Shown piece by piece: positions 1-64,000 of a stretch of 64,000 bases of DNA. Within the stretch, counting starts at the first letter, position 1, and each line of letters begins with the position of its first letter. The notes under the pieces are model-generated. The model ran no database searches, had not been told where the DNA came from, and was given only the letters and a program-made list of their open reading frames with translations. The DNA is from Phycisphaerales bacterium (GTDB lineage Bacteria; Planctomycetota; Phycisphaerae; Phycisphaerales; UBA1924): positions 20,445 through 84,444 of the forward strand of contig DASPKU010000014.1 of the NCBI GenBank assembly GCA_035627955.1, written 5' to 3'. The position numbers were made by a program, and so were the translations under genes.

Positions 1-1028
1 CCAAGGCGCTCGATCTCTCGGGCGTGCTCCAATCAACGCCCGCCGGCGGCGTGGTGTGCACGGACAATCGCGGTCAACCCTCGGGCGTGCTGCTCGAAGC
101 TGCGGCCCAGCGCGCCTTCCAGTCCGCGCCGGAGCCGACGAGGGAGCAGTGGCGTGGGTTGCTCCCGTTCGCACTACAGGACCTTGCCAGGCATGGGTTT
201 ACGGAAGTGCACGACCTGCTCGCCCCGGCATGGCTGGGGCCGATGCTCGCGGCCATTGACCGTCGCGGAGAACTGCCGCTCAGTGTGCGGCTGTTCGTTC
301 CATACGCGGAGCTTGGCCGCGCACTGGCCGAGCGCAGCGGGTGGACCACGGACCGCGTGTCGCTCGCTGGCGCCAAGCTCTTCGCAGACGGAACGCTCAA
401 CAGCCGCACCGCCCACGTGCTCACGCCCTGCGCGGACCCTCTCCCAGATCACCCCCACGGCACCATTATCACTGATACTGCAACCCTCCAGCGCGCCATC
501 GAGGAAACCGCTCGCCTGGGGATGCAGCTCGCCGTGCACGCCATCGGCGATGCCGCCGTGCGGAGCGTGCTCGATGCCGCGGAGGGCGCGCTGTCAGCAC
601 TCCGTTCGTATGTGAGACACGGGCGCCTCGGGCACGAGCGCGCCAGGGCAGGCCACGTCCGCATCGAGCACTGCGAACTGATCGACGAAGCCGACGTGCC
701 CCGCTTCGCGCAGCTTGGCGTCACCGCCAGCGTGCAGCCCTGCCACTTACTGGCCGATATCGAGGCTCTTAGGCGCTACTTCCCGCACCGGCTCCAACGT
801 GTGCTGCCGCTCCGCGAGCTGATCGATGCCGGCCTGGAGCCCGGACGCACGCTCATCTTCGGCAGCGACGTCCCCGTCGTGCGGCCCGACCCGGAGGACA
901 GCATCCATGCCGCGGTCTACCGGCGACGCGAGGGCATGGGCGAGGGAGAGGCCATCGCCCCCGCGCATGCGATCACCGAGGCAGAGGCATGGGCCTGCTT
1001 CCGCCCCGCGTACCCACTCACTTCTTGA
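1..1028 (+). CDS. YtcJ-like amidohydrolase (amidohydrolase_3), 5' end missing
   Basis: The frame is open to the left edge and begins mid-protein with KALDLSGV, which matches the 'NSKAL-LAGV' region of YtcJ-type metal-dependent amidohydrolases. About 341 codons are visible. Family landmarks are GAKLFADGTLNSRTA (the lysine-containing strand), HAIGD, RIEHCE and FGSDVP, which supply the histidine and aspartate metal and catalytic ligands of the TIM barrel. Family members usually continue after the last barrel helix into a small beta-sandwich ending in a 'G-x-ADLVVL' segment. Here the protein stops right after ITEAEAWACFRPAYPLTS, so the C-terminus looks shortened by roughly 50-70 residues. The substrate cannot be told. 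The stop overlaps the end of the convergent small membrane protein gene by 11 bp. Confidence 0.85.
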   Translation, partial: KALDLSGVLQSTPAGGVVCTDNRGQPSGVLLEAAAQRAFQSAPEPTREQWRGLLPFALQDLARHGFTEVHDLLAPAWLGPMLAAIDRRGELPLSVRLFVPYAELGRALAERSGWTTDRVSLAGAKLFADGTLNSRTAHVLTPCADPLPDHPHGTIITDTATLQRAIEETARLGMQLAVHAIGDAAVRSVLDAAEGALSALRSYVRHGRLGHERARAGHVRIEHCELIDEADVPRFAQLGVTASVQPCHLLADIEALRRYFPHRLQRVLPLRELIDAGLEPGRTLIFGSDVPVVRPDPEDSIHAAVYRRREGMGEGEAIAPAHAITEAEAWACFRPAYPLTS

Positions 1029-1263
1029 ACATCAGCACCAGCCCTACCACCACGATCGCCATCACGATGGCGATCGCGACCTTGGGCTCCAGGAAGAAGA
1101 TCCGCCATTGGCGCGGCACGCGCGACGCCATCTGGAGGTTGTGCAGCGTCTCTTCGCGGTCGTGCTTGCGCTTGTCGGACTTGGCCAGCGCCTGCCCGAG
1201 CCGCTCGTAGGGGTCGCCCTTGCGGCCGCTGTGCTTCTCGTAAAACCTGGGATCGACGACCAT
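1018..1263 (-). CDS. Small C-terminally anchored membrane protein
   Basis: An 81-residue protein. The start at 1263 is chosen because an AAGGGGG ribosome-binding site sits 4-5 nt upstream; an upstream in-frame ATG at 1278 lacks one. Residues 1-52 are highly charged (many Lys/Arg/Asp/Glu and repeated Gln/His) and probably helical. Residues ~57-78 form one hydrophobic helix (VAIAIVMAIVVVGLVLM), followed by FKK. This is the shape of a tail-anchored protein with a cytoplasmic N-terminal domain. I do not recognise a family. It converges on the amidohydrolase gene with an 11 bp overlap and is divergent from phhA. Confidence 0.7.
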   Translation of the reverse strand: MVVDPRFYEKHSGRKGDPYERLGQALAKSDKRKHDREETLHNLQMASRVPRQWRIFFLEPKVAIAIVMAIVVVGLVLMFKK

Positions 1264-1334
1264 GAGTCCCCCTTCCATGCCCGAATGGGCCGACCCGGGC
1301 AGACTACCAGCCCGGTGGGGGGCGATCCATCATC

Positions 1335-1340
1335 TATAAT
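1335..1340 (+). promoter_or_regulatory. -10 element of phhA
   Basis: A perfect TATAAT lies 45 nt upstream of the phhA start, in a short AT-rich island (catctataatgg) of a very GC-rich intergenic region. No good -35 hexamer is seen 16-18 nt upstream, so this may be an activator-dependent or extended promoter (inference). Confidence 0.5.
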
Positions 1341-1385
1341 GGATGGGCGGGACCACCTCCACCGCTTCGACCGGGAGTGTTCGGC

Positions 1386-2354
1386 ATGCGTCAGGACATC
1401 AGGTACAACAACATCATCGATTCCGACGAGGCACGCCTGGCGCAGGAGGCGGCGGACCGGGCGCCCGAGACTCCCGCGGCCGAAATCGGCGCGGACCAGT
1501 TCTACATCACACAGAACTACCACCTCTACACGCGCGAGGATCACGACGTGTGGCGCGACCTCTTCGACCGGCGCTGGACGGTGCTGGAGAAGCAGGTCAG
1601 CAAGATCTTCATCGACGGCATGAAGATCCTTCGGCTCTCGCGCGACCGCCTGCCGCTGCTGGATGACCTCGTGCTCGACCGCGACATCGAGATCGCCGGC
1701 GGGGTGAAGGTTGCCAAGGGCACGAAGCTCGAGGGCGTGAACAGGTTCCTCAGAGCGCAGAGCCGCTGGGCGAGCTACGGCGTGCCCGGGTACCTGCCGG
1801 CCAAGGCGTTCTTCGCGTGCCTGGCGCAGCGCGAGTTCCCCACCACCGTGCTCATCCGCCCGCGCGAGGTGATGGACTACCTGCCCGAACCCGACATTTT
1901 CCACGACGTCTTCGGGCACGTGCCGCTGCACACCCTCGAGGTGTTCGCGGACTTCCTGCAGACCTACGGGCAGGCTGCGCTGGAGTGCGAGGACGAGGTG
2001 CACGTCAAGCGCCTCGGCCGGCTCTTCTGGTTCACCGTCGAGTTCGGGCTGATCCGCGAGAACGGCGAGGTCAAGCTCTACGGCAGCGGCCTGGTCTCCT
2101 CGCATGGCGAGGCCGAGTACGCCCTCAAGGGTCAGTGGGAGAAGAAGGGCCAGACCGCGCCCGACTGCCTCGAGCGGCCGGTGGCCGAGTGGCGGCCCTT
2201 TGACCTCGAGCGCATCTGCAACACCGACTTCGAGATCCACCACTACCAGCCGATCTACTACGTGCTGGAGAGCTTCGAGCAGCTGCGTGACGCGATGAAC
2301 AGGTACGCGGAGCAGGTGCTGGGCCACCGCCCGGTGCTGGCGGGGGCGCGGTAA
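1386..2354 (+). CDS. phhA: Phenylalanine 4-hydroxylase
   Basis: A 322-residue non-haem iron aromatic amino acid hydroxylase of the short bacterial type. It converts phenylalanine to tyrosine using a pterin cofactor and O2. The iron triad is visible: His173 and His178 in FHDVFGH and Glu219 in TVEFGL. The surrounding core (GYLPAKAFFACLAQREFP, PEPDIFHD, KLYGSGL-SSHGE) is typical. The start at ATG 1386 is chosen for the GGGAG site 8-9 nt upstream; a GTG at 1377 is in frame but less well placed. The N-terminal 40 residues are less conserved than the core. The next gene begins 3 nt after the stop, so the two are probably co-transcribed. Confidence 0.95.
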   Translation: MRQDIRYNNIIDSDEARLAQEAADRAPETPAAEIGADQFYITQNYHLYTREDHDVWRDLFDRRWTVLEKQVSKIFIDGMKILRLSRDRLPLLDDLVLDRDIEIAGGVKVAKGTKLEGVNRFLRAQSRWASYGVPGYLPAKAFFACLAQREFPTTVLIRPREVMDYLPEPDIFHDVFGHVPLHTLEVFADFLQTYGQAALECEDEVHVKRLGRLFWFTVEFGLIRENGEVKLYGSGLVSSHGEAEYALKGQWEKKGQTAPDCLERPVAEWRPFDLERICNTDFEIHHYQPIYYVLESFEQLRDAMNRYAEQVLGHRPVLAGAR

Positions 2355-2357
2355 CCG

Positions 2358-2681
2358 ATGCGGCCCAGGCGCGATTCGTTCCCACCCACTTCTCGCGACG
2401 GCGGGGGCGCACGCCCCGGCGCCGATGACCGCATCGGCGGTCAGCCCGAGGCGCAGGGCTGGACCAAGGCCGAGTTGCTGGAGGCGTGCGACCTCTCACC
2501 CAAGTCGTTCGACACGCTGCGCAAGGCCGCGCGCGTCCGCGGCCCCTCGCACGGCGGCCTCAACTGGGTCTTCTCGCGGGCCGATGTCGAGGCGCTGATC
2601 CACCGCGCCGAGAGCGGGAAGTTCACCGAGATGGGCCCCACCGCCGCAGCCGCGTGGAAGAAGCTGCTCAACGGCGAATAG
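2358..2681 (+). CDS. Hypothetical protein, helix-turn-helix-like
   Basis: A 107-residue protein starting 3 nt after the phhA stop. The first 32 residues are disordered (Pro/Arg/Gly-rich). The rest (GWTKAELLEACDLSPKSFDTLRKAARV ... WVFSRADVEALIHRAESG) reads like a small winged-helix or MerR/excisionase-type fold: a 'SPKSFDTLRKAA' recognition-helix pattern, then a beta hairpin, then a 'RADVEALI' helix. It could therefore be a DNA-binding regulator of the phh locus, but this is inference from pattern only. No metal or effector domain is present. Confidence 0.6.
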   Translation: MRPRRDSFPPTSRDGGGARPGADDRIGGQPEAQGWTKAELLEACDLSPKSFDTLRKAARVRGPSHGGLNWVFSRADVEALIHRAESGKFTEMGPTAAAAWKKLLNGE

Positions 2682-2704
2682 GAGCCCCGACCGTCAGGAA
2701 GGGG

Positions 2705-2769
2705 ACAGCCGCGCCTCCCGGCTGTGCTGTCTTTCCCTAAGGTGGCGCGCACGCGGCGAGGCGCCGCGT
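2705..2769. repeat. Two hairpins between convergent genes
   Basis: The 112 bp gap between two converging genes holds acagccg/cggctgt (2705-2711 with 2718-2724) and acgcggcg/cgccgcgt (2751-2758 with 2762-2769). Followed by runs of T only weakly. They may serve as terminators for either strand or be members of the dispersed palindrome families described in the findings. Confidence 0.4.
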
Positions 2770-2793
2770 ATCGCTCCCTTACGGTCGCGGTTC

Positions 2794-3993
2794 TTACACA
2801 CACCGCAGGGTGATATGGATGATCTCCGCCGGAGCGCTCAGCCGGATCGGGTACCAGTGGCCCACGCCGTTACTGACCACCAGGGCCGCGTTGTCGTGCT
2901 CGGGCTTGCGGTAGAGCCCCGTCCAGTAGCGGTACATCAGCGGCCCAAAGCCGATGTTCTCGTTCGCCATCAGCTGCCCGCCGTGCGTGTGGCCGCTGAG
3001 CGTGAGCGGGAGGCCCTGCCGCGCCGCCTCATCGAACGCGTGCGGGTGGTGGGCGAGCAGGATCGGGAACGCGCCCGGCTGCACCTTGCGGGCAATGTCG
3101 GCGACCGACTCACTGATCTGGTCGTCGCTGCGGCGCCACGGGAGGCCCAGGACCTGCACATCGCGACCATTGATGCGGATGGCCGCGGACTCATTGACCA
3201 GCAGCGGCGTCCGCTCCTTCGTGCGGCGGATGAACTCCTGGCCGTTCTCAATGAGGTCGTGGTTGCCCACGCACATGAGTGTCGCGTGCCGCGGCTGCAT
3301 GGCCGTGACGGCGTCGAGGGCTGCGGGTAAATCGGCCAGCCGGTTGTTGATGAGGTCGCCGGGCAGCAGGATCAGGTCGGGGGCGAGCTGGTTGGTGGCT
3401 TCGACGATCTTGCGGAGCAGGCGATCGTCGGTGAACGTGCCGACGTGCACATCGGAAACGTGGGCGATCGTCAGGCCATCAAGCTCGCGCGGCAGCGACG
3501 CGATCTCAATGGTCATCGGCCGGACGCGGAAGTGCTGGAGCCGGGCCCGCGAGTAGCCGGTGAGCGCGAGTGTCGCCAGCGGCGGCGCGGCCACCGCCGC
3601 AGTAATGAAGCCGCGACGCGTGAGCGGCGGCAGCGCACCGGCCTGTTCCGGCTCCGCCGTTTGAGTCCTATCGCTCCTATGAGTCCTATGGCTCCTATAC
3701 GCCTTCACCACCCTCCGCACCGCGTGCCACGGCACCATCACCACGATCAGCACCGGCAGGATCAGCAGGTGCCACAGGTAGACCGTGGTCATAATGAGCG
3801 TGGGCGGGTGCGGCATGGCCGCGCCCATCAGGCGCGAGGCGAAGATCCAGCCGATCATGCCCAGCTGCACGCCCATGAACACCGCGACCGCCACGCGCAG
3901 CCACACGCGCCCGGCACGCCGGGCCAGGTAGTCGGCCCGCCACCACCAGAGAATGTCGGCCGCGAGGATGGCGAAGAGGATGAACCGGAACAT
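2794..3993 (-). CDS. Membrane-anchored metallophosphoesterase (YkuE-like)
   Basis: A 399-residue calcineurin-type phosphoesterase. Three to four hydrophobic segments occupy residues ~1-95. A fourth (RRGFITAAVAAPPLATLAL, ~125-145) precedes the catalytic domain. Metal-site motifs follow in order: HVSDVHVG (D-x-H), LLPGDLINN (GD), GNHD, LAHHPHA and SGHTHGGQ. This layout matches YkuE/YaeI-type enzymes, which act on phospholipid headgroups or related phosphoesters at the membrane; the true substrate is unknown. A TAGCGT hexamer lies 9 nt upstream of the ATG with no ribosome-binding site. Residues ~98-110 are encoded by four 9-bp tandem repeats. Confidence 0.85.
   Translation of the reverse strand: MFRFILFAILAADILWWWRADYLARRAGRVWLRVAVAVFMGVQLGMIGWIFASRLMGAAMPHPPTLIMTTVYLWHLLILPVLIVVMVPWHAVRRVVKAYRSHRTHRSDRTQTAEPEQAGALPPLTRRGFITAAVAAPPLATLALTGYSRARLQHFRVRPMTIEIASLPRELDGLTIAHVSDVHVGTFTDDRLLRKIVEATNQLAPDLILLPGDLINNRLADLPAALDAVTAMQPRHATLMCVGNHDLIENGQEFIRRTKERTPLLVNESAAIRINGRDVQVLGLPWRRSDDQISESVADIARKVQPGAFPILLAHHPHAFDEAARQGLPLTLSGHTHGGQLMANENIGFGPLMYRYWTGLYRKPEHDNAALVVSNGVGHWYPIRLSAPAEIIHITLRCV
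3662..3698 (-). repeat. Four in-frame 9-bp tandem repeats inside the phosphoesterase gene
   Basis: On the minus strand the motif ATAGGA(G/C)NN is repeated four times, giving the peptide RSH-RTH-RSD-RTQ between the membrane segments and the catalytic domain. It sits in a linker, so expansion or contraction would keep the frame. Confidence 0.7.
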
Positions 3994-4027
3994 CAGGGAA
4001 GAACGCTAGCGCGGGTCGCCGCGCGGC

Positions 4028-5371
4028 TCACGCCCGCTCGCCCTGGGACTTCGCCTTGGCGGAGCTGAGGGAGACACCGGTGCGGCGGGCCGGCATCGGC
4101 GATGGCGGGGGGGTGCCAACGGGCTCACCGCGGTACATCGCCTCGTAGGCAGCCACGGTGCGGTCCTGGTCCAGTAGCTCAAGGGCCCAGCGGCGGCCCG
4201 CCGCGCCCATGGCGGCACGGCGCGCCGGGTCTGCGAGCAGGCTCGCGATCGCCAGTCGCAACTCACCCTCATCATCGGTGGGCTGGGGGTTCAGCGAGTT
4301 CTCCACGATCACCGCCCCGCCGCTCGCGTGTAGCTCGGGCCAGATGTTCACGCCCTTGGCGGTGATGATCGGCGTACCGGCGGCGAGTGACTCGACCAGC
4401 GACAGCCCGAAGTTCTCGTGGATGGACGGCTGCACGTACACATCGGCCGCCTGGTACAGCGAGATCTTTTCGACGCCCCCCACCATGCCTAGCAGGTGCA
4501 GGTTGTCCCCCAGCCCAAGCTCCTTCGCCCGGGCGCGGAGCACATCGGCGTAGTCCGCGGGGTCGGCGGGACCGGCGAAGATGAGCTGCAACGCCTGCCC
4601 GTTCTGCTTGAGCGTGGCCGCGGCCCGCAGGACGCGCTCCAGGCCCTTCACCTTGTTGAGGCGGGAAATGCACAGCAGCTTCGCGCCGGGCAGGTTTAGC
4701 TGCGGGAACTGGGCGCGGGCAAGCTCTGGCCCGGGCAGCGCCCGAAAGGGCGACATGTCCACCAGCAGCGGCACCACGGCTGCCCTCCCGCGCGGGAACA
4801 GCTTTGAAGACTGCTCCGCCTCCCCCTGCGCCGTGCAGTGCACCGCGATCGCGTTCTCGAGCAGCGAGCGGCTGAACAAACGGTGGTAGATCTTCTTGCG
4901 GGCGGCGTGCTCGTTCATGCACCAGTCGTCGAGCATGCCGTGGGCGGTGAGCACGTACGGCACGCCCACCTTGCGGGCGATGCGTGCGAGCTGGAGGTTG
5001 GGGCTGGCCCAGGGGCCGTGCAGGTGCAGGACGTCCGCGCGCTCGATCACCGCACGCGCGGCCTCGCGACCGGCACGAGGCACGTAGTGCGTGGGGAAGT
5101 CAGGCCCCAGCTTGTAGCCCTTGTGCCCCTTGAGCTCGCGTCGCAGGTCGCGCACCGGGATGTGCACGCACGCCGGCGTGCCCCTGGCCGCCAACTCCCA
5201 CGCGTCGCCGCCCCGCGGCACCTTCCATGCAGCATCGACGTCGTCGTCCTCGCCGGTGAGCAGCACCAGCTCGTGCCCCCGCTCGGTCATCCCGGTGCAC
5301 AGGTCGAGCACGGCCCGCGTGACACCGCCGCCCTTGAGGTCGATGGACTTGAGGAAGTGGACGATCCGCAC
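4028..5371 (-). CDS. Glycosyltransferase family 4 (GT-B fold)
   Basis: A 447-residue retaining glycosyltransferase. The N-terminal Rossmann domain opens with VRIVHFLKSIDLKGGGVTRAVLDL (acceptor side, Gly-rich loop). The C-terminal domain carries LLCISRLNKVKGLERVL, then the nucleotide-sugar site PSIHENFGLSLVESLAAGTPII with the E-x7-E pair. It probably transfers a sugar onto a cell-surface glycan, substrate unknown. I chose GTG 5371 because it begins the family's usual first strand and a TATCCT hexamer lies 6 nt upstream (leaderless-type start). A GTG at 5428 would add 19 residues rich in Pro, Gly and Cys. The last ~35 residues (TPPPSPMPARRTG...) are an unstructured tail. Confidence 0.85.
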   Translation of the reverse strand: MRIVHFLKSIDLKGGGVTRAVLDLCTGMTERGHELVLLTGEDDDVDAAWKVPRGGDAWELAARGTPACVHIPVRDLRRELKGHKGYKLGPDFPTHYVPRAGREAARAVIERADVLHLHGPWASPNLQLARIARKVGVPYVLTAHGMLDDWCMNEHAARKKIYHRLFSRSLLENAIAVHCTAQGEAEQSSKLFPRGRAAVVPLLVDMSPFRALPGPELARAQFPQLNLPGAKLLCISRLNKVKGLERVLRAAATLKQNGQALQLIFAGPADPADYADVLRARAKELGLGDNLHLLGMVGGVEKISLYQAADVYVQPSIHENFGLSLVESLAAGTPIITAKGVNIWPELHASGGAVIVENSLNPQPTDDEGELRLAIASLLADPARRAAMGAAGRRWALELLDQDRTVAAYEAMYRGEPVGTPPPSPMPARRTGVSLSSAKAKSQGERA

Positions 5372-5478
5372 AGGTTGAGGATAGGTGAAGCCCGGGTTGC
5401 AGGCCCCTTTACCGCGTGGGGGGTTCACCTTAAGTACGAGCCCTCAGGCGGGCGGTTCGCAAGCTGCACCGGGTGAGC

Positions 5479-6474
5479 TCAGCAGCCGCCGCCGCCCAGG
5501 ACTCGGAAGAATGCCTCGATGTCCTGGTCTGTGCCGAAGTCGCCGTCCCCGTTGAAGTCGCTCCCCTGGCAGAAGCAGGTGCAGCAGCAGTTCCCGCCCA
5601 GGCACGCGAAGAAGGCTTCGATGTCCTGATCGGTCCCCGAGTCACCATCGCCGTTGAAGTCCTGCGGCCCGCACAGGTTTCCGGAGCACGAGGGAGCGAC
5701 GCGGCTGCCCTCGAGCACGAACGGCAGCTCGAACGCTCGCCCCTCCTGAACACCGGCAACATACCCCTCGCGCCCCTCGAACCACGAGCGGGGGCTGGCC
5801 TGCTGGCCGTCGAGCGCGCTGTACTGGCGGGCATTGTGCCCCTCCACCGCACTGCGCGGCGACACCAGCGGCACGTGCATGTTCTGCCCGCTCGTGAGGG
5901 CCGGCGTGACGAAGGAGAACTCGATCCAGTACGTGCCCGACGCAAGCTGCGGCAGGCCGCTGACATCGACCACGTACTCGTGCACTGGTCGGTTCGTCGA
6001 GGTGCTGGTGACGCTCTGCCGGTGGCAGATGAGTGCACCCGCCGTGACCGGCACCGTGATCGACTGCGCCAGCATGGGAGCCGGCAACGGATCCGGGTGC
6101 GGCAGCGGCGAGTTCGCGTTGAACGGCGGCGCACTCCACAGGTTCACCTTCACGGCCGTGACTGCCGGCACCGACGTGAAGTTGCGGAACGCGTAGAGCT
6201 TCAGGCTCGTGGGGACCCACGTCTCCCCGCAGGCGACGGTGAAGTCATCCGCGAGCGCATTGTCGAACGCCGCGGCCGCGCCGACACCCGTCGTGGAAAA
6301 GATGAAGGTCTGCCCCGGCATGGTGAACCCGTCGCAGTTGCTGATCGGCAACCCCGCAATAGTGCCCGTGCCGCCCGTCGGGTTGGTCACGATTGGGCCG
6401 TTGTCCCACAGCACCTCCTGAGCGTGCGCAGCGAACGGAAGAGCAGCCAAGGCAAGCATCGCAACACACTTCAT
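5479..6474 (-). CDS. Secreted protein with paired GC-type dockerin
   Basis: A 331-residue exported protein with a clear signal peptide (MKCVAMLALAALPFAAHAQ). The start at 6474 has a GGAGG ribosome-binding site 6 nt upstream. The middle (residues ~20-265) is a beta-rich domain of unknown role (LWDNGPIVTNPTGGTGTIAG..., AFDNALADDFTV, VKVNLWSAPPF) seen in planctomycete secreted proteins. The C-terminal ~65 residues are two EF-hand-like dockerin repeats: [23 protein letters not shown] with a Cys cluster, then [23 protein letters not shown] and a final Cys. Each DxNxDGDxGT loop should bind calcium. The partner (cohesin-like or cell-wall) is not encoded here. Confidence 0.85.
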   Translation of the reverse strand: MKCVAMLALAALPFAAHAQEVLWDNGPIVTNPTGGTGTIAGLPISNCDGFTMPGQTFIFSTTGVGAAAAFDNALADDFTVACGETWVPTSLKLYAFRNFTSVPAVTAVKVNLWSAPPFNANSPLPHPDPLPAPMLAQSITVPVTAGALICHRQSVTSTSTNRPVHEYVVDVSGLPQLASGTYWIEFSFVTPALTSGQNMHVPLVSPRSAVEGHNARQYSALDGQQASPRSWFEGREGYVAGVQEGRAFELPFVLEGSRVAPSCSGNLCGPQDFNGDGDSGTDQDIEAFFACLGGNCCCTCFCQGSDFNGDGDFGTDQDIEAFFRVLGGGGC

Positions 6475-6524
6475 ACACACCTCCGGGGCATCCACTGTAA
6501 CCGCGGCTGCACAAGGGTCCAACG

Positions 6525-6554
6525 AAAAACCACCGGGTCGGCCCGGTGGTTTTT
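6525..6554 (-). terminator. Intrinsic terminator downstream of the S1 gene
   Basis: A perfect 13-bp stem, aaaaaccaccggg with cccggtggttttt, closes on a 4-nt loop (tcgg). The flanking A and T tracts make it work on both strands. It lies 67 bp past the S1-domain gene stop and upstream of the dockerin gene, so its main job is ending the S1 transcript. Confidence 0.85.
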
Positions 6555-6620
6555 ACTCCGAAGTCGATACCCCTCACTGCGTTCGGGGCTCGTTGCGAAC
6601 GCCGCTGGCTGCCCCAGCGA

Positions 6621-8024
6621 TCAGGCGATACCGCCCTTGAACTTCATCTGGCGGTTCTGCTCGCGCAGGCGGCGCAGGGCGGGCGTCTCCTTGAGGATCT
6701 CCTCGGCGGAGCGGCCCATGGGCTCCTTCTTGCCCTTCTTGCCGCCGCCCGGGCCCCCACCGCCGCCGCCGATGCTGAGTTCGGGCAGCGGCTTGAGCGC
6801 CTTCATCGAGAGCGAGATGCGCCGGTTCTGCGGGTCGATCTTGAGCACCTTGCAGCGCACGATCTCGTCGGCCTTCACCACCTCGTTCACGTTGCCCACG
6901 CGCCGGTGGTCCAGCTCGCTGATGTGCACGAGCCCCTCGACGCCCGGCCCCAGCTCGACGAACGCGCCGAACTCCATGATCTTGGTCACCTTGCCCGTGA
7001 CCTCCGCGCCCTCGGTGATCGCGTTCACCGCAGTAGCGAAGGGGTCGCTCTGGGTCTGCTTCATGCCCAGGGAAATGCGGTTGTTCTCCCAGTCGAGCTT
7101 CAGGATCCGCACCGTGACCTTCTGACCTTCCTTCAGGTACTTGGCAACGGCCTTCTGGCCGAAGCCGATGCGGTCGTAGGTCAGGTCGCTGATGTGCACC
7201 AGGCCGTCGACGCCGCCGATGTCGACGAACGCGCCGAACTCCATGATCTTGCGGACCACGCCCTCGACGGTCTGGCCCTCGGCCAGGCTGCCCTTGAGCT
7301 TCTCCGCGTTCTGCTGACGCTCGGCGTCGATGATGTCGCGGCGCGAGAGCACGATGTTGCCCTTGCCCATCCGCTCCACGCGGGACACCGCCGCCTTCAT
7401 CTTCTCGCCAACGTAGATCGACAGATCGGGCACGCGCTCGCCCACCTGGCCCGCGGGCATGAACGCCCGATGGCCGGCGACCTCGAGCTCGAGCCCCGCC
7501 TGCTTGCCGTCCTTGCCGCTCACCACGCCCGTCACGCGGGCCTCGATCACCTGCCCAACCTCGAGCATCTCCCAGTCGGCCTTCTGCACCGAGCCTGGGC
7601 GCGAGCACAGGAAGATGCCCTCGCTGGCCTCGAACTTGTCGATGACCACCTCGAGCTGCTGATCCTTCTGCGGCATCTGGTCCTCTGGGAACTGGATCCG
7701 CGGGACGATGCCCAGCTCCTTGGGGCCGAACTCCACGAAGATATCGGTCGGGCCGACCGTTACGACCTTGCCCGTGCGGTGCTCGCGCCCGGCCTGCACC
7801 ACGCGCGGCCCCCTGATCCCGGCGGGCCGGCCACCGACGGGCGCCGCGGCGGGGGCGGCCTTGGCGGCCTCCTCGCGTTGATGCTTCGCGGCCGCGTCCA
7901 TCGCCTCCATCTGCTTCATCGCGGCGTCGATCTCCGCGTTCATCTCGGCGGTGATGCCGGGGCCCTCCGTCGCGGGGCTGGTAGCGGAGGTGTTGGGAGC
8001 CTGGGAATCAGGATGGAGGTTCAT
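6621..8024 (-). CDS. rpsA: S1 RNA-binding domain protein (ribosomal protein S1 homologue)
   Basis: A 467-residue protein with four S1 (OB-fold) domains after a charged, Ala-rich N-terminus of ~70 residues. Repeats are seen at [66 protein letters not shown] and [32 protein letters not shown]; the last two are the most canonical. The C-terminus is Gly/Lys-rich. E. coli S1 has six domains; four is usual in several other phyla. The likely role is mRNA binding on the 30S subunit. The start at ATG 8024 has a GAAGAG site upstream; a TTG at 8054 is an alternative. A strong terminator follows, so the gene is transcribed alone. Confidence 0.85.
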   Translation of the reverse strand: [467 protein letters not shown]

Positions 8025-8209
8025 GGTGCTCTTCACGGGAACGAGGTCGGCCAAAATTGTTGGGGACCCCGGCGGGCCAAGACCTTCCTTCGCGCCGGGG
8101 AAGGAGAGTGTACACCCGCCACCCGGGCGGACCCACCCTTTGAGCCGGTGTTCAGTCCTCGGGACGGGGGAGATTCGGGTGCAGGTTGGTGGTTACTCAC
8201 CAAAGGATT

Positions 8210-9073
8210 TCAGCGTGGCACGCCCGCGGCAAGGGCTTGCAGGCGGGGAGCAGCCTCTTCAAGGTGCGCTCCGAGCCGCCGCCGCATCACTGTCAGGGCC
8301 TCTGTTGACTCATCAATAAGGATGAACCCCCGCCCGTGCCTCGCCGCGGCCTCGCCGGTCGTACCGCTGCCCGCGAACGGGTCCAGCACCGTGTCGCCGG
8401 GATTCGTGTGCACCTTGATGATTCGCTCCAGAATCGCCAGCGGCTTCTGCGTCGGGTACCCCGTCTTCTCGCGGCTGTTGGTGGGCACGATTGTCTGCCA
8501 CCACACGTCCGTCGGCGTCTTGCCGCGCTCGCGCTTCTCGGGCGTGACTAGCTTGGGGGCCATGTACGGCAGGCGGTCCATGGCATTGAAGTTGAATGTG
8601 TAGCTCGACGGGTCCATCGCGTACCACAGGATCGTGTCGTGCTTGCAGGGCCAGCGCGTCTTCGGCCGCCCGCCATAGTCGTACGCCCAGATGATCTCGT
8701 TCATGAACCGGTCGCGTCCGAGCATGCGGTCGAGCTCGACTTTCACATAGTGCACCTCGCGGAAGTCCAGGTGCACGAACAACGACCCCGTCGGCGTCAT
8801 GCAGCGAACGCTCGCCTCGATCCGCGGCATCAGGAAGTCAAGGTAATCCTCGAAGTTGTCGCCGTAGGTGGGGCTGGGCAGTGGCTTGACCTTGTATCGC
8901 CGCCCGTGGAACCCGGCGGAACGGTTGCCGTCATCGCTGGCAGTCCCGGTCATGCGCCGGCGCTTCTGCGTAGCCCCAGTGTTGAAGGGCGGGTCCATGT
9001 AGACCAGCGCGGCGCACGCAGCAGGCAGCGTGGGCAGGGCCGCGAGGCTGTCGGCGTGGATCAGGCGGTTCAC
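8210..9073 (-). CDS. Orphan beta-class DNA methyltransferase (N6-adenine or N4-cytosine)
   Basis: A 287-residue site-specific DNA methyltransferase. The catalytic motif IV DPPF is at residues 27-30. The SAM-binding motif FAGSGT is near residues 233-238, preceded by GYPTQKPLAILERII and PGDTVLDP. The order catalytic-TRD-SAM is the beta class. DPPF is more common in N6-adenine enzymes. The target-recognition part between them includes KTRWPCKHDTILWY. No restriction endonuclease is adjacent, so it looks like an orphan with an epigenetic role (inference). GTG 9073 is chosen: it begins the first conserved strand and has TAATCT 7 nt upstream. The GTG at 9148 would overlap the divergent gene's start. 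Confidence 0.88.
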   Translation of the reverse strand: MNRLIHADSLAALPTLPAACAALVYMDPPFNTGATQKRRRMTGTASDDGNRSAGFHGRRYKVKPLPSPTYGDNFEDYLDFLMPRIEASVRCMTPTGSLFVHLDFREVHYVKVELDRMLGRDRFMNEIIWAYDYGGRPKTRWPCKHDTILWYAMDPSSYTFNFNAMDRLPYMAPKLVTPEKRERGKTPTDVWWQTIVPTNSREKTGYPTQKPLAILERIIKVHTNPGDTVLDPFAGSGTTGEAAARHGRGFILIDESTEALTVMRRRLGAHLEEAAPRLQALAAGVPR

Positions 9074-9141
9074 AGGCCAGAGATTAGCTGAACCGGCGGG
9101 AAAGGCGCAAAGGTGCTTCGGGCGGCCGGTATGCTGTTGCC

Positions 9142-9510
9142 ATGCCACTGTTCACCATCGTCATCCGGAACCGGGAGGGCTCGCCCATCGAGGGCGAAGC
9201 CAGCGGACCAACGGTTGACCACGCGATCAAGCTGGCCCAGAAGATGGGGCACGATGTGGACGAGGAGGCCACCCGCAAGCTGGCCGCGGAGGGCATGAAC
9301 ACCGCAGGGAAGGCGGCGTCGGTGGTTGGCTTCCTGATTGCCCTGCCCGCAGTGCTGTTCCCCTACTGCGCCCTCGCGTCCATCGTGCTCGGGGTGATGG
9401 GCGTCGAAGCAAGCAAGGGCCGGCGCGGCTGGCCGGCGGTGGCCGCGGGCGTCATCCTCGGTGGTCTGGGCATGCTTGTGCGGTTACGGGGAAGCGGGTT
9501 CCTGGATTGA
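9142..9510 (+). CDS. Hypothetical two-helix membrane protein
   Basis: A 122-residue protein. Residues 1-55 form a soluble domain ([39 protein letters not shown]) that pairs a beta hairpin with a helix. Residues ~58-82 and ~92-110 are hydrophobic helices separated by a short [11 protein letters not shown] loop, the DUF4190-like 'small membrane protein' shape. The gene is divergent from the methyltransferase. A TATGCT hexamer lies 6 nt upstream of the ATG and there is no ribosome-binding site. Its 3' end overlaps the convergent collagen-like gene by 27 bp. Function unknown. Confidence 0.7.
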
Positions 9511-11139
9511 CGCGGTGTCCGCGCGCGGGCGGGTCAAGCGCGTATCGATACGCCGGAACGCGGGCTCGCCCCCGTGCAGCTCGGGCGAGAGGTACCGGCC
9601 CTTGAACGCCTTGTCCTCCTCGACTGGCGCGCCGTGTGTGCGGACAAACGCGTCGTTGCGGACGCCGGTCACGGACCACGAGACCTTCTGGTTCGGCCCA
9701 CCACCCGCGATGCGGAAGCGGTTGTTGGCCACCTCGTGAGATACGTGCAGCCTCGGTGCGGGCGAACCGATCGCTGTGAGCTGGTACGTCACATCACGGT
9801 TGATCGCGTCGAAGTACGCGGGCAGCTCCACCTCGGCCTCGCCGCTGGCGTCCAGCGTTGCATTCCCGCGATAGACCAGCAGCGGCTCTGGTCCTTCCGC
9901 CGAGTAGTGCATCAACACCTTGTTCGCCGGGTCGAGCGGGTGATCAATCACGAAGCTCTTGGTCCCCGTCGCGCCCGTGCGCCCCTCGCTGAACACGCCA
10001 TAGCCCTGCGGGCTGGCCGAGGCGCCGTACACGCCGAACACCTGCCCGGAGCTGGCCAGGGCCGTGCCGTAAAGACCGGTTGCACCCGGTGAGCTGCTGA
10101 GCACCGCGCCCCACACGCCGATGGTCGCCCCCCTCGCGGCGTCATTCCCGCCGTACACACCCGCCGAGTCGTCCGTGGTGCTGTGCACCGCGCCGAGCAC
10201 ACCGGTGGTCGCACCGCTGGTCGCCGACGCTTCGCCCGCGATACCCGTCCCCACCGAGCTATTCGTCAGGCCAAAGACGCCGTAGGAATCGCCGCTGGTG
10301 GCCGATGCAAGGCCGTAGACGCCGCGCCCAGTAGTGCTGGCTGATTCACCCTGCACGCCGTACGCCTGGCCCGACGTGGCGTTGTTGTAGCCCACCGCGC
10401 CGACGCCGCTGGTGCTGCTGCTCTGCCCCCACACCCCGAAGGAGCCGCCGCTGGTGGCGGTGGCGACGAAGTACCCGGCCCGTGCCGTTGTCGAGACGTG
10501 CAGCGGGAACTGCGGCGCCTGCGTGCCGATGCCAACAAGATTCACGGCCGAGTACTGCTGAGTGTTTGCAACGGTCCACGACGAGTTGCCCGCGGGGCCC
10601 GGCGGCCCTTGGAGCCCCTGCGGTCCTTGCGGACCCGCCGCGCCCTGAGGCCCCTGCGGACCCGTCGCCCCCTGCGGGCCCTGCGGACCCGTGAGCCCCA
10701 TCGGCCCCGTCGCGCCCTGCGGCCCCTGCGGGCCGGGCGGACCCTGCTGCCCGGCCGGCGCGTTCAGCGCGTACAGCGCGTACGGCGTCGGCGTGATCAG
10801 CTGACGCGGCAGCATCGTGTGGTACACCCCGGTTCCGGGTGGCGAGCGGACCTCAACCTGCAGCCATCGCGCCTGCCCGTTGAACACCCCGGGCCCAAAG
10901 TCCATCGCGCACGTAAACCGGTTTTCAACCACGCTCACTTCGTTGAGTGCAACCGTGGACCCCACCTGCGTGCCCGCGATGCTGCTGTCCCACAGCGTGA
11001 ACCGCAGGTCCGCGACGTACGTCCGCAGCTGCTGGTCGATCCGCAGCTCGCCCTGATAGGTGAACGCGGTGCCCGCGGGCGTCTGCGAGAGCGCAGCGGT
11101 GGCCAGGGCAAGGGCGATAGCACAGGCAAAGCGGCGCAT
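9484..11139 (-). CDS. Secreted collagen-like protein with YG-type repeats
   Basis: A 551-residue exported protein starting with signal peptide [20 protein letters not shown]; a GGAGG site lies 6 nt upstream of ATG 11139. Residues ~20-120 form an N-terminal domain starting with FTYQGEL. Residues ~128-183 are Gly-X-Y collagen repeats ([11 protein letters not shown] type). Then come about ten imperfect 20-25 residue repeats of the pattern GVYG-x-ASATSG-x-(S/T)-YGVFG, predicted to form a beta-solenoid stalk. The C-terminal ~130 residues ([28 protein letters not shown]...) are a globular cap resembling those at the ends of phage-tail-like or bacterial collagen fibres. It is probably an extracellular fibre. 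There is no dockerin or PEP-CTERM tail. Confidence 0.85.
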
Positions 11140-11207
11140 GACAAGCCTCCAGGCCCGCGTGGGCGGGTAGAGGCTTATCGGGCCGGGCAACGAGCGCCTT
11201 GAGCCCA

Positions 11208-11294
11208 AAAGAGCCGATCGCGCGAGCGATCGAGACCTGTCTTTTCTAAGGGGAGGCGAACCAGACGCCGATCGCTCGCGCGATCGGCTCTCTT
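11208..11294. repeat. Inverted pair of GATCGC-GCGA-GCGATC palindromes
   Basis: Copy one (11208-11232, read aaagagccgatcgcgcgagc...) and copy two in opposite orientation (11269-11294) face each other across a ~36 bp spacer. Each arm is itself palindromic (gatcgc-gcga-gcgatc) and carries an aaagagcc tail. Together they form a BIME-like doublet between two minus-strand genes and touch the stop codon of the dockerin gene. Other copies are at 13752, 50546 and 51786. Confidence 0.75.
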
Positions 11295-12763
11295 CAGCAC
11301 GCCGCCCCGCCCAGCACGCGGAAAAACGCCTCGATGTCCTGGTCCGTGGCGGTGTCACCGTCGGCGTTGAAGTCCGCGTCGCCGCACGTCGCGCAGCAGT
11401 GGCCGCCGATGCACGCGAAGAACGTTTCAATGTCCTGATCCGTCCCGACATTCCCGTCGCCGTTGAAGTCCGCGGTCCAGCAGGGGTTCGCCCCACCGGC
11501 CACCACCTCCAGCACCACCGCTGTCGGCGTCACGCTCGTCTGCAATGCCCGCCCGCCGGGCAGTTGCGGCGCCGACAGACTGCTGAACCCGCCGCTGATC
11601 ACCGGGCTGCTGGCCGTGAGCAGCGTGATCGTGTCGCCCGCCCGCAGCGCATTCCCGTTCAGCACCTCGATCGTCAGCGACCCGGCCAGCTCACACTCGA
11701 ATGCAGAAGCCGCCGCACGGAACCACCGCTCCACAAACCGCGGCGACGCCGCCGCGTCGATGACCAGTTCCAATGCCGTGTTGGTGTACAGTCCGAAGGA
11801 CTCGAACCCGCCCGTCGGCCCCACCGAGCCCTGCTCCAGCCGCAGCACGCCCTGGTCCATGCGGTAGAACCGCCCACTCAGCATACCGCCCGCCCCGACC
11901 TCCACACGCCCCTGCTCGGCAACCGACATCTCCGGCGAGATCGGGTGCGCCTCGCCCCCTCCCCCGAGCCTCATGACGCCGGTCACGCGCGCGACCGCCG
12001 CCGTGGTGCCCTCGCCCTCGATCAGCAGCGAGCCCTGGGCGTCTGTGCCCGTACCAGGCACGATCACAGCTCCATTGAAAAAGTGCGTCTGGCTCCCCGG
12101 CAGCAGCAGCGGGCCAAGCTCACCCTGCACGCGCCCGCCGTCCATCACGAACGAACCCCCGACCATCAGCAGCTCGGCCGTGATCAGCCCGGCCTCCACC
12201 CGCAGCGTGCCGTTGACCGTCACCGAGCGCGAGCTGATGGCGCCCGTCGACGCCACCACGAGGGTCGAACCCGCGCCAACGGACACAAACCCAGCGCCGT
12301 CCCCCTGCTTGCCGAGCGTGCCCGCGAGCAGCAGCTGCCCGCCGTTGCCGGCGGTGCCGCCGCGATCGAACTCGGCGGAGGCGAGCACGTGGATCACACC
12401 GCCGTTGGCGTTGGCCCGCCCGTGCACGACGCCGTTGTTCACCCGTACCGTTCCCAGCGTGCAGGTGATCGTCTGCGTTGTCAGCTCCGTCTCGCTGAGC
12501 TCGAGGGCGACCGCGCCCGCGCCGACGATGAGGTCCGCGATCGTGCGGTTGGCATCAACGGTCACCGTGTAGGTCGCGGGCAGGTCGAACACGGCCGTAT
12601 CGCTCGCCAGTGGCGGGTGCCCACCCTCCCAGTTGCTGCCCTCGCCGAACGAACCACCCGCGGGGTTGATCCATCGGACAAGGTCCGCCCGCGCGCTGGC
12701 GGAGAGAGCGCAGGCGATCACCACCGAGAGCGGCGCGAGTGACGTTGAGCGGAAATAGGCCAT
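11294..12763 (-). CDS. Secreted beta-solenoid protein with paired GC-type dockerin
   Basis: A 489-residue exported protein. Signal peptide ~1-27 ([26 protein letters not shown]). Residues ~28-370 are repeats rich in Gly/Thr/Val with phrases such as [38 protein letters not shown] and GAVIVPGTG; these are typical of autotransporter-like right-handed beta-helices found in planctomycete surface proteins. The C-terminal 60 residues are two dockerin repeats ([24 protein letters not shown] ... [24 protein letters not shown]) with the Cys pattern CC-x2-C and a final Cys. ATG 12763 is chosen: TAATCT sits 8 nt upstream and no ribosome-binding site is seen. Confidence 0.82.
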
Positions 12764-13051
12764 GAGTGTGCAGATTACATCGGCGCGACCCGGGGTCTCA
12801 ACTGCAAGCAATCCCACCCGACCCTCCGGCGCGCCGCCGTGGGTACTGATGGGCTTGCCCAGCTTCACACACGGGCCCGCCGGGAACTGAGATAGCCCCG
12901 GCTCGGCGTGCACCTGAAACAACCCGGCACGCCTCGCACCGATTTTTCTTATCGCCCGTCTGAGCGCCAAACAAGTCGCGCAGATTCCCCGCAACCCCTT
13001 GAATTCCCGGCTCTCACGGTTATTTTCCTGCCCCTGGAGGAGAGCATCACC

Positions 13052-13672
13052 ATGCGATTGATTGCGGCTGTGTGTCTGTGCGTGTGCGCCGCGGGTTCCG
13101 CCAGCGCATCCATCATCAACGGCGGTTTCGAGCTGCCCGGGACCGGGTTCCAATCCGTCAGCCCCGGCCAGACCTTCGGCGGCTGGACCTGCGCCGGCCC
13201 CAACGGCATTGAGTTCGTGCACGCCACGCCCAACGCGCAGCTGCCCGGCCTCGAGTTCTCCGCCTACGAGGGAAGCTACTGGATCGACCTCACCGGCGTC
13301 GGTGCCCCCAGCGGCATCTACCAGGACGTCACCACCGCGGCGAACACCCTCTATGAGGTGACCTTCGCCATGGCGGGCAACGTGTGGTCCGGGCCGCAGG
13401 TAATGAACCTCAACGTGCTCTGGAACGACGCCCTTGCGGGCAGCTTCTCCCACAGCACGGCCGGTCGCAGCGGGGCCGATATGGGCTGGACGCTCCACAG
13501 CGTCACGGTCCTGGGCACGGGGCTGGATCGGCTGCGTTTTCAAGGGCTGAGCGGCGCGGCCGCGGCGGGCGTGGCCATCGATGCGGTGTCAATCCGCGTG
13601 GTGCCCGCTCCGGCAGGGGTGGCTGGACTGGCGATGGGGTGCCTGATGGCGAGCCGTCGCCGGCGCGCCTGA
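13052..13672 (+). CDS. Secreted DUF642-like protein with VPAP-CTERM sorting tail
   Basis: A 206-residue exported protein: signal peptide MRLIAAVCLCVCAAGSASA, then NGGFELPGTGFQSVSPGQTFGGW, the opening of a DUF642/galactose-binding-like beta-sandwich. The C-terminus VVPAPAGVAGLAMGCLMASRRRR is a Pro-containing motif, hydrophobic helix and Arg run. This is the planctomycete form of a PEP-CTERM/exosortase-type sorting signal, so the protein is probably cut and anchored or released at the cell surface. A GGAGGAG ribosome-binding site lies 9 nt upstream. A strong hairpin follows the stop. Confidence 0.8.
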   Translation: MRLIAAVCLCVCAAGSASASIINGGFELPGTGFQSVSPGQTFGGWTCAGPNGIEFVHATPNAQLPGLEFSAYEGSYWIDLTGVGAPSGIYQDVTTAANTLYEVTFAMAGNVWSGPQVMNLNVLWNDALAGSFSHSTAGRSGADMGWTLHSVTVLGTGLDRLRFQGLSGAAAAGVAIDAVSIRVVPAPAGVAGLAMGCLMASRRRRA

Positions 13673-13695
13673 TCTCACGACAGAACATTGGGGAC

Positions 13696-13728
13696 ACAAG
13701 GCCGCGGGCTTCCGTTCCGCGGCCTTGT
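13696..13728 (+). terminator. Terminator after the VPAP-CTERM gene
   Basis: A perfect 12-bp stem, acaaggccgcgg with ccgcggccttgt, encloses a 9-nt loop. It starts 24 bp after the stop codon. The T tract after it is weak (tcacttc). Confidence 0.75.
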
Positions 13729-13751
13729 TCACTTCACGACGCGCCGGGTGA

Positions 13752-13773
13752 CGATCGCTCGCGCGATCGGCTC
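13752..13773. repeat. Single arm of the GATCGC palindrome family
   Basis: The sequence cgatcgctcgcgcgatcggc is identical to the second arm at 11269 and to the arm at 50630. It ends 2 bp before the stop codon of the minus-strand gene at 13775. Confidence 0.75.
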
Positions 13774-13774
13774 G

Positions 13775-14062
13775 TTAGTCGCCCTTGCGCTTGGACCTCA
13801 GCTGCCGGTCCTTGCGGTGCATGTCGTGGGCGTGGCTGGGCTCCACGCGCGAGCCGCCGCGCGGCGCACCGCCCTGGTTAGCCCCCTCGGGCCCGCCCTT
13901 GGCGTCCTGGCGCGGCCCCTGCAACGCGCTGCCCCGCCCGGGGCGTCCCGCCTCGGGAATCCCGCCCTCGATCGCCCGCCCCCCGCTGCCGCCGATGCGG
14001 GTGACCTTGTCGTTGGTGATGCGTGCGTTGGAGTTTGCTCCGGGTGCCTTGCGACCGGCCAT
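13775..14062 (-). CDS. Small basic low-complexity protein
   Basis: A 95-residue, Arg/Gly/Lys-rich protein (AGRKAPGANSNARITNDKV..., ending in DMHRKDRQLRSKRKGD) without hydrophobic segments. It looks intrinsically disordered and could bind nucleic acid, but I recognise no family. Start 14062 is supported by AAGGAG 8 nt upstream. Divergent from the DUF1801 gene. Its stop abuts a dispersed palindrome. Confidence 0.55.
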   Translation of the reverse strand: MAGRKAPGANSNARITNDKVTRIGGSGGRAIEGGIPEAGRPGRGSALQGPRQDAKGGPEGANQGGAPRGGSRVEPSHAHDMHRKDRQLRSKRKGD

Positions 14063-14192
14063 GGTCTGTGCTCCTTGATGGTGGTGTGCAGATGGACCGT
14101 ACCGCCGGGGTGGTTGGGGGCGCGTGAAAGGCGGATTGCGGGCGGCTCGAACTGCCATTCGCATTGACGATTCCCGCCGGTAGACTGCCCGC

Positions 14193-14747
14193 ATGCCCGA
14201 CAAAGCCACCACGGTCAAGGAGTACCTCGCGACGCTCTCCCCCGATGAGAGGGCCTCGGTCGAGGCGGTGCGGAAGACCATCCTCGACAACCTCGACAAG
14301 GAGTACAGCGAGGGCATCCAGTACGGCATGATCGGCTACTGCGTGCCGCACTCGGTCTACCCGGCCGGCTACCACTGCGACCCGAGGCAGCCGCTGCCCT
14401 TCGCCGGCATCGCCGCGCGAAAGGGCTACGTCTCGCTCTACCTCAACTGCGTGTACGGCAACGAGGGCGAGCGCGAGAAGTTCGTGGAGGACTGGAAGAA
14501 GACCGGCAAGAAGCTGGACATGGGCAAGTCCTGCATCCGCTTCAAAAAGCTCGACGACATCCCGCTCGAGGTCGTGGGCCGGGCGGTGAAGCGGCTGCCG
14601 GCGAAGAAGTACATCGCCGACTACGAGGCCGCCCTCGCCGCAATGGGCAAGCCGCGCGGACCCGCGAAGGCGGACAAGCCTGCGGCCAAGAAGGCTGCCA
14701 CGAAGGTGGTCAAGAAAACGGCGAAGAAGGCCGCGAAGAAGGGCTGA
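14193..14747 (+). CDS. DUF1801 protein with histone-H1-like lysine tail
   Basis: A 184-residue protein. Residues ~1-140 are a DUF1801 (YdhG-like) fold: TTVKEYLATLSPDERASVEAVR, then GIQYGMIGYCVP, PFAGIAARKGYVSLYL and FVEDWKKTGKKLDMGKSCIRFKKLDDIP. The last ~35 residues are Ala/Lys/Pro only (KPAAKKAATKVVKKTAKKA), like the C-terminal domain of histone H1 or bacterial H1-like proteins, which bind DNA. The domain's biochemical role is unknown. TAGACT lies 6 nt upstream of the ATG with no ribosome-binding site. Confidence 0.85.
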   Translation: MPDKATTVKEYLATLSPDERASVEAVRKTILDNLDKEYSEGIQYGMIGYCVPHSVYPAGYHCDPRQPLPFAGIAARKGYVSLYLNCVYGNEGEREKFVEDWKKTGKKLDMGKSCIRFKKLDDIPLEVVGRAVKRLPAKKYIADYEAALAAMGKPRGPAKADKPAAKKAATKVVKKTAKKAAKKG

Positions 14748-14786
14748 TCGAGGCACGCCGGCGGGGTGTGGTCCGGAGTGCAGCCC

Positions 14787-15383
14787 ATGCGATGGATGCT
14801 CAGGAGCTGGCGGGTGTGGGTGGCGGTCGCGTTCGTCGTGATCCCACTGCTGACGGCGGTGCTGTGCGAGTATTCCGCTGGAAGAGTGCTCCTTGCGAAG
14901 TGGGGACTCGTGTCCTCCATCGCCCCACGTGGACGAGTCTGGTTTTTCTGGGGCACCGGCGAGATCCAGGACTCGAAGCTGCAGATCTACGACGCCTGGA
15001 CCACCAGCATCATTGTGACTCACCACGAAGATGGCACCGCCACCGTGCAGCAGGTGTTCAATGGCACTGGACCGCGTTCGTCGCGCTGGCATCGACCCGT
15101 CGCCTACATCACGAAGCCGACCGATCCCTGGGCGAGCCTCACACCCGCCGACATCCAGCAGATCGTGAGTCCTCGACCTCCGACCTTCGGGGGCGGGCTC
15201 TCCATTTCTTTCTCGATGGCGTGGGTGTGCGTGGCGTCACTCGTTCCCTCGGCATGGCTCTTTCGGAGTGCGTGGCGTAAACGTCCCCGCTCCGGTTGCC
15301 GCGCTTGTGGTTATTCCCGCACGGGGCTTTCAAATGGCGCGGCGTGCCCCGAGTGTGGAGCGGGCGCGGCGGCGACTGCGTAG
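14787..15383 (+). CDS. Membrane protein with C-terminal zinc ribbon
   Basis: A 198-residue protein with one N-terminal transmembrane helix (~8-28), an extracytoplasmic domain of ~115 residues (WFFWGTGEIQDSKLQIYDAW...), a second helix (~145-165), then a cytoplasmic tail with C-x2-C and C-x2-C (CRACGYSRTGLSNGAACPECG). The tail is a zinc ribbon seen repeatedly in planctomycete membrane proteins. Relatives here are the gene at 32331-33056 and a decayed copy at 36084-36227. Start 14787 has a GGAG site 9 nt upstream. Function unknown. Confidence 0.7.
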   Translation: MRWMLRSWRVWVAVAFVVIPLLTAVLCEYSAGRVLLAKWGLVSSIAPRGRVWFFWGTGEIQDSKLQIYDAWTTSIIVTHHEDGTATVQQVFNGTGPRSSRWHRPVAYITKPTDPWASLTPADIQQIVSPRPPTFGGGLSISFSMAWVCVASLVPSAWLFRSAWRKRPRSGCRACGYSRTGLSNGAACPECGAGAAATA

Positions 15384-15392
15384 TCGCGTATG

Positions 15393-15473
15393 CAGCCATT
15401 CAGGCTGCGAGCCATGTCGCGTCGGCTACCGTGGGCATTGCCCACGGCTACTCAACGCCAGCCTTTCAGGCTG
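15393..15473. repeat. Cluster of three short hairpins
   Basis: cagcc-attca-ggctg (15393-15407), ccgtgggca-t-tgcccacgg (15429-15447) and cagcc-tttca-ggctg (15459-15473) lie in the gap between convergent genes. The first and third share stem and loop type and recur with a stronger stem at 57224. Confidence 0.7.
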
Positions 15474-15506
15474 AAGAAGCCTCGGGGCCCTTGCGCGGAG
15501 CGGCCT

Positions 15507-16199
15507 TCACCGCCTGCGACGACCCGCAGCCAGCGCCCCCAGCCCCGCGAGGGCAAGCACCCCCGGCGCCGGCACGATTGTCAGGTTGAAGTTGTCAACC
15601 CCGAACGTCGCACCATTCCGCATGCTCGCCCCCGAGCCGCCGTTCGCGGAGTAGAACCCGAACTGGATCGGCGCTCCCGCGCTCGAGAAGTCAAGGTTGT
15701 TCGGCGCCCCGGGCACCAGCGGTTGGAAGCTCGCCTGCGTGAACGTGCCGGAGAACGTGCTCCAGCCGTTGCCCGCGATGGCCGCGCTGGGCGAGGTCAC
15801 GGCGAAGTAGAAGTCGCCGTTCTGCACGCACACCAGCCCCAGCGCCACCGCGTTCACCAGCGGCGCCTGGAAGCACGCCGCGTCGAACGACACGCTCACG
15901 CTGGTGATCGCGCCCGCGCCCGACGGCATCCACACCGCCCCGCTCCTCAGGTGGGCGAACGCGATGCTGACCCCCGAGGGCACGATTTGCCAGTTGTGCA
16001 CCCCGAAGCGGTACCCGCCGGGGTTGCCGCCCGTCGCCTGCGCGAGGCCGGTCCCTTGAGCATCGCCCATGGGCGTGGTGTCGTGCACCTTGGTCAGCGA
16101 CCAGTCCGCGTCGGCCATGGTGGGGTCGAAGACGGTCAAGTTGGCGTGAGCGGCCGAGGCCGCGGCCAGCGCGCCGGCAAGCGCAATCGTGTAACGCAT
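15507..16199 (-). CDS. Secreted protein with VPAP-CTERM sorting tail
   Basis: A 230-residue exported protein: signal peptide MRYTIALAGALAAASAAHA, then a ~180-residue beta-rich domain (LTVFDPTMADADWSLTKVHD ... GWSTFSGTFTQASFQPL) resembling carbohydrate-binding-like sandwich folds. It ends VPAPGVLALAGLGALAAGRRRR, the same VPAP, helix and Arg-run sorting tail as the 13052-13672 protein. An AGAGGAAGAG purine tract precedes the ATG. Stand-alone gene. Function unknown beyond surface location. Confidence 0.8.
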   Translation of the reverse strand: MRYTIALAGALAAASAAHANLTVFDPTMADADWSLTKVHDTTPMGDAQGTGLAQATGGNPGGYRFGVHNWQIVPSGVSIAFAHLRSGAVWMPSGAGAITSVSVSFDAACFQAPLVNAVALGLVCVQNGDFYFAVTSPSAAIAGNGWSTFSGTFTQASFQPLVPGAPNNLDFSSAGAPIQFGFYSANGGSGASMRNGATFGVDNFNLTIVPAPGVLALAGLGALAAGRRRR

Positions 16200-16316
16200 G
16201 TCTCTCTCTTCCTCTCGCCCGGCGTGAGCCGCGGCAGGGGAAGATAGCAGCCGAAGGGCAGGCCTCTGACACGTTCTGTAGAGGACATCGAGGCCATAGA
16301 AGACCTACACGTCCGC

Positions 16317-17699
16317 TCAGGTTCCGCCAAGGCCCAGTTCGCTCGGCGTGTTCAGCCCGAACCGCCCCGTCACCCGCAGCAGGTTCAGGTAGAACAGCTT
16401 CTGGTTGAACCGCTCGTTGCTCAGCTGCAGCTGCGCGCTCAGCAGCTGGTCCTGCGCAGTGAGCTGGTCGAGGTTGCTCGCGTTGCCAACCCGGTATTGC
16501 GCCACGGCCAGGTCGTACGCCCGCTGCGCCGCGGTGACGCTGATCTCCAGCTCCCGCAGCTTGCTCGTAGAGGTGATGAAGTCCTCGTACGCGAGCGTTA
16601 CGTCCTCGTGGATCTGGCGGGCGAGTCGGTCCTGCTGCATCACGCTCTGCCGCAGGCCCGACAGCGCATCGCGGACGTCCTGGTAGGTCTGCGCGGCGTC
16701 AAACACCGGCTGCAGCAGCGACGCCGTGAGCGACCACGGGTTGCCGCTGCCCGCGCTCGAGTAGAGCAGGAAGGACGTGTTGAGGTTCACGCTCGGGTAG
16801 TACTGGGCGTATGCGCCCTTGACGCCAATGGACGCCACCTCCACCGACCTGCGGGCCGCGGCCAGATCCAGCCGATGATCCACCGCGTCCTGCTCGAACT
16901 CGATGGCGGGCCTGGGCGATGTGGGCGGGGCGAACTGGTCCGCGAGCGGGTTGTCGATGTAATCGAGCCCCAGCAGGAACGCGAGCGTGGTGCGTGCCTG
17001 GCGGGCGTTGCTCTGGGCCTGCATCAGCGACACGCGCGTGGAGGACTCGTCGGCCTGCGCCTGAGCCAGGTCCAGCGGACGGGCGATGCCCAAGCGCGTG
17101 CGGGCCTCCACGTCGCGCAGCTGCTCGGCCCGCAGCGCGAGCGAGTTCTGCAGCACCCGCACCTGCTCCTCGGCGGTGAGCACCTGGTAGAAGCTGTTCG
17201 CGACCCCCAGCAGCACCGTCTGCTGGAGGTCCAAAAGGTCGAGGCGCGAAACCTCACTCAGCACCCGCGCCTGCTCGAGGTTGCGGATCGACCGCAGGTT
17301 GAACACTTGGATGGACCCGCCGACGCTCGCGCTGGTGGAGTTGCGCGCTGTCGAGCCGTTGACGTTGAGGTTGTGCGAGGCTGACGCCGACACGCTTGGA
17401 AGGAACACGTTGGCAGCGCGGGCGCGGGCGATGAGCGACTGGAGGTACTGCTCCCCGCGGATCGAGAGTTGCTCGTCGTTCTGGTTGGCGAGGTAGAGGG
17501 CGTGCTGGAGGGTGAGGGGCTGCTCGGTGCTCGGGGCCTCCACCCGCTCGCGCGGGGCGTGCTCGTCGAGGACGGCGCGGTAGGTGTCGACCTCGGCGCG
17601 TTGGTTGACGGTGCAGCCGGCGAGCAAGCCGAGCATCAGCACCGGGGCGATGAACCACCGAGATGAGGACATCTCGGTGGCACGGATCGGTTTACTCAT
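16317..17699 (-). CDS. TolC-family outer-membrane efflux lipoprotein
   Basis: A 460-residue outer-membrane factor. A lipoprotein signal ends at LLAGC (Cys ~28). Two copies of the TolC helical repeat follow, with long coiled-coil stretches (NLEQARVLSEVSRLDLLDLQQTV; QARTTLAFLLGLD) and barrel strands (PSVSASASHNLNVNG; PSVNLNTSFLLYSS). It should form the channel for the MacA-MacB-like pump encoded just upstream; its ATG overlaps the permease stop by 8 bp. Residues ~6-15 (RATEMSSSRW) come from a dispersed palindrome (17655-17683) that lies between the start codon and the signal helix. Confidence 0.9.
   Translation of the reverse strand: MSKPIRATEMSSSRWFIAPVLMLGLLAGCTVNQRAEVDTYRAVLDEHAPRERVEAPSTEQPLTLQHALYLANQNDEQLSIRGEQYLQSLIARARAANVFLPSVSASASHNLNVNGSTARNSTSASVGGSIQVFNLRSIRNLEQARVLSEVSRLDLLDLQQTVLLGVANSFYQVLTAEEQVRVLQNSLALRAEQLRDVEARTRLGIARPLDLAQAQADESSTRVSLMQAQSNARQARTTLAFLLGLDYIDNPLADQFAPPTSPRPAIEFEQDAVDHRLDLAAARRSVEVASIGVKGAYAQYYPSVNLNTSFLLYSSAGSGNPWSLTASLLQPVFDAAQTYQDVRDALSGLRQSVMQQDRLARQIHEDVTLAYEDFITSTSKLRELEISVTAAQRAYDLAVAQYRVGNASNLDQLTAQDQLLSAQLQLSNERFNQKLFYLNLLRVTGRFGLNTPSELGLGGT
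17655..17683 (-). repeat. GTGCCA-flanked hairpin, translated in TolC N-terminus
   Basis: Minus strand: GTGCCACCGAGATG-TCCT-CATCTCGGTGG. It lies in frame 15 bp after the start codon of the TolC-like gene. A near-identical element sits at the same place in the lptE gene (22293-22321), and others lie at 43269 and 36021. Confidence 0.85.
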
Positions 17700-18900
17700 G
17701 ACGCAGGGCCTCGATGGGGTCCAGCTTGGCGGCCCGCCACGCAGGGTAGAAGCCGAAGAACACGCCCACGGCCGCGGAAAAACTGAGGGCCAGGATAATG
17801 CTGAAGGGCTCCACCAGCGACTGGAAGTCGGGCAGCAGCATCGGCAGCAGGCGCGCCCCGCCCACGCCCATCGCCACACCCAGCAGCCCGCCGATGCCCG
17901 ACATCAGCAGCGACTCGAGCAGGAACTGGCTGAGGATGTCCTTGTTCTTGGCCCCGATCGCCTTACGCACGCCAATCTCGCGGGTGCGCTCGGTCACCGT
18001 TACCAGCATGATGTTCATGATCCCGATGCCGCCCACCAGCAGCGAGATCCCAGCGATACCCCCCAGCAGCACTGTGAACGTCCGGCTCATCGCGTTGGCC
18101 TCTTCCAGCATCGCGGCCTGGTTGCGGATGTCGATCGTGTCGGGCATACCCGGCTGCACGCGGTGACGTTTGCGGATCAGCGACGCGATATCCTCCTGCA
18201 CCTTCGCGAGGTCCCCGCCCTCCTCCGCCTGGATCGCGATCTCCCGCAGCCGGTCCTGCCCCAGCACCTGCTTCATCGCCGTGGTGTGCGGGATGATGAT
18301 CTGGTCGTCGGGGTTGAACCACCCCTGGTCGCCCTTGCTCTTCATCACGCCGATCACGCGGAAGTTGATGCCGTTGATCTTGATGACCTTGTCGATGGGG
18401 TCGATGTCGCCGAACAGGTTGGTGGCCGTGACGGGCCCGATCACCGCCACCCGCGCCATGCGATCGGCGTCCAGGTCGGTGAACTTCTGCCCCTTCTCGA
18501 TCTTGAAGTCGCGCAGCGTGAAGTACGTCAGGGTCGTCCCGACCAGGCTGCTCCGCGTGTTCTTGTTCAGGTACTTGATCTGCCCGCTGCCCCCCACCAC
18601 CGGGGCGATCGCGTGCACGCCCTCCACCCCCAGCAGCGCCTCCGCGTCCTCCAGCGTGAGGTTCTGCTGCGTGCCCGACATCACGCCCATGCTGCCGCGC
18701 TGCCCGGGGCGGACGATCAGGAGGTTCGTGCCCATGGCCGACATGCGGTCCATGATGCTCTTCTTGGCCCCCGCGCCAATGGCGAGCATGGAGATCACCG
18801 CGCCAACGCCGATGATGATGCCCAGCATCGCCAGCACGCTCCGCAGCTTGTTGGCCGCGAGGCTCTTGAGGGCCACCTTCACGATCATCCACAGCATCAT
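17692..18900 (-). CDS. MacB-like ABC transporter permease
   Basis: A 402-residue permease of the MacB/FtsX type: transmembrane helix 1 at ~20-42 (LAMLGIIIGVGAVISMLAIG), a large periplasmic MacB_PCD domain (~45-270), then three helices at ~280-390 containing GGIGIMNIMLVTVTERTREIGVRKAIGA, the family signature, and the terminal AWRAAKLDPIEALRHE. Unlike E. coli MacB the ATPase is a separate gene (18897-19601), whose stop overlaps this start by 4 bp (ATGA). It should couple ATP hydrolysis to export through the TolC-like channel. The substrate cannot be told. Confidence 0.9.
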   Translation of the reverse strand: MMLWMIVKVALKSLAANKLRSVLAMLGIIIGVGAVISMLAIGAGAKKSIMDRMSAMGTNLLIVRPGQRGSMGVMSGTQQNLTLEDAEALLGVEGVHAIAPVVGGSGQIKYLNKNTRSSLVGTTLTYFTLRDFKIEKGQKFTDLDADRMARVAVIGPVTATNLFGDIDPIDKVIKINGINFRVIGVMKSKGDQGWFNPDDQIIIPHTTAMKQVLGQDRLREIAIQAEEGGDLAKVQEDIASLIRKRHRVQPGMPDTIDIRNQAAMLEEANAMSRTFTVLLGGIAGISLLVGGIGIMNIMLVTVTERTREIGVRKAIGAKNKDILSQFLLESLLMSGIGGLLGVAMGVGGARLLPMLLPDFQSLVEPFSIILALSFSAAVGVFFGFYPAWRAAKLDPIEALRHE

Positions 18901-19601
18901 GGCAGGGCGACCTCCTCGTGAAGGGTCCCCGCCACGGTTTCCGGCGGCATCGTGATCTGCCCGTCCTTGATGTAGATCTCCCGCTGGCAGTGGCGAGCGA
19001 CGCCCAGGTCGTGCGTCACGATGATCACCGTGTGCCCGCGGGCGTTGACCGACTTGAACAGGTTCAGAATCTCCTCGCCCGTCCGCGAGTCGAGCGCCCC
19101 GGTCGGCTCGTCGCACAGCAGGATCGCCGGGTCGCTCACGATCGCCCGCGCGATCGCCACCCTCTGCCGCTGACCGCCCGAGAGCTGGTTGGGCTCGTGA
19201 TGCGTGCGGTCTGCCAGCCCCACAACCTTCAAAGCCTCGTGCGCCCGCTCCTTCGCATCGTGCCGGGCCGCGTAGTGCAGCGGCAGCTCCACGTTCTCCA
19301 GCGCCGTCATCCGCGGCAGCAGGTTGAACGTCTGGAACACGAAGCCGATCCGCTTGTTCCTGATCTCCGCCAGCTTGTCGCTCGACAGCTTCGACGTGTC
19401 CTGCCCCTCCAGCAGGTACGTGCCCGAGTCCGGCCGCTCCAGGCACCCCAGCACATTCATCAGCGTCGACTTGCCCGAGCCCGACGGTCCGCGGATCGCC
19501 ACCATCTCACCGGCGTTGATCGTCAGCGACACGCCGTTGAGCGCCCGCACGACGTTGTCACCGAGGCGGTACGTGCGGACGAGGTCGCGACCGACGATCA
19601 T
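18897..19601 (-). CDS. ABC transporter ATPase (MacB/LolD type)
   Basis: A 234-residue nucleotide-binding subunit with Walker A GPSGSGKS (~39-46), Q-loop FQTFNLLP, signature LSGGQRQRVAIARA, Walker B ILLCDEPTGALD and the switch His in VTHD. This family partners with FtsX/MacB-type permeases. The gene overlaps the adaptor upstream and the permease downstream by 4 bp each, so the three are translationally coupled. Length is normal for the family. Confidence 0.93.
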   Translation of the reverse strand: MIVGRDLVRTYRLGDNVVRALNGVSLTINAGEMVAIRGPSGSGKSTLMNVLGCLERPDSGTYLLEGQDTSKLSSDKLAEIRNKRIGFVFQTFNLLPRMTALENVELPLHYAARHDAKERAHEALKVVGLADRTHHEPNQLSGGQRQRVAIARAIVSDPAILLCDEPTGALDSRTGEEILNLFKSVNARGHTVIIVTHDLGVARHCQREIYIKDGQITMPPETVAGTLHEEVALP

Positions 19602-20968
19602 CGCCGCCCCCCACCGCCGCCGCGACCACCACCACCGGGGAAGCCCATGCCGGGCATGCCCATGCCGCGCGGCCGGTTCTGCTGGTCCGCGCGCCAGCGG
19701 CTCATCTCATCCCCGGCGCGGTACTGGATCTTCTGACCTTCCTTCAGCCCCTCCAGCACCTCGTACTTCTCGCCGTCGTTCAGCCCCACCTTCACCGGTA
19801 CGTCCGTGGTGCTGCCGTCCTCGTTGACGACCGTCACGACCTGCTGCCGCTCCTTCCGCTGCACCGCGGCCATGGGGATCGTCAGCACATCGGCCTTCTG
19901 AGCCGCGATGATCTGCACGTTGCCCGTCATCTCCGGCTTGAGCAGCTTCTTGTTCGGACCCTCGACCTCGATCTTCACCTCAAACGTCACGACGTTGTTC
20001 GTGCTCACGCCCTTGGTGGCGATGCGCACCACCTTGCCCTCGAACTTCTTGCCGGGGTACGCGTCCAGCGTGATGTCCACATCCTGCCCGACTTCCACCT
20101 GCCCGATGTCCGATTCGTCAACCGCCGCGAGGATGAACACCCGCGAGAGGTCCGACAGAATCATGATCGACGTGCCGCCGCCGACGTTGGTGGTGGCCGA
20201 CGCGATCATCGCGCCCGTCTGCGTCGTTAGCGACGCCACCACTCCGTCGATCGGTGCGGTCACCGTGGTGTACCCGAGCAGCGTCTTCGCGAGGTCCAGC
20301 GCGATCTGCGCGTCCGTAACCTGGGCTTCGGCGAGCTTGACATCCTCGCGCCGCACCTCGAGGGCCAGCTCCGAGGTCTTGATCTCCTGGAGCTGCACCT
20401 TGGCGTTCTCCAGCTCCGCCGCCGCTGAGGCGGCCGCGGTCATGGCCGCGTCATAGTCCTCCTGCGAACCCAGGTTCTCCGCCAGCAGCTGCCGCCGCCG
20501 CTCCGCCCGGTCCGCGGCCTCCTTGGCCCGCACCTGCGCCGACGCCAAGGCCGCGTTCGCCCGGTCGCGCGAGGTCACCACCTCCTGCTCCGCGATCACC
20601 AGGTTCTGCTTCGCCTGGGCCAGGCGCGCCTGCACGATGGTCAGGCTCACCTCGCGCTGCGACACCGTGCGCTGCTGCTCCGTCGGGTCCAGCTGCAGCA
20701 GCAGGTCGCCCTTCTTGACCTCCTGGCTGATATCGAAGGGCAGCTTGACCACCTGCCCGCCCGCGCGCGCCTTGATCTCAACATCGAGGTTCGACACCAC
20801 CCGCCCGGTGCTGGGCACGGCCTGGAAGATGTTGCCGCGGGCCACCGTCGCGGTCTGCATGGCGGGCTGCTCGGCCGCGCTGTCGTTATCGCGGGTCTTG
20901 TTCCAATAGAACCAGCCACCCCCGCCGAGAGCGAGGAGAACCACCAGGATGAGGAGTGCTTTCTTCAT
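19598..20968 (-). CDS. Periplasmic adaptor (HlyD/MacA-like membrane fusion protein)
   Basis: A 456-residue adaptor. One N-terminal membrane helix (MKKALLILVVLLALGGGGWFYW), a split lipoyl domain (VEIKARAGGQVVKLPF ... YTTVTAPIDGVVASL), a long alpha-hairpin coiled coil (~85-225), and beta-barrel and membrane-proximal domains (VGQDVDITLDAYPGKKFEGKVV; VLTIPMAAVQRKERQQVV). The last ~25 residues are Met/Gly/Arg-rich and unusual. It bridges the permease and TolC. It is the first gene of the adaptor-ATPase-permease-TolC operon. Confidence 0.92.
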   Translation of the reverse strand: MKKALLILVVLLALGGGGWFYWNKTRDNDSAAEQPAMQTATVARGNIFQAVPSTGRVVSNLDVEIKARAGGQVVKLPFDISQEVKKGDLLLQLDPTEQQRTVSQREVSLTIVQARLAQAKQNLVIAEQEVVTSRDRANAALASAQVRAKEAADRAERRRQLLAENLGSQEDYDAAMTAAASAAAELENAKVQLQEIKTSELALEVRREDVKLAEAQVTDAQIALDLAKTLLGYTTVTAPIDGVVASLTTQTGAMIASATTNVGGGTSIMILSDLSRVFILAAVDESDIGQVEVGQDVDITLDAYPGKKFEGKVVRIATKGVSTNNVVTFEVKIEVEGPNKKLLKPEMTGNVQIIAAQKADVLTIPMAAVQRKERQQVVTVVNEDGSTTDVPVKVGLNDGEKYEVLEGLKEGQKIQYRAGDEMSRWRADQQNRPRGMGMPGMGFPGGGGRGGGGGRR

Positions 20969-21226
20969 GTGGAGCGATCGTGCAAACGTCGTGACAGAAC
21001 AAGATCAGAGACTCGAACAGGGCCTAGGAAGGGATGAACGTGACCGGCCCGGGGTCATTGCAGAACGGATCGTGAACAGCGGCAGGGGGTTCGCCGGCCC
21101 GGGTGAATCCGATTCCACCGGCTCACCCTCCGACCTCTCATTGGATGATACCGGCGGCGGGTTCCCGTCGGGCATCGCCCCCAGCCCTCAGGCACCGACG
21201 CGGGACGCCCGATAGACTCGCTCCCT
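20969..21226. other. Divergent intergenic region, no gene
   Basis: The 258 bp between the efflux operon and the BamD-like gene should hold both promoters. A TAGACT lies 8 nt before the plus-strand start (21213-21218). I see no ribosome-binding site or conserved protein in the possible 88-codon frame crossing it. Confidence 0.5.
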
Positions 21227-22243
21227 ATGAGATGGACTTCATGCCTGCTCGCGTTCGCCCTGGCCGGCATGGCCCACGGCCAGAACGCGCAGAATCCGCA
21301 GACCGGCGCGACCACGCAGCCCGCCCGCCCCGTCGAGGTGACGCCCGTCGTGATCGCCGAGACGGACCCCGACCGCGCCCTGATGGCCGAGGTCCGCCGC
21401 CACATCGCCAGCGAGCAGTTCGACGAGGCCTACGAGAAGGTCAACGCCTGGATTGAGGAGAACGAAACCTCCGACAGCCCCGCGCTCCCCGAGGCCTACG
21501 TCCTCCGCGCCACCGCCCAGATCGCCCGCCACAACGAGTTCAAGGCCCTCTTCGACACCGAGGAGGTCGCCCGCAACCACCCCTACAGCGACGCCTTCCC
21601 CACCGCCCTCGAGCGCGAGTTGGAAGTCGCCAACAAGTACCTCAACGGCCTCAAGCGCAAGATCTGGGGCCTGCGGATCGAGTCCGGCGTGGACATCGCG
21701 GAAGAGATCATTGTCCGGATCAACGAGCGCCTCCCCGGCAGCAGGCTCGCCGAGCAGGCCCTCATGGATCTCGCCGACTACTACTACCGCGAGCGCGACC
21801 TCAAGATGGCCGCGACCGCCTACGAGTGCTTCGTGATCCTCTTCCCCAAGAGCGAGATGCGGCAGAAGGCCATGGAGCGGCGCATCTACGCCACCATCGC
21901 CCAGTTCAAGGGCCCCAAGTACGACGCCTCCGGACTCATCGAGGCCCAGTACCAGATCAAGGCGTACCAGGAGCTGTACCCGCGCGAGGCTCATGACGCC
22001 GGCCTCTCCGACGCCCTCATCGTTCGCCTCGACGAGTCCGCCGCGGCCCAGATGCTCACTGTCGCCAACTGGTACATGAAGCGCGGCGACGATCCCTCCG
22101 CACGCCTCACCCTCACCCGCCTCGTGCAGAAGCACCCCGCGACCGCCGCCGCGGCCGAGGGGCTCAAGACCATGCAGGACAAGGGCTGGGTCAAGACCGA
22201 GGCGCGGGTGGACGTGATCGTGGACGAGACGGCCAAGAAGTAA
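21227..22243 (+). CDS. BamD-like outer-membrane assembly TPR protein
   Basis: A 338-residue exported protein. Signal peptide (MRWTSCLLAFALAGMAHG) with no lipobox Cys, unlike classical BamD lipoproteins. A low-complexity Thr/Pro/Gln segment follows, then five or so TPR-like helix pairs (FDEAYEKVNAWIEEN; VNKYLNG; GSRLAEQALMDLADYYYRERDLKMAATAYECFVILFPKSEMRQKAMERRIYA; GLIEAQYQIKAYQELYP; ATAAAAEGLKTM). The 'YYYRERD-KMAA-AYE-F---FP-S' stretch is the BamD/YfiO hallmark. lptE follows after 12 bp, so the pair probably serves outer-membrane biogenesis. TAGACT lies 8 nt before the ATG. Confidence 0.78.
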   Translation: MRWTSCLLAFALAGMAHGQNAQNPQTGATTQPARPVEVTPVVIAETDPDRALMAEVRRHIASEQFDEAYEKVNAWIEENETSDSPALPEAYVLRATAQIARHNEFKALFDTEEVARNHPYSDAFPTALERELEVANKYLNGLKRKIWGLRIESGVDIAEEIIVRINERLPGSRLAEQALMDLADYYYRERDLKMAATAYECFVILFPKSEMRQKAMERRIYATIAQFKGPKYDASGLIEAQYQIKAYQELYPREAHDAGLSDALIVRLDESAAAQMLTVANWYMKRGDDPSARLTLTRLVQKHPATAAAAEGLKTMQDKGWVKTEARVDVIVDETAKK

Positions 22244-22255
22244 GGACAGCGCTCG

Positions 22256-22819
22256 ATGACTGAGCCGAACGTGCGAGTACCGGAGAAGAAAACCACCGAG
22301 ATGAACTCATCTCGGTGGCACGTGCTGCTGCTCGCACTGCTACTGCTCACCGGTTGCTCCTCCAACCCATCCAAGGGCTACTCGTTCGCCTCCACCTACC
22401 CCGAGGGCGTGCGCACCGTCACCATCCCCGTGTTCGACAACCGCACCTACTACCCCGGCCTGGAGGTCCAGCTCACCGAAGCAGTCATCAAGCAGGTGCA
22501 GGCCAGCAGCGGCCTCAAGGTGGTCTCGGCCGCGAACGCCGACTCCCGCCTGATCGCCACCATCACTGATGCCCAGCTCCGCCGCCTCACCCTGGACAAG
22601 ACCACGGGGCTGGTGCAGGAGCAGGCGTTCCAGCTGACCATCGACTTCGAGTGGCGCGACGCCCGCTCGGGCAAGGTCCTGATGTCGCGCAAGAACTTCG
22701 CCGCCACCGACACTTTCGTGCCCGCCCGCCCCACGGGCGAACGGATCGAGACGGCCCAGCACGGCGCCATCCAGCGGCTTGCCCGGGATGTGGTGGCCGA
22801 AATGCGGGCCAGCTGGTAA
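22256..22819 (+). CDS. lptE: LPS-assembly lipoprotein LptE
   Basis: A 187-residue lipoprotein with signal ending LLTGC (Cys at ~37). The mature part begins SSNPSKGYSF, followed by GVRTVTIPVFDNRTYYPGLEVQLTEAVIKQV, the LptE/RlpB opening, and ends with an amphipathic helix (HGAIQRLARDVVAEMRASW). LptE plugs LptD and delivers LPS to the outer leaflet. Its position 12 bp after a BamD-like gene and upstream of ftsH fits envelope biogenesis. An AGGA site is ~9 nt before ATG 22256. Residues ~13-21 (TTEMNSSRW) are encoded by a dispersed palindrome (22293-22321), giving an unusually long pre-signal N-terminus. Confidence 0.82.
   Translation: MTEPNVRVPEKKTTEMNSSRWHVLLLALLLLTGCSSNPSKGYSFASTYPEGVRTVTIPVFDNRTYYPGLEVQLTEAVIKQVQASSGLKVVSAANADSRLIATITDAQLRRLTLDKTTGLVQEQAFQLTIDFEWRDARSGKVLMSRKNFAATDTFVPARPTGERIETAQHGAIQRLARDVVAEMRASW
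22293..22321 (+). repeat. GTGCCA-flanked hairpin, translated in LptE N-terminus
   Basis: ccaccgagatg-aact-catctcggtgg plus cac. It is the same palindrome as at 17655 in the opposite orientation, with a changed loop. Because the stem is palindromic, both genes read it as TEM(S/N)SSRW. Confidence 0.85.
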
Positions 22820-23022
22820 GCCTGCCCGCCCATCCGCGGCGTATAAGAGGTCAATCGGCCAGCACTCAGCCGGTCCCCGGTCTTCGGCCGCTGCCAAGGG
22901 TTTGTGCGGGCAGCGGGCCTACCTTTTCACGGGGGCTGGTGGGTCCGGGTGCATCTGGCCGGGGATGATGCCGAAAGAACGAGTGGGCCCCCGAACCGGG
23001 CCTGTAGAGAGGTTACAACCCC

Positions 23023-25095
23023 TTGCCGAATCGCATGTTGAGCTTGACCCGCCCCATCCACAGCCTGCGGACCCTGATGGCCGAGGGGCCCCGCCAGCGC
23101 CGCGGCCCCGAAGGCCCGGGCGGCCCCGGCGGGCCTGGGAACGGGCAGGGTGGCCCCGGCGACAAGAAGCCCGCCCCCAACCGCGGCCTGTTCGGCATCG
23201 TCTCGATGCTGATCTTCTGCGTCCTCATCTTCATGATGTTCAACTCCCCCGGCCATGGGGAGAAGATCACCTTCGACGACTTCCGCACCATGTGGAACAA
23301 CGGTCAGATCAACAGCGTCGTCCTGCGCGACGACGCCGTGATCGCCAAGCGGGTCGCGGGCCCGGACTCCAACGCCGAGACCACTGTCACCATCCCCCTC
23401 AACGCCCGCACCGGCGAGAAGGCCTTCGACCTCGTCAACGAGATCACCAAGGGCGACTTCAAGACCGAGCCCAGCGCCCAGTGGGTGCAGCTGCTCATCC
23501 TCTTCGCCCCCGCCGTGCTGCTCCTCATGCTGCTCTGGTACGGCATCAGCCGCGGCCTGCGCAACGCGGGCGCCGGCGGCGGCATGCTGGGCTCCTTCGG
23601 CAAGTCCCGCCACCGCACCATGAACAAGGAGATGACCGGGATCACCTTCGCCGACGTCGCCGGCATCGACGAGGCCAAGGAAGAGGTCACCGAGATCATC
23701 GAGTTCCTCAAGAACCCCAAGAAGTTCACCAAGCTCGGCGGGCGCATCCCCCGCGGCGTGCTCCTCGTCGGCGAGCCCGGCTGCGGCAAGACGCTGCTCG
23801 CTAAGGCCATCGCCGGCGAGGCGGACGTGCCCTTCTTCTCGATCAGCGGCTCGGACTTCGTCGAGATGTTCGTGGGCGTGGGCGCCAGCCGGGTGCGCGA
23901 CCTCTTCAAGCAGGCCAAGGACAGTTCGCCCTGCATCATCTTCCTGGACGAGATCGACGCGGTGGGCCGGCGGCGCGGCTCCGGCTTCACCACCGGCGGG
24001 CACGACGAGCGTGAGCAGACCCTCAACGCGATCCTTGTCGAGATGGACGGCTTCCAGGCCGCCGACGGCGTGATCGTGATCGCCGCGACCAACCGCGCCG
24101 ACGTGCTCGACCCCGCCCTCATCCGCCCCGGCCGCTTCGACCGCCAGGTCACGGTGCCGCTGCCCGATCTCAAGGGCCGCCTCGAGATCCTGCGCGTGCA
24201 CGCCAAGAAGGTGAAGCTCTCGCCCTTTGTTGACCTCGAGCGCATCGCCCGCGGCACCCCGATGTTCAGCGGCGCCGACCTCGCCGCCATCATCAACGAG
24301 GCCGCGATCGCCGCCACCATGGCCAACAAGGAATCGGTCGAGCAGGAGGACCTCGAGGAGGCCCGCGACAAAGTGAAGTTCGGGCGCGCCAAGAAGAGCC
24401 GCATCCGCGAGAAGGACGAGAACAAGCTTGTCGCCTACCACGAGGCGGGTCACGCGGTGCTCCAGCGCATGCTCCCGGACGCCGACCCGCTGCACAAGGT
24501 CACCATCATCGCCCGCGGCGCCGCCGGCGGCGCGACCTTCAGCCTCCCCGAGAAGGACCGCATGGGCTACAGCCTAAAGTGGCTGCGGGCCACCATGCAG
24601 ATCCTCTGCGGCGGGCGCATCGCCGAGCAGAAGGCGATGAACGACACCAGCACCGGCGCCAGCCAGGACATCATGCAGGTGACCAACATCGCCCGCGCCA
24701 TGATCCTGGAGTGGGGCATGAGCGATCGGCTCGGCTTCGTCCGCTACGCCCCCGTCGACACCCGCGAGACCTTCATGCCCGAGAAGGACTACTCGGAGGA
24801 GACCGCCAAGCTCATCGACGAGGAGGTCCGCCGCCTCGTCGAGGAGGCCTACGCCGATGCCAAGCGCCTGCTCGAAGCCAACTGGGACAAGGTGGTCGTG
24901 GTCGCCGAGGCCCTGCTCAAGCACGAGACCCTGAGCAGCGACGACGTGGACCGGTTGCTCTCCGGCCAGGCCCTCACCCGCCCCACCGTCACCGAGATGC
25001 TCAACGCCGCCGCGAAGAAGCGCGGCCTCGAGCCGATCGTGAAGGAGGAGCCGGGGACCGACCTCCCGCCGGGGGCGGTGCCGAGCCCTGCCTGA
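23023..25095 (+). CDS. ftsH: ATP-dependent zinc metalloprotease FtsH
   Basis: A 690-residue membrane AAA+ protease. A Gly/Pro-rich N-terminus precedes membrane helix 1 (~54-72, [18 protein letters not shown]), then a periplasmic domain and helix 2 (~148-166). The AAA module has Walker A GEPGCGKT (~250-257), Walker B IIFLDEID, and the second region of homology [19 protein letters not shown]. The zinc site HEAGH is at ~473-477, with a downstream Asp in TGASQDI. It degrades membrane and unfolded regulatory proteins; in other bacteria it controls LPS synthesis, which fits the adjacent lptE. The start is uncertain: a GAGAGG tract lies 10 nt before TTG 23023; ATG 23035 is an alternative. A terminator follows. 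Confidence 0.95.
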
Positions 25096-25120
25096 CGTAG
25101 TCCTCAGAGAACGACAATCC

Positions 25121-25150
25121 AAAGCCCAGGGATCATGATCCCTGGGCTTT
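25121..25150. terminator. Bidirectional terminator between ftsH and manC
   Basis: A perfect 30-nt palindrome, aaagcccagggatca followed by its complement, ends in T runs on both strands. It sits between two convergent stop codons 66 bp apart. Confidence 0.9.
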
Positions 25151-25161
25151 TTCGTTGACGC

Positions 25162-26328
25162 TTACTTCAGCTTCCCATCCACCAGCTCATGCAGCGCCTT
25201 CAGCTCCTCCGCTTTCGCCCGCGGCATGACCAGCGTCGCGTCCGGCGTGTGCACCACGATGAGGTCCTCGCACCCCAGCATCGCCATCGTGTGACCCGCG
25301 CTCGTTACCGCGAGGTTGTTCTTCCCGCCCAGCACAATGCTCGTGCCCTCGCCGGTCGTGCGGTTGCCGGCCTTGTCGCCGGCGACCGTCTCCGCGAAGC
25401 TCGGCCAGCTGCCCACATCCAGCCACTTGAGGTCCATCTGCACCGTGCACACGCTGAAGCGTGATTCCTGCCCCTTGCTCTCGGCCTTCTGGAACTCGCG
25501 AGCCGCCGGCTCCATCACCGCGTAGTCCACGCTGATCTTGGGCAGCGTCGGGTACACCTCCGCCAGCACGCCCTTGGCCTTCTTCGTGCCCCACGCGCCC
25601 TGGATCTTCATCAGCCCCTCATGGCTCTCGGGCTTGAACCTCTCCAGCGCCTCCAGGAACGTCGCGGCCTTCCACACAAACATGCCGCTGTTCCACCCGA
25701 AGTCACCCGACTGCACGTACACCTGCGCCCGCGCCGCGTCCGGCTTCTCCACGAACCGCGCCACCTGGTACGCGTGCTCCTTGCTGCCGTCGACGCCCGG
25801 GTTCTTGCCCTGCTTGCGGTCGCGCACCGGCGACCCGCGCTCGACGTACCCAAAGCCAGTCGCCGGGTACGTCGGCTTGATCGAAAACGTCACGAACCGG
25901 CGCGGGTCGTTCTCAACCAGCCGGAACCCAAGGTCCATCCGCTCGCGGAACGTCTCCTCCGGCTCGATCACGTGATCGCCCGTCAGAACCGCGAAGATCG
26001 CCTCCGGGTCCTCCTTCGCGAGCACCGCGGCCGCGAACCCCACCGCGTTCACCGTGTCGCGCGCCGCAGGCTCACCCAGGATCTGCTCATCGCTGTAGTC
26101 ACGCAGCTGCCCGCGGATGATCCCGCGGTACTGCTCCGCCGTGCAGATGTACCGCTGCTCGGGCTCGATCAGCCCCTCCAGCCGCCGGTCCGCCAGCTCC
26201 AGCAGCGAGCGCGGCTTGGTGTCCCCCGGGCGCTGGATGAACTGGATCAGCTGCTTGGGCTTGTCCTTGCGGCTCATTGGCCACAGGCGTGTCCCCGCCC
26301 CCCCCGCCATGATCATCGCGTAACGCAT
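25162..26328 (-). CDS. manC: Mannose-1-phosphate guanylyltransferase
   Basis: A 388-residue nucleotidyltransferase that makes GDP-mannose from mannose-1-phosphate and GTP. The N-terminal signature GGAGTRLWPMSRKDKPKQ is intact. Other landmarks are LTGDHVI, FVEKPD, WNSGMFVWKAATFLEAL and WLDVGSW. It lacks the C-terminal cupin isomerase of the bifunctional ManC/AlgA forms, so only the guanylyltransferase step is expected. GDP-mannose would feed surface glycan synthesis, as do the GT at 4028 and the CapD-like gene at 27117. TATCCT lies 9 nt before the ATG. Confidence 0.92.
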   Translation of the reverse strand: MRYAMIMAGGAGTRLWPMSRKDKPKQLIQFIQRPGDTKPRSLLELADRRLEGLIEPEQRYICTAEQYRGIIRGQLRDYSDEQILGEPAARDTVNAVGFAAAVLAKEDPEAIFAVLTGDHVIEPEETFRERMDLGFRLVENDPRRFVTFSIKPTYPATGFGYVERGSPVRDRKQGKNPGVDGSKEHAYQVARFVEKPDAARAQVYVQSGDFGWNSGMFVWKAATFLEALERFKPESHEGLMKIQGAWGTKKAKGVLAEVYPTLPKISVDYAVMEPAAREFQKAESKGQESRFSVCTVQMDLKWLDVGSWPSFAETVAGDKAGNRTTGEGTSIVLGGKNNLAVTSAGHTMAMLGCEDLIVVHTPDATLVMPRAKAEELKALHELVDGKLK

Positions 26329-26374
26329 GTGCCGTTCAGGATAGCGGAACCCGCCGGACGTTAGCGGGCGCGAC

Positions 26375-27037
26375 CTAGCTGGACCTCGCCCCGAAAACCG
26401 CCTCGATCACGCTGGTCGCGCTCCCCAGCTGCCGCCCCTCGCGCCTGGCCCGGGACGTCGCCTTGCTCACCATCGCCTCCGCGTCCGTCCGCGCCTCGCC
26501 CAGCGCGATCAGCGCCTCGACCGCCTCCTCGATGATCGGGTCCGCCTGTCCGGGGGTGGGCTTGCCCTCCGCCGCGGCGTTCAGGTCCTGGATCTCCGTC
26601 TCGGTCAGGAACGCGTCCACCTTCCCGTGCAGCTCGGCGATGATCGTCTCGGCCATCCGCTTGCCGATCTCCGGAAGCTTGGTCAGGGCCTTGGCGTCCT
26701 TGGCGACGATCGCCCGCGCGATGGCCGCGGGCTCCAAGGCCATCGCCCGCAGAGCTTTCTTGTTCCCGATCCCCTTCACCGTCGTGAACAGCTCGAAAAA
26801 GTCCCGCTCCGGCGCCCCCTGGAACCCGATCAGCCGCGGGATAAAGCTCGTCCCCTGCCCCTGGCTCTCCAGGTACTCGAAGGTCGTAAGCGTCACCGGC
26901 TTCCCGACTTGCGCCCTCAGCCGCTCGGCCAGAAACGCCGGCGCAAGCACCTCGTACGCAAACGGCGACCCCGCCGGCGCGATGCGAAGCCCAAGCCCAT
27001 CCACGTGTTCCAGCGTCCCCGTAATCCGGCAGATCAT
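26375..27037 (-). CDS. ruvA: Holliday junction DNA helicase subunit RuvA
   Basis: A 220-residue RuvA. Domain I is an OB fold (MICRITGTLEHVDGLGLRI; FEYLESQGQGTSFIPRLIGF). Domain II has two helix-hairpin-helix motifs (FFELFTTVKGIGNKKALRAM; KALTKLPEIGKRMAETIIAEL). Domain III (EEAVEALIALGEARTDAEAMVSKA) is the RuvB contact. RuvA tetramers bind Holliday junctions and load RuvB. No ruvB or ruvC lies adjacent, which is unusual but common in Planctomycetota. TACCCT lies 6 nt before ATG 27037. RuvX, a junction-resolvase-like protein, is at 51897-52352. Confidence 0.92.
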   Translation of the reverse strand: MICRITGTLEHVDGLGLRIAPAGSPFAYEVLAPAFLAERLRAQVGKPVTLTTFEYLESQGQGTSFIPRLIGFQGAPERDFFELFTTVKGIGNKKALRAMALEPAAIARAIVAKDAKALTKLPEIGKRMAETIIAELHGKVDAFLTETEIQDLNAAAEGKPTPGQADPIIEEAVEALIALGEARTDAEAMVSKATSRARREGRQLGSATSVIEAVFGARSS

Positions 27038-27116
27038 GGCCGCAGGGTAGCAGAAGCAGAACACGATCATGCACGGGCCACGCAGGCCCCGGCCGATACA
27101 GGGGAAGGAGGCCCGT

Positions 27117-28697
27117 TTGGACCTGATGACCCCCGCTGCGCCCACCCCCACTGCCACCCACGACCGCACCCTCAGCGAGCAGTCGCTCTGGCGTCGCCCC
27201 ATCCTCATCGGCACCGCCGCCACCCTGCCGCTGCTGTGGGACCAGATCACCGCCCTCGGCATCACCCCCGTCGGCTACCTCTTCACCGACCACCCCGACC
27301 TCCGCGAGGATTCCGTCCGCAGCCTCGGCACACTCGACTCACTCCCCACGCTTCAGGCCATTGACCCCTTCTCGGTCGCCATCGTCAGCCTGCCCGCCAA
27401 CGAGGGCGCCGTGATCCTCAAGGTCCGCTCCATCCTTCGCGCCTGCGGTATCGTTGAGCGTTTCGTGCCCACCCTTGGCGACATGCTCGCCTCCCCCACC
27501 GCCTCCAAGGCCAACGCCGGCGACATCGACCTCGTCGAGCTCATCGGCCGCACCCCCTACGGCATCGACCGGCGGGCCGTGGAACGCGTGCTCGCGGGCA
27601 AACGCGTGCTCGTCACCGGCTCCGGCGGCTCCATCGGCAGCGAGCTCTGCCGCATCGCCTGCACCTTCCGGCCCGAGATGATCATCATGATGGAGCGTTC
27701 CGAGAACGCCCTCTTCGAGATCGACCGTCAGATCGGGCGCCGCTTCCCCGAGGTCAAGCGCAAGGCCATCCTCCACGACGTCGTCGACGCGGAGCAGACC
27801 CTGCGGCACCTGGTCGCCCTGAAACCCCACGCCATCTTCCACGCCGCGGCCCACAAGCACGTGCCGCTCATGGAGGACCACCCCTCCCACGCCGTCACGA
27901 ACAACCTCTTCGGCACCAAGAGCATCGCCGACGCCGCCCTCGCCGTCGGGGCCGAGCGCTTCGTGATGATCTCCTCCGACAAGGCTGTGAACCCCACCAG
28001 CGTGATGGGCGCGACCAAGCGCCTCGCCGAGATGTACGTGCAGCACCTGGGCGTGCAGTCCCACGGCTCAACCCGCGCCGGCCGCCCCGGCACTTCCTTC
28101 AGCATGGTCCGCTTCGGCAACGTCCTGGGCTCGGCCTGCTCTGTCCTGCCGATCTGGAGCAACCAGCTCGCCGAGGGCGGCCCGATAACCGTCACCGACC
28201 CGCGCATGACGCGGTACTTCATGACCATCAACGAGGCGGCCACCCTCGTGATCCAGGCCTCCGCAATCGAGCCGCAGGGCGCTCAGGCACCCTCCATCTA
28301 CGTGCTCGACATGGGCAGCCCCATCAAGATTGCGGACCTCGCCCGCCGCTTTGTGCACCTCAGCGGCTACCAGCCCCGCCTCCCCGACCACCCGCCCGCC
28401 GATGACACCGGGCGCAGCGCCATCGACATCATCTTCACCGGCGCCCGCCCCGGCGAGAAGCTGCACGAGGAGCTCAGCTACGGCTCCGAAGCCCTCCTGC
28501 CCACCCCCTACCCCGGCATCATGGCCCTGGCCTCGAGCGTGGGGGCCGACTTCGACGTCACGACCATGATCGCCGAGTTCTCGGGCATGCGGAGCCATGT
28601 GGACAAGGCGTCGGTGCTCTCGGCCATCCGGCGGCACGTGCCCGAAATGGCACCTGAATCGCCCCAAGGCGGTGATTCTCGGACCAAGGCCGCCTGA
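27117..28697 (+). CDS. CapD/PglF-like nucleotide-sugar epimerase/dehydratase without membrane helices
   Basis: A 526-residue protein. Residues ~20-150 form an N-terminal Rossmann-like domain (RPILIGTAATLPLLWDQITALGITPVGYLF), which replaces the four-helix membrane part of full-length FlaA1/CapD proteins. The catalytic SDR domain has the NAD site VLVTGSGGSIGSEL, then HAAAHKHVPLMEDHP, the SSDKAVNP-SVMGATKRLAE active site with Met in place of the usual Tyr, as in this family, and MVRFGNVLGS. It probably makes a UDP-4-keto-6-deoxy or epimerised sugar for surface polysaccharide. TTG 27117 is chosen for an AAGGAGG site 5 nt upstream; ATG 27069 would add an Arg/Pro-rich stretch. Confidence 0.87.
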   Translation: MDLMTPAAPTPTATHDRTLSEQSLWRRPILIGTAATLPLLWDQITALGITPVGYLFTDHPDLREDSVRSLGTLDSLPTLQAIDPFSVAIVSLPANEGAVILKVRSILRACGIVERFVPTLGDMLASPTASKANAGDIDLVELIGRTPYGIDRRAVERVLAGKRVLVTGSGGSIGSELCRIACTFRPEMIIMMERSENALFEIDRQIGRRFPEVKRKAILHDVVDAEQTLRHLVALKPHAIFHAAAHKHVPLMEDHPSHAVTNNLFGTKSIADAALAVGAERFVMISSDKAVNPTSVMGATKRLAEMYVQHLGVQSHGSTRAGRPGTSFSMVRFGNVLGSACSVLPIWSNQLAEGGPITVTDPRMTRYFMTINEAATLVIQASAIEPQGAQAPSIYVLDMGSPIKIADLARRFVHLSGYQPRLPDHPPADDTGRSAIDIIFTGARPGEKLHEELSYGSEALLPTPYPGIMALASSVGADFDVTTMIAEFSGMRSHVDKASVLSAIRRHVPEMAPESPQGGDSRTKAA

Positions 28698-28772
28698 CCG
28701 CGCCTTCTCCCCCAGGTTCGGGTCCTGGGCGGCAGACTGCCCTTCGCGCGTTCCTTATACTTGTCCTTGGCC

Positions 28773-29066
28773 ATGACCGACCGAGCACGGCTGCTTCAGG
28801 ACACTCTCGCCGCCCGCGACAAGGCGGCCGCGCTCCTCGGCGCGCTTCTGGAGTCCAAGAAGACCATCGAGTCCACCCCCTCGCCCAAGGGCGACCTGTA
28901 CAAGCGGGTGACCGGCGCCAGCAGCCTGGACAACGCCATCGCCGAAACCCGCCGCTCCATCGACGCGTACGAGCGGCTCATCGCGCAGCTGGAGAAGGGG
29001 TACGAAGGACCCGCCGAGGTCATCACCCGCCCCGGGCAGCTCGCGACCGGAGCCGCCAGGGCATGA
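28773..29066 (+). CDS. Small coiled-coil protein upstream of dut
   Basis: A 97-residue helical protein. Two long amphipathic helices (RARLLQDTLAARDKAAALLGALLESKK and LDNAIAETRRSIDAYERLIAQLEKGYEG) suggest a hairpin coiled coil. There is no recognised family. It ends 7 bp before dut, so the two are probably co-transcribed. A TATACT promoter element lies 11 nt before the ATG (28756-28761). Confidence 0.6.
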   Translation: MTDRARLLQDTLAARDKAAALLGALLESKKTIESTPSPKGDLYKRVTGASSLDNAIAETRRSIDAYERLIAQLEKGYEGPAEVITRPGQLATGAARA

Positions 29067-29073
29067 CCCCCAC

Positions 29074-29577
29074 ATGACGACCGACACCATCGAAATCAAG
29101 CTCCCGGCCCCTTCCGTCGCGGCCGGGTCGGTCCCGCTTCGGATCAAGCGCCTCGACCCCCGGGCCGTGCTGCCCCGCTACCAGACCGTCGGCGCCGCGG
29201 GCATGGACCTCTCGGCCTGCCTGCCCGAGGCCATCGCCTCGATCACCATCGAGCCCCGCCAGATCGTCAAGGTGCCGCTGGGCTTCGCCATGGCGGTGCC
29301 GCTGGGGTACGAGGCCCAGATCCGCGCCCGCTCGGGCCTCTCCTCCACCCACGGCCTCACGCCGGTGAACTCACCGGGCACCATCGACAGCGACTACCGC
29401 GGCGAGGTCATCGTCCCCCTGATCAACCACGGTCGCGAGCCCTTCGCCATCACCCACGGCATGCGCATCGCCCAGATGGTGATCGCCCCCGTCGTGCAGG
29501 TGGGCGTGGTCGAGGTGAACGAACTGGACGAGACGGTCCGCGGCAGCGGTGGGTTTGGGTCCACGGGCAAGCACTGA
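29074..29577 (+). CDS. dut: dUTP diphosphatase
   Basis: A 167-residue trimeric dUTPase that hydrolyses dUTP to dUMP and PPi, keeping uracil out of DNA and supplying dTMP synthesis. All five motifs are visible: GAAGMDLSA, RSGLSS, GTIDSDYRGEV (nucleotide base and catalytic Asp), RIAQMV and the C-terminal RGSGGFGSTGKH arm. There is a ~25-residue N-terminal extension (TIEIKLPAPSVAAGSVPLRI) relative to E. coli Dut. The stop is only 2 bp from the end of the convergent gene. Confidence 0.93.
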   Translation: MTTDTIEIKLPAPSVAAGSVPLRIKRLDPRAVLPRYQTVGAAGMDLSACLPEAIASITIEPRQIVKVPLGFAMAVPLGYEAQIRARSGLSSTHGLTPVNSPGTIDSDYRGEVIVPLINHGREPFAITHGMRIAQMVIAPVVQVGVVEVNELDETVRGSGGFGSTGKH

Positions 29578-29579
29578 CG

Positions 29580-30095
29580 CTAGATCAGCGGACCATATCG
29601 CTCCAAGAGATCAGCGCCTGTTTCAACCTCATCGGTCGCAAGAAACTCGACAGCTCGGAAGCACTCTCCGAGCTGCTCACCCGTTTCGCCATTCGCGACC
29701 ACGAACCGTCCCTTTTCGGTGTAGAGAACCACGACGGACGTTGTGATCCGGCGCAAACCAAACCTCGACGTCACTTCGTGGGCGATCAGCCGATAGGGGA
29801 GCCGCTCCTCGCTGGGAGGGAACCATGCTCTCCCCTCCTGAACTACCACACGCGAGACCCTAAACCAGTATCGGCAGTACCAAAGCAGCAGCAGTCCGGC
29901 ACCCGCGGTCAGCTTGGTCGTGAGGTCGATGGTGCTGAAACGCCTTGCGGTGGGGTCGAGCAGAATGACCACGAGGCCAGCGATGAACAATGCACTGCAG
30001 GCCACCAACTGCACGAAGTACTGGCCCGCATGCGTTCGGCTGAGAACGACAGTTCCATCGGGCCGCTGTTCAATACGCGGAGGGTGGTGAGACAT
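29580..30095 (-). CDS. Hypothetical two-helix membrane protein
   Basis: A 171-residue protein with a short N-terminal domain (PRIEQRPDGTVVLSRTHAGQYF), two membrane helices (~28-48 and ~60-80) and a C-terminal soluble domain (VVVQEGRAWFPPSEERLPYRLIAHEV ... YTEKGRFVVANGETGEQLGECFRAVEFLA). No family recognised. G+C is visibly lower than in the neighbours, so it may be a recent acquisition. The start is uncertain: ATG 30095 is used here; GTG 30191 would add 32 residues and has TATCTT 10 nt upstream. Confidence 0.6.
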   Translation of the reverse strand: MSHHPPRIEQRPDGTVVLSRTHAGQYFVQLVACSALFIAGLVVILLDPTARRFSTIDLTTKLTAGAGLLLLWYCRYWFRVSRVVVQEGRAWFPPSEERLPYRLIAHEVTSRFGLRRITTSVVVLYTEKGRFVVANGETGEQLGECFRAVEFLATDEVETGADLLERYGPLI

Positions 30096-30228
30096 CGGGC
30101 TGACGCGATGGCGCAGCTGAAACGGTCCTGAATCCACACGAGTCGCAATCGAGAGATTGAGGTTCTGACCGCTGCCCACGCGACTGCTCACATCAAAGGC
30201 GAAGATACAGGGACTATGGTTGTCCCCC

Positions 30229-31527
30229 TTGTCCAGACCCTCCGTGCGATCGAATGCTGATTTTCAGAGCGTACCACAGGCTGGTGCACGCCTCTGGTGG
30301 GTCTCTATCGCCCACTGCGTCGTCGACTTCTTCTCGTACATCATCATCCCGCTGGTGACCGTCCTGCAGCTCAGCGCTTACTTCACGCCGAAGGAAGACG
30401 CGCTCCTGCTCGGGCTTGGCTCCATCGCCAGCGGCGTCATCCAGCCCCTCACCGCCCTGTGGAGCGACAAGCACGACACCCGCTGGCTGGGCACCGCCGG
30501 GGCCGCGGTCGCCGCCATCGCCATGACCCTCATCGGCTACGTCGATGAGTTCTGGATGCTGCTCGTGCTCCAGGGCATCGGCTCGGCGGGCGTGGGCGCG
30601 TTCCACCCTGTCGCCGCCGCGGCCGTGGGGCACCTCTCCGGCGCCCGTCGCGCTCGCGGCGTCGCGATGTTCTACTCCGCGGGCATGCTCGGCGCGATCG
30701 GGGCTGGGTTCATCATGCCCCAGTTCGTCACGCACCTGGGCCTCAAGAACGTCGCATGGCTCATGATCCCCGGCCTGCTCACGTGCATCGGCCTGGCGTG
30801 GGCGATCCACGGGGTGCCGCACCGGCACGCCACCGCGCGCGATGAGCACCGCGCGCTCCCCGCCGATGTCCGCCGCCGCCGCTGGGTCGACATCGGCCTG
30901 CTCTACGCCAGCAACGTCGTGCGCTTCGTCGTCAACATGATGCTGGTGCAGCTGCTCATCCGCTGGAGCGAGGCCCGCGTGCTCGCCGACCACGCGGCCG
31001 GGGCCCTCACCCCCGATCTCCGGCACGAGGCCAGCGAGATCAATGGCCCGCTCCAGGCGGCCATGTCCATCGGCATGCTCATCGCCGGCGTGGTCGTCGG
31101 CCTCATCGTGAAGCCCCGCATGGAAAAGCCGCTGCTGGTGTGGATGCCCGCCGCCGGGGCCGCGTGCATCGCCGCGTTCCCGTTCGTCACCAGCCTCGAT
31201 GGCCCGCTGGGCGGCGTGCCAATGGCCTTCGTGTTCTCCGTCCTGGGCGGCATCGGCTACGCCGGCGTCGTTCCCATCACCATCTCGATGGCCCAGCGGC
31301 TGCTCCCCCACCGCACCAGCCTGGCCAGCGGCCTGATGATGGGCGGGGCGTGGGCGATCGCCGCGATCGGCCCTGCCCTCGCCCAGCAGCTCTACCTGCG
31401 GGCGGGGCTGACCTGGAGCTTCGTCGCGGTCGGGGCTGTTCTGCTGGTCGCGGTGGTGCTGGGCGCGGGGGTGCGGCACCCGGACGCTCCCTCCAGCACC
31501 GGTCGGGAGACCGGTGCCACCCGTTGA
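30229..31527 (+). CDS. MFS exporter of the fosmidomycin-resistance (Fsr) type
   Basis: A 432-residue, 12-helix major facilitator. The first helix region WWVSIAHCVVDFFSYIIIPLV and the motif-A-like loop LTALWSDKHDTRWLG match Fsr/YnfM-type transporters, as does GIGSAGVGAFHPVAAAAVGHLSG. A cytoplasmic loop (~190-210) separates the halves. The substrate is unknown. TTG 30229 has TATGGT 8 nt upstream; TTG 30220 is equally open. The C-terminus (PSSTGRETGATR) is encoded by a dispersed GTGGCA-flanked hairpin at 31496-31520. The stop codon overlaps the -35 of the tRNA-Ile promoter. Confidence 0.85.
   Translation: MSRPSVRSNADFQSVPQAGARLWWVSIAHCVVDFFSYIIIPLVTVLQLSAYFTPKEDALLLGLGSIASGVIQPLTALWSDKHDTRWLGTAGAAVAAIAMTLIGYVDEFWMLLVLQGIGSAGVGAFHPVAAAAVGHLSGARRARGVAMFYSAGMLGAIGAGFIMPQFVTHLGLKNVAWLMIPGLLTCIGLAWAIHGVPHRHATARDEHRALPADVRRRRWVDIGLLYASNVVRFVVNMMLVQLLIRWSEARVLADHAAGALTPDLRHEASEINGPLQAAMSIGMLIAGVVVGLIVKPRMEKPLLVWMPAAGAACIAAFPFVTSLDGPLGGVPMAFVFSVLGGIGYAGVVPITISMAQRLLPHRTSLASGLMMGGAWAIAAIGPALAQQLYLRAGLTWSFVAVGAVLLVAVVLGAGVRHPDAPSSTGRETGATR
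31496..31520 (-). repeat. GTGGCA-flanked hairpin, translated at the MFS C-terminus
   Basis: Minus strand: GTG-GCACCGGTC-TCCC-GACCGGTGC. It has the same build as the 17655 family (GTGSCA flank, TCCY loop) with a different stem. It encodes the last residues of the MFS protein. Confidence 0.7.
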
Positions 31528-31550
31528 CTGCCGGGACAGCCGCCTATACT
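31524..31550 (+). promoter_or_regulatory. Promoter of tRNA-Ile
   Basis: TTGACT (31524-31529) and TATACT (31545-31550) with a 15-nt spacer, ending 38 bp before the tRNA. Both hexamers are close to the sigma-70 consensus; the spacer is short. Confidence 0.65.
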
Positions 31551-31588
31551 CACCCCTGCCTCCGGCCGATAGGTCTGGAGGGCTGAGC

Positions 31589-31662
31589 GGGCTCGTAGCT
31601 CAGTTGGCTAGAGCGCACCCCTGATAAGGGTGAGGTCGTTGGTTCGACTCCAATCGGGCCCA
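31589..31662 (+). tRNA. tRNA-Ile (anticodon GAT)
   Basis: A 74-nt cloverleaf. The acceptor stem gggctcg pairs with cgggccc (one G-U). D arm gctc/gagc, anticodon stem caccc/gggtg with loop ctgataa and anticodon GAT at 31623-31625, T arm gttgg/ccaat with loop ttcgact, discriminator A. The 3' CCA is not encoded. It stands alone rather than in an rRNA spacer. Confidence 0.97.
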
Positions 31663-31763
31663 TTCCCATGACAAAGGCCGGGCAGCTTGCCCGGCCTGCG
31701 TTGTTTTTGCACCCTGTTCGATCCAGCGGTAGGCGGCGGTCACCCCTCCCCGCGCTCCCAGAA

Positions 31764-31952
31764 CTAGCTGCCCCCGCCGCGCCCAAGGGCCTGCTCCACG
31801 TCCTTGGCCATCGGGCCCACCCGCTGCACGGTCTCGCGCAGCTTGTCGGGGCTGACGCCGTAGCGGTCGCTCCAGCGGCGCAGCTCGTGCTCTTCATTGA
31901 CGTTGATCCGCTCGCGGTCCTGCCGGCCGCGTTTGCTCAGGTCGTCGCTCAT
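31764..31952 (-). CDS. DUF3606 protein
   Basis: A 62-residue protein (MSDDLSKRGRQDRERINVNEEHELRRWSDRYGVSPDKLRETVQRVG), a full-length match to the small DUF3606 family: a conserved D-x-RIN-x-NE-x-E-x2-W followed by a helix-turn-helix-like region. Function unknown; often found near stress genes. AAAGGAG lies 7 nt before the ATG. The frame is open upstream without a stop (see the next entry). Confidence 0.85.
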   Translation of the reverse strand: MSDDLSKRGRQDRERINVNEEHELRRWSDRYGVSPDKLRETVQRVGPMAKDVEQALGRGGGS

Positions 31953-32226
31953 GCCGTGCTCCTTTCCGTAACGTGCGATACGCAGGCGGCGTCGTGCCGC
32001 CATCGCCCCCGCGCAGTCAGTCAGCCGGTCGAGCAGCTCGCGCCGGTCCGGGCTGTTCACGCTCAGCCCGTGCACGGTTGCGAGCCCGCTCAGCTCGATA
32101 TTCGAGAGCGACTGAAGCGTCCTCGCGGTCGGCCCCGCGGCCAACCGCCTGCTCCATCACATCGAGCACTTCGCCCGCCCGCTCAAACCCCACCAACCGT
32201 GCCAGCGCCTCGCGCGGAGAATGCAT
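31953..32226 (-). pseudogene. Possible frameshifted small gene upstream of DUF3606
   Basis: Two protein-like segments lie end to end in different frames. From ATG 32226 one reads MHSPREALARLVGFERAGEV then LDVMEQAVGRG. From about 32140 the next frame reads TARTLQSLSNIELSGLATVHGL and continues with PDRRELLDRLTDCAGAMAARRR. Joining them at the run gcggggcc near 32130 would give one helical protein of ~85-90 residues. It could be a decayed gene, a sequencing error or coincidence in GC-rich DNA. The rest of this 378 bp gap shows nothing else. Confidence 0.3.
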
Positions 32227-32330
32227 GTGACAATCATCCACTCACCGTGTGGAAGGGGCTGAAATCCCGCGTCAACGGCGGCTGACCGGCTTGCACCGGC
32301 TCGGACCAGCTCACCGCGTGTTCTCCCGCC

Positions 32331-33056
32331 TCACGCTGCGCGTCCGCACCCGGGGCACGCCGGGCCGGCGCCCAGCCCCGCGCGGTCGTAGCCGCAGCCC
32401 GGGCAGCGCTGCATGTGGCGGAGGGCACGGCGTGCGCCCGCCAGCGCAACAGCCCCAAGCATCAGCACCACTGCACCGATCGCGACGCTGCTGGTAATGA
32501 AGGGCCCCCACAGCACATCTGTGGGAAGCCCCGTGCACGCGGGCGATGGGCGCAGCCACGCGGGCGCGGCCAGCGAGCGCATGACCGGTGTGGACGGCAC
32601 CGGCGCGGGCGGCGGCGGGGGCTGCGGAGGCGAGGGCAGCAGCGGCGGCAGGTTCGGTGGTGGCGGAGGCGGCGCGGTCGGCACCCACCCGGTGTCAGCT
32701 GCCACGGCGCGGCGCATGGTGCGCAGCGGCCAGCCGTACAGCTCCACCTCGAGTGTGCACGTGCGCGTGGCTGCGTAGCCGGGACCCTGCCATTGGAAGG
32801 CCGCGTACTCCGCTTCCCACCGCCACTCATTGTCGAGGTAGCTCCCCGACGGCATCGCCGGCCAGCCCGCCGGCCACACCTCTTCGGCCGACGTGGTGGC
32901 GCCGATCCGCACGCGCAAACCCGGACCCGCCGCCAGCGTCGGCGCCGGGGCCCACAGCGCACACCCCCACGCGATCATCCATGTGAGCGACGCGCCCGCA
33001 ACGAGCGCGAGCACCACGAACACCAGCATCTTCGCCCGTGATGACCGCCGCGCCAT
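32331..33056 (-). CDS. Membrane protein with proline linker and C-terminal zinc ribbon
   Basis: A 241-residue protein: an N-terminal helix (~9-32, KMLVFVVLALVAGASLTWMIAW), an extracytoplasmic domain (GLRVRIGATTSAEEVW ... YAAFQWQGPGYAATRTCTLEVELYG), a ~30-residue stretch of almost only proline (~128-155), a second helix (~195-215) and a cytoplasmic zinc ribbon with two C-x2-C pairs (CPGCGYDRAGLGAGPACPGCG). The build is the same as the 14787-15383 protein. TAGGCT lies 6 nt before the ATG. Function unknown. Confidence 0.7.
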   Translation of the reverse strand: MARRSSRAKMLVFVVLALVAGASLTWMIAWGCALWAPAPTLAAGPGLRVRIGATTSAEEVWPAGWPAMPSGSYLDNEWRWEAEYAAFQWQGPGYAATRTCTLEVELYGWPLRTMRRAVAADTGWVPTAPPPPPPNLPPLLPSPPQPPPPPAPVPSTPVMRSLAAPAWLRPSPACTGLPTDVLWGPFITSSVAIGAVVLMLGAVALAGARRALRHMQRCPGCGYDRAGLGAGPACPGCGRAA

Positions 33057-33089
33057 CGCCCCAGCCTACCGCGCCGCGCCCGCAACCGG

Positions 33090-33365
33090 TCACTCTTCCT
33101 CGAACCCGCCGTCTACCAAGGCCTTGAGGGCGGCGCCCGCCTTTTCCGCCTGCTCGCCGGTGCAGGTGATCTCCAGCTCGCTGCCCTTGCTCGCGGCCAG
33201 CATCATCATCTGCATGATCGACTTGCCGTCGACCTCGGTGTCGCCCTTGCGCACCTTGACCTCGCAGGGGAAGGTTGTCGCGAGGTCAACGAACGTCATC
33301 GCGGGCCGCGCGTGCAGGCCCAGCCGGTTCACGATCATGACCTTGATGGTGCAGGTGTCCGACAA
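33090..33365 (-). CDS. ptsH: Phosphocarrier protein HPr
   Basis: A 91-residue HPr. The phosphorylated His is His18 in NRLGLHARPA. The regulatory Ser is Ser49 in VDGKSIMQMMML. HPr carries phosphate from enzyme I to EIIA domains. The start is TTG 33365, with AAGGAA 5 nt upstream; ATG 33337 would remove the first strand. It follows ptsN by 21 bp. No enzyme I or sugar-specific EIIBC is present, so this set looks like a regulatory nitrogen-PTS-type branch (inference). Confidence 0.93.
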   Translation of the reverse strand: MSDTCTIKVMIVNRLGLHARPAMTFVDLATTFPCEVKVRKGDTEVDGKSIMQMMMLAASKGSELEITCTGEQAEKAGAALKALVDGGFEEE

Positions 33366-33386
33366 CCGCGGTTCCTTCTCGCCCGC

Positions 33387-33863
33387 TCAACCGGGCAGGT
33401 GCTGGCCGTCGGCCTCCTGCAGCAGCGTCCGCACCTCCTGCACGCTGCCCGCCTGCCGCAGGAAGCGCCGGAAGGTGTCCTTGCTGAGGTTCTTGAAGAT
33501 GACCTCCATCGCCTGCAGGTGCTCCTCGGGCTTGTCCTCCGGGCTCAGCAGCAGCACGATCGAGTACACCGGCTGCTTGTCCAGGGCGTTGAAGTCCACA
33601 CCCCGGGTCGAGAGCCCGATGGCCGCGGCCATCTTGCTGACCCCGCGGCTCTTGACGTGCGGCACCGCCACGCCCCGCCCGAACCCGGTGCTGCCGCGCT
33701 TCTCGCGCTCGAGCACCTTGGAGGCCAGCTCGTCGCGGATGGACGCGGGGGCCGAGCCGCTGCTCACCAGCGCGTCCACCAGCTCCAGGATCACCCCGTC
33801 GCGGTCGGTGGCCTTGAGCACGGGGACGATGGCCCCCTCCGCGACGATCTCCGTCAGCTTCAC
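33387..33863 (-). CDS. ptsN: PTS EIIA (PtsN/nitrogen-type)
   Basis: A 158-residue EIIA of the fructose/mannitol/Ntr fold. The phospho-accepting His is in GRGVAVPHVKSRGV; other landmarks are FNALDKQPVYSIVLLLSPEDKPEEHLQ. GGAGGAG lies 9 nt before GTG 33863 (6 nt before TTG 33866). It sits between hpf and ptsH, as in proteobacterial rpoN clusters, which suggests a regulatory role rather than sugar uptake. The 5' leader carries a large inverted repeat (33887-33986). Confidence 0.9.
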   Translation of the reverse strand: MKLTEIVAEGAIVPVLKATDRDGVILELVDALVSSGSAPASIRDELASKVLEREKRGSTGFGRGVAVPHVKSRGVSKMAAAIGLSTRGVDFNALDKQPVYSIVLLLSPEDKPEEHLQAMEVIFKNLSKDTFRRFLRQAGSVQEVRTLLQEADGQHLPG

Positions 33864-33886
33864 CAAGACGAACTCCTCCGGAAGAA

Positions 33887-33986
33887 AGTGGCAAAGTGGC
33901 AAAGTGGCGGAGTGGCAAAGTGAGAAAGCACGCGTCCGAAGCCGCTTGCGCACTCTGCCACTTTGCCACTCTGCCACTTCGCCACT
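33887..33986. repeat. Inverted repeat of GGCAAAGT units between hpf and ptsN
   Basis: The left arm (33887-33922) is built of AGTGGCAA/AGTGGCGG units; the right arm (33951-33986) is its near complement (ACTTTGCC/ACTCTGCC units), with a 28-nt loop. It sits in the leader of ptsN. Confidence 0.85.
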
Positions 33987-33992
33987 ATTGCC

Positions 33993-34301
33993 TCAATGCT
34001 TCCCCAGCTTCAGCTTTTCCTTGAAGTCCCGCAGCTGCCGCTCGGCCTTCTCCATCGCCCGGTCGATGCCCGCGTAAAGGTCCTTGTCGGAGACGTGCGA
34101 CACGAAGTCCGCGTGCTTCTCCACATCGACCACGAACTCCACCCCGAACTCGTTGGTGCCGTGCCCGTTGGCCCCCGTCAGCGTCACGTTGATCTGCTGC
34201 ACCCCGTCAAAGTACTTCGTCAGCCGGTCGACCTTGGTCTCCGCGTACTGCCGGATCGCGTCCGTCACTTCCAGGTTCTTCCCGACCACGTTGATCCGCA
34301 T
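33993..34301 (-). CDS. hpf: Ribosome hibernation-promoting factor (short form)
   Basis: A 102-residue HPF/YfiA-type protein: MRINVVGKNLEVTDAIRQYAETKVDRLTKYF, the paired strands INVTLTG ... EFGVEFVVDVEKHADFVSHVSDKDLYAGIDRAMEKAERQLRDFKEKLK. It binds the 30S A/P sites and silences ribosomes in stationary phase. The long C-terminal dimerisation domain is absent, so it resembles E. coli HPF. AAGGAGG lies 9 nt before ATG 34301. First gene of hpf-ptsN-ptsH. Confidence 0.93.
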   Translation of the reverse strand: MRINVVGKNLEVTDAIRQYAETKVDRLTKYFDGVQQINVTLTGANGHGTNEFGVEFVVDVEKHADFVSHVSDKDLYAGIDRAMEKAERQLRDFKEKLKLGKH

Positions 34302-34572
34302 GCTGTAAACCCTCCTTGGACCGGGGCCATCGTAGTAGCAGCCCCGCCACGGGTCCCCACACCCCGGCGGGCGATGGTAGGGCCCGTCACTCCGCCTGAT
34401 TCGCAGCACCGAAGCCCGGACAGTGCCACGCTCCGCTCGCTGCGGCAGCACGTAAAGAGCGGCCACCTGCCGCGATGAACCCGCTCACGGACATCCCGAA
34501 GAACCCCTTCCAAACGCAGCGCCCGTCCTGTACGCTGGTGCCCCAAAGGTCCGGGCTCCAGGGGCACGAGCG

Positions 34573-36018
34573 ATGCACGCGTGGACAGCAGGCATGGTCG
34601 GGCTGGTGATTCCGCTCATTGCGAGCGCGCCGGCGGCCGCGCAGTGCGGCTGGGCGTGGACCATCGGCGCCCCCCTCCCCAGCCCTCGTTCGGGCGCCGC
34701 CATGGCCTACGACAGCGGCCGAGGGTGCGCGGTTCTGGTCGGGGGCACCCTCGCCGACGGTACCGTCTCCAATGCCACCATCGAGTTCGACGGCGCCGCA
34801 TGGCAGCTCAAGTCGCCCTCCGGACCCCTGCCGCGGCGCACGGGGCATGCGATGGCGTACGACTCCACCCGCGGCGTGATCGTCCTCTTCGGCGGCCTCA
34901 CCGGCGCGCCGCAAGCACCCAGCAGCACCACCTACGAGTTTGACGGCACCACGTGGCGCGTTGTGCCCACGCCCGCCAGTCCTCCCGCGCGCCGGTGGCA
35001 CGCCATGACCTATGACCCGCTGCGGCAGGTCGTCGTCATGCACGGGGGCCTCGCTGCCGATGGACTTGTCGCCGACACCTGGGAATACAACGGCGTCACG
35101 TGGACCCAGCGCAGCGCCGGCGGCGCTGGCGCCCGCTGTCAGCACTCCATCGCCTACGACCCCAGCCGCCAGAAGGTCATCCTCTTCGGCGGCGCCACCT
35201 GGCTCGACCCCGTTCAGTACGGGACCATGACATGGGCGTGGGACGGCACCACGTGGACCGAAGTGCCCCCGGGGGCAAGCGGCAATCCGCCCGCCCGCAG
35301 CGGCGGAGCCATGGCGTGGTCGCCCGCGGCCCAGCGGCTCGTGCTCACCGGCGGCTTCGACAGCCTGGGCCCTATCACCACCACGTCGGCGCTAACCCCG
35401 CAAGGCTGGAGCACGACTGCGACCACAGGCAACCCGCCCGCCCGCCGCGCCGGCTGCATGGTCTGGCACGCTGGGCTCGGCCGCTTCGTCGTGGCTGGCG
35501 GGTCAGCAGCCTCAGGCGGCCTCCTCACTGAGGCGTGGCTGCTCGCCCCGGGCGTGGCCTTCACCAGCGGCCCCGGGTCACAGCAGGTGAACGAGGGCCT
35601 GTCCGTCACCTTGACCGCCAGCGTCAGCGGCGCCGTGAGCGGGTGGCAGTGGCGCCGCGACGGCGCGCCCATCAGCAACGACGCCCGCGTCTCCGGCGCC
35701 ACCTCCAGCAGTCTCCTCATCGACCCCGTCACCGCCGCCGACCAGGGCGTGTACGACGTCGTTGCCATGACCGCCTGCGGTCCGCTGCCCAGCCCCGCGG
35801 CCGTGCTCACCATCGTCCCCGCCTGCGGAACCTCCGACTACAACGGCGACGGCGACATCGGCACCGACCAGGACATCGAGGCCTTCTTCGCCTGCCTGGG
35901 CGGCACCTGCTGCGACACCTGCCACCCCGGGGGCTCAGACTTCAACAACGACGGCGACGCCGGCACCGACCAGGACATCGAGAGCTTCTTCCGAGTGCTG
36001 GGCGGCAACCCCTGCTGA
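34573..36018 (+). CDS. Secreted kelch/Ig protein with paired GC-type dockerin
   Basis: A 481-residue exported protein. Signal peptide ~1-24 (ending ASAPAAAQ). Residues ~25-330 are six kelch-type repeats (PRSGAAMAYDSGRGCAVLVGG; RRTGHAMAYDSTRGVIVLFGG; CQHSIAYDPSRQKVILFGG), a beta-propeller. Residues ~333-415 are an Ig-like domain (VNEGLSVTLTASVSGAVSGWQWRRDG ... ADQGVYDVVA). The C-terminal ~60 residues are two dockerin repeats with Cys clusters. The architecture suggests a surface-bound binding protein or galactose-oxidase-like fold without visible catalytic residues. A TACGCT promoter element is at 34531-34536, 36 nt upstream. Confidence 0.85.
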   Translation: MHAWTAGMVGLVIPLIASAPAAAQCGWAWTIGAPLPSPRSGAAMAYDSGRGCAVLVGGTLADGTVSNATIEFDGAAWQLKSPSGPLPRRTGHAMAYDSTRGVIVLFGGLTGAPQAPSSTTYEFDGTTWRVVPTPASPPARRWHAMTYDPLRQVVVMHGGLAADGLVADTWEYNGVTWTQRSAGGAGARCQHSIAYDPSRQKVILFGGATWLDPVQYGTMTWAWDGTTWTEVPPGASGNPPARSGGAMAWSPAAQRLVLTGGFDSLGPITTTSALTPQGWSTTATTGNPPARRAGCMVWHAGLGRFVVAGGSAASGGLLTEAWLLAPGVAFTSGPGSQQVNEGLSVTLTASVSGAVSGWQWRRDGAPISNDARVSGATSSSLLIDPVTAADQGVYDVVAMTACGPLPSPAAVLTIVPACGTSDYNGDGDIGTDQDIEAFFACLGGTCCDTCHPGGSDFNNDGDAGTDQDIESFFRVLGGNPC

Positions 36019-36020
36019 GC

Positions 36021-36088
36021 CGTGCCACGGAGATGGCGACATCTCGGAGGCTTTCCTTGCGTGCCATGGCGACGTCCTCGTCGCTATG
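36021..36088. repeat. Two GTGCCA-flanked hairpins with different stems
   Basis: gtgcca-cggagatg-gcga-catctcgg (36022-36050 region) and gtgcca-tggcgacg-tcct-cgtcgcta-tg (36061-36088) stand head to tail after the kelch-dockerin stop. They share flank and loop layout but not stem sequence. The second is repeated almost exactly at 53932-53955. Confidence 0.8.
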
Positions 36089-36227
36089 CCTCCGCGCGGG
36101 TGACCGCTCCGCACTCCGGGCACGCCCGCGAAGCACCCGCGAGCCCGCCCCGGTCATAACCGCACGGGAGGCAGCGGCCACTGCGCCGCCGCGGCGCTCC
36201 AGCCTTTCTGACGCGAGCGCCGCTGCA
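36084..36227 (-). pseudogene. Decayed zinc-ribbon gene fragment
   Basis: A 47-codon stop-to-stop frame encodes RCLPCGYDRGGLAGASRACPECGAVTRAEA at its end, the C-x2-C ... C-x2-C ribbon found at the C-termini of the 14787 and 32331 proteins. The preceding membrane part is gone: a TGA at 36228-36230 closes the frame upstream, and the other frames show only Arg/Ser-rich noise. The stop codon (36084-36086) falls within the hairpin at 36061-36088. The remainder of the 36.1-36.5 kb gap shows no gene. Confidence 0.5.
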
Positions 36228-36557
36228 TCACAGGAGCGTACTGCGCATTGGGTATCGCTGGTGGCAGGGCTCGCCGGTCCTGCGGACGGCACGTCTGCCC
36301 GACCCGCCCGGACGCAAGCGTGCGAGGGTGCAACCGTGAAGTTCGAACGCTCTCGCGTGGGGACGCCGCCGATCGCCGAGCTACTGAGTGCGACGCCGAG
36401 AGACCGCGGCCAGAGTGCCTCTCGTAGGCGCGCCCCAAGTGAAGTCTGCGGAATCGCACGCTACTGTTTCACGTCCGAGAACAAACGCCCACAATACACT
36501 CAAAAGATATTTCGATGCACTTGCAACCACCGCCGCCCGCAACAGTAACGTGCGGCC

Positions 36558-38162
36558 ATGAAGCACATCCATCTCGTTTTGTCCGGCCTTGCGGCCTGCG
36601 TGGCTGCTCGGCCCCTCTCTGCGCAGCCAACCGAGCACGCTAACCTCCACGCCGTCAAGGACTTGCTTGCGCACTCGCAGACCGGGACCGTCGGGATCGT
36701 CATCTACGGCGACTCCCGCAGCGCGTGGGCCCGCCACCGGGTGCCGGGCGGGATCTTCCGCCAGTGGGACGTGCAGTGGGCGGCCTTGGCGTTCGAGGGC
36801 AACCAGAGCAACGTGATGACCGAGGACGGCATCGGGCAGGTGATGCTGGGGCTCCAGGATGTTCAGCGGAGCTCGACGCCGCCGGGGGCGGTTGTCCCGG
36901 GGGCGGGGTGGATGAACCGGTTCCCCAACTCCATCGCGGAGCAATGGGTGCTGCCCGGGACAGACATGAACCTGTGGACCGGGTTCATGGCGGTGGTGGC
37001 CAGCACCTCGGGGGGCTGGATGCATAGCAACGCGCAGGGCGCCCCGGGCGGGACCTTCTTTCGGGGCGACCCCTCGCAGGGGCGGGCGGTGGAGAGCGTC
37101 GAGTACTACGCAATGGCCGACAACACCGGGCGCGCGCTGGGCGTGCGGCTGGGGCTGGACGTGGGCGGCGATATTTCGTACCCGTGGGCGGCGATGACCG
37201 AGTTCGCCCCGCCGCTGGGGGCTTCGGCGACGCCGAGCATCGTGACGCGGGTGATGCCGACGGCCGTGGCGGGCGCCAACCTCCGCGTGATCATGGCCCA
37301 CCGCATCGCCGAGTGGCACCAGTACGCGGGGAGGGGCAACCAGTGGATCGGCACCCGCATCAACTTCGCGGGGGTCGCGGGGGCGGGGCAGGTCGGGTGC
37401 GTGCTGGGGGTAATCGCCGTGGGCGGCTGGTCCATCACCGACCACCTGCCCGCCACCATCACGACGCCATTCGACAACGCCGACTGGAAGTACGGCGAGG
37501 CCGAGACGGCGGAGTGGTACGCGGCCACCATCCGCGCCCCCCGCGTGCTGCTGCGGTGGGAGGTGGGGGCCAACCCGGCGGCGGGCTTCGCCTACGAGTC
37601 GACGATGGAGGACCGCAAGCGGGTGATCCGCCTGGGGGTGCAGCGGAACATCGACGCCCTGCGGGCGGGCGGGGCGCAGGAGGTGGTGGTCGAGCTCGTG
37701 CCGTACTACGGCAGCTTCTTTGACGCGGGCGGGCCCACCTCGCGGGTGGAGCTGAACCGGCGGGCCATGCGCGAACTGGCGATCGAGGAGGGCTGGAGCT
37801 TCTACGACCAGCTGGGCGTGCTGCAGGCGGGCGGCTACGCCGTCAACGGCGGCGCCGGCGCATCGCTGCCCGCACCCTGGACCGAGGACGGCGTGCACCA
37901 GAGCTTCGAGGGCATGAACCTGCTGCAGGCCCTGGAGTGGCAGGCGATCCAGAGCTCGCTCCCGCCCTGCCTCACGCAGGACTTCAACGGTGACGGGGAC
38001 ATGGGCACCGATGCCGACATCGAGGCCTTCTTCGCGTGCCTGGGCTGGAGCTGCTGCCCCGCGTGCCCGCCCGGCGGGGCCGATTACAACCTGGACGGGG
38101 ACACCGGCACCGATGCAGACATCGAGGCGTTCTTCCGAGTGCTGGGGGGTGGGTGCAGGTAG
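36558..38162 (+). CDS. Secreted SGNH-hydrolase-like protein with paired GC-type dockerin
   Basis: A 534-residue exported protein. The signal peptide ends near SAQPTE. Two motifs point to an SGNH/GDSL esterase-type fold: GIVIYGDSRSAWARH (block I GDS with catalytic Ser) and TEDGVHQSFEGMNL (block V D-x2-H). Between them lie ~370 residues including a beta-rich insertion (GVRLGLDVGGDISYPW...). The C-terminal dockerin pair differs from the others by TDADIEAFF instead of TDQDIEAFF and by ending GGGCR. The protein may remove acyl groups from a surface or algal polysaccharide (inference). TAACGT lies 6 nt before the ATG, with no ribosome-binding site. Confidence 0.75.
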   Translation: MKHIHLVLSGLAACVAARPLSAQPTEHANLHAVKDLLAHSQTGTVGIVIYGDSRSAWARHRVPGGIFRQWDVQWAALAFEGNQSNVMTEDGIGQVMLGLQDVQRSSTPPGAVVPGAGWMNRFPNSIAEQWVLPGTDMNLWTGFMAVVASTSGGWMHSNAQGAPGGTFFRGDPSQGRAVESVEYYAMADNTGRALGVRLGLDVGGDISYPWAAMTEFAPPLGASATPSIVTRVMPTAVAGANLRVIMAHRIAEWHQYAGRGNQWIGTRINFAGVAGAGQVGCVLGVIAVGGWSITDHLPATITTPFDNADWKYGEAETAEWYAATIRAPRVLLRWEVGANPAAGFAYESTMEDRKRVIRLGVQRNIDALRAGGAQEVVVELVPYYGSFFDAGGPTSRVELNRRAMRELAIEEGWSFYDQLGVLQAGGYAVNGGAGASLPAPWTEDGVHQSFEGMNLLQALEWQAIQSSLPPCLTQDFNGDGDMGTDADIEAFFACLGWSCCPACPPGGADYNLDGDTGTDADIEAFFRVLGGGCR

Positions 38163-38200
38163 GTCGCAGCCACGGCCTCCTCGTGAGTTTAGAAGAGCAT

Positions 38201-38358
38201 CTCTCGCGGAGGACGCGGGGGCGCGAAGACAGGCAGGAGGGAGGAGCGGGCGGACCGTGCGTGGCCCGTCCTATCTCTGTTTGTGATCCTCCTCCGCGCT
38301 ACCGCGTCCTCCGCGAGAGCCCTTCTCTTCCTCCGCGCCCCCGCGTCCTCCGCGAGAG
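38201..38358. repeat. Inverted repeat CTCTCGCGGAGGACGCGG with extra right arm
   Basis: The left arm 38201-38225 is nearly the perfect complement of 38335-38358; a second, slightly diverged right arm lies at 38293-38320. The rest of the 378 bp gap (38163-38540) has a small hairpin at 38480-38499 and no gene. Confidence 0.8.
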
Positions 38359-38540
38359 ACCTTCTTCCCCGCGCCGCCGCGCCACTGCCCCTCACAGGGC
38401 ATCACTTCAGCTAAACGCCCGCTAAGAACCCAAAGGGAAGGTTCTGCTTTCGCGCTCAAAGCCACTTGGCGGGCTGAAAGAACCGGTTATTGCCGGTTCA
38501 GAAGGCGGCGGTAACTGGCACCGTGCTCTAGGTTTGGGGC

Positions 38541-39392
38541 ATGGAAACGAACCGAAACAACAGCGGGCTGGATGCCGGGCTGACGGGGTACAACCCCGGT
38601 CGTGACACCGGCGATGACGTGCGCACGGGCCCGATGGATAGCGGGCCTGGACGCGGGGCTGAAGGTGGCGGGTACGGCGGCGGCAGCCAGCCGGTGCAGG
38701 GCGCGAAGCAGTTTGTCCAGAAGGGCAAGCAGGCGGCCCGCGACATCGGGCAGGAGGTCTCACGCGAGGCCCGCGGCATCGCCCAGGAGCTCGGCCAGGA
38801 GTTCAAGGGCACCGCCGGCGAGATGCTCGAGCAGCAGCGCCAGCGCGTGACCGGGCAGGTGGGCGGCTTCGCCCAGGCCCTGCACCGCGTCAGCGACGAG
38901 CTGCGGCAGGATCAGGGTGGAAGCGGCGGGGGCGAGACGGTCGCCCGCGTCACCGACCTGATCGCGTCGCGCCTGGACGACGCCGCGAACATGCTCCAGA
39001 ACAAGGAGCCGCGCGACATCATCCGCAGCGTGGAGAACTTCGCCCGGCGCGAGCCCGCCCTGTTCCTGGGCGGCTGCCTGCTCGCGGGCGTGGTGATCTC
39101 GCGCTTCCTCAAGGCCTCCTCCCGCCACGAGCATGGCTACAGCGGGGGTGATGACTACGGGCGCGACAGCTACAGCGGCGGCAGCGACGTCGGCGACGAC
39201 GTGGGCATCACCTGGCGGGCGCAGGACAAGCTCGCCCAGGACAAGATCGGGAGCTACGGGCCGTCGGGCCCCATCGACGTGAACCCGCCCCGCGGGCCGC
39301 TGGACAAGAGCGGCCTGGGCGGCAGCGCCACTCCGTTCGACGTGACACCAAAGACCCCGGAGACGCCTCCGGACCTGCGAGGGGGTGTGTAA
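38541..39392 (+). CDS. YqjD/ElaB-like (DUF883-type) membrane protein
   Basis: A 283-residue protein. A Gly-rich N-terminus (~1-55) leads to a long amphipathic helix (KQFVQKGKQAARDIGQEVSREARGIAQELGQEF ... LEQQRQRVTGQVGGFAQALHRVSDEL). One membrane helix follows (~170-190, ALFLGGCLLAGVVISRFL) in the 'REPALFLGGCLLAG' form typical of YqjD/ElaB-like proteins, then a Gly/Ser/Asp-rich tail. In E. coli these proteins anchor ribosomes to the membrane in stationary phase. First of three overlapping genes (1-nt TAATG overlap with the next). TAGGTT lies 6 nt before the ATG. Confidence 0.72.
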   Translation: METNRNNSGLDAGLTGYNPGRDTGDDVRTGPMDSGPGRGAEGGGYGGGSQPVQGAKQFVQKGKQAARDIGQEVSREARGIAQELGQEFKGTAGEMLEQQRQRVTGQVGGFAQALHRVSDELRQDQGGSGGGETVARVTDLIASRLDDAANMLQNKEPRDIIRSVENFARREPALFLGGCLLAGVVISRFLKASSRHEHGYSGGDDYGRDSYSGGSDVGDDVGITWRAQDKLAQDKIGSYGPSGPIDVNPPRGPLDKSGLGGSATPFDVTPKTPETPPDLRGGV

Positions 39393-40180
39393 TGGCAGAC
39401 TACGGCAAGGACAACTTCGGCGGCGTTGGCTCCGGCCCCAAGGGCGGCAGCAAGGACAACTTTGAGCCCACCCGCGGCGACCGCGTCTACCCCGAGCGCG
39501 GCCCCGACATCGGCGCCGGCGCGGGCCAGGAACGGCTGATCGACACCGGCGGGACGGGCGCGATCGGCAGCAGCGTCGCCGGGACCGGCGCACAGTCGTG
39601 CCCGGTTGACTACTCCGGCGGCACGTCCACTATGAACAGCGGGAGCACGGGGACGTTCGGCGGCAGCACGGCTTACGAGGCCCAGGGCCGCTCCCGCGCC
39701 GGCGACACCGATTACGGCGCCGCCCCCTCGCGCACCGGTTTCTCAGGTTCGACTACGGGCGTCGGGGGCTACACCCGCCCGCAGTCGATCCCCGCCATGC
39801 TCAAGGAGCTGACCACGGGCATGGGCAGCCTCCTCCGCAACGAGGTGGCCCTGGCCAAGGCCGAGATGCGCGAGAAGGCCTCGGTATTCACCAAGAACGC
39901 GGTCTCGGTCGCCGTCGGCGGCGTGATCGCCCTGGCGGGCTCCATCATCCTGCTGCACGCCTTCGTGGCGGCGCTCAGCTCGATCTTCGACGCCGCGGAC
40001 GTGAGCCCTCGCGTCTACAGCTGGCTCAGCCCGCTCATCGTGTCGCTCGTGGTGCTCGGCGTGGCCGGGCTGCTGATCAAGAAAGGACTCGACCGCATCA
40101 AGTGCGCCAGCCTGACCCCCGAGCGCACCGCCCAGTCTCTCAAGGAGACCGGCGAGTGGGTCAAGGAGAAGGTCTCATGA
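39392..40180 (+). CDS. YqjE-like phage-holin-superfamily protein
   Basis: A 262-residue protein. The first ~125 residues are Gly/Ser/Thr-rich and disordered. The conserved part (SIPAMLKELTTGMGSLLRNEVALAKAEMREKASVF) is followed by two membrane helices (~170-192 and ~212-232), the layout of the Holin_X/YqjE family. The C-terminus has a second amphipathic helix (LTPERTAQSLKETGEWVKEKVS). The start shares a base with the previous stop; its stop overlaps the next start (ATGA). It mirrors the yqjD-yqjE order of E. coli. Confidence 0.82.
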   Translation: MADYGKDNFGGVGSGPKGGSKDNFEPTRGDRVYPERGPDIGAGAGQERLIDTGGTGAIGSSVAGTGAQSCPVDYSGGTSTMNSGSTGTFGGSTAYEAQGRSRAGDTDYGAAPSRTGFSGSTTGVGGYTRPQSIPAMLKELTTGMGSLLRNEVALAKAEMREKASVFTKNAVSVAVGGVIALAGSIILLHAFVAALSSIFDAADVSPRVYSWLSPLIVSLVVLGVAGLLIKKGLDRIKCASLTPERTAQSLKETGEWVKEKVS

Positions 40181-41457
40181 ACAAGGACACCGACACCCGC
40201 AACGCGTCCAACTGCAACCGGACCGCGGGGCGTGACACCGACCAGCGTTCCAGCGAAGAAATCAAGCGGGACATCGACCGCCAGCTGTACGAAATGGACC
40301 AGACCGCCAACCAGCTTCAAAGCAAGCTCTCGCTCCACGGCCTCATCGACGAGGTCAAGGACGTCTTCACCACCCCCGGGCGCCGCGCCCCCGGCCGCAT
40401 CATGGAGGCCGCGCGTGACAACCCCGTGCCCGCGGCCCTCATCGGGCTGGGCGTGGTGTGGATGGTCGCCGACCGCCTCAGCGGCAAGGGCCGCCACGAG
40501 GGTTACGAGGTCGGGCGCGGGCGCGAGCGCGACTGGCTCAGCCCCGGCGCTGAGTACTTCCCCGGACGCTCCGGTGATGTTGATTCCGGCGGCGGCTACG
40601 GGCGCGGCGAGGGCGGCGGCCACATCGGACGTGGCGGCGGTCGCGGCATCGGTGAGCGCGTGGGCGAGATGGGCTCCAATATCAAGGACCGCGCCGGCGG
40701 CATGATGGAGAACATGAAGGACAAAGCCGGCGGAGCCTTCGAGTCGGTCAAGGACCGCATCTCCGGCGTGGGCCACTCCATCGGCAACCTTGGGCACAGC
40801 GCCAAGGACAAGGTCTCGCACGTGGGCGAGCGCGTCTCGCACATGAGCACCGCCGCCCGCGAGAAGATGCACCACTACGGCGAGACGGTCAGCCGTCAGG
40901 CCGTGGTCGCCAAGGACAAGACCGTCGACATGTACGAGGAAACGCCCCTCGCCTTCGGCGCCGCGGCCCTCGCGGTAGGCGTCGTCGGCGGCCTGCTCGT
41001 GCCCTCCTCACGCAAGGAGGATGAGCTGCTCGGGCCCATCAGCGACAAGGTCAAGGACCGCGCCAAGGACCTGGGCCAACAGGCCTACGAGCAGGGCAAG
41101 CAGGTCGCGACCGAGCTGGGCACCAAGCTCAAGGACGAGGTCGGCGGCGAGCAGCCTATCGGCGAGAAGATCCGCGACGTCGCCCACCGCGTGGTCGACA
41201 CCACCAAGCAGCACGTCCGCGAATCGGTGCAGCAGCTGAGCAAGGGTCAGACCGGCCCCGGTAACCAGATCGGCGACCGCAGCGGCGGCGGCGAGTTCGG
41301 CGATGCCGGCGGCTCCCCCACCACGCCGGGGCTGGGCATGGGCACTGCCGGCGAGCTCAAGGGCGGGCTGGGCAACTGCGACCTGCCGGGCCAGACCCCG
41401 GGCAGCTTCGGCAAGGGCACCGGCCCCAGCCGCATCGGCGATGAAAACGTCGACTGA
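40177..41457 (+). CDS. DUF3618 protein with LEA-like helical repeats
   Basis: A 426-residue protein. The DUF3618 signature SSEEIKRDIDRQLYEMDQTANQLQSKL is at ~20-50, followed by NPVPAALIGLGVVWMVADRL, a first membrane helix. A Gly-rich region leads to 11-residue-like helical repeats (DRAGGMMENMKDKAGGAFESVKDRISG; AKDKVSHVGERVSHM; VKDRAKDLGQQAYEQGKQVATEL) that resemble late-embryogenesis-abundant proteins. A second membrane helix at ~258-275 ([18 protein letters not shown]). The C-terminus is Gly/Pro-rich. Third gene of the operon. Likely a membrane-stabilising stress protein (inference). Confidence 0.8.
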   Translation: MNKDTDTRNASNCNRTAGRDTDQRSSEEIKRDIDRQLYEMDQTANQLQSKLSLHGLIDEVKDVFTTPGRRAPGRIMEAARDNPVPAALIGLGVVWMVADRLSGKGRHEGYEVGRGRERDWLSPGAEYFPGRSGDVDSGGGYGRGEGGGHIGRGGGRGIGERVGEMGSNIKDRAGGMMENMKDKAGGAFESVKDRISGVGHSIGNLGHSAKDKVSHVGERVSHMSTAAREKMHHYGETVSRQAVVAKDKTVDMYEETPLAFGAAALAVGVVGGLLVPSSRKEDELLGPISDKVKDRAKDLGQQAYEQGKQVATELGTKLKDEVGGEQPIGEKIRDVAHRVVDTTKQHVRESVQQLSKGQTGPGNQIGDRSGGGEFGDAGGSPTTPGLGMGTAGELKGGLGNCDLPGQTPGSFGKGTGPSRIGDENVD

Positions 41458-41487
41458 GACCCCTGGGGCTTTCAGTCAACGCGCAGC

Positions 41488-41530
41488 GTCACGCCGCACA
41501 CCCGGTTTACACCAGGTGTTGCGGCGTGAC
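41488..41530 (+). terminator. Hairpin downstream of the yqjDE-DUF3618 operon
   Basis: gtcacgccgca-cacc is complementary to ggtgt-tgcggcgtgac with one bulge, enclosing ~12 nt. It starts 31 bp after the stop. No T tract follows, so it may also be one of the dispersed palindromes. Confidence 0.55.
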
Positions 41531-41620
41531 TGCGTGCGGGGGTTGCTGTCAGATGTCGTAGCGTGCGACGCCATTGCAGGCTTCTGCACGCGCCCGCCGC
41601 TTGCGGTACGCTCCCCCGCC

Positions 41621-41887
41621 ATGGGGTTCTACTTCCGCAAGTCGGTGAACGCGGGGCCCTTCCGCATCAACTTCAGCCGCTCGGGCGTCGGCTACTCCGT
41701 CGGCGGGCGCGGCTTCCGCACCGGCGTCACACCCCGCGGGCGGCGGTACACCTCCAGCGGCATCCCCGGGACCGGCATGGGCTACCGAACCGGTGGACCC
41801 GGGTGCATGGTCATGCTGGTGGGCTCGCTCGCCCTGCTCGCGGTGGTGGGCTTCGCGGCCGCGCGGCTGCTTAAGGAGACTCTGTGA
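41621..41887 (+). CDS. DUF4236 protein
   Basis: An 88-residue protein with the DUF4236 start GFYFRKSVNAGPFRINFSRSGVGYSVGGRGFRTGVTPRGRRY, a beta-hairpin domain common in bacterial and phage proteins, and here a C-terminal membrane helix (~64-84, CMVMLVGSLALLAVVGFAAA). Function unknown. TACGCT lies 8 nt before the ATG. Its stop overlaps the next start by one base (TGATG). Confidence 0.85.
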   Translation: MGFYFRKSVNAGPFRINFSRSGVGYSVGGRGFRTGVTPRGRRYTSSGIPGTGMGYRTGGPGCMVMLVGSLALLAVVGFAAARLLKETL

Positions 41888-42177
41888 TGGTGCGATGGAA
41901 GCGTGTGCTGCGGTCGGCCAGCTCCGAGCGGTTCCTGGCCATGCGCGAGGGTCGCGACGCCGCGGCCGTGGACCTGCACTACCTCGCCGACGGCACCGTC
42001 GCCGGCACGCTCATCCTGCTCGAGGGCTCGGGCCTCACCGAGGAGCACGTCCCCGAGATTCTCAAGCAGCTCGACGATGACTTCCTCCCCGGCGTCGACC
42101 TGGGCAGCGGCTCGGTGATGTTCACCGTGGTGGCGGGCAGGCTGGTGGGGAACTACGAAGGAGCCGAGGAAAAATAG
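41887..42177 (+). CDS. Hypothetical protein coupled to DUF4236 gene
   Basis: A 96-residue soluble protein: VRWKRVLRSASSERFLAMREGRDAAAVDLHYLADGTVAGTLILLEGSG ... PEILKQLDDDFLPGVDLGSGSVMFTVVAGRLVGNYEG. The pattern of alternating strands around a helix suggests a small alpha-beta fold. No family recognised. Translation is coupled to the DUF4236 gene through TGATG. The stop runs into the left arm of an inverted repeat. Confidence 0.65.
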   Translation: MVRWKRVLRSASSERFLAMREGRDAAAVDLHYLADGTVAGTLILLEGSGLTEEHVPEILKQLDDDFLPGVDLGSGSVMFTVVAGRLVGNYEGAEEK

Positions 42178-42259
42178 CAAAGGGCAAACTGGCAAAGGGC
42201 AAATCGGAGCGCCGATGACGAACGCATTCCGATTTGCCCTTTGCCCCTTTGCACTTTGG
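42177..42259. repeat. Inverted repeat of GGCAAAGG units before the amidotransferase gene
   Basis: The left arm 42177-42208 and right arm 42228-42259 are complementary over 32 nt, perfectly so for the inner 17 (tccgatttgccctttgc). The right arm abuts the ribosome-binding site of the next gene. A single arm of the same family lies at 63281-63310. Confidence 0.85.
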
Positions 42260-42269
42260 AGATTTGCGC

Positions 42270-43205
42270 ATGTGCCGCTTCGTGCTCTACCAGGGCGTGC
42301 CCCTGACTATCGCCTCGCTGGTGACCGAGCCCGCCAACTCGATCATCAACCAGAGCGTGCACAGCAAGGAGAGCGAGGAGCCGCTCAACGGCGACGGCTT
42401 CGGCGTCGCGTGGTGGGCGCCCGACCTCTCGCACAAGCCCGCGGTGTTCCGCTCGGTGTCGCCGGCGTGGAGCAACATGAACCTGCTGGAGCTCGCCCGC
42501 GTCACCCGCAGCGGCACGGTCATGGCCCACGTGCGGGCCGCCACGCGCGGCATCCCCGTGACCGAGCTCAACTGCCACCCCTTCGCCGCGGGGCCGTACG
42601 CCTTCATGCACAACGGCGACGTCGCCCGCTTCGGCGAGATCCGCCGGCGCGTGCTCGCGGACCTCAGCGACGACTCCTTCCATGCTGTCAAAGGCTCCAC
42701 CGACAGCGAGCACCTCTTCGGCGTCTTCCTCGATCAGGTCGCCAAGGCCGGCGGCACGTGCGTCGGCGCCTCGGGGGGGAAGGTCAAGGCTCACCCCGGC
42801 AAGCAGGTGCAGGCCATGGCCGCGGCCCTGGAGCGCACCGTCGAGTACATCACCCGCCTCTCCAAGCACGCGGTCAACGGCGGTGCCAAGCGCGACGACG
42901 CCAAGCCCGAGGAGGACGAGGACTGCTACCTCAACATTGCCGTGAGCGACGGCGACCACTCGGTGGCCTGCCGGTACACCACCGCGGATGAGCCCTCATC
43001 GCTGTACGTGCACACCGGCCGCCGCTACGTCTGTGAGGGCGGGCTGTGCCGGATGGTCTCGCCCGAGAAGGGGCACGGGGCGGTGATCGTCTCCAGCGAG
43101 CCACTCAGCGATGACCCGGGGTGGCAGAAGATCCCCCGCAATCACATGGTGGTGGTCAGCCACGAGCGGGAGTGTGAGGTCCGGGAGATGCAGGTGGCTA
43201 CCTGA
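42270..43205 (+). CDS. Class II glutamine amidotransferase (YafJ-like)
   Basis: A 311-residue N-terminal-nucleophile hydrolase. Cys2 (MCRFVLYQG) becomes the catalytic N-terminal cysteine once Met is removed. Other landmarks are NGDGFGVAWW, HVRAATRG, NCHPFAAGPYAFMHNGDV and TDSEHLFGVFL. It should release ammonia from glutamine; stand-alone YafJ-type enzymes act on gamma-glutamyl compounds of unknown identity, and EgtC is a relative. Length fits the family. The GGAG ribosome-binding site 8 nt before the ATG lies at the edge of a large inverted repeat, so folding could control translation. Confidence 0.88.
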   Translation: MCRFVLYQGVPLTIASLVTEPANSIINQSVHSKESEEPLNGDGFGVAWWAPDLSHKPAVFRSVSPAWSNMNLLELARVTRSGTVMAHVRAATRGIPVTELNCHPFAAGPYAFMHNGDVARFGEIRRRVLADLSDDSFHAVKGSTDSEHLFGVFLDQVAKAGGTCVGASGGKVKAHPGKQVQAMAAALERTVEYITRLSKHAVNGGAKRDDAKPEEDEDCYLNIAVSDGDHSVACRYTTADEPSSLYVHTGRRYVCEGGLCRMVSPEKGHGAVIVSSEPLSDDPGWQKIPRNHMVVVSHERECEVREMQVAT

Positions 43206-43268
43206 AGGCTGGACTGAGCTGGGCTGAGCTGGACTGAGCCGGATTCCTGACCTGATTCGCGGTCCCAT

Positions 43269-43319
43269 CCACCGAGATGAGGACATCTCGGTGGCACGAT
43301 GAAGACATCTCGGTAGCAC
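43269..43319 (-). repeat. Tandem GTGCCA hairpin, one full and one partial copy
   Basis: A full copy identical in stem and loop to 17655 (43269-43297), then a copy missing its outer half (43298-43319). They sit 40 bp upstream of the YihY gene, outside any frame. Confidence 0.8.
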
Positions 43320-43358
43320 GTTTGATTGCTGTTCAGGCGGCGGAAGCACACTCGGTGC

Positions 43359-44492
43359 ATGGCCGACTACTCCACAAAGGGCAGGTCCGAGCGCGAGCCC
43401 AGCGGCGCCCACGACAACACCGGCAAGAAGGGCAAGGGCGGCATCCTCAAGCTCTTCAAGAGCGCCATCACCGCGTTCTTCAAGAACCGGTCGCTCACGC
43501 TCGCGGCCTCGCTGTCCTACTACGCCATCTTCTCCGTCGCCCCCATCATCCTCATCATGCTCGCCATCGTCGGCCGCATCTTCGGCGACACGCAGGCCCG
43601 CCAGCAGATCATCCAGCGCGTCTCCTCGGCCGCGGGCCCGAAGACCGCCGAGTTCATCGATGAGCTGCTCCGCAACGCCAGCGAGCCCAAGCAGGGCATC
43701 TGGAGCATGGTCGTCGGCTTCGTGCTCCTCTTCATCGGCGCCACCGGCCTCTTCCAGCAGCTCAAGGACGCCCTCAACCAGGTGTGGAACGTCCGCCCCA
43801 AGCCCGGGCACGCCATCGGCCAGCTCATCCGCACCCGCCTCATCGGCTTCGGCCTCGTGCTGCTGATGGGCGTCGCCCTCATGGCGCTGCTCGCCTCCAG
43901 CGCCGTCGTCTCCGGAATGGCCGAGCGCATCCAGAGCGTCGTCGCCATCCCCGAGCCCGTGCTGCACATCGTTGACCTCGCAGTCAGCTTCGGCATCATC
44001 TCAACGCTGCTCGCCGTCATTTACCGCTACCTGCCCGACGCCAAGATCGGATGGCGCGAGACCTGGCGCGGCGGCCTCATCACCGCAGCGCTGCTCGCCC
44101 TGGGCAAGGTCGGCCTGGGCCTGTACCTCGGCAAGGCCGCCGTGAGCTCCTCCTTCGGGGCCGCGGGCTCCATGGCCATCGCGCTCGTATGGATCTACTA
44201 CTCCTCGGCCATCCTGCTGCTTGGCGCCGAGATGACGCAGTGCTACGCGGAGATGTACGGCAAGCGCATCGAGCCGGCCGACTGGGCCGAGTCCGCCACC
44301 GTCAAGGAGGTCCCCAAGCAGCCCGGCGACGAGGGCTACGTCAAGCCCTGGAAGCGCAAGGACTGGGGCCGCGAGGACGAGAAGCACGGGAAACACCACG
44401 ACGCCGGGACTGAGAAGTCCTCGACGAAGTCCCGGGTTGGCGGCGACAAGCACGCAGCGAAGACCAACGCGAAGGACAGCCGCGACGCCTAA
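43359..44492 (+). CDS. YihY/BrkB-family membrane protein
   Basis: A 377-residue integral membrane protein with six helices from ~40 to 285 (LAASLSYYAIFSVAPIILIML; WSMVVGFVLLFIGATGLFQQL; GFGLVLLMGVALMALLA; IISTLLAVIYRYLPD; MAIALVWIYYSSAILLLGAEMTQCY). The LAASLSYYAIFSVAPI and WIYYSSAILLLGAE-T motifs define the family, once mis-assigned as RNase BN; its role is unknown. The C-terminal ~60 residues are a hydrophilic tail. Its residues ~346-363 (HDAGTEKSSTKSRVGGD) are encoded by a repeat whose other copy lies at 45686. Confidence 0.88.
   Translation: MADYSTKGRSEREPSGAHDNTGKKGKGGILKLFKSAITAFFKNRSLTLAASLSYYAIFSVAPIILIMLAIVGRIFGDTQARQQIIQRVSSAAGPKTAEFIDELLRNASEPKQGIWSMVVGFVLLFIGATGLFQQLKDALNQVWNVRPKPGHAIGQLIRTRLIGFGLVLLMGVALMALLASSAVVSGMAERIQSVVAIPEPVLHIVDLAVSFGIISTLLAVIYRYLPDAKIGWRETWRGGLITAALLALGKVGLGLYLGKAAVSSSFGAAGSMAIALVWIYYSSAILLLGAEMTQCYAEMYGKRIEPADWAESATVKEVPKQPGDEGYVKPWKRKDWGREDEKHGKHHDAGTEKSSTKSRVGGDKHAAKTNAKDSRDA
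44397..44447 (+). repeat. 51-bp repeat A, translated in the YihY tail
   Basis: 47 of 51 bases match 45686-45736. It contains a nested hairpin (gggact ... agtccc). It lies in frame near the 3' end of the YihY gene. Confidence 0.85.
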
Positions 44493-44567
44493 ACTCCCCC
44501 ACCGGCACACCGCCGGCCCAGCCCCGCGCCGTCTCACAACCGGGCTTTTTTCGGCGCACTTCCATCC

Positions 44568-45668
44568 ATGTCAGACCCGAATACCCGCAGGGAGATCGCG
44601 CGTCGCGCCGCGTCCATGATGTACGCGCGCGAGGAGCACGAGTACTTCACCGCCAAGCGCAAGGCCGCGCGGCAGATCCTCGGCGCCGACCGCGTCCAGG
44701 ACCTCCCCAGCAACCGCGAGATCCGCGACGAGATCCAGCTGCTCGCCGACATGCTCGAGGGCGAGAGCCGCGGGCGCGAGCTGGCTGCCATGCGCATCGA
44801 GGCCCTCCGCCTCATGCGGGCACTCGACCAGTGGAAGCCCCGCCTTATCGGCAGCGTGCTTACGGGCCACGTCCGCAAGGGCTCCGACATCGACCTGCAC
44901 GTCTTCACCGACTCGCTCGGACTGCTCGAGGACGCCCTCGCCGCCCTCGGCCTGGAGTACTCCGTCGAGCACAAGCGCGTCCTCAAGCACAACGAGCAGC
45001 GCGTGTTCACCCACATCCACGTGCCCGGCCTGGGCGAGCGGGGCCAGTACACCGCAGAGCTCACCGTCTACACCGCCGACAAAAGCAACTACCCCTTCCG
45101 CAGCTCCATCACCGGCAAGACCATGGAACGCGCCGGCATCGCCGAGCTCGAGGCGCTGCTCCGCGAGACCGCCCCCGACTTCGAAGAACGCATGGACCGC
45201 GCCGCCGAGCACGCCGACGTCTGGGAGCTCTACCGCCTCCTGCTCCTGCCGCTCGAGAAGGTCAAGCAGAGCGCCAAGTACCACCCCGAGGGTGACGCCC
45301 TGTACCACGCGCTGCAGGTCTTCCAGCTCGCCCGCAACGTGCGCGGCTACGACGAGGAGTTCCTGCTGGCCGCGCTGCTGCACGACGTGGGCAAGGCCAT
45401 CGACCCGCACGACCACGTCGGCGCCGGCGTCGAAGCCCTCGAGGGCTCCGTCACCGAGCGCACGCTCTGGCTCGTCGAGCACCACATGGAAGCCCACGAA
45501 TACCGCGCCGGCACCCTGGGCCACCGCGCCCGCCGACGCCTCGCCGAGAGCGAGTGGCTCGAGGACGTCCTGCTCCTCAGCGAGGCCGACCAGGCCGGCC
45601 GCCAACGCGGCGTCATCGTGCCGACCATCGACGAGGCGCTGGAATACATCCAGGGGCTCAACGAGTGA
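44568..45668 (+). CDS. Nucleotidyltransferase-HD domain protein
   Basis: A 366-residue two-domain protein. The N-terminal part has a polymerase-beta-type nucleotidyltransferase site: LIGSVLTGHVRKGSDIDLHVF, i.e. GS followed by a D-x-D (KGSDIDLHV). The C-terminal part is an HD phosphohydrolase: LYHALQVFQLA, LLAALLHDVGKAID and WLVEHHMEAH. Fused NT and HD domains occur in CCA-adding enzymes and GlnD, but the long spacing and missing RNA-binding motifs argue against both. The substrate is unknown; a nucleotide or RNA modification and its reversal is possible. Confidence 0.8.
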   Translation: MSDPNTRREIARRAASMMYAREEHEYFTAKRKAARQILGADRVQDLPSNREIRDEIQLLADMLEGESRGRELAAMRIEALRLMRALDQWKPRLIGSVLTGHVRKGSDIDLHVFTDSLGLLEDALAALGLEYSVEHKRVLKHNEQRVFTHIHVPGLGERGQYTAELTVYTADKSNYPFRSSITGKTMERAGIAELEALLRETAPDFEERMDRAAEHADVWELYRLLLLPLEKVKQSAKYHPEGDALYHALQVFQLARNVRGYDEEFLLAALLHDVGKAIDPHDHVGAGVEALEGSVTERTLWLVEHHMEAHEYRAGTLGHRARRRLAESEWLEDVLLLSEADQAGRQRGVIVPTIDEALEYIQGLNE

Positions 45669-45685
45669 GGATGTCTCGCGCTCAA

Positions 45686-45806
45686 CACGACGCCGGCACT
45701 GAGGAGTCCTCGACGAAGTCCCGGATTGACGGCGACTCACGCATCGCGACCAGTGCGCCTACTCCCAATTCGGGACTTCGCCCAAGGCGGCTCAGTCCCG
45801 GCGTCG
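45686..45806. repeat. 121-bp element B with 36-nt inverted ends
   Basis: The left end (45688-45723) and right end (45771-45806) are complementary at both extremities (cgacgccgg, actgag, cgaagtcccg). The left half matches repeat A at 44397. It begins 18 bp after the HD gene stop and fills most of the gap before the ABC-F gene. Confidence 0.85.
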
Positions 45807-45819
45807 CAAACGCGCCCCC

Positions 45820-47751
45820 TCACCCGCTCAACTCCCCCCACCGCTCATACAGCGCCGCCACCCTCGCCTGCGCCTCCCCCAGCTCCACATACAGCTGCTG
45901 CACCCGCTTGTGGTCCCCGCCCGCATCGTTCACCAGCGCCTCCAGCCGCGCGACCTCCGCCTCCGCCTTCTCGATCGCCGGCTCGATCTGCTCCAGCTCC
46001 CGCTGCTCCTTGTAGCTCAGCTTCTTCTTCGAAGCAGCTGGCGCAGCGCCGCTCGCGCTCGCAGCATTCGAAGGGGACGGTGGAGATGTCCCACGCGCGG
46101 CCGCCTGCGCCTCCTGCACCCGCGCCTTCGCCTCCAACTCCTCCAGCTCCTGCGCATCCTCCCACTGGTCGTAGCTCGCGTAGTACTTCGCCCCGCCCTT
46201 CCCATCCAGCGCCAGCACCTGCGTCGCCAGGTCCGCCACCATCGCCCGGTCGTGCGTCACCAGCACCAGCGCCCCCGGGAACTCCTCCAGCGACGTCTCC
46301 AGCACCTCCAGCGTCGCGATGTCCAGGTCGTTCGTCGGCTCGTCCAGGATCAGCACATCCGCGGGCTCCAGCATCAGCCGCGCGATGTGCACCCGCGCCT
46401 GCTCGCCGCCGCTGAGCGCCCGGATCGGCGCCTTCATCTGCTGCTGGTCGAACAGGAACATCGCCGCCCACGTGTTCACGTGCAGCACCCGCCCCTGATA
46501 GATCACCGAGTCCGCCGGGCTCAGCGTGTCCCGCAGCGTCTTGCTCGGGTCCAGCTCCGTGCGGTGCTGGCTGAAGAGCACGACGCGCAGGTTGTCCGCC
46601 CGCCTGATCTCCCCCGGCGGCGGCACGCCGCTGGGCAGGTTCGCGTCCTTCGCGGCCTGCACCGCCTCTGGGCTGGGCGCATCGCTCGCCAGCTCCCCCG
46701 TCAGCACCTTGATCAGCGTCGACTTGCCGCTGCCGTTGGGACCCATCAGCCCCAGCTTCTGCCCCGGCGACAGGATGACGTTGAGGTCCCTGAACAGCGT
46801 CCGCCCGCCCAGGCTCTTGCTGATCGCGTGCGCCTGCAGCAGCTTCTGCGTCTTGCGGTCCGTGCCGCCAAAGTCCACCGCCGCGGCCCGCTGCGGCGCG
46901 TTCCGCGCCTTCAGCTCCGCGAGCTCCGCGATCCGCGAATGCGCCGACGCCGCGCGGCTCTTCGCCTTGGTCCGCCGCGCCTGCGCCTTGCGCCCCAGCC
47001 ACCGCAGGTCCTCCCGCACCATGTTCGCCAGCGACGCCTCCTGCCGCGCCTGCCCCTCCAGGAACTCCTGCTTCCGCCGCAGGAACTCGCTGTAGTTGCC
47101 CTGCACCCCGAACGTCCCGCCCGGGTACGCACGGCTCAGCTCCACGATCCGCGTGGCCGTGTTCTCCAGAAACGCCCGGTCGTGCGTCACCGCAACCCAC
47201 GCGAACTGGGCCGAGTCGAGGATCTCTTCAAGCCACCGGATGCCCTCAACGTCGAGGTGGTTCGTGGGCTCGTCCAGCAGCAGGATGTCCGGCTCCTTCG
47301 CCAGCTCGCGGATAATCGACAGCCGCTTGCGCTGCCCGCCCGACAGGCGCGCTGCCTCCGCGTGCAGGAAGTCGTCACCTAACCCCAGCTCCTCGAACCC
47401 CAGCCGGCGCAGCGTCAGCTCCGCGTGCAGCTCGCGCTCATGGTCATCGTGCACGTGCGGCAGTGTGATGCTTTTGAGCCCATCGCACACCGCCGAGAGC
47501 ACTGTCGCCCCCTCCGGGAAGCGGTCCATCTGCGACACGTACGCCGCCCGCAGCCCCTTCCGCAGCACGATCGACCCCTCGTCGGCCGTCTCCATCCCCG
47601 CCAGCAGCTTCAGCAGCGTCGACTTGCCGCTCCCGTTGGGCCCGATCAGCGCCAGCCGCTCGCGGTCCTGCAGCACCAGCCCGATCCCCGAGAAGAGCGT
47701 GTGGTGGCCGTAGGTCTTGGAGATGGCTTGGGCGGTGAGGACTGGGGGCAT
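45820..47751 (-). CDS. ABC-F ATPase (Uup-like)
   Basis: A 643-residue protein with two ABC domains and no membrane segment. Domain 1 has GPNGSGKS (~37-44), ARLSGGQRKRLSI and LLLDEPTNHLD. The linker (~240-300) is Arg/Lys-rich and helical, the P-site tRNA interaction motif region. Domain 2 has GPNGSGKS, ALSGGEQARVHIARLM and LILDEPTNDLD. The C-terminus (~570-643) is an acidic/basic coiled coil as in Uup. ABC-F proteins act on the ribosome E site or, for Uup, on replication and DNA structure. The ATG directly follows the stop of the permease gene (TGAATG). Confidence 0.92.
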   Translation of the reverse strand: MPPVLTAQAISKTYGHHTLFSGIGLVLQDRERLALIGPNGSGKSTLLKLLAGMETADEGSIVLRKGLRAAYVSQMDRFPEGATVLSAVCDGLKSITLPHVHDDHERELHAELTLRRLGFEELGLGDDFLHAEAARLSGGQRKRLSIIRELAKEPDILLLDEPTNHLDVEGIRWLEEILDSAQFAWVAVTHDRAFLENTATRIVELSRAYPGGTFGVQGNYSEFLRRKQEFLEGQARQEASLANMVREDLRWLGRKAQARRTKAKSRAASAHSRIAELAELKARNAPQRAAAVDFGGTDRKTQKLLQAHAISKSLGGRTLFRDLNVILSPGQKLGLMGPNGSGKSTLIKVLTGELASDAPSPEAVQAAKDANLPSGVPPPGEIRRADNLRVVLFSQHRTELDPSKTLRDTLSPADSVIYQGRVLHVNTWAAMFLFDQQQMKAPIRALSGGEQARVHIARLMLEPADVLILDEPTNDLDIATLEVLETSLEEFPGALVLVTHDRAMVADLATQVLALDGKGGAKYYASYDQWEDAQELEELEAKARVQEAQAAARGTSPPSPSNAASASGAAPAASKKKLSYKEQRELEQIEPAIEKAEAEVARLEALVNDAGGDHKRVQQLYVELGEAQARVAALYERWGELSG

Positions 47752-49188
47752 TCACACAAACGTAGGGCGCGAGTTCCACCACCTGTCCCACACGTAAAAC
47801 ACCGGGTACCCCGCCAGCAGCACCACGATCCACAGCAGCGACGTCTCCCACCACACCGCCTCCCCCGCCCGCAGCCGCCCCGCCGACGCGACCACCTCCA
47901 GCACCGTCATTCCCACCGCCGACAGGATGAACAGCACCGGCACCACCGGGTACCACGGTGTGCGGTACGGCCGCTCCAGCTCCGGGCGCGTCACCCGCAG
48001 CCTGATCACCGAGAACGCCGCCAGCCCGTAGAAGATCCAGATCGTGAACACGAACCCGCCCGCCAGCGTTGCGAAGTCCCTGAAGAACAGCACCGCCGTG
48101 CACGACAGCGCACACTGAAGCCACAGCGATACGTGCGGCGTCTCGTACCTCGGGTGCACCCGCGACAGGAACCGGAACAGGAGCCGGTCCTGCGATTGGG
48201 CGAACGTCACCCGCGCCCCCGTGATGATCGACGCGTGCGTCGAGCCCAGCGTCGACACCACCACCATGGCGGTGAGCAGCACGCCCCCCGCCGGCCCCAG
48301 CAGTTTCGCCATCACATCGCCCGCCACCGACGTGCTCGCCCGCACCTGCTCGATCGGCAGCACGTAGAAGTACGCCGCGTTGATCGCGATGTACAACCCC
48401 ACCGCCAACAGCGTCCCCAGCACGTTCACCCGCGGCAGCGTCCGCTGCGGGTCCTTCACCTCCCCCGCCACCGCGCCGACATCCGCCCACCCCTCGTACG
48501 TCCAAAGCACCGCCGCCATCACCGGCGCCAGCGCCAGCAGCAGGCTCTTGGGAACCTCATCCGCCGGCGCAAAGTTCGCCGCGTCCCCACCGGGCACCAC
48601 CACCGCGAACAGACACATTGAAACGAGCGCCGCCACCTTGAGTGATGTCACTACCACGCCCGCGCCCGCCCCCAGCCGCATCCCCCGCGCGTTGAGCGCG
48701 GTCAGCGCAATCAGCACCGCGCACACCGCCGCGGGCTCCGCCCACACCGTGGTGTACCCCTCCGGCATACCCAGGCGCCGCACCGCGAACGCCGCGTAGT
48801 GCGAGTTCAGGTGCAGGTACTGCGCGAAGATCGTCGAGATCGCCCCCGCGGCGAAAGGCTTGCTGATCAGCATGTACGTCCAGCCGAAGACGAACGCCGT
48901 GCTCCGCCCCAGCCCGTGGTACAGGAAGTTGTACAGCCCGCCCGACCGCGGGAACACCACCGCCAGCTCCGTGAACGTCAGCGCCCCGAACAGCGACAGC
49001 AGCCCGCCCACCGCCCACATCAGCAGCATCACCACCGGGCTCGAGAGGTGCTGCGCAATCTCCGACGGCGTGCGAAAAATCCCGCTGCCGATGATCGTGC
49101 CCAGCATGATGCCCAGTGCCCCAAAGGTCCCGATGGTGCGGGGCAGGTCGCGTCGCGCTTCATTGGTGCCGCTCGTGGTGGCCGTCAT
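47752..49188 (-). CDS. APC-family amino acid permease
   Basis: A 478-residue, 12-helix amino acid/polyamine transporter. The first-helix motif GALGIMLGTIIGSGIFRTP and later ALTFTELAVVFPRSGGLYNFLYHGLG are typical of the L-amino-acid transporter branch. Further helices extend to residue ~465 (SLLWIVVLLAGYPVFYV). The specific substrate is unknown. TAACCT lies 9 nt before the ATG, and there is no ribosome-binding site. It is the first gene of a pair with the ABC-F ATPase. Confidence 0.9.
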   Translation of the reverse strand: MTATTSGTNEARRDLPRTIGTFGALGIMLGTIIGSGIFRTPSEIAQHLSSPVVMLLMWAVGGLLSLFGALTFTELAVVFPRSGGLYNFLYHGLGRSTAFVFGWTYMLISKPFAAGAISTIFAQYLHLNSHYAAFAVRRLGMPEGYTTVWAEPAAVCAVLIALTALNARGMRLGAGAGVVVTSLKVAALVSMCLFAVVVPGGDAANFAPADEVPKSLLLALAPVMAAVLWTYEGWADVGAVAGEVKDPQRTLPRVNVLGTLLAVGLYIAINAAYFYVLPIEQVRASTSVAGDVMAKLLGPAGGVLLTAMVVVSTLGSTHASIITGARVTFAQSQDRLLFRFLSRVHPRYETPHVSLWLQCALSCTAVLFFRDFATLAGGFVFTIWIFYGLAAFSVIRLRVTRPELERPYRTPWYPVVPVLFILSAVGMTVLEVVASAGRLRAGEAVWWETSLLWIVVLLAGYPVFYVWDRWWNSRPTFV

Positions 49189-49338
49189 CCGGGCCGCAGG
49201 TTACCGGCATTCGCGCTGCCAGCCTCACCCCGCCCGGCCCGCTCCACCCGCCGCACTCCCCTACAGAGCACCCAACCAAACCCCGCACCCACCGCGTTTC
49301 TGGTGACACCGCCCCGCCCCTGTGGTACACCATTGGCC

Positions 49339-50529
49339 ATGGCGCTCCCGCGCAACAAGGCCGCTGTCGCCGCGCCCGCACTGGCCGCCACGCTGGCCGC
49401 CACCCTCACGGCCGCGCTCATCTCGCCGGCACACGCCGGCCCCCGCGAGAGCATCACCTTCACCAACGTGCGCAACGATGGCATGCGCAACTGGATCGAG
49501 AACGAGTACCGCGACTGCGCCTTCACCGGCGACTACCTCGCCACCCGCGTCCGCATCAGCGGCCAGATCCGCTCCCTCGTCCCCGAGCAGACCCTCCTCG
49601 AGACCCAGATCGCCATCGGCTCACCAGACTGGAACATCATCTGGGTCTACCCCTTCGGCGACCTCGCCGACCAGTACGCCACCCACACCCTGCTCGACAG
49701 CGAGTTCGACCTCGAGAGCCCCGTCCGCGCCCACGGCCCCTGGGTCTTCCAGTTCTTCGACACCGCCGACGACCCCTCCGGCTGCGACGCGATCTGGGAC
49801 CACGTCACCATCACCCTCGACGACGCCGCGCCCAACCCGGACATTTTCTACGAGTACCTCTTCACCGACGCCGGTGACACCGTCGACACGGGCGCGATCT
49901 CCCGCGGCGAGGGCGCCCTCCACGAGATCCGCGGCTTTGGCAGCGCCGAGGACTCCGACCTCTTCCGCATCCGCATCACCGACCCCTCCAACTTCTCCGC
50001 CGACGCCCAGCTCGTCCGCTACTTCGGCGACGGCGCCATGCTCTGCCTCTTCAACGCCCGCGGCAAGGGCGTGCTCGCCATCGACGCCCGTACGCCCATC
50101 ATCCCGATCCTCAACACGCAGCTCATCACCCTGCCGCCCGGCGACTACTGGCTCGGCATCGCCACCAGCCACCGCTACCCCGTCGACGCCGAGGGCAACC
50201 GCATCTGGGACGAGATGATCAACCTCCAGCAGGTCCCCAACGGCCCCGGCAAGTTCGGCGCCCTGCACCACTGGGAGGGCACCGGCGAGACCATCCAGTA
50301 CCACATCCGCCTCACGGGCGTGGATTACGCCGGCCTGCCCAACACCTGCACCGCCGACTTCAACCAGGACGGAGACGCGGCCACGGACCAGGACATCGAG
50401 GCCTTCTTCGCCTGCCTCGGCGGCACCTGCTGCGAGGGCTGCCATAGCGACTTCAACGCCGACGGCGACGTCGCCACCGACCAGGACATCGAGTCGTTCT
50501 TCCGCGTCCTCGGGGGCGGGGCGTGCTAA
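49339..50529 (+). CDS. Secreted protein with paired GC-type dockerin
   Basis: A 396-residue exported protein. Signal peptide ~1-34 (ending ALISPAHA). Residues ~35-160 form a beta-sandwich (ESITFTNVRNDGMRNWIENEYRDC ... WVFQFFDTADDPSGCDAIWDHVTITLDD). Residues ~165-325 resemble a pre-peptidase or PPC-like domain (YLFTDAGDTVDTGAISRGEGALHEIRGFG-AEDSDLFRIRI ... LPPGDYWLGIA). The C-terminal 58 residues are the dockerin pair ([24 protein letters not shown] ... SDFNADGDVATDQDIESFFRVLGG). Function otherwise unknown. TACACC lies 7 nt upstream of the ATG. Confidence 0.82.
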   Translation: MALPRNKAAVAAPALAATLAATLTAALISPAHAGPRESITFTNVRNDGMRNWIENEYRDCAFTGDYLATRVRISGQIRSLVPEQTLLETQIAIGSPDWNIIWVYPFGDLADQYATHTLLDSEFDLESPVRAHGPWVFQFFDTADDPSGCDAIWDHVTITLDDAAPNPDIFYEYLFTDAGDTVDTGAISRGEGALHEIRGFGSAEDSDLFRIRITDPSNFSADAQLVRYFGDGAMLCLFNARGKGVLAIDARTPIIPILNTQLITLPPGDYWLGIATSHRYPVDAEGNRIWDEMINLQQVPNGPGKFGALHHWEGTGETIQYHIRLTGVDYAGLPNTCTADFNQDGDAATDQDIEAFFACLGGTCCEGCHSDFNADGDVATDQDIESFFRVLGGGAC

Positions 50530-50545
50530 GACGCAATCGCCGCTG

Positions 50546-50655
50546 AAAAGAGCCGATGGTTCAAGCGATCGAGTCCGCCTCCTTCCAGTTCACGGTCTTC
50601 GCGCAATCTGAGCGCTCACAAACGCACCCCGATCGCTCGCGCGATCGGCTCTTTT
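50546..50655. repeat. GATCGC palindrome doublet
   Basis: Left end aaaagagccgat (50546-50557) pairs with atcggctctttt (50644-50655). Inside, gcgatcg (left) and cgatcgctcgcgcgatcg (right, 50630 on) match the 11208-11294 element. It ends 5 bp before the TATCCT of the aquaporin gene, so it could also terminate the dockerin transcript. Confidence 0.75.
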
Positions 50656-50672
50656 GATCTATCCTGCCCACC

Positions 50673-51389
50673 ATGAACAAGCTCCTCGCTGAAGGCTTCG
50701 GCGCGTTCTGTCTCACCCTCGCCGGCACCGCCGCCATCACCGCCGGCGTCGATCACGTCGGCATCTGCCTCACTTTCGGGCTGGTGGTGATGGTCATGAT
50801 CTACGCCATCGGCGACGTCTCCGGCGCCCACATGAACCCCGCCGTCACACTCGGCTTTGTTCTCGCCCGCCGCATGCCCGGCGGTCAGGCCGTCGGCTAC
50901 ATTGTCGCGCAGGTTCTCGGCGCCCTGCTCGCCTCCATCATCGTCCGCGCCTGGTACCAGGGCCACCCGACCATCGGCGCCAACGTCGCCGTGGGCGATG
51001 GCTCGCTCATCTGGCGCCCGCTCATCGCCGAGGTCGTCCTCACCTTCATCCTCATGTTCGTCATCCTCTGCGTCTCCACCGGCCCCAAGGAGAAGGGCAT
51101 CACCGCAGCCATCGCCGTGGGCGGCACCATCGCCCTCGATGCCCTCTTCGGCGGCCCCATCTCGGGCGCCTCCATGAACCCCGCCCGCAGCATCGGGCCC
51201 GGCGTGATCGCCACGATCTGGCCCGCGAAGAACCAGCTCGCCGAAGTCGCCGGCGTCACCCTGCGCACGCCCCTCGAATCGCTCTGGGTCTACCTGCTCG
51301 GCCCCATCGCGGGCGCTGCCCTGGCGGTGCCCTTCTTCAAGGCGGTGACCGGCACCACCACCGCACCCGCCTCGGAGTTCTCGCGGTGA
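50673..51389 (+). CDS. NIP-like aquaporin (probable metalloid/glycerol channel)
   Basis: A 238-residue, six-helix major intrinsic protein. The two pore motifs are HMNPAVT (Asn55) and GASMNPARS (Asn169). The second pore loop region GGTIALDALFGGPISGASMNPARSIGPG is closer to plant NIPs and bacterial AqpN than to AqpZ. By hand alignment the selectivity filter is Phe35, Ala157, Ala166, Arg172. AqpZ has His at the second position, so this pore should be wider than a strict water channel. Its stop overlaps the arsC start by 4 bp, pointing to arsenite efflux. TATCCT lies 7 nt before the ATG. Confidence 0.87.
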   Translation: MNKLLAEGFGAFCLTLAGTAAITAGVDHVGICLTFGLVVMVMIYAIGDVSGAHMNPAVTLGFVLARRMPGGQAVGYIVAQVLGALLASIIVRAWYQGHPTIGANVAVGDGSLIWRPLIAEVVLTFILMFVILCVSTGPKEKGITAAIAVGGTIALDALFGGPISGASMNPARSIGPGVIATIWPAKNQLAEVAGVTLRTPLESLWVYLLGPIAGAALAVPFFKAVTGTTTAPASEFSR

Positions 51390-51787
51390 GCAAGCCCCTC
51401 CGCGTCGTCTTCGTCTGCGTCGAGAACAGCTGCCGCAGCCAGATGGCCCAGGGCTTCGCCCGCGCCCTGGGCGGCAACGCCGTTGAAGCCTACAGCGCCG
51501 GCTCTCGCCCCTCGGGTAAGGTGAACGCAACCGCCATCCAGGTCATGGCCGAGCTCGGCCCCGCGTTCGCCATCGACCACCACGCGTCCAAGTCCCTCGC
51601 GGACCTCCCGCCCGTCGACTTCGACGCCGCCGTCACCATGGGCTGCGGCGACGCCTGCCCCATGCTGCGCTGCAAGCGCCGCGTCGATTGGCAGATCCCC
51701 GACCCCAAGCACATGCCCCTCGAAGAGTTCCGCCAGGTCCGCGACCGCATCCGCACGGAGGTCCAGCAGCTTTTGGCATCGCTCTGA
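51386..51787 (+). CDS. arsC: Arsenate reductase (low-MW phosphatase-like)
   Basis: A 133-residue reductase. The P-loop CVENSCRSQ has the C-x5-R signature (Cys11, Arg17). Downstream cysteines at 87, 91 and 96 (MGCGDACPMLRC) are placed for the thiol relay of thioredoxin-type ArsC; the conserved Asp is in QIPDPK. It reduces arsenate to arsenite. GTG 51386 overlaps the aquaporin stop (GTGA), so the channel and enzyme are made together. No arsR, acr3 or arsM is adjacent. Confidence 0.9.
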   Translation: MSKPLRVVFVCVENSCRSQMAQGFARALGGNAVEAYSAGSRPSGKVNATAIQVMAELGPAFAIDHHASKSLADLPPVDFDAAVTMGCGDACPMLRCKRRVDWQIPDPKHMPLEEFRQVRDRIRTEVQQLLASL

Positions 51788-51896
51788 AAGCGCCGATCGC
51801 GCCCGCGATCGACTTCCTCTCGATGCCCTGAGATTCGTCCACCCGAAACCTGCTTGCGATTCATGATCCAGTCTGATCGCTCGCGCGACCGGCTCT

Positions 51897-51898
<2 letters not shown>
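51786..51898. repeat. GATCGC palindrome doublet reaching the ruvX stop codon
   Basis: Left arm gaaagcgccgatcgc (51786 on) and right arm gatcgctcgcgcgaccggctctt (51874-51897) form a diverged copy of the 11208 and 50546 elements. It fills the gap between convergent arsC and ruvX. Confidence 0.7.
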
Positions 51899-52348
<450 letters not shown>

Positions 52349-52352
<4 letters not shown>

Positions 52353-52864
52353 GCCCGTGCTCCGGCCGCTTCCGCCAGCAGCTTCGCCACATCCAGCGGG
52401 CGCGTGTACATGTTGATCCCGCCCTCCGCATCCCGCGGCCACTGCTCCACCGGCCGATCCCAGTACAGCTCCAACCCGTTCTCGTCCGGGTCGTGCAGGT
52501 ACAGCGCCTCGCTCACGCCGTGATCGGCCGCGCCGTCGAGCTCCACGCCCGCGTCCACCAGCCGTTTGAGCGCCACCGCCAGCGCCGCCCGCGAGGGGTA
52601 CAGAATGGCCGCGTGATACAGCCCGGTCGAGCCCCGCGCCGGAGCCTTTCCACCCTTGCTCTCCCACGTGTTCAGCCCGATGTGGTGGTGGTACCCGCCC
52701 GCCGACACGAACGCGGCCTGCGTTCCGAACCGCTGCATCAGCTTGAACCCCAGCACCCCGCAGTAAAACGCCAGCGACCGCTCCAGGTCGCTCACCTTCA
52801 GGTGCACGTGCCCGATTCGCACGCCCGCGTCGATCTCACCCGGTCGCTCCTGCTGCTTCTCCAA
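52349..52864 (-). CDS. VOC-family dioxygenase/glyoxalase-like protein
   Basis: A 171-residue vicinal-oxygen-chelate protein, two beta-alpha-beta-beta-beta modules. Metal ligands are likely His in IGHVHLKVSDLE, His in TGLYHAAILYP and Glu in NGLELYWDRP, the catechol-2,3-dioxygenase-like (CatE) set. GGYHHHIGLNTW is also characteristic. It may cleave an aromatic ring or act on a lactoylglutathione-like substrate. TTG 52864 follows an AAGGGGG tract; GTG near 52819 is an alternative start. Coupled to ruvX. Confidence 0.85.
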
Positions 52865-53016
52865 GTGCCACCCCCTTCGTGCCGGTCCAGAGCTGGAGGA
52901 TGAAGCCTGTTACACCGCGCCGATACGCCCCCTCACCGCTCCATCCTACACAGTGAACACGCGGGGCCGTTCCCGCCTGCGGAGAGCGAGAAGCGCGACC
53001 ACAAGGAGTGCACATC

Positions 53017-53373
53017 ATGAGACGGATCTCTGCTGCTGCGTTGCTGGGCCTCACCGTTCTCGCCGGCGGCCTCATCGGCTGCGAGAGCAATGACAACGAC
53101 TACTACGACGATGGCTACTACCGCGGCGACCGAATCGGCAGCCGCGACTGGGACCACGACCGCGACTGGGACCGCGACCGTCGTCGCGACTGGGACCGCG
53201 ACGGCCGGCGCGACTGGGACCGCGACGGCAAGCGCGACTGGAACCGCGACGGCAAGCGCGATTGGGACAAGGACTGGGACCACGACCGCGACCACCTCCG
53301 CCGCGACCACGACCACCGCGGCGAAGGCATCTTCGACCGCGACTTTGACCGGCGCGAGTGGGACCGCCGCTGA
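53017..53373 (+). CDS. Small lipoprotein with Arg-Asp-Trp repeats
   Basis: A 118-residue lipoprotein. Signal MRRISAAALLGLTVLAGGLIGC, then a Tyr/Asp-rich stretch and about 75 residues made of D/R/W repeats (RDWDRDGRRDWDRDGKRDWNRDG), ending FDRREWDRR. At DNA level this is a tandem array of cgcgactgggaccgcgacgg-like units. The charge alternation suggests an extended helix or ion-binding polymer in the periplasm. No family recognised. AAGGAG lies 8 nt before ATG 53017. A terminator follows. Confidence 0.7.
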   Translation: MRRISAAALLGLTVLAGGLIGCESNDNDYYDDGYYRGDRIGSRDWDHDRDWDRDRRRDWDRDGRRDWDRDGKRDWNRDGKRDWDKDWDHDRDHLRRDHDHRGEGIFDRDFDRREWDRR

Positions 53374-53425
53374 TCGCCCAAGCCACGCACTGACCCACCG
53401 CGCGCTCACCCGCGCGTGATGACCC

Positions 53426-53460
53426 AAGCAGGCGAGCACGCTCGACGCGCTCGCCTGCTT
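53426..53460 (+). terminator. Terminator after the RDW-repeat lipoprotein
   Basis: A perfect 12-bp stem aagcaggcgagc with gctcgcctgctt, loop of 11 nt, followed by ctgttcattt. The rest of the gap to 53618 shows nothing but a possible promoter near ttgcgctacc (53523). Confidence 0.85.
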
Positions 53461-53618
53461 CTGTTCATTTGCACGCCCAACAAGCCCCCACACGCACGCG
53501 CAACCGCTGTCAAAGCCTGCTCTTGCGCTACCATCCCTCCGACGCGTGAAACGCGATGTTAGTGCCCGCGTACAAAACGGCACGCGGCCTCCGCCGCGCC
53601 ACCTTAGGAGCAGCTTCG

Positions 53619-53924
53619 ATGTTCGTGCGTGCGTGTCTGATCGTCGGCGCCCTTGCCAGCACCTTCCTGACCGGCTGCGTCCACCACGGCCACCACCGCG
53701 CCGTCGTCATCGAAGAGCACCGCGTGCACTCCCACCCGCCCCGCCGCGCGGTGGTCATCGAGGAACGCCACTACGCCCCGCCGCCGCGCGTCATCGTCGA
53801 GGAACGCCGCTACGTCCCCGGCCCCACCCTCATCATCGGTGGCGGGTGGGGCGGCGGCTGGCACCACCACCACGGCCACCACCACCATGGCCACCATCAC
53901 CACCACCGCCGCCACTGGCACTGA
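53619..53924 (+). CDS. Small histidine-rich lipoprotein
   Basis: A 101-residue lipoprotein: signal MFVRACLIVGALASTFLTGC, then HHGHHRAVVIEEHRVHSHPP, three VIEE(R/H)-type repeats (RAVVIEERHYAPPP; VIVEERRYVPG), a Gly/Trp turn, and a tail of about 22 residues that are nearly all His. The tail should bind Ni, Zn or Cu in the periplasm or on the outer membrane. AGGAG lies 8 nt before ATG 53619. Similar in size to the RDW-repeat lipoprotein upstream but unrelated in sequence. Confidence 0.72.
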   Translation: MFVRACLIVGALASTFLTGCVHHGHHRAVVIEEHRVHSHPPRRAVVIEERHYAPPPRVIVEERRYVPGPTLIIGGGWGGGWHHHHGHHHHGHHHHHRRHWH

Positions 53925-53931
53925 TGCGTGC

Positions 53932-53955
53932 CATGGCGACGTCTTCGTCGCTATG
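53932..53955. repeat. GTGCCA-flanked hairpin, TGGCGACG stem
   Basis: catggcgacg-tctt-cgtcgctatg with a tgcgtgc flank. It is the near twin of 36065-36088 and lies 8 bp after the His-rich gene's stop. Confidence 0.8.
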
Positions 53956-54002
53956 GAGCGACTTCGGCCTCACCGTCAGCTCTGACCCAATGAACCGACC
54001 CC

Positions 54003-55343
54003 CTACCGCAGCAACCGCTCCAGGTAGTGGATGTCGATCCCACCCTCCTTGAAGTCCGAGTTCTCCATCAGCCGCGAGTGCAGCGGGATGGTCGTTGAGA
54101 TCGGCCCCACCTGGAACTCGCGCAGCGCCCGGCTCATCCGCGCCATGCACTGCCGGCGGTCGTCCGCGTGCACGATCAGCTTGCCGATCATCGAGTCATA
54201 GTTCGGCGGCACCACGTACCCCGGCACCACGTGCGTATCCATCCGCACGCCCGGGCCGCCCGGCACCTGCCACGTCTCGATCTTCCCCGCCGAAGGCCTG
54301 AACCCCTTGTCCGGGTCCTCGGCGTTGATGCGGCACTCCATCGCGTGGCCTTTGATCTGCACGTCCTTCTGCTTGAAGGGCAGGGGCTCGCCCGCCGCCA
54401 CCAGGATCGACATCTTCACGATGTCGATGCCCGTGATCAGCTCCGTCACCGGATGCTCCACCTGCACCCGCGTGTTGACCTCCAGCATGTAGAAGTTCTG
54501 CTGGCCGTCCATCAAAAACTCGACCGTCGCCGCGCCGTGGTAGTTCGCCGCCTTGATCAGCCGCGCCGCGGCCTCGCACACCACTTCCATCTTCTTGCGG
54601 TTGACGTTGGGGCTCGGTGCCTCCTCGATCACCTTTTGGTGCCGCCGCTGCATCGAGCAGTCGCGCTCCCACAGGTGCACCGCGTGCCCGTGCTTGTCGC
54701 CCAGGCACTGCACCTCCACGTGCCGCGCGTGCTCCAGGAACTTCTCGATGAACACCGCGCCGTTGCCAAAGGCCGCCAGCGCCTCCTGCCCCGCCTGCCG
54801 CAGGCTGCTCCGCAGCGTCGCCTCGTTGCGGCACACCCGCATCCCGCGCCCGCCGCCGCCCGCCGCGGCCTTGATGATCACCGGGTACCCGATCTCGTTG
54901 GCAACCCGGACCGCCTCTTCCTCTTCCTCGATGGCCCCCTCGGAACCCGGGAAGATCGGCACCTTGTTGGCCTTGGCGGTCCTCTTGCACTCGACCTTGT
55001 CGCCGAGCTTGCCCATTGCCTCGGGGCTCGGCCCGATGAACTCGATCTTGCAGTCACGGCACGCCTGCGAGAAGTCCGGCCGCTCGCTGAGGAACCCGTA
55101 CCCCGGGTGGATCGCGTCCACGTCCGCGACCTCGGCCGCGGCGATGATCCGCGAAATGTTGAGGTAGCTCTCCTTCGCCGGCCCCGGCCCGATGCAAATC
55201 GCCCGGTCCGCAAGCCGCAGGTACGGCGCATCCTTGTCGGCCGTCGAGTAGACGCACACCGTCTCAATACCCAGCTCGCGGCACGCGCGCATGATGCGGA
55301 GGGCGATCTCACCACGATTCGCGATCAGAACTCTCTTGAACAT
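54003..55343 (-). CDS. accC: Acetyl-CoA carboxylase, biotin carboxylase subunit
   Basis: A 446-residue ATP-grasp enzyme that carboxylates biotin on AccB, the first step of malonyl-CoA and fatty acid synthesis. Landmarks: FKRVLIANRGEIALRIMRACRELGI, HPGYGFLSE, the ATP-grasp Gly loop KAAAGGGGRGMRV, FIEKFLEHARHVEVQ, EEAPSPN and MLEVNTRVQVEHPVTE. Length is standard. It follows accB by 12 bp. Confidence 0.96.
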   Translation of the reverse strand: MFKRVLIANRGEIALRIMRACRELGIETVCVYSTADKDAPYLRLADRAICIGPGPAKESYLNISRIIAAAEVADVDAIHPGYGFLSERPDFSQACRDCKIEFIGPSPEAMGKLGDKVECKRTAKANKVPIFPGSEGAIEEEEEAVRVANEIGYPVIIKAAAGGGGRGMRVCRNEATLRSSLRQAGQEALAAFGNGAVFIEKFLEHARHVEVQCLGDKHGHAVHLWERDCSMQRRHQKVIEEAPSPNVNRKKMEVVCEAAARLIKAANYHGAATVEFLMDGQQNFYMLEVNTRVQVEHPVTELITGIDIVKMSILVAAGEPLPFKQKDVQIKGHAMECRINAEDPDKGFRPSAGKIETWQVPGGPGVRMDTHVVPGYVVPPNYDSMIGKLIVHADDRRQCMARMSRALREFQVGPISTTIPLHSRLMENSDFKEGGIDIHYLERLLR

Positions 55344-55355
55344 GTGTTGTCAGTC

Positions 55356-55835
55356 TCAGGAGGGACGAATCGCGAACAGCTTCTGCCCGAACTCCACGGC
55401 CTGCCCGCTCTTGACCAGGATCTGCTCGATCGTGCCGCTCTTCTCGGCCTTGATCTCATTGAACACCTTCATCGCCTCGATCAGGCACACCGTCGTGTCC
55501 GGCGTCACCTGCTGACCGGGCTTCACGAAGGGCGGCGAGTCCGGGTTCGGCGCGAGGTAGAGCGTCCCCACCATGGGCGAGTCGATCGTCGGGCCAGCCG
55601 CCGCCGCGGGAGCCGCGCTTCCGCTGCTCCCCCCACCCGACGCCGCCGGGGCCGGCGCGCTCACGGGGGCTGCCTGCGGCGCCGCCGCATACTGCACCTG
55701 CGGCGCCGCGTGCACAACCTGCGTCGTCCCGCGCTTCAGCGAGATGGACTCCTTCTCGTCCTTGAGGTCCACCTCGGACAGGTCGTGCTCGGCCATCAGG
55801 GCCACAAGTTCCTTCAGCTTGCTGATATCAATCAT
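55356..55835 (-). CDS. accB: Acetyl-CoA carboxylase biotin carboxyl carrier protein
   Basis: A 159-residue BCCP. The N-terminal helix (IDISKLKELVALMAEHDLSEVDLKDEKESISLKRG) is followed by a ~45-residue Ala/Pro/Gly linker and the biotinyl domain with biotin on Lys123 in CLIEAMKVFNEI. Start 55835 has GAGAAG just upstream. Co-transcribed with accC. The leader, up to the M24 peptidase stop, carries a large inverted repeat (55851-55976). Confidence 0.95.
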   Translation of the reverse strand: MIDISKLKELVALMAEHDLSEVDLKDEKESISLKRGTTQVVHAAPQVQYAAAPQAAPVSAPAPAASGGGSSGSAAPAAAAGPTIDSPMVGTLYLAPNPDSPPFVKPGQQVTPDTTVCLIEAMKVFNEIKAEKSGTIEQILVKSGQAVEFGQKLFAIRPS

Positions 55836-55850
55836 GACTTCTCGGATTGA

Positions 55851-55976
55851 ACCGCAGAGCACGCAGAGAACGCAGAGTCAAACACTCCGAACCCTGCTCC
55901 CACATCACATGCCCCGCAATCCGTCCTTCTTCTCCTGTCTTATGCCTTCCTCTGCGATCTCTGCGTGCTCTGCGGT
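55851..55976. repeat. Inverted repeat of CGCAGAGNA units
   Basis: accgcagagcacgcagagaa... (55851-55877) and its complement (55950-55976) match at 26 of 27 positions, enclosing ~72 nt. It lies between the M24 peptidase gene and accB and would fold in the accB leader. Confidence 0.88.
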
Positions 55977-55984
55977 AAAAGGCC

Positions 55985-57130
55985 TTACAGCGTCGACCAC
56001 TCCAGGTCCTTGGGCAGCGTGCAGAAGTTCTTCGCCCCCTTCTCCGTGATCACGTACTGGTCCTCGATCCGCACCCCCCCAACCCCCGGCAGGTAGATCC
56101 CAGGCTCCACCGTGCACACCATCCCCACCTCCAGCGGCGCGTCCGGGTACTTGGGGTTCAGCCACGGCGGCTCCTTGCTGATCCCCAGCCCATGCCCCAG
56201 CCCGTGATCAAACTGCTCGCCGTACCCCGCCTCGTCGATGATGTCCCGCGCGATCTTGTCGATCTCGTGGCACGTCTTCCCGGGCGCCAGCGCCGCGGCC
56301 GAGGCCTCCTGGGCCTCCCGCACGATCTCGTAGATCTCCGCGACCTTCTTGGGCCACTTGCCCATCGAGAACGTCCGCGTCATGTCGCCTTGGTAGCCCT
56401 GGTACACCGCGCCCCAGTCGATCAGCAGCGGCTGCCCCGCCGTCACCTTTGTCTTCTCGCTCGGGCGATAGTGCGGCAGCGACCCGTTCGCCTTGGCCGC
56501 AATGATTGTCTCGAAGCCGGGCTTGCTGCTGCCCCGCATCTTCATTTCAAACTCGAGGATGGCCGCGACTTCCATCTCGCTCTGCCCCGCCTTGATCTGC
56601 TTGAGGGTCGCCTTCAGCGCCTCCTCCTGCAGCTTCACGGCCTTTTGGATCAGGGCCACCTCGCTCGCGTCCTTGATCACCCGCAGCGACTGCACCAGCA
56701 GCTTGGTCGCCACCAGCCGGTTCTGCGGCCCCTTGCCCAGCGCCTTGGTGATGTCCTCGACGTCCTTCACCGTCAGGTGCTCGGCCTGGAACGCGCACCG
56801 GTCCACCCGCGTCGCGGTGAACACCTCCGCCACCGCCGCGGGCATGGCGACCTTGCGCACATAGATCGAGGCGAGCGGCTTGACCGGCTCGAGCTCCTCC
56901 ACGTACCGCCCGTCGGTGATCACCGTCGCCGACTTGGGCGACACCACCAGGTAGCTGTCACCGCCGAAGAACCCCGTCAGGTACCCGACGTCCAAGGGGT
57001 TGGTCACCAGGATGTGGCTGACGTTCTGCTTCTGGGCCAGCGCCCGCAGCCGGTCCATCCGCCCCGCGTACGGCGGACCGCCCCCGTTCGAGGACGCGTC
57101 CTTGGGCTTCACGGCGGTGGCTGAGGGCAT
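55985..57130 (-). CDS. M24 Xaa-Pro aminopeptidase-like protein
   Basis: A 381-residue pita-bread peptidase with an N-terminal creatinase-like domain (DRLRALAQKQNVSHILVTNPLDVGYLTGFFGGDSYLVV). The metal ligands are visible: Asp in LLIDWGAVYQGYQGDMTR (two), His in HGLGHGLG, Glu in CTVEPGIYL and Glu in RIEDQYVI. It probably removes N-terminal residues before proline. In many bacteria a PepP/PepQ homologue precedes efp-accB-accC; here efp is missing. TATCAT lies 8 nt before the ATG. Confidence 0.9.
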   Translation of the reverse strand: MPSATAVKPKDASSNGGGPPYAGRMDRLRALAQKQNVSHILVTNPLDVGYLTGFFGGDSYLVVSPKSATVITDGRYVEELEPVKPLASIYVRKVAMPAAVAEVFTATRVDRCAFQAEHLTVKDVEDITKALGKGPQNRLVATKLLVQSLRVIKDASEVALIQKAVKLQEEALKATLKQIKAGQSEMEVAAILEFEMKMRGSSKPGFETIIAAKANGSLPHYRPSEKTKVTAGQPLLIDWGAVYQGYQGDMTRTFSMGKWPKKVAEIYEIVREAQEASAAALAPGKTCHEIDKIARDIIDEAGYGEQFDHGLGHGLGISKEPPWLNPKYPDAPLEVGMVCTVEPGIYLPGVGGVRIEDQYVITEKGAKNFCTLPKDLEWSTL

Positions 57131-57183
57131 AGGGGGTCATGATACCGCCTTCACCCCACACGCGCCCGATAGACTCCCCCGCG

Positions 57184-58863
57184 ATGGCCCCGCCCGGTGA
57201 ACAACACGCGCAAGACCGGGAGGGCGGGCTTTCAGCCCGCAGTGCTGCCTCTGCTTCGCCTCATCCAACCACCCGCGCGCATGCCGGCCCCTCGTTGGTG
57301 CTCCTCATCACGCTCATCTGCGTCGCGTGGCCCCTCGGCGCGGTCTTATGGTCTGTCACCGCCGGAGTTATGGAAGGGGACATCACCAAGGCCCCGCCCT
57401 CAACCGGCCCCGAGCCCGCCCTCTCCCTCCTGCCCGCGTGGGGACTGCTCGGCTCCACCGCCCTCTGGGCTCTCGCCATCGCCACCCTTGCGACCCTGCT
57501 CGCCTGGCCCGCCGCGTGGCTCATCCGCGGGCGCGGCTGGACCATCGCCCCCCTCCTCTTCACCCCCCTCCTGCTCCCAAGTTACCTCGCCTACAACGGT
57601 TACAGCACCATCCGCGCCGCCGGCACGCCCCTTGGCTCCTGGCTCGCAGACCTCGCCCAGGGAACCATCCCAAACGCCCCCTCCATCGCCGGTAAGCTCC
57701 TGGCCGTCATTGGCTTATCGCTTTGGGCCTGGCCCATCGCCACCCTCGTGCTGGGCTCGTTCATCAGCCGCATCGACGAGCACGTCCTCGAGACCCTCCG
57801 CCTCGAGGCCGCGGGCCCACGCAAGTCGCGCGAGCTCTGGCGCTTATGCCGCCCCGGCCTGCTCGCCGCCGCCGCCGTCGTCTTCCTCGTCATGCTCGGC
57901 TCGGCCATCCCCCTGCACCTGGCCCAGGTCCCCACCTACGCCGTCAAGGTCTGGTTTGACCTCAACTTAGCCCCCGGCTCCTGGCGCGTCTGGCTCAGCG
58001 CCTGGCCCCTCGTCCTCGCCGCGGTCGCCGGCGCGTCCATCATCTCCAGCCGCGTCGTCGCTGCCGCCGTTTCGCACAGCGAAACGCCAGCCGCCCCGCC
58101 CGCCGCCGCCCCCGCCCGCGGCTGGCTCCTCACCGGCGCCATCTGGGCCGCCGCCATCCTCATCCCACTCTTGCTCTTCGCCCGCACCGTCCGCGGCCTG
58201 CGCCCCTACCACGACTTCTGGTCCCTCTCCGGCGAAGCCGTACTAAGTAGTACGGCCATCGCCCTCGCCACCGGCCTCATCGGCACCCTCCTCGCCGCCG
58301 CTTTCTGGCAGGGCCTGAGCGCCGCCCGCCGCCGCCCCACCCTGCTCCTCTGGTGCCTCCGCACCCTGCTGATCACCGGGCTCCTCCCCGGAGTCCTCGT
58401 CGGCTCGGCGGTCTCCATCGCCGTCAACACCACGCCCGGCCTGTGGTCGCTGGGCGAGTCGCCGCTAATCCTCGTCATCACCCACACCGCCCGCTTCGGC
58501 TTTGTGAGCGCACTCATCGGCGTCTGGCTCGCGGCCGTGGAACCCCGGGCCGAGCGCGACCTCCGTGCACTCGACGGCGCCCTCGGCTTCCGCGGCTGGA
58601 TCAGCGCCAGCCTCCCCCTCCAGGGCGGTGCCCTCGCCGGCGCGGGCCTGGCCACCGCCGCCCTGTCACTCCACGAGATCGAGGCCGCTGTGGTCGTCCA
58701 GCCCCCCGGCACCCCCAGCCTCGCCCAAGTGATGCTCAACCACCTGCACCAGCTCCGGATGCAGGACGTGTCCGCCGCGGCGGTGTCTGTAGTCGTGGTC
58801 GGCTTCTTTGTGGCGGGCCTGGCAGCGTGGGCGGCGTCGAAAACGTTGAAGCAGCTCAGGTGA
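57184..58863 (+). CDS. Iron(III)-type ABC transporter permease (FbpB-like)
   Basis: A 559-residue permease with about 12 helices, a fusion of two BPD_transp_1 modules. The EAA-like loops are ETLRLEAAGPRKSRELWRLCRPGL in the first half and RDLRALDGALGFRGWISASLPLQGG in the second. The layout matches FbpB/ThiP-type inner-membrane permeases. The partner ATPase and binding protein are not in the window. The first ~30 residues (GEQHAQDREGGLSARSAASAS) include a translated hairpin (57224-57240). TAGACT lies 8 nt before ATG 57184. Confidence 0.82.
   Translation: MAPPGEQHAQDREGGLSARSAASASPHPTTRAHAGPSLVLLITLICVAWPLGAVLWSVTAGVMEGDITKAPPSTGPEPALSLLPAWGLLGSTALWALAIATLATLLAWPAAWLIRGRGWTIAPLLFTPLLLPSYLAYNGYSTIRAAGTPLGSWLADLAQGTIPNAPSIAGKLLAVIGLSLWAWPIATLVLGSFISRIDEHVLETLRLEAAGPRKSRELWRLCRPGLLAAAAVVFLVMLGSAIPLHLAQVPTYAVKVWFDLNLAPGSWRVWLSAWPLVLAAVAGASIISSRVVAAAVSHSETPAAPPAAAPARGWLLTGAIWAAAILIPLLLFARTVRGLRPYHDFWSLSGEAVLSSTAIALATGLIGTLLAAAFWQGLSAARRRPTLLLWCLRTLLITGLLPGVLVGSAVSIAVNTTPGLWSLGESPLILVITHTARFGFVSALIGVWLAAVEPRAERDLRALDGALGFRGWISASLPLQGGALAGAGLATAALSLHEIEAAVVVQPPGTPSLAQVMLNHLHQLRMQDVSAAAVSVVVVGFFVAGLAAWAASKTLKQLR
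57224..57240. repeat. GCGGGC-TTTCA-GCCCGC hairpin in the permease N-terminus
   Basis: A perfect 6-bp stem with loop tttca, the same loop as 15459-15473. It is translated as GGLSAR just after the start of the permease. Confidence 0.7.
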
Positions 58864-58945
58864 CTTCCCAACACCTCTCTCACCGATGCCCGGGGCCCAT
58901 CCAAACAACCGGCCCGTGCACCTCGTAGCAGGGCTTTCCAGTAGG

Positions 58946-60142
58946 ATGAAGTTGATGCCCTTTGGCCGAGCAGCCTGTGCCCTCCTGTCCGCCGCGGCGC
59001 TGCTCGCTCTCCCCTCCTGCACGCGCCACCAGGACGGTCAGCCGCTCAACGTCAAACTCTCCTTCGGCGAGGTCGGCACCTCCCCCGGCCAGTTCAGCTA
59101 CCCCCGCTGCCTCGACGTCGACCGCTCCGGCGTTTGGGTCATCGACAAGCTCGCCCGCGTGCAGCGCCTTGACGCCGTCACCGGCGAAGGGCGCGGCGGC
59201 TGGCAGATGCCCGAATGGAAAGAGGGCAAGCCCACGGGCATGACCGTGTGGGACGCCGAGGGCTCCGACGGTCCCATCGTCTTTGTCGCCGACACCCACT
59301 ACTTCCGCGTCATGGTGTACGACGGCGGCTCGCTTGCCCCCGGGCGCGAGGGCGAGGGGCTGGGCGCTCTGCTCACCCGCTTCGGCGAGTACGGCAACGG
59401 CCCCGGCCAGTTCGTCTTCCCCACCGACATCGCCGTGCTCCCTACGCCCGACGGCAAGGCCATCGCCCGCCTCTACGTCAGCGAGTACCAGCACAACGAG
59501 CGCATCAGCGTCTTCGAGCCGAAGTCGCCCGTCACGCGCCAGCAGCTCATCGACGCGGCAAAGGGCGGCGACCTCGGCCCCGCGCCCTCGCCCTTCGAGT
59601 TCAAGTTCTCCTTCGGCAGCCAGGGCGACTCTGCCTCCGCCGACACCATCCAGTTCAACCGCCCGCAGTCGATCGCCATCGACACCGCCCGCCAGGAGCT
59701 CGTCGTCAACGACGCCTGCAACCACCGCGTCGGCCGCTTCACGCTCGACGGCAAGCTCATCGCGTGGATCAACCCCGATTGCACGACAGGCCCCGCGATC
59801 GGCCAGTTCGCCTACCCCTACGGCCTGGCGCTGCTGGGCGATGGCACCGCCCTCGTCTGCGAGTTCGGCAACCACCGCATCCAGCGCATCGACCTGGCCA
59901 GCGGCGCGTCGATGGGCACATGGGGCCAGCTCGGCCGCCAGCCCGGCCAGCTCTCGACGCCCTGGGGTGTCGCCGTGAGGGGTGACCTCGTGTACGTCCT
60001 CGATAGCGGGAACAACCGCGTGCAGGCATTCGAGAAGCCGCGCTTGAAAGAGAATGTCACCGGCACTTCCGCAGTGAAGAGCACGATCATGCAGGGCCAT
60101 GATCGTGGCACGGATGATCGCAGCACAGGAGGTGCCGGTTGA
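58946..60142 (+). CDS. NHL-repeat lipoprotein
   Basis: A 398-residue lipoprotein. The signal ends LALPSC. The mature part carries NHL-type propeller blades: GQFSYPRCLDVDRSGVWVIDKLARVQRLD; GQFVFPTDIAVL; FNRPQSIAIDTARQELVVNDACNHRVGRF; GQFAYPYGLALLGDGTALVCEFGNHRIQRID; GQLSTPWGVAVRGDLVYVLDSGNNRVQAFE. It may bind a surface ligand or scaffold the proteins encoded downstream. ATG 58946 is used; ATG 58955 has TAGGAT 7 nt upstream and is a good alternative. The C-terminal tail (STIMQGHDRGTDDRS) is translated from a dispersed hairpin. The stop overlaps the next start. Confidence 0.85.
   Translation: MKLMPFGRAACALLSAAALLALPSCTRHQDGQPLNVKLSFGEVGTSPGQFSYPRCLDVDRSGVWVIDKLARVQRLDAVTGEGRGGWQMPEWKEGKPTGMTVWDAEGSDGPIVFVADTHYFRVMVYDGGSLAPGREGEGLGALLTRFGEYGNGPGQFVFPTDIAVLPTPDGKAIARLYVSEYQHNERISVFEPKSPVTRQQLIDAAKGGDLGPAPSPFEFKFSFGSQGDSASADTIQFNRPQSIAIDTARQELVVNDACNHRVGRFTLDGKLIAWINPDCTTGPAIGQFAYPYGLALLGDGTALVCEFGNHRIQRIDLASGASMGTWGQLGRQPGQLSTPWGVAVRGDLVYVLDSGNNRVQAFEKPRLKENVTGTSAVKSTIMQGHDRGTDDRSTGGAG
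60081..60111 (-). repeat. GTGCCA-flanked hairpin, translated at the NHL C-terminus
   Basis: Minus strand: GTGCCA-CGATCATG-gccctg-CATGATCG-TGC. It shares the GTGCCA flank with 17655 and 36061 but has a third stem sequence. It lies 30 bp before the NHL stop. Confidence 0.75.
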
Positions 60143-63100
60143 ACACCCTCGCCGCCGTGCACCTCGGCCCGCTGCACTTCGACGTGCCCGTGTGGCTGCT
60201 GCTGATCCCCATCCTGGGCGCGGCCTCCATCTGGATGGCCCGCAAGAGCCTCTCGGGCCTGGGCGGCACCACCCGATGGGTCGCCCTCGTTGTCCGCCTG
60301 CTCGTCATCGTCCTGCTCGCGGGCGCGATGGCCGAGCCCAGCTGGCGCAAGGAGAGCAAGGGCGTTGCGGTGATGATGGTGCTCGACGCCAGCGAGAGCG
60401 TGCCCCCGCAGGTGCAGACCGACGCCCGCCGCTTCGTCGAAACGGCCATCAAGGACAAGAAACCCGAGGACATGGTCGGCCTCGTCACCGCCGCCAAGGA
60501 CGCCTACGTACAGCAGCTCCCCAGCAAGCTCAACCGCACGCTCGAGCCTCAGCACATCGGCGCCTCCGACGGCACCAACCTCGCCGCCGCGGTGAAGCTG
60601 GCCATCGCCAGCGCGTCCCGAGAGGCCGGGCTCCGAGTCCTCCTCGCCACCGACGGCAACCAGACCGTCGGCGACATCCTCCAGGCCGCGACCACGGCCA
60701 AGGCGATGAAGGTCCCCATCGACGTGGTGCCCATCAAGTACAAGTACGACCGCGAGGTCATGATCGACCGCGTCGTCGCCCCCGCCAGCGCCCGCGAGGG
60801 CGAGACGATGAGCGTCAAGATCGTCCTGCGCTCGCTCACCGAGACGCGCGGCAAGCTCACCCTCCTCATGAACGGCCAGGCCGTGGACTTGAGCGGCACC
60901 GGCGACAACGACCTCTCGACCGAAGTCGAGCTCAAGCCCGGCCTCAACGTCAAGCAGGTGCAGGTCAAGGCCCTCAAGACCGGCCCGCAGGAGTTCAAGG
61001 CCGCGTTCGAGGCCTACGAGCACAACGGCCAGGTCGTCGGCGACATCCTCCGCCAGAACAACACCGGCAGCAGCGTCACGTTCGTCGCCGGCGCGGGCAA
61101 GGTGCTCGTCATCACAGAGATCGGCGAGCGCCCTAAGGACAGCGAGGAGTTCCTCCGCGCCATGGAGGAGGCCAAGATCGCGGTCGAGGTCAAGACCGCC
61201 GACCAGGTCCCCCCCACGCTCACCGAGCTCAACGCCTACGACGCGGTCGTGATGGTCAACCAGTCCGCGTACAAGTTCAGCCAGGCGCTCCAGGAGAACC
61301 TGCGGCAGTACGTGCACGACACCGGCGGCGGCCTCGTGATGATCGGCGGGCCCGAGAGCTTCGGCGCCGGCGGCTGGATCGGCTCGCCCCTCGAAGACGC
61401 CCTCCCCGTCCGCCTCGACCCGCCGCAGAAGCGGCAGATGCCTCGCGGCGCTCTCGCCCTTGTCATCCACTCGGTCGAAATGCCCGACGGCGTCTTCTAC
61501 GGCAAGAAGGTCTGCGAGGCCGCCGTCAACTCGCTCTCGCGCCTCGACCTCGCCGGCATCATCGAGTTCACCGGCGTTGGCGCCCACGCCGGCACCGAGT
61601 GGGTGCACCCCCTCGAGGTCGTCGCCGACGGCTCCAAGATCAAGCGCTCCATTCAGAACCTCCGCTTCGGCGACATGCCCAGCTTCATCCCCAGCCTCGA
61701 GCTCGCCCTCGAGGGCCTTATGAAGGCCGACGCCGGACAGAAGCACGTCATCATCATCAGCGACGGCGACCCCACCACCCCCACCTCCACCCTCCTCGAC
61801 AAGTTCGTGGACGCCAAGATCACCATCAGCTGCGTCGGCGTCTACCCCCACGGCGGCGCCGACATCGCCAAGATGAAGGAAATGGCCACCGCCACCGAGG
61901 GCAACTGGTACTTCGTCAACACCGAGAAAGAGCTCGCCAGCATCCCCGAGATCTTCATCAAGGAAGCCCAGACCGTCCGCCGTTCCCTCATCCGCGAGCA
62001 GCTCGCCGGCCCCGGCTTCCCCGCCATCATGATCCCCGGCGCCGACGAGGCCATGCGCGGCCTCTCCGGCGTCCCCAACGTCAACGGCTACGTCGTCACC
62101 GGCGAGCGCGAGGGCCTCGCCCTCGTCTCCATCAAGATCAAGGCCGACGACCCCGCCGCGGCGCAGGCCAGCGACCCGCTCCTCGCCGGCTGGCAGTACG
62201 GCCTGGGCAAGGTCATCGCCTACACCAGCGACGCCAGCACCCGCTGGAACAAGCAGTGGTCCGCGTGGCAGAACTACCGCCAGTTCTGGGAGCAGCACGT
62301 CCGCTGGACCATGCGCCCCAGCGGCAGCGCCAGCGTCCGTATCAGCACCGAGAACAAGGGCGACCAGACGCTCATCACCGTCGACGCCCTCGACAGCAGC
62401 GGCGAGCGCCTCAACTTCGCACGATTCAAGGGTCGCGTCGCCGTCCCCGGCGGCGAAGGCCAGGACGTCGACTTCAAGCAGGTCGGCCCCGGCCGCTACC
62501 AGAGCACCGTCAAGAGCGACCAGTCGGGCACCTACGTCCTCAGCGTCCGCTACGTCGCCCCCGACGACAAGGTCGAGGGCGGCGTGCTCGAGGGCTCCGC
62601 ACAGGCCGCGATCACCCGCCCCTTCGCCGACGAGTATCGCACGCTCGAGGACAACACGCCCATCCTCACGCAGGTCGCGGAGATGACCGGCGGGCGCGTG
62701 TTCAACAACTGGGAGACCCAGCTGCCCGACCTCTGGTCGCGCGAGGGCGTCACCATGCCCGTCTCCTCGCAGAGCATCTGGCTGCTCATGGCCGTGCTCG
62801 GCCTGGGCACCTTCCTCGTCGACGTCGGCGTGCGCCGGGTCCGTATCGACATCCCGCTGATGTGGGGCGCGGTCAAGGGGGTCTTCCGCCGCAGCACCAG
62901 CAAGGGCGGCGAGCAGCTCGGCTCGCTCATGCAGGCCCGCGAGCTGGCCAAGAAGAAGATGGCCGAGCGCGGCTCCGCCGGCCAGGCGATCTCCGAAGCC
63001 CACCTCAAGGCCGAGGCCAAGGCCGAAGTGAAAGCCGCGATGGACACCGCCAAGCGCAAGTTCGAGGCCAGCCCCGAGCAGCTCAAAAAGGGCGCAACGC

Positions 63101-63264
63101 AGATCGCGCTCGGCGGCGCCGACGCCCGCCCCGAGGTCTTCCGCGACAAGCCGCGCCCCGTCGACTCACCAGCCGGTACCAAGCAGGAGGACCAGGGCAT
63201 GAGCCGCCTCCTGAAAGCCAAGCAGAAAGCCCGCGGCGACATGGACGACGGAGCCGCCAGCTGA
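60139..63264 (+). CDS. Large VWA-domain membrane protein (BatA/GATase1-like)
   Basis: A 1041-residue protein. Two N-terminal helices (~17-35 and ~46-64). The first VWA domain has a MIDAS at VMMVLDASESV (Asp83, Ser85, Ser87), with GASDGTNLA and LLATDGNQ. A class-I amidotransferase-like region follows (YVHDTGGGLVMIGGPESFGAGGW). The second VWA-like domain is degenerate at its MIDAS (LVIHSVEMPDG) but keeps IISDGDPTTPT. A beta-sandwich domain, one C-terminal helix (~880-900, SIWLLMAVLGLGTFLVDVGV) and a Lys/Ala-rich tail complete it. AGGAGG lies 6 nt before TTG 60139, which overlaps the NHL stop (TTGA). With the MoxR ATPase it forms a typical MoxR-VWA chaperone pair. Confidence 0.85.
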   Translation: MNTLAAVHLGPLHFDVPVWLLLIPILGAASIWMARKSLSGLGGTTRWVALVVRLLVIVLLAGAMAEPSWRKESKGVAVMMVLDASESVPPQVQTDARRFVETAIKDKKPEDMVGLVTAAKDAYVQQLPSKLNRTLEPQHIGASDGTNLAAAVKLAIASASREAGLRVLLATDGNQTVGDILQAATTAKAMKVPIDVVPIKYKYDREVMIDRVVAPASAREGETMSVKIVLRSLTETRGKLTLLMNGQAVDLSGTGDNDLSTEVELKPGLNVKQVQVKALKTGPQEFKAAFEAYEHNGQVVGDILRQNNTGSSVTFVAGAGKVLVITEIGERPKDSEEFLRAMEEAKIAVEVKTADQVPPTLTELNAYDAVVMVNQSAYKFSQALQENLRQYVHDTGGGLVMIGGPESFGAGGWIGSPLEDALPVRLDPPQKRQMPRGALALVIHSVEMPDGVFYGKKVCEAAVNSLSRLDLAGIIEFTGVGAHAGTEWVHPLEVVADGSKIKRSIQNLRFGDMPSFIPSLELALEGLMKADAGQKHVIIISDGDPTTPTSTLLDKFVDAKITISCVGVYPHGGADIAKMKEMATATEGNWYFVNTEKELASIPEIFIKEAQTVRRSLIREQLAGPGFPAIMIPGADEAMRGLSGVPNVNGYVVTGEREGLALVSIKIKADDPAAAQASDPLLAGWQYGLGKVIAYTSDASTRWNKQWSAWQNYRQFWEQHVRWTMRPSGSASVRISTENKGDQTLITVDALDSSGERLNFARFKGRVAVPGGEGQDVDFKQVGPGRYQSTVKSDQSGTYVLSVRYVAPDDKVEGGVLEGSAQAAITRPFADEYRTLEDNTPILTQVAEMTGGRVFNNWETQLPDLWSREGVTMPVSSQSIWLLMAVLGLGTFLVDVGVRRVRIDIPLMWGAVKGVFRRSTSKGGEQLGSLMQARELAKKKMAERGSAGQAISEAHLKAEAKAEVKAAMDTAKRKFEASPEQLKKGATQIALGGADARPEVFRDKPRPVDSPAGTKQEDQGMSRLLKAKQKARGDMDDGAAS

Positions 63265-63329
63265 TTGAACCGGTCACCCCCTTTGCCCTTTGAACCTTTG
63301 CCCTTTGCGATTTACCCCAGGAGCCTGCA

Positions 63330-64000
63330 ATGGCCACCATCACCAAGACCCCGGACCTTCAGACCCCCGCCGAAGTGAAGGCCGAGTGCGACAAGTTCCG
63401 CGACACCTTCGCACGCCTCAAGGCCGAGATCGGCAAGGTCGTCGTCGGCCACTCCGACGTCGTCGAGGGCGTGCTCCTGGCCCTCTTCGCCGGCGGCAAC
63501 GTCCTGCTCGAGGGCGTCCCCGGCCTGGGCAAAACCCTGCTCGTCCGCACGCTCGCGCAGACCCTGAGCCTGCCCTTCAGCCGCATCCAGTTCACCCCGG
63601 ACCTCATGCCCTCCGACGTGATCGGCACCAACATCGTCATGGAGGACCACGAGACCGGCCGCCGCAAGTTCGAGTTCCAGAAGGGCCCAATCTTCGCCCA
63701 GGTCGTCCTCGCCGACGAGATCAACCGCGCCACCCCCAAGACCCAGTCCGCCCTCCTCGAGGCCATGCAGGAGCGCAGCGTCACCGTCGCCGGCATCAGC
63801 TACAAGCTCGCGGCCCCCTTCCTCGTCCTCGCCACGCAGAACCCCATCGAGCAGGAGGGCACCTACCCGCTCCCCGAAGCCCAGCTCGACCGCTTCATCT
63901 TCAAGATCGTCGTCGGCTACTCACAGCTCGATGACCTCATGACCATCCTCGACCGCACCACCGCCACCCAGCAGCCCGAGAGCAGCAAGATCCTCGACGG
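63330..64000 (+). CDS. MoxR-family AAA+ ATPase, 3' end missing
   Basis: 223 codons are visible before the window ends. Walker A is [17 protein letters not shown], Walker [23 protein letters not shown], sensor-1 [23 protein letters not shown]. MoxR ATPases act as chaperones with VWA-domain partners; the preceding gene encodes one, and a DUF58 gene is often next in Planctomycetota. AGGAG lies 7 nt before the ATG. The gap upstream (63265-63329) holds one arm of the TTGCCCTTTG repeat family. Confidence 0.94.

Follow-up and report, generated by a model that had tools for sequence, protein, structure and literature searches.

The DNA analyzed here, a stretch of 64,000 nucleotides hereafter referred to as the window, lies on contig C14 of a draft genome (4.26 Mb in 23 contigs, 95.7% complete). 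The named relatives of this genome's genes are planctomycetes, mostly Phycisphaerales. The window carries two lipoprotein genes, a TolC-like gene and lptE, whose 5' ends contain the same palindrome. These gene names follow the preliminary description of this DNA, together with PF02321 and PF04390. A scan of the window with the pattern CCACCGAGATG-NNNN-CATCTCGGTGG gave exact copies at 17655-17680, 22293-22318 and 43269-43294, and a copy with two mismatches at 36025-36050. The first of these reads CCACCGAGATG-AGGA-CATCTCGGTGG and the second CCACCGAGATG-AACT-CATCTCGGTGG, each followed by CAC on the forward strand. With up to three mismatches allowed, the pattern has four matches in the window and none in any of 100 dinucleotide shuffles. 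A version of the pattern with a 7-nt loop found nothing; the loop is 4 nt long. The single match of the window to Rfam at the gathering threshold is a tRNA.

Table 1 Features of the window that bear on the palindrome, which is interpreted in the text as a REP-type repeat (family A) with a sister family B.
Feature	Position	Strand	Remarks
TolC-like lipoprotein gene with REP copy	16317..17699	-	Start codon shares bases with the stop of macB-like, the gene upstream
Family-A REP copy, inside the 5' end of the TolC-like gene	17656..17683	-	Foot GTGC at 17683-17680; loop TCCT
macB-like ABC permease gene	17692..18900	-	Stop codon 11 bp ahead of the palindrome in the TolC-like gene
lptE gene with REP copy at codons 12-22	22256..22819	+	From translation and homologue alignment
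Family-A REP copy, inside the 5' end of lptE	22294..22321	-	Foot GTGC at 22321-22318; loop AGTT (AACT on the + strand)
Family-A copy, 2 arm mismatches	36022..36049	+	A few bp past the stop of gene 34594-36018
Third perfect family-A REP copy	43270..43297	-	In the gap that separates called gene 42270-43205 from called gene 43359-44492
Degenerate family-A copy, 4 arm mismatches	43292..43319	-	Overlaps the end of the third copy
Hairpin like sister family B: GTGC foot, 10-bp stem, 6-nt loop	60082..60111	-	Inside the 3' end of called gene 58946-60142

The palindrome in the TolC-like gene and in lptE

In both genes, the palindrome stands in frame between the predicted start codon and the lipoprotein signal peptide. 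The N-terminus of the TolC-like protein, encoded on the reverse strand, reads MSKPIR-ATEMSSSRW-FIAPVLMLGLLAGC, and that of LptE reads MTEPNVRVPEKK-TTEMNSSRW-HVLLLALLLLTGC. Translation thus bears out the preliminary description, which had reported one hairpin in frame before two signal peptides, in opposite orientations relative to the two host genes, with both genes reading TEM(S/N)SSRW (TEMSSSRW in the TolC-like protein and TEMNSSRW in LptE). As single-stranded DNA, the copies in the TolC-like gene and in lptE are predicted to fold into hairpins of -14.5 kcal/mol (z -6.7) and -12.5 kcal/mol (z -5.0), respectively. The loop AACT of the lptE copy (22304-22307), found in one of the 114 copies aligned below, turns the encoded TEMKTSRW into TEMNSSRW; it may reflect drift or selection on the n-region of the signal peptide, and is compatible with either.

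The preliminary description had proposed a comparison of orthologues, in which relatives that lack the palindrome and start downstream of it would point to an annotation error. The insert is absent from all 13 aligned LptE homologues (62 were found) and from all nine aligned TolC homologues, which were among the 120 listed of 313 found. Seven of the nine TolC homologues retain, as MS.., the tolC start at the ATG overlapping the macB-like stop. The insertion therefore lies within an ancestral frame and the tolC copy is no annotation error; this copy is likely translated. Its position, 11 bp past the macB-like stop, is a usual one for REP sequences. In lptE part of the concern stands: the N-termini of the homologues are highly variable, too much so to decide between the upstream and the inner ATG, and a start at the ATG within the palindrome is possible.

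If extended to both genes, such a start would mean that the copies are untranslated and that each lipoprotein gene begins at the palindrome's own ATG (MSSSRWFIAP.. and MNSSRWHVLL..), the insertion having supplied a new start. This inner ATG is in frame in both genes, and in lptE it would place 18 residues before the lipobox cysteine, near the 18-25 of most aligned homologues, while the upstream ATG gives 33. However, the upstream tolC start is the one kept in seven of nine homologues, and a Shine-Dalgarno-like AAGGA precedes the upstream ATG of lptE, whereas the inner ATGs of both genes lack any such sequence at the customary spacing. We consider inner starts in the two genes rather unlikely and retain translation from upstream as the preferred reading for tolC.

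A directed hairpin in more than one hundred copies

Perfect 9-bp arms occur at 83 places in the whole 4.26-Mb draft, and the 26-bp pattern, at up to two mismatches, at 107. The same pattern at the same threshold has no copy in 60 related genomes, 36 of which belong to the same family but to different genera. The GTDB contig collection, which may omit the window's own genome, contains no exact match. The earlier view of the palindrome as a dispersed element of mobile type is upheld, with more than 100 copies across the genome. The suggestion that two independent insertions were unlikely by chance fares less evenly: the shuffles exclude a chance pattern, but the coincidence has to be weighed against this large number of copies.

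For a consensus, we aligned 114 copies with at most four arm mismatches, taken from the window and from stretches fetched around copies; this set may miss some imperfect genome copies lying outside the stretches scanned. Read on one strand, the repeat is a directed unit, 5'-(C)GTGC-CACCGAGATG-TCYT-CATCTCGGTG-3', followed by a pyrimidine-rich tail. This unit, hereafter family A, is 28-30 bp long, comprises a 10-bp stem and a 4-nt loop, and is predicted to form a strong hairpin when single-stranded. GTGC is the foot of 102 of the 114 copies, and the loop is TCCT in 53 and TCTT in 41. A C precedes GTGC in 91% of the copies, and a G directly follows the stem in 57%; in the latter, the last C of the foot can pair, and CGTG could be named as the foot. 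Sister family B and the hairpins of relatives, both described below, favor GTGC. Because its copies are nearly identical, family A shows little covariation (7 compensatory cells of 1140), and the change of the stem centre between families A and B is the better evidence. At C7:189393-189504, three family-A copies lie head to tail with a 45-bp spacing and near-identical spacers, which suggests local tandem amplification. Roles as a DNA-uptake sequence, a chromosome-segregation site (matS/Noc-like) or a CsrA site were considered and dropped, the unit being a directed hairpin with a fixed foot, and GGA being absent from about a third or more of the loops.

The placement of the copies was described relative to genes called by a simple codon-usage caller trained on the window, and the resulting statistics, which cover stretches selected for carrying copies, describe the surroundings of copies rather than the whole genome. 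Outside called genes lie 92 of the 114 copies and inside them 22, while the coding fraction of the same DNA is 0.845. Compared with the numbers expected from gap bases, given in brackets, 29 extragenic copies lie in convergent gaps (17.9), 14 in divergent gaps (21.7) and 48 in same-direction gaps (51.4), with one more at an edge (p 0.007 for the gap-class distribution). In same-direction gaps, 32 of the 48 copies are oriented with the genes (p 0.03). A gene on the copy's own strand precedes 62 of the 92 extragenic copies, and 24 of these 62 lie within 12 bp of its stop. This placement, mostly extragenic with a preference for gene 3' ends, is that of REP sequences, which PMC3733652 describes as lying mostly between genes and near gene 3' ends.

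Of the 22 copies inside genes, five fall in the first 30 codons, 13 are mid-gene and four are close to the C-terminus. Three of the mid-gene copies are read through by a low-scoring ORF, C12:54812-55519, which is probably spurious. As judged by eye, a signal peptide follows three of the five N-terminal copies (TolC-like, LptE and C7:181909). The other two, judged to precede none, lie in a PdeM-like and an LpxB-like gene, also named by eye. The family-A consensus is free of stops in five of its six frames, and the frame that contains TGA is used by a single degenerate copy. A gene on C21 that resembles NADH dehydrogenase has two in-frame copies. Its protein was aligned with homologues (12 of the 120 listed matches, own protein included); the nearest among the matches listed, at 84% identity, shares the second insert (HRDEDISVAR) and is without the first, and the remaining 10 are without either. 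Since this insert is shared, one copy or more probably predates the divergence from the 84% relative and has persisted, translated, within a functional gene. In a ResB-like protein, the insert is absent from 13 relatives; the region aligns well and the site is a length-variable loop. In a debranching-enzyme-like protein it is absent from five relatives, in a region that aligns poorly. Comparison with the PDB gave nothing beyond a 5-residue gap near the insert for an acyl-CoA-ligase-like protein and no match for a BshC-like protein. The proteins of C7:181909-182940 and C8:13934-14149 share a similar 16-residue stretch with cysteines after it, which resembles a C-terminal module repeated among exported proteins.

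A RAYT gene between sister hairpins

The PF01797 (Y1) profile, which covers RAYT proteins, has nine matches in the genome and none on contig C14, in agreement with the statement that no mobilizing gene is visible in the window. The preliminary description had advised a search for a RAYT gene elsewhere, and one was found on contig C3. The protein encoded at C3:77465-78061 passes NF047646 REP_Tyr_transpos with 104 bits against a cut-off of 80 and matches E. coli TnpA-REP (4er8) with an E value of 3.9e-10. It has the HuH and Y motifs of RAYT/TnpA-REP proteins, with H62, H64, Y136, N140 and P141 invariant among 16 aligned sequences. The gene is flanked by three hairpins of the form GTGC-CACGATCA(C/T)G-loop-C(A/G)TGATCGTG, of which two lie upstream and the third, at the 3' end, provides the stop codon of the gene. 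Several RAYT matches of relatives likewise show TGA near the C-terminal end of the alignment.

These hairpins define family B, which has 27 matches in the genome at up to two mismatches; four of these are the opposite strand of a listed place, leaving 23 places (4-nt loop). Families A and B agree in their foot, stem ends, loop and pyrimidine tail, and differ in the stem centre. A pattern of this shared scaffold has 118 matches in the genome and none in the 60 relatives. The other eight Y1 loci have no perfect GTGC-foot hairpin within 300 bp, and no family-A copy flanks any of the nine. An action of the C3 RAYT on family A is for this reason deduced from the likeness to family B. Several IS200-like Y1 genes (on C2, C11 and C12) have, less than 500 bp away, long near-identical direct and inverted repeats of roughly 40 to 400 bp; these have no sequence kinship to the GTGC hairpins.

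RAYT matches are present in 39 of 61 genomes, own genome included. Titled genome records were also scanned, and the best 80 of 466 relatives were kept. The titles of these 80 name Phycisphaerales, Phycisphaerae, Phycisphaeraceae, Phycisphaera or unspecified Planctomycetota, save four (one Planctomycetia, one Planctomycetales and two titled only bacterium); this list sets no bound on the distribution, since sequences of this kind went into the query and the best 80 of 466 were retained. From 109 fetched RAYT loci, 14 duplicates were dropped, which left 95 distinct loci with the own locus excluded. Around them we collected perfect hairpins with arms of at least 8 bp and loops of 3-8 nt within 300 bp of the RAYT gene, the foot being allowed to enter the stem by up to two bases. 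A GTGC foot was found on 98 of the 118 hairpins so defined. These lie at 41 of the 95 loci, on both sides of the gene in 29, and the other 54 loci have no perfect GTGC-foot hairpin. In 20 dinucleotide shuffles, by comparison, GTGC-foot hairpins averaged 0.40 and never exceeded 2. With the own locus included, hairpins farther off on the same contigs have the GTGC foot in 15 of 58 cases, and the feet of described REPs, GTRG and CGTC, are rare near the genes (GTAG 1/122, GTGG 2/122, CGTC 1/122).

The share of loci with a GTGC foot declines with distance from the C3 RAYT, from 25/46 at an identity of at least 45% to 13/36 at 40-45% and 3/13 below 40%. The stems of these hairpins are diverse, with 43 distinct 10-nt starts among 75 hairpins. 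By comparison, GTGC is followed by C in all, then by A in 95%, then by C or T. The commonest starts of the tails are CT, CG, CC or TC.

Proposed origin of the repeat and its relation to known REP systems

We interpret the palindrome as a REP-type repeat with a GTGC foot, a 10-bp stem and a 4-nt loop, likely copied and inserted as single-stranded DNA by the RAYT that C3 encodes between the sister hairpins, and we give this reading a probability of roughly 0.8. By analogy with characterized RAYTs (PMC8266576, PMC6006769), the enzyme would bind the folded single-stranded hairpin together with its 5' foot, cut beside the hairpin and join it elsewhere. The foot tetranucleotide of IS200/IS605-type and REP systems is thought to be a guide that chooses the DNA cut site. 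We infer that the C3 RAYT, or a close relative of it, would read GTGC as such a guide and mobilize family A. The two lipoprotein copies would then be chance insertions that were retained because a signal peptide can lengthen its n-region by about ten residues and just one of the six frames has a stop. Survival where an n-region accepts about ten extra residues is the simplest account of the repeat at both genes, and it explains the same peptide before two unrelated signal peptides without special targeting. For annotation, the warning follows that such N-termini may be repeat-encoded.

The preliminary description had instead proposed a specific relation to exported proteins, which the element would target or an RNA hairpin at codons 5-20 would regulate. 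Three of the five copies in the first 30 codons do precede a signal peptide, but they are three of 114 overall, 17 of the 22 in-gene copies lie elsewhere in genes, and the insert occurs in none of the aligned LptE and TolC homologues. Since so few copies stand at signal peptides, targeting is unsupported, and we hold this reading as a whole to be extremely improbable. A different selective account would see in the repeat a transcription terminator or another 3'-end RNA hairpin, placed by selection and not by a transposase. The preference for gene 3' ends and the orientation of the pyrimidine-rich tail in same-direction gaps fit such a role, as does the T run that follows the stem in some copies (C18:29175, C19:104745, C21:62279). 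T runs are nevertheless found in few copies, the tails being mostly mixed C/T. Moreover, the stem and loop are near-identical in sequence with a fixed foot on one side, copies also lie mid-gene, in divergent gaps and in both orientations, and the 60 relatives have none. A terminator origin thus appears quite improbable, and mobilization of a REP-type hairpin remains the reading that we prefer.

The repeat resembles known systems in most respects. The size and copy number expected of a REP (a palindrome of 20-40 bp in many copies) agree with 28-30 bp and 107 copies at up to two mismatches. PMC3733652 and PMC6006769 describe GTAG REPs with their RAYT (REPtrons), which, as here, are mostly intergenic near gene 3' ends, have an unpaired 5'-foot tetranucleotide and include some in-frame copies; their transposase gene is flanked by the repeat. 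A RAYT gene flanked by the same repeats is found here for family B, whereas family A flanks no Y1 gene. In contrast to GTAG and GTGG REPs, the foot is GTGC in 102 of 114 copies, which does not fit GTRG. The CGTC REPs, including Rickettsia RPE-4 and RPE-6, are likewise similar in their short stem (8-9 bp), 4-5 nt loop and in-frame insertions into genes (PMC3733652). However, the end of the present repeat is (C)GTGC and not CGTC, and CGTC repeats are reported in PMC3733652 without a flanking transposase, which family B has. Class 3 TnpA-Y1 proteins of Planctomycetes and Acidobacteria are associated with CnGA-footed hairpins (PMC6006769) and share with this system a planctomycete Y1 protein and unusual hairpins in many copies, but the C3 RAYT has a Y motif of class 2 type (YIHENP) and passes REP_Tyr_transpos, and GTGC misfits CnGA.

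REPs, RAYTs and in-frame REP insertions are thus already known, and the N-terminal insertions may be extragenic, as noted in 2013 (PMC3733652). The GTGC foot is absent from the main text of PMC3733652 and of PMC6006769, and a literature search found no paper that links Phycisphaerales with repetitive extragenic palindromes or a tyrosine transposase. Because it resembles a REP and its foot is that of neither named superfamily, we file the repeat as a variant of the REP/RAYT kind, set apart by its GTGC foot.

With some reserve, we lean towards a broader proposal, in which Phycisphaerales would carry a third tagged REP superfamily, the GTGC REPs. In it, free divergence of the stems would contrast with a foot, GTGC-CA(C/T), that remained linked to its RAYT, the guide-reading stretch of the RAYT would have been remodeled, and in-frame copies would add peptides (TEMKTSRWH, RATEMSSSR, HRDEDISVAR) to host proteins, signal peptides included. 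For E. coli TnpA-REP, residues W94, Q95, E100, H101 and R104 are discussed for guide reading (PMC6006769). In a phmmer alignment of the C3 RAYT to 4er8, with equivalence of numbering assumed, W94 and Q95 are replaced by G and R, H101 and R104 correspond to H and R, and the C3 protein has six extra residues between these two pairs. In this extra stretch (GGG[FY]DR), GGG, D and R are invariant in 16 aligned relatives. The altered stretch fits a changed guide and provides a residue-level hypothesis on how RAYTs read it. A guide-pairing rule is published for one RAYT (Marinomonas), under which a GTGC guide would predict cuts at GC or GA. This rule may not be transferable to the GTGC hairpins, because the tails of the relatives most often start with CT, CG, CC or TC. 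A GTGC guide that stays constant beside RAYTs with differing stems would be a natural experiment for the guide model.

A further Y1-type gene, at C17:22034-22507, has the motif YVLNQQ and was judged by eye to be class-3-like. It is flanked by the hairpins ATGGCCGC..GCGGCCAT and ATCGCCGCG..CGCGGCGAT, whose foot is GGGC, and similar hairpins lie at C12:54488 and C12:54573. This gene and its hairpins may form a second REP system with another foot.
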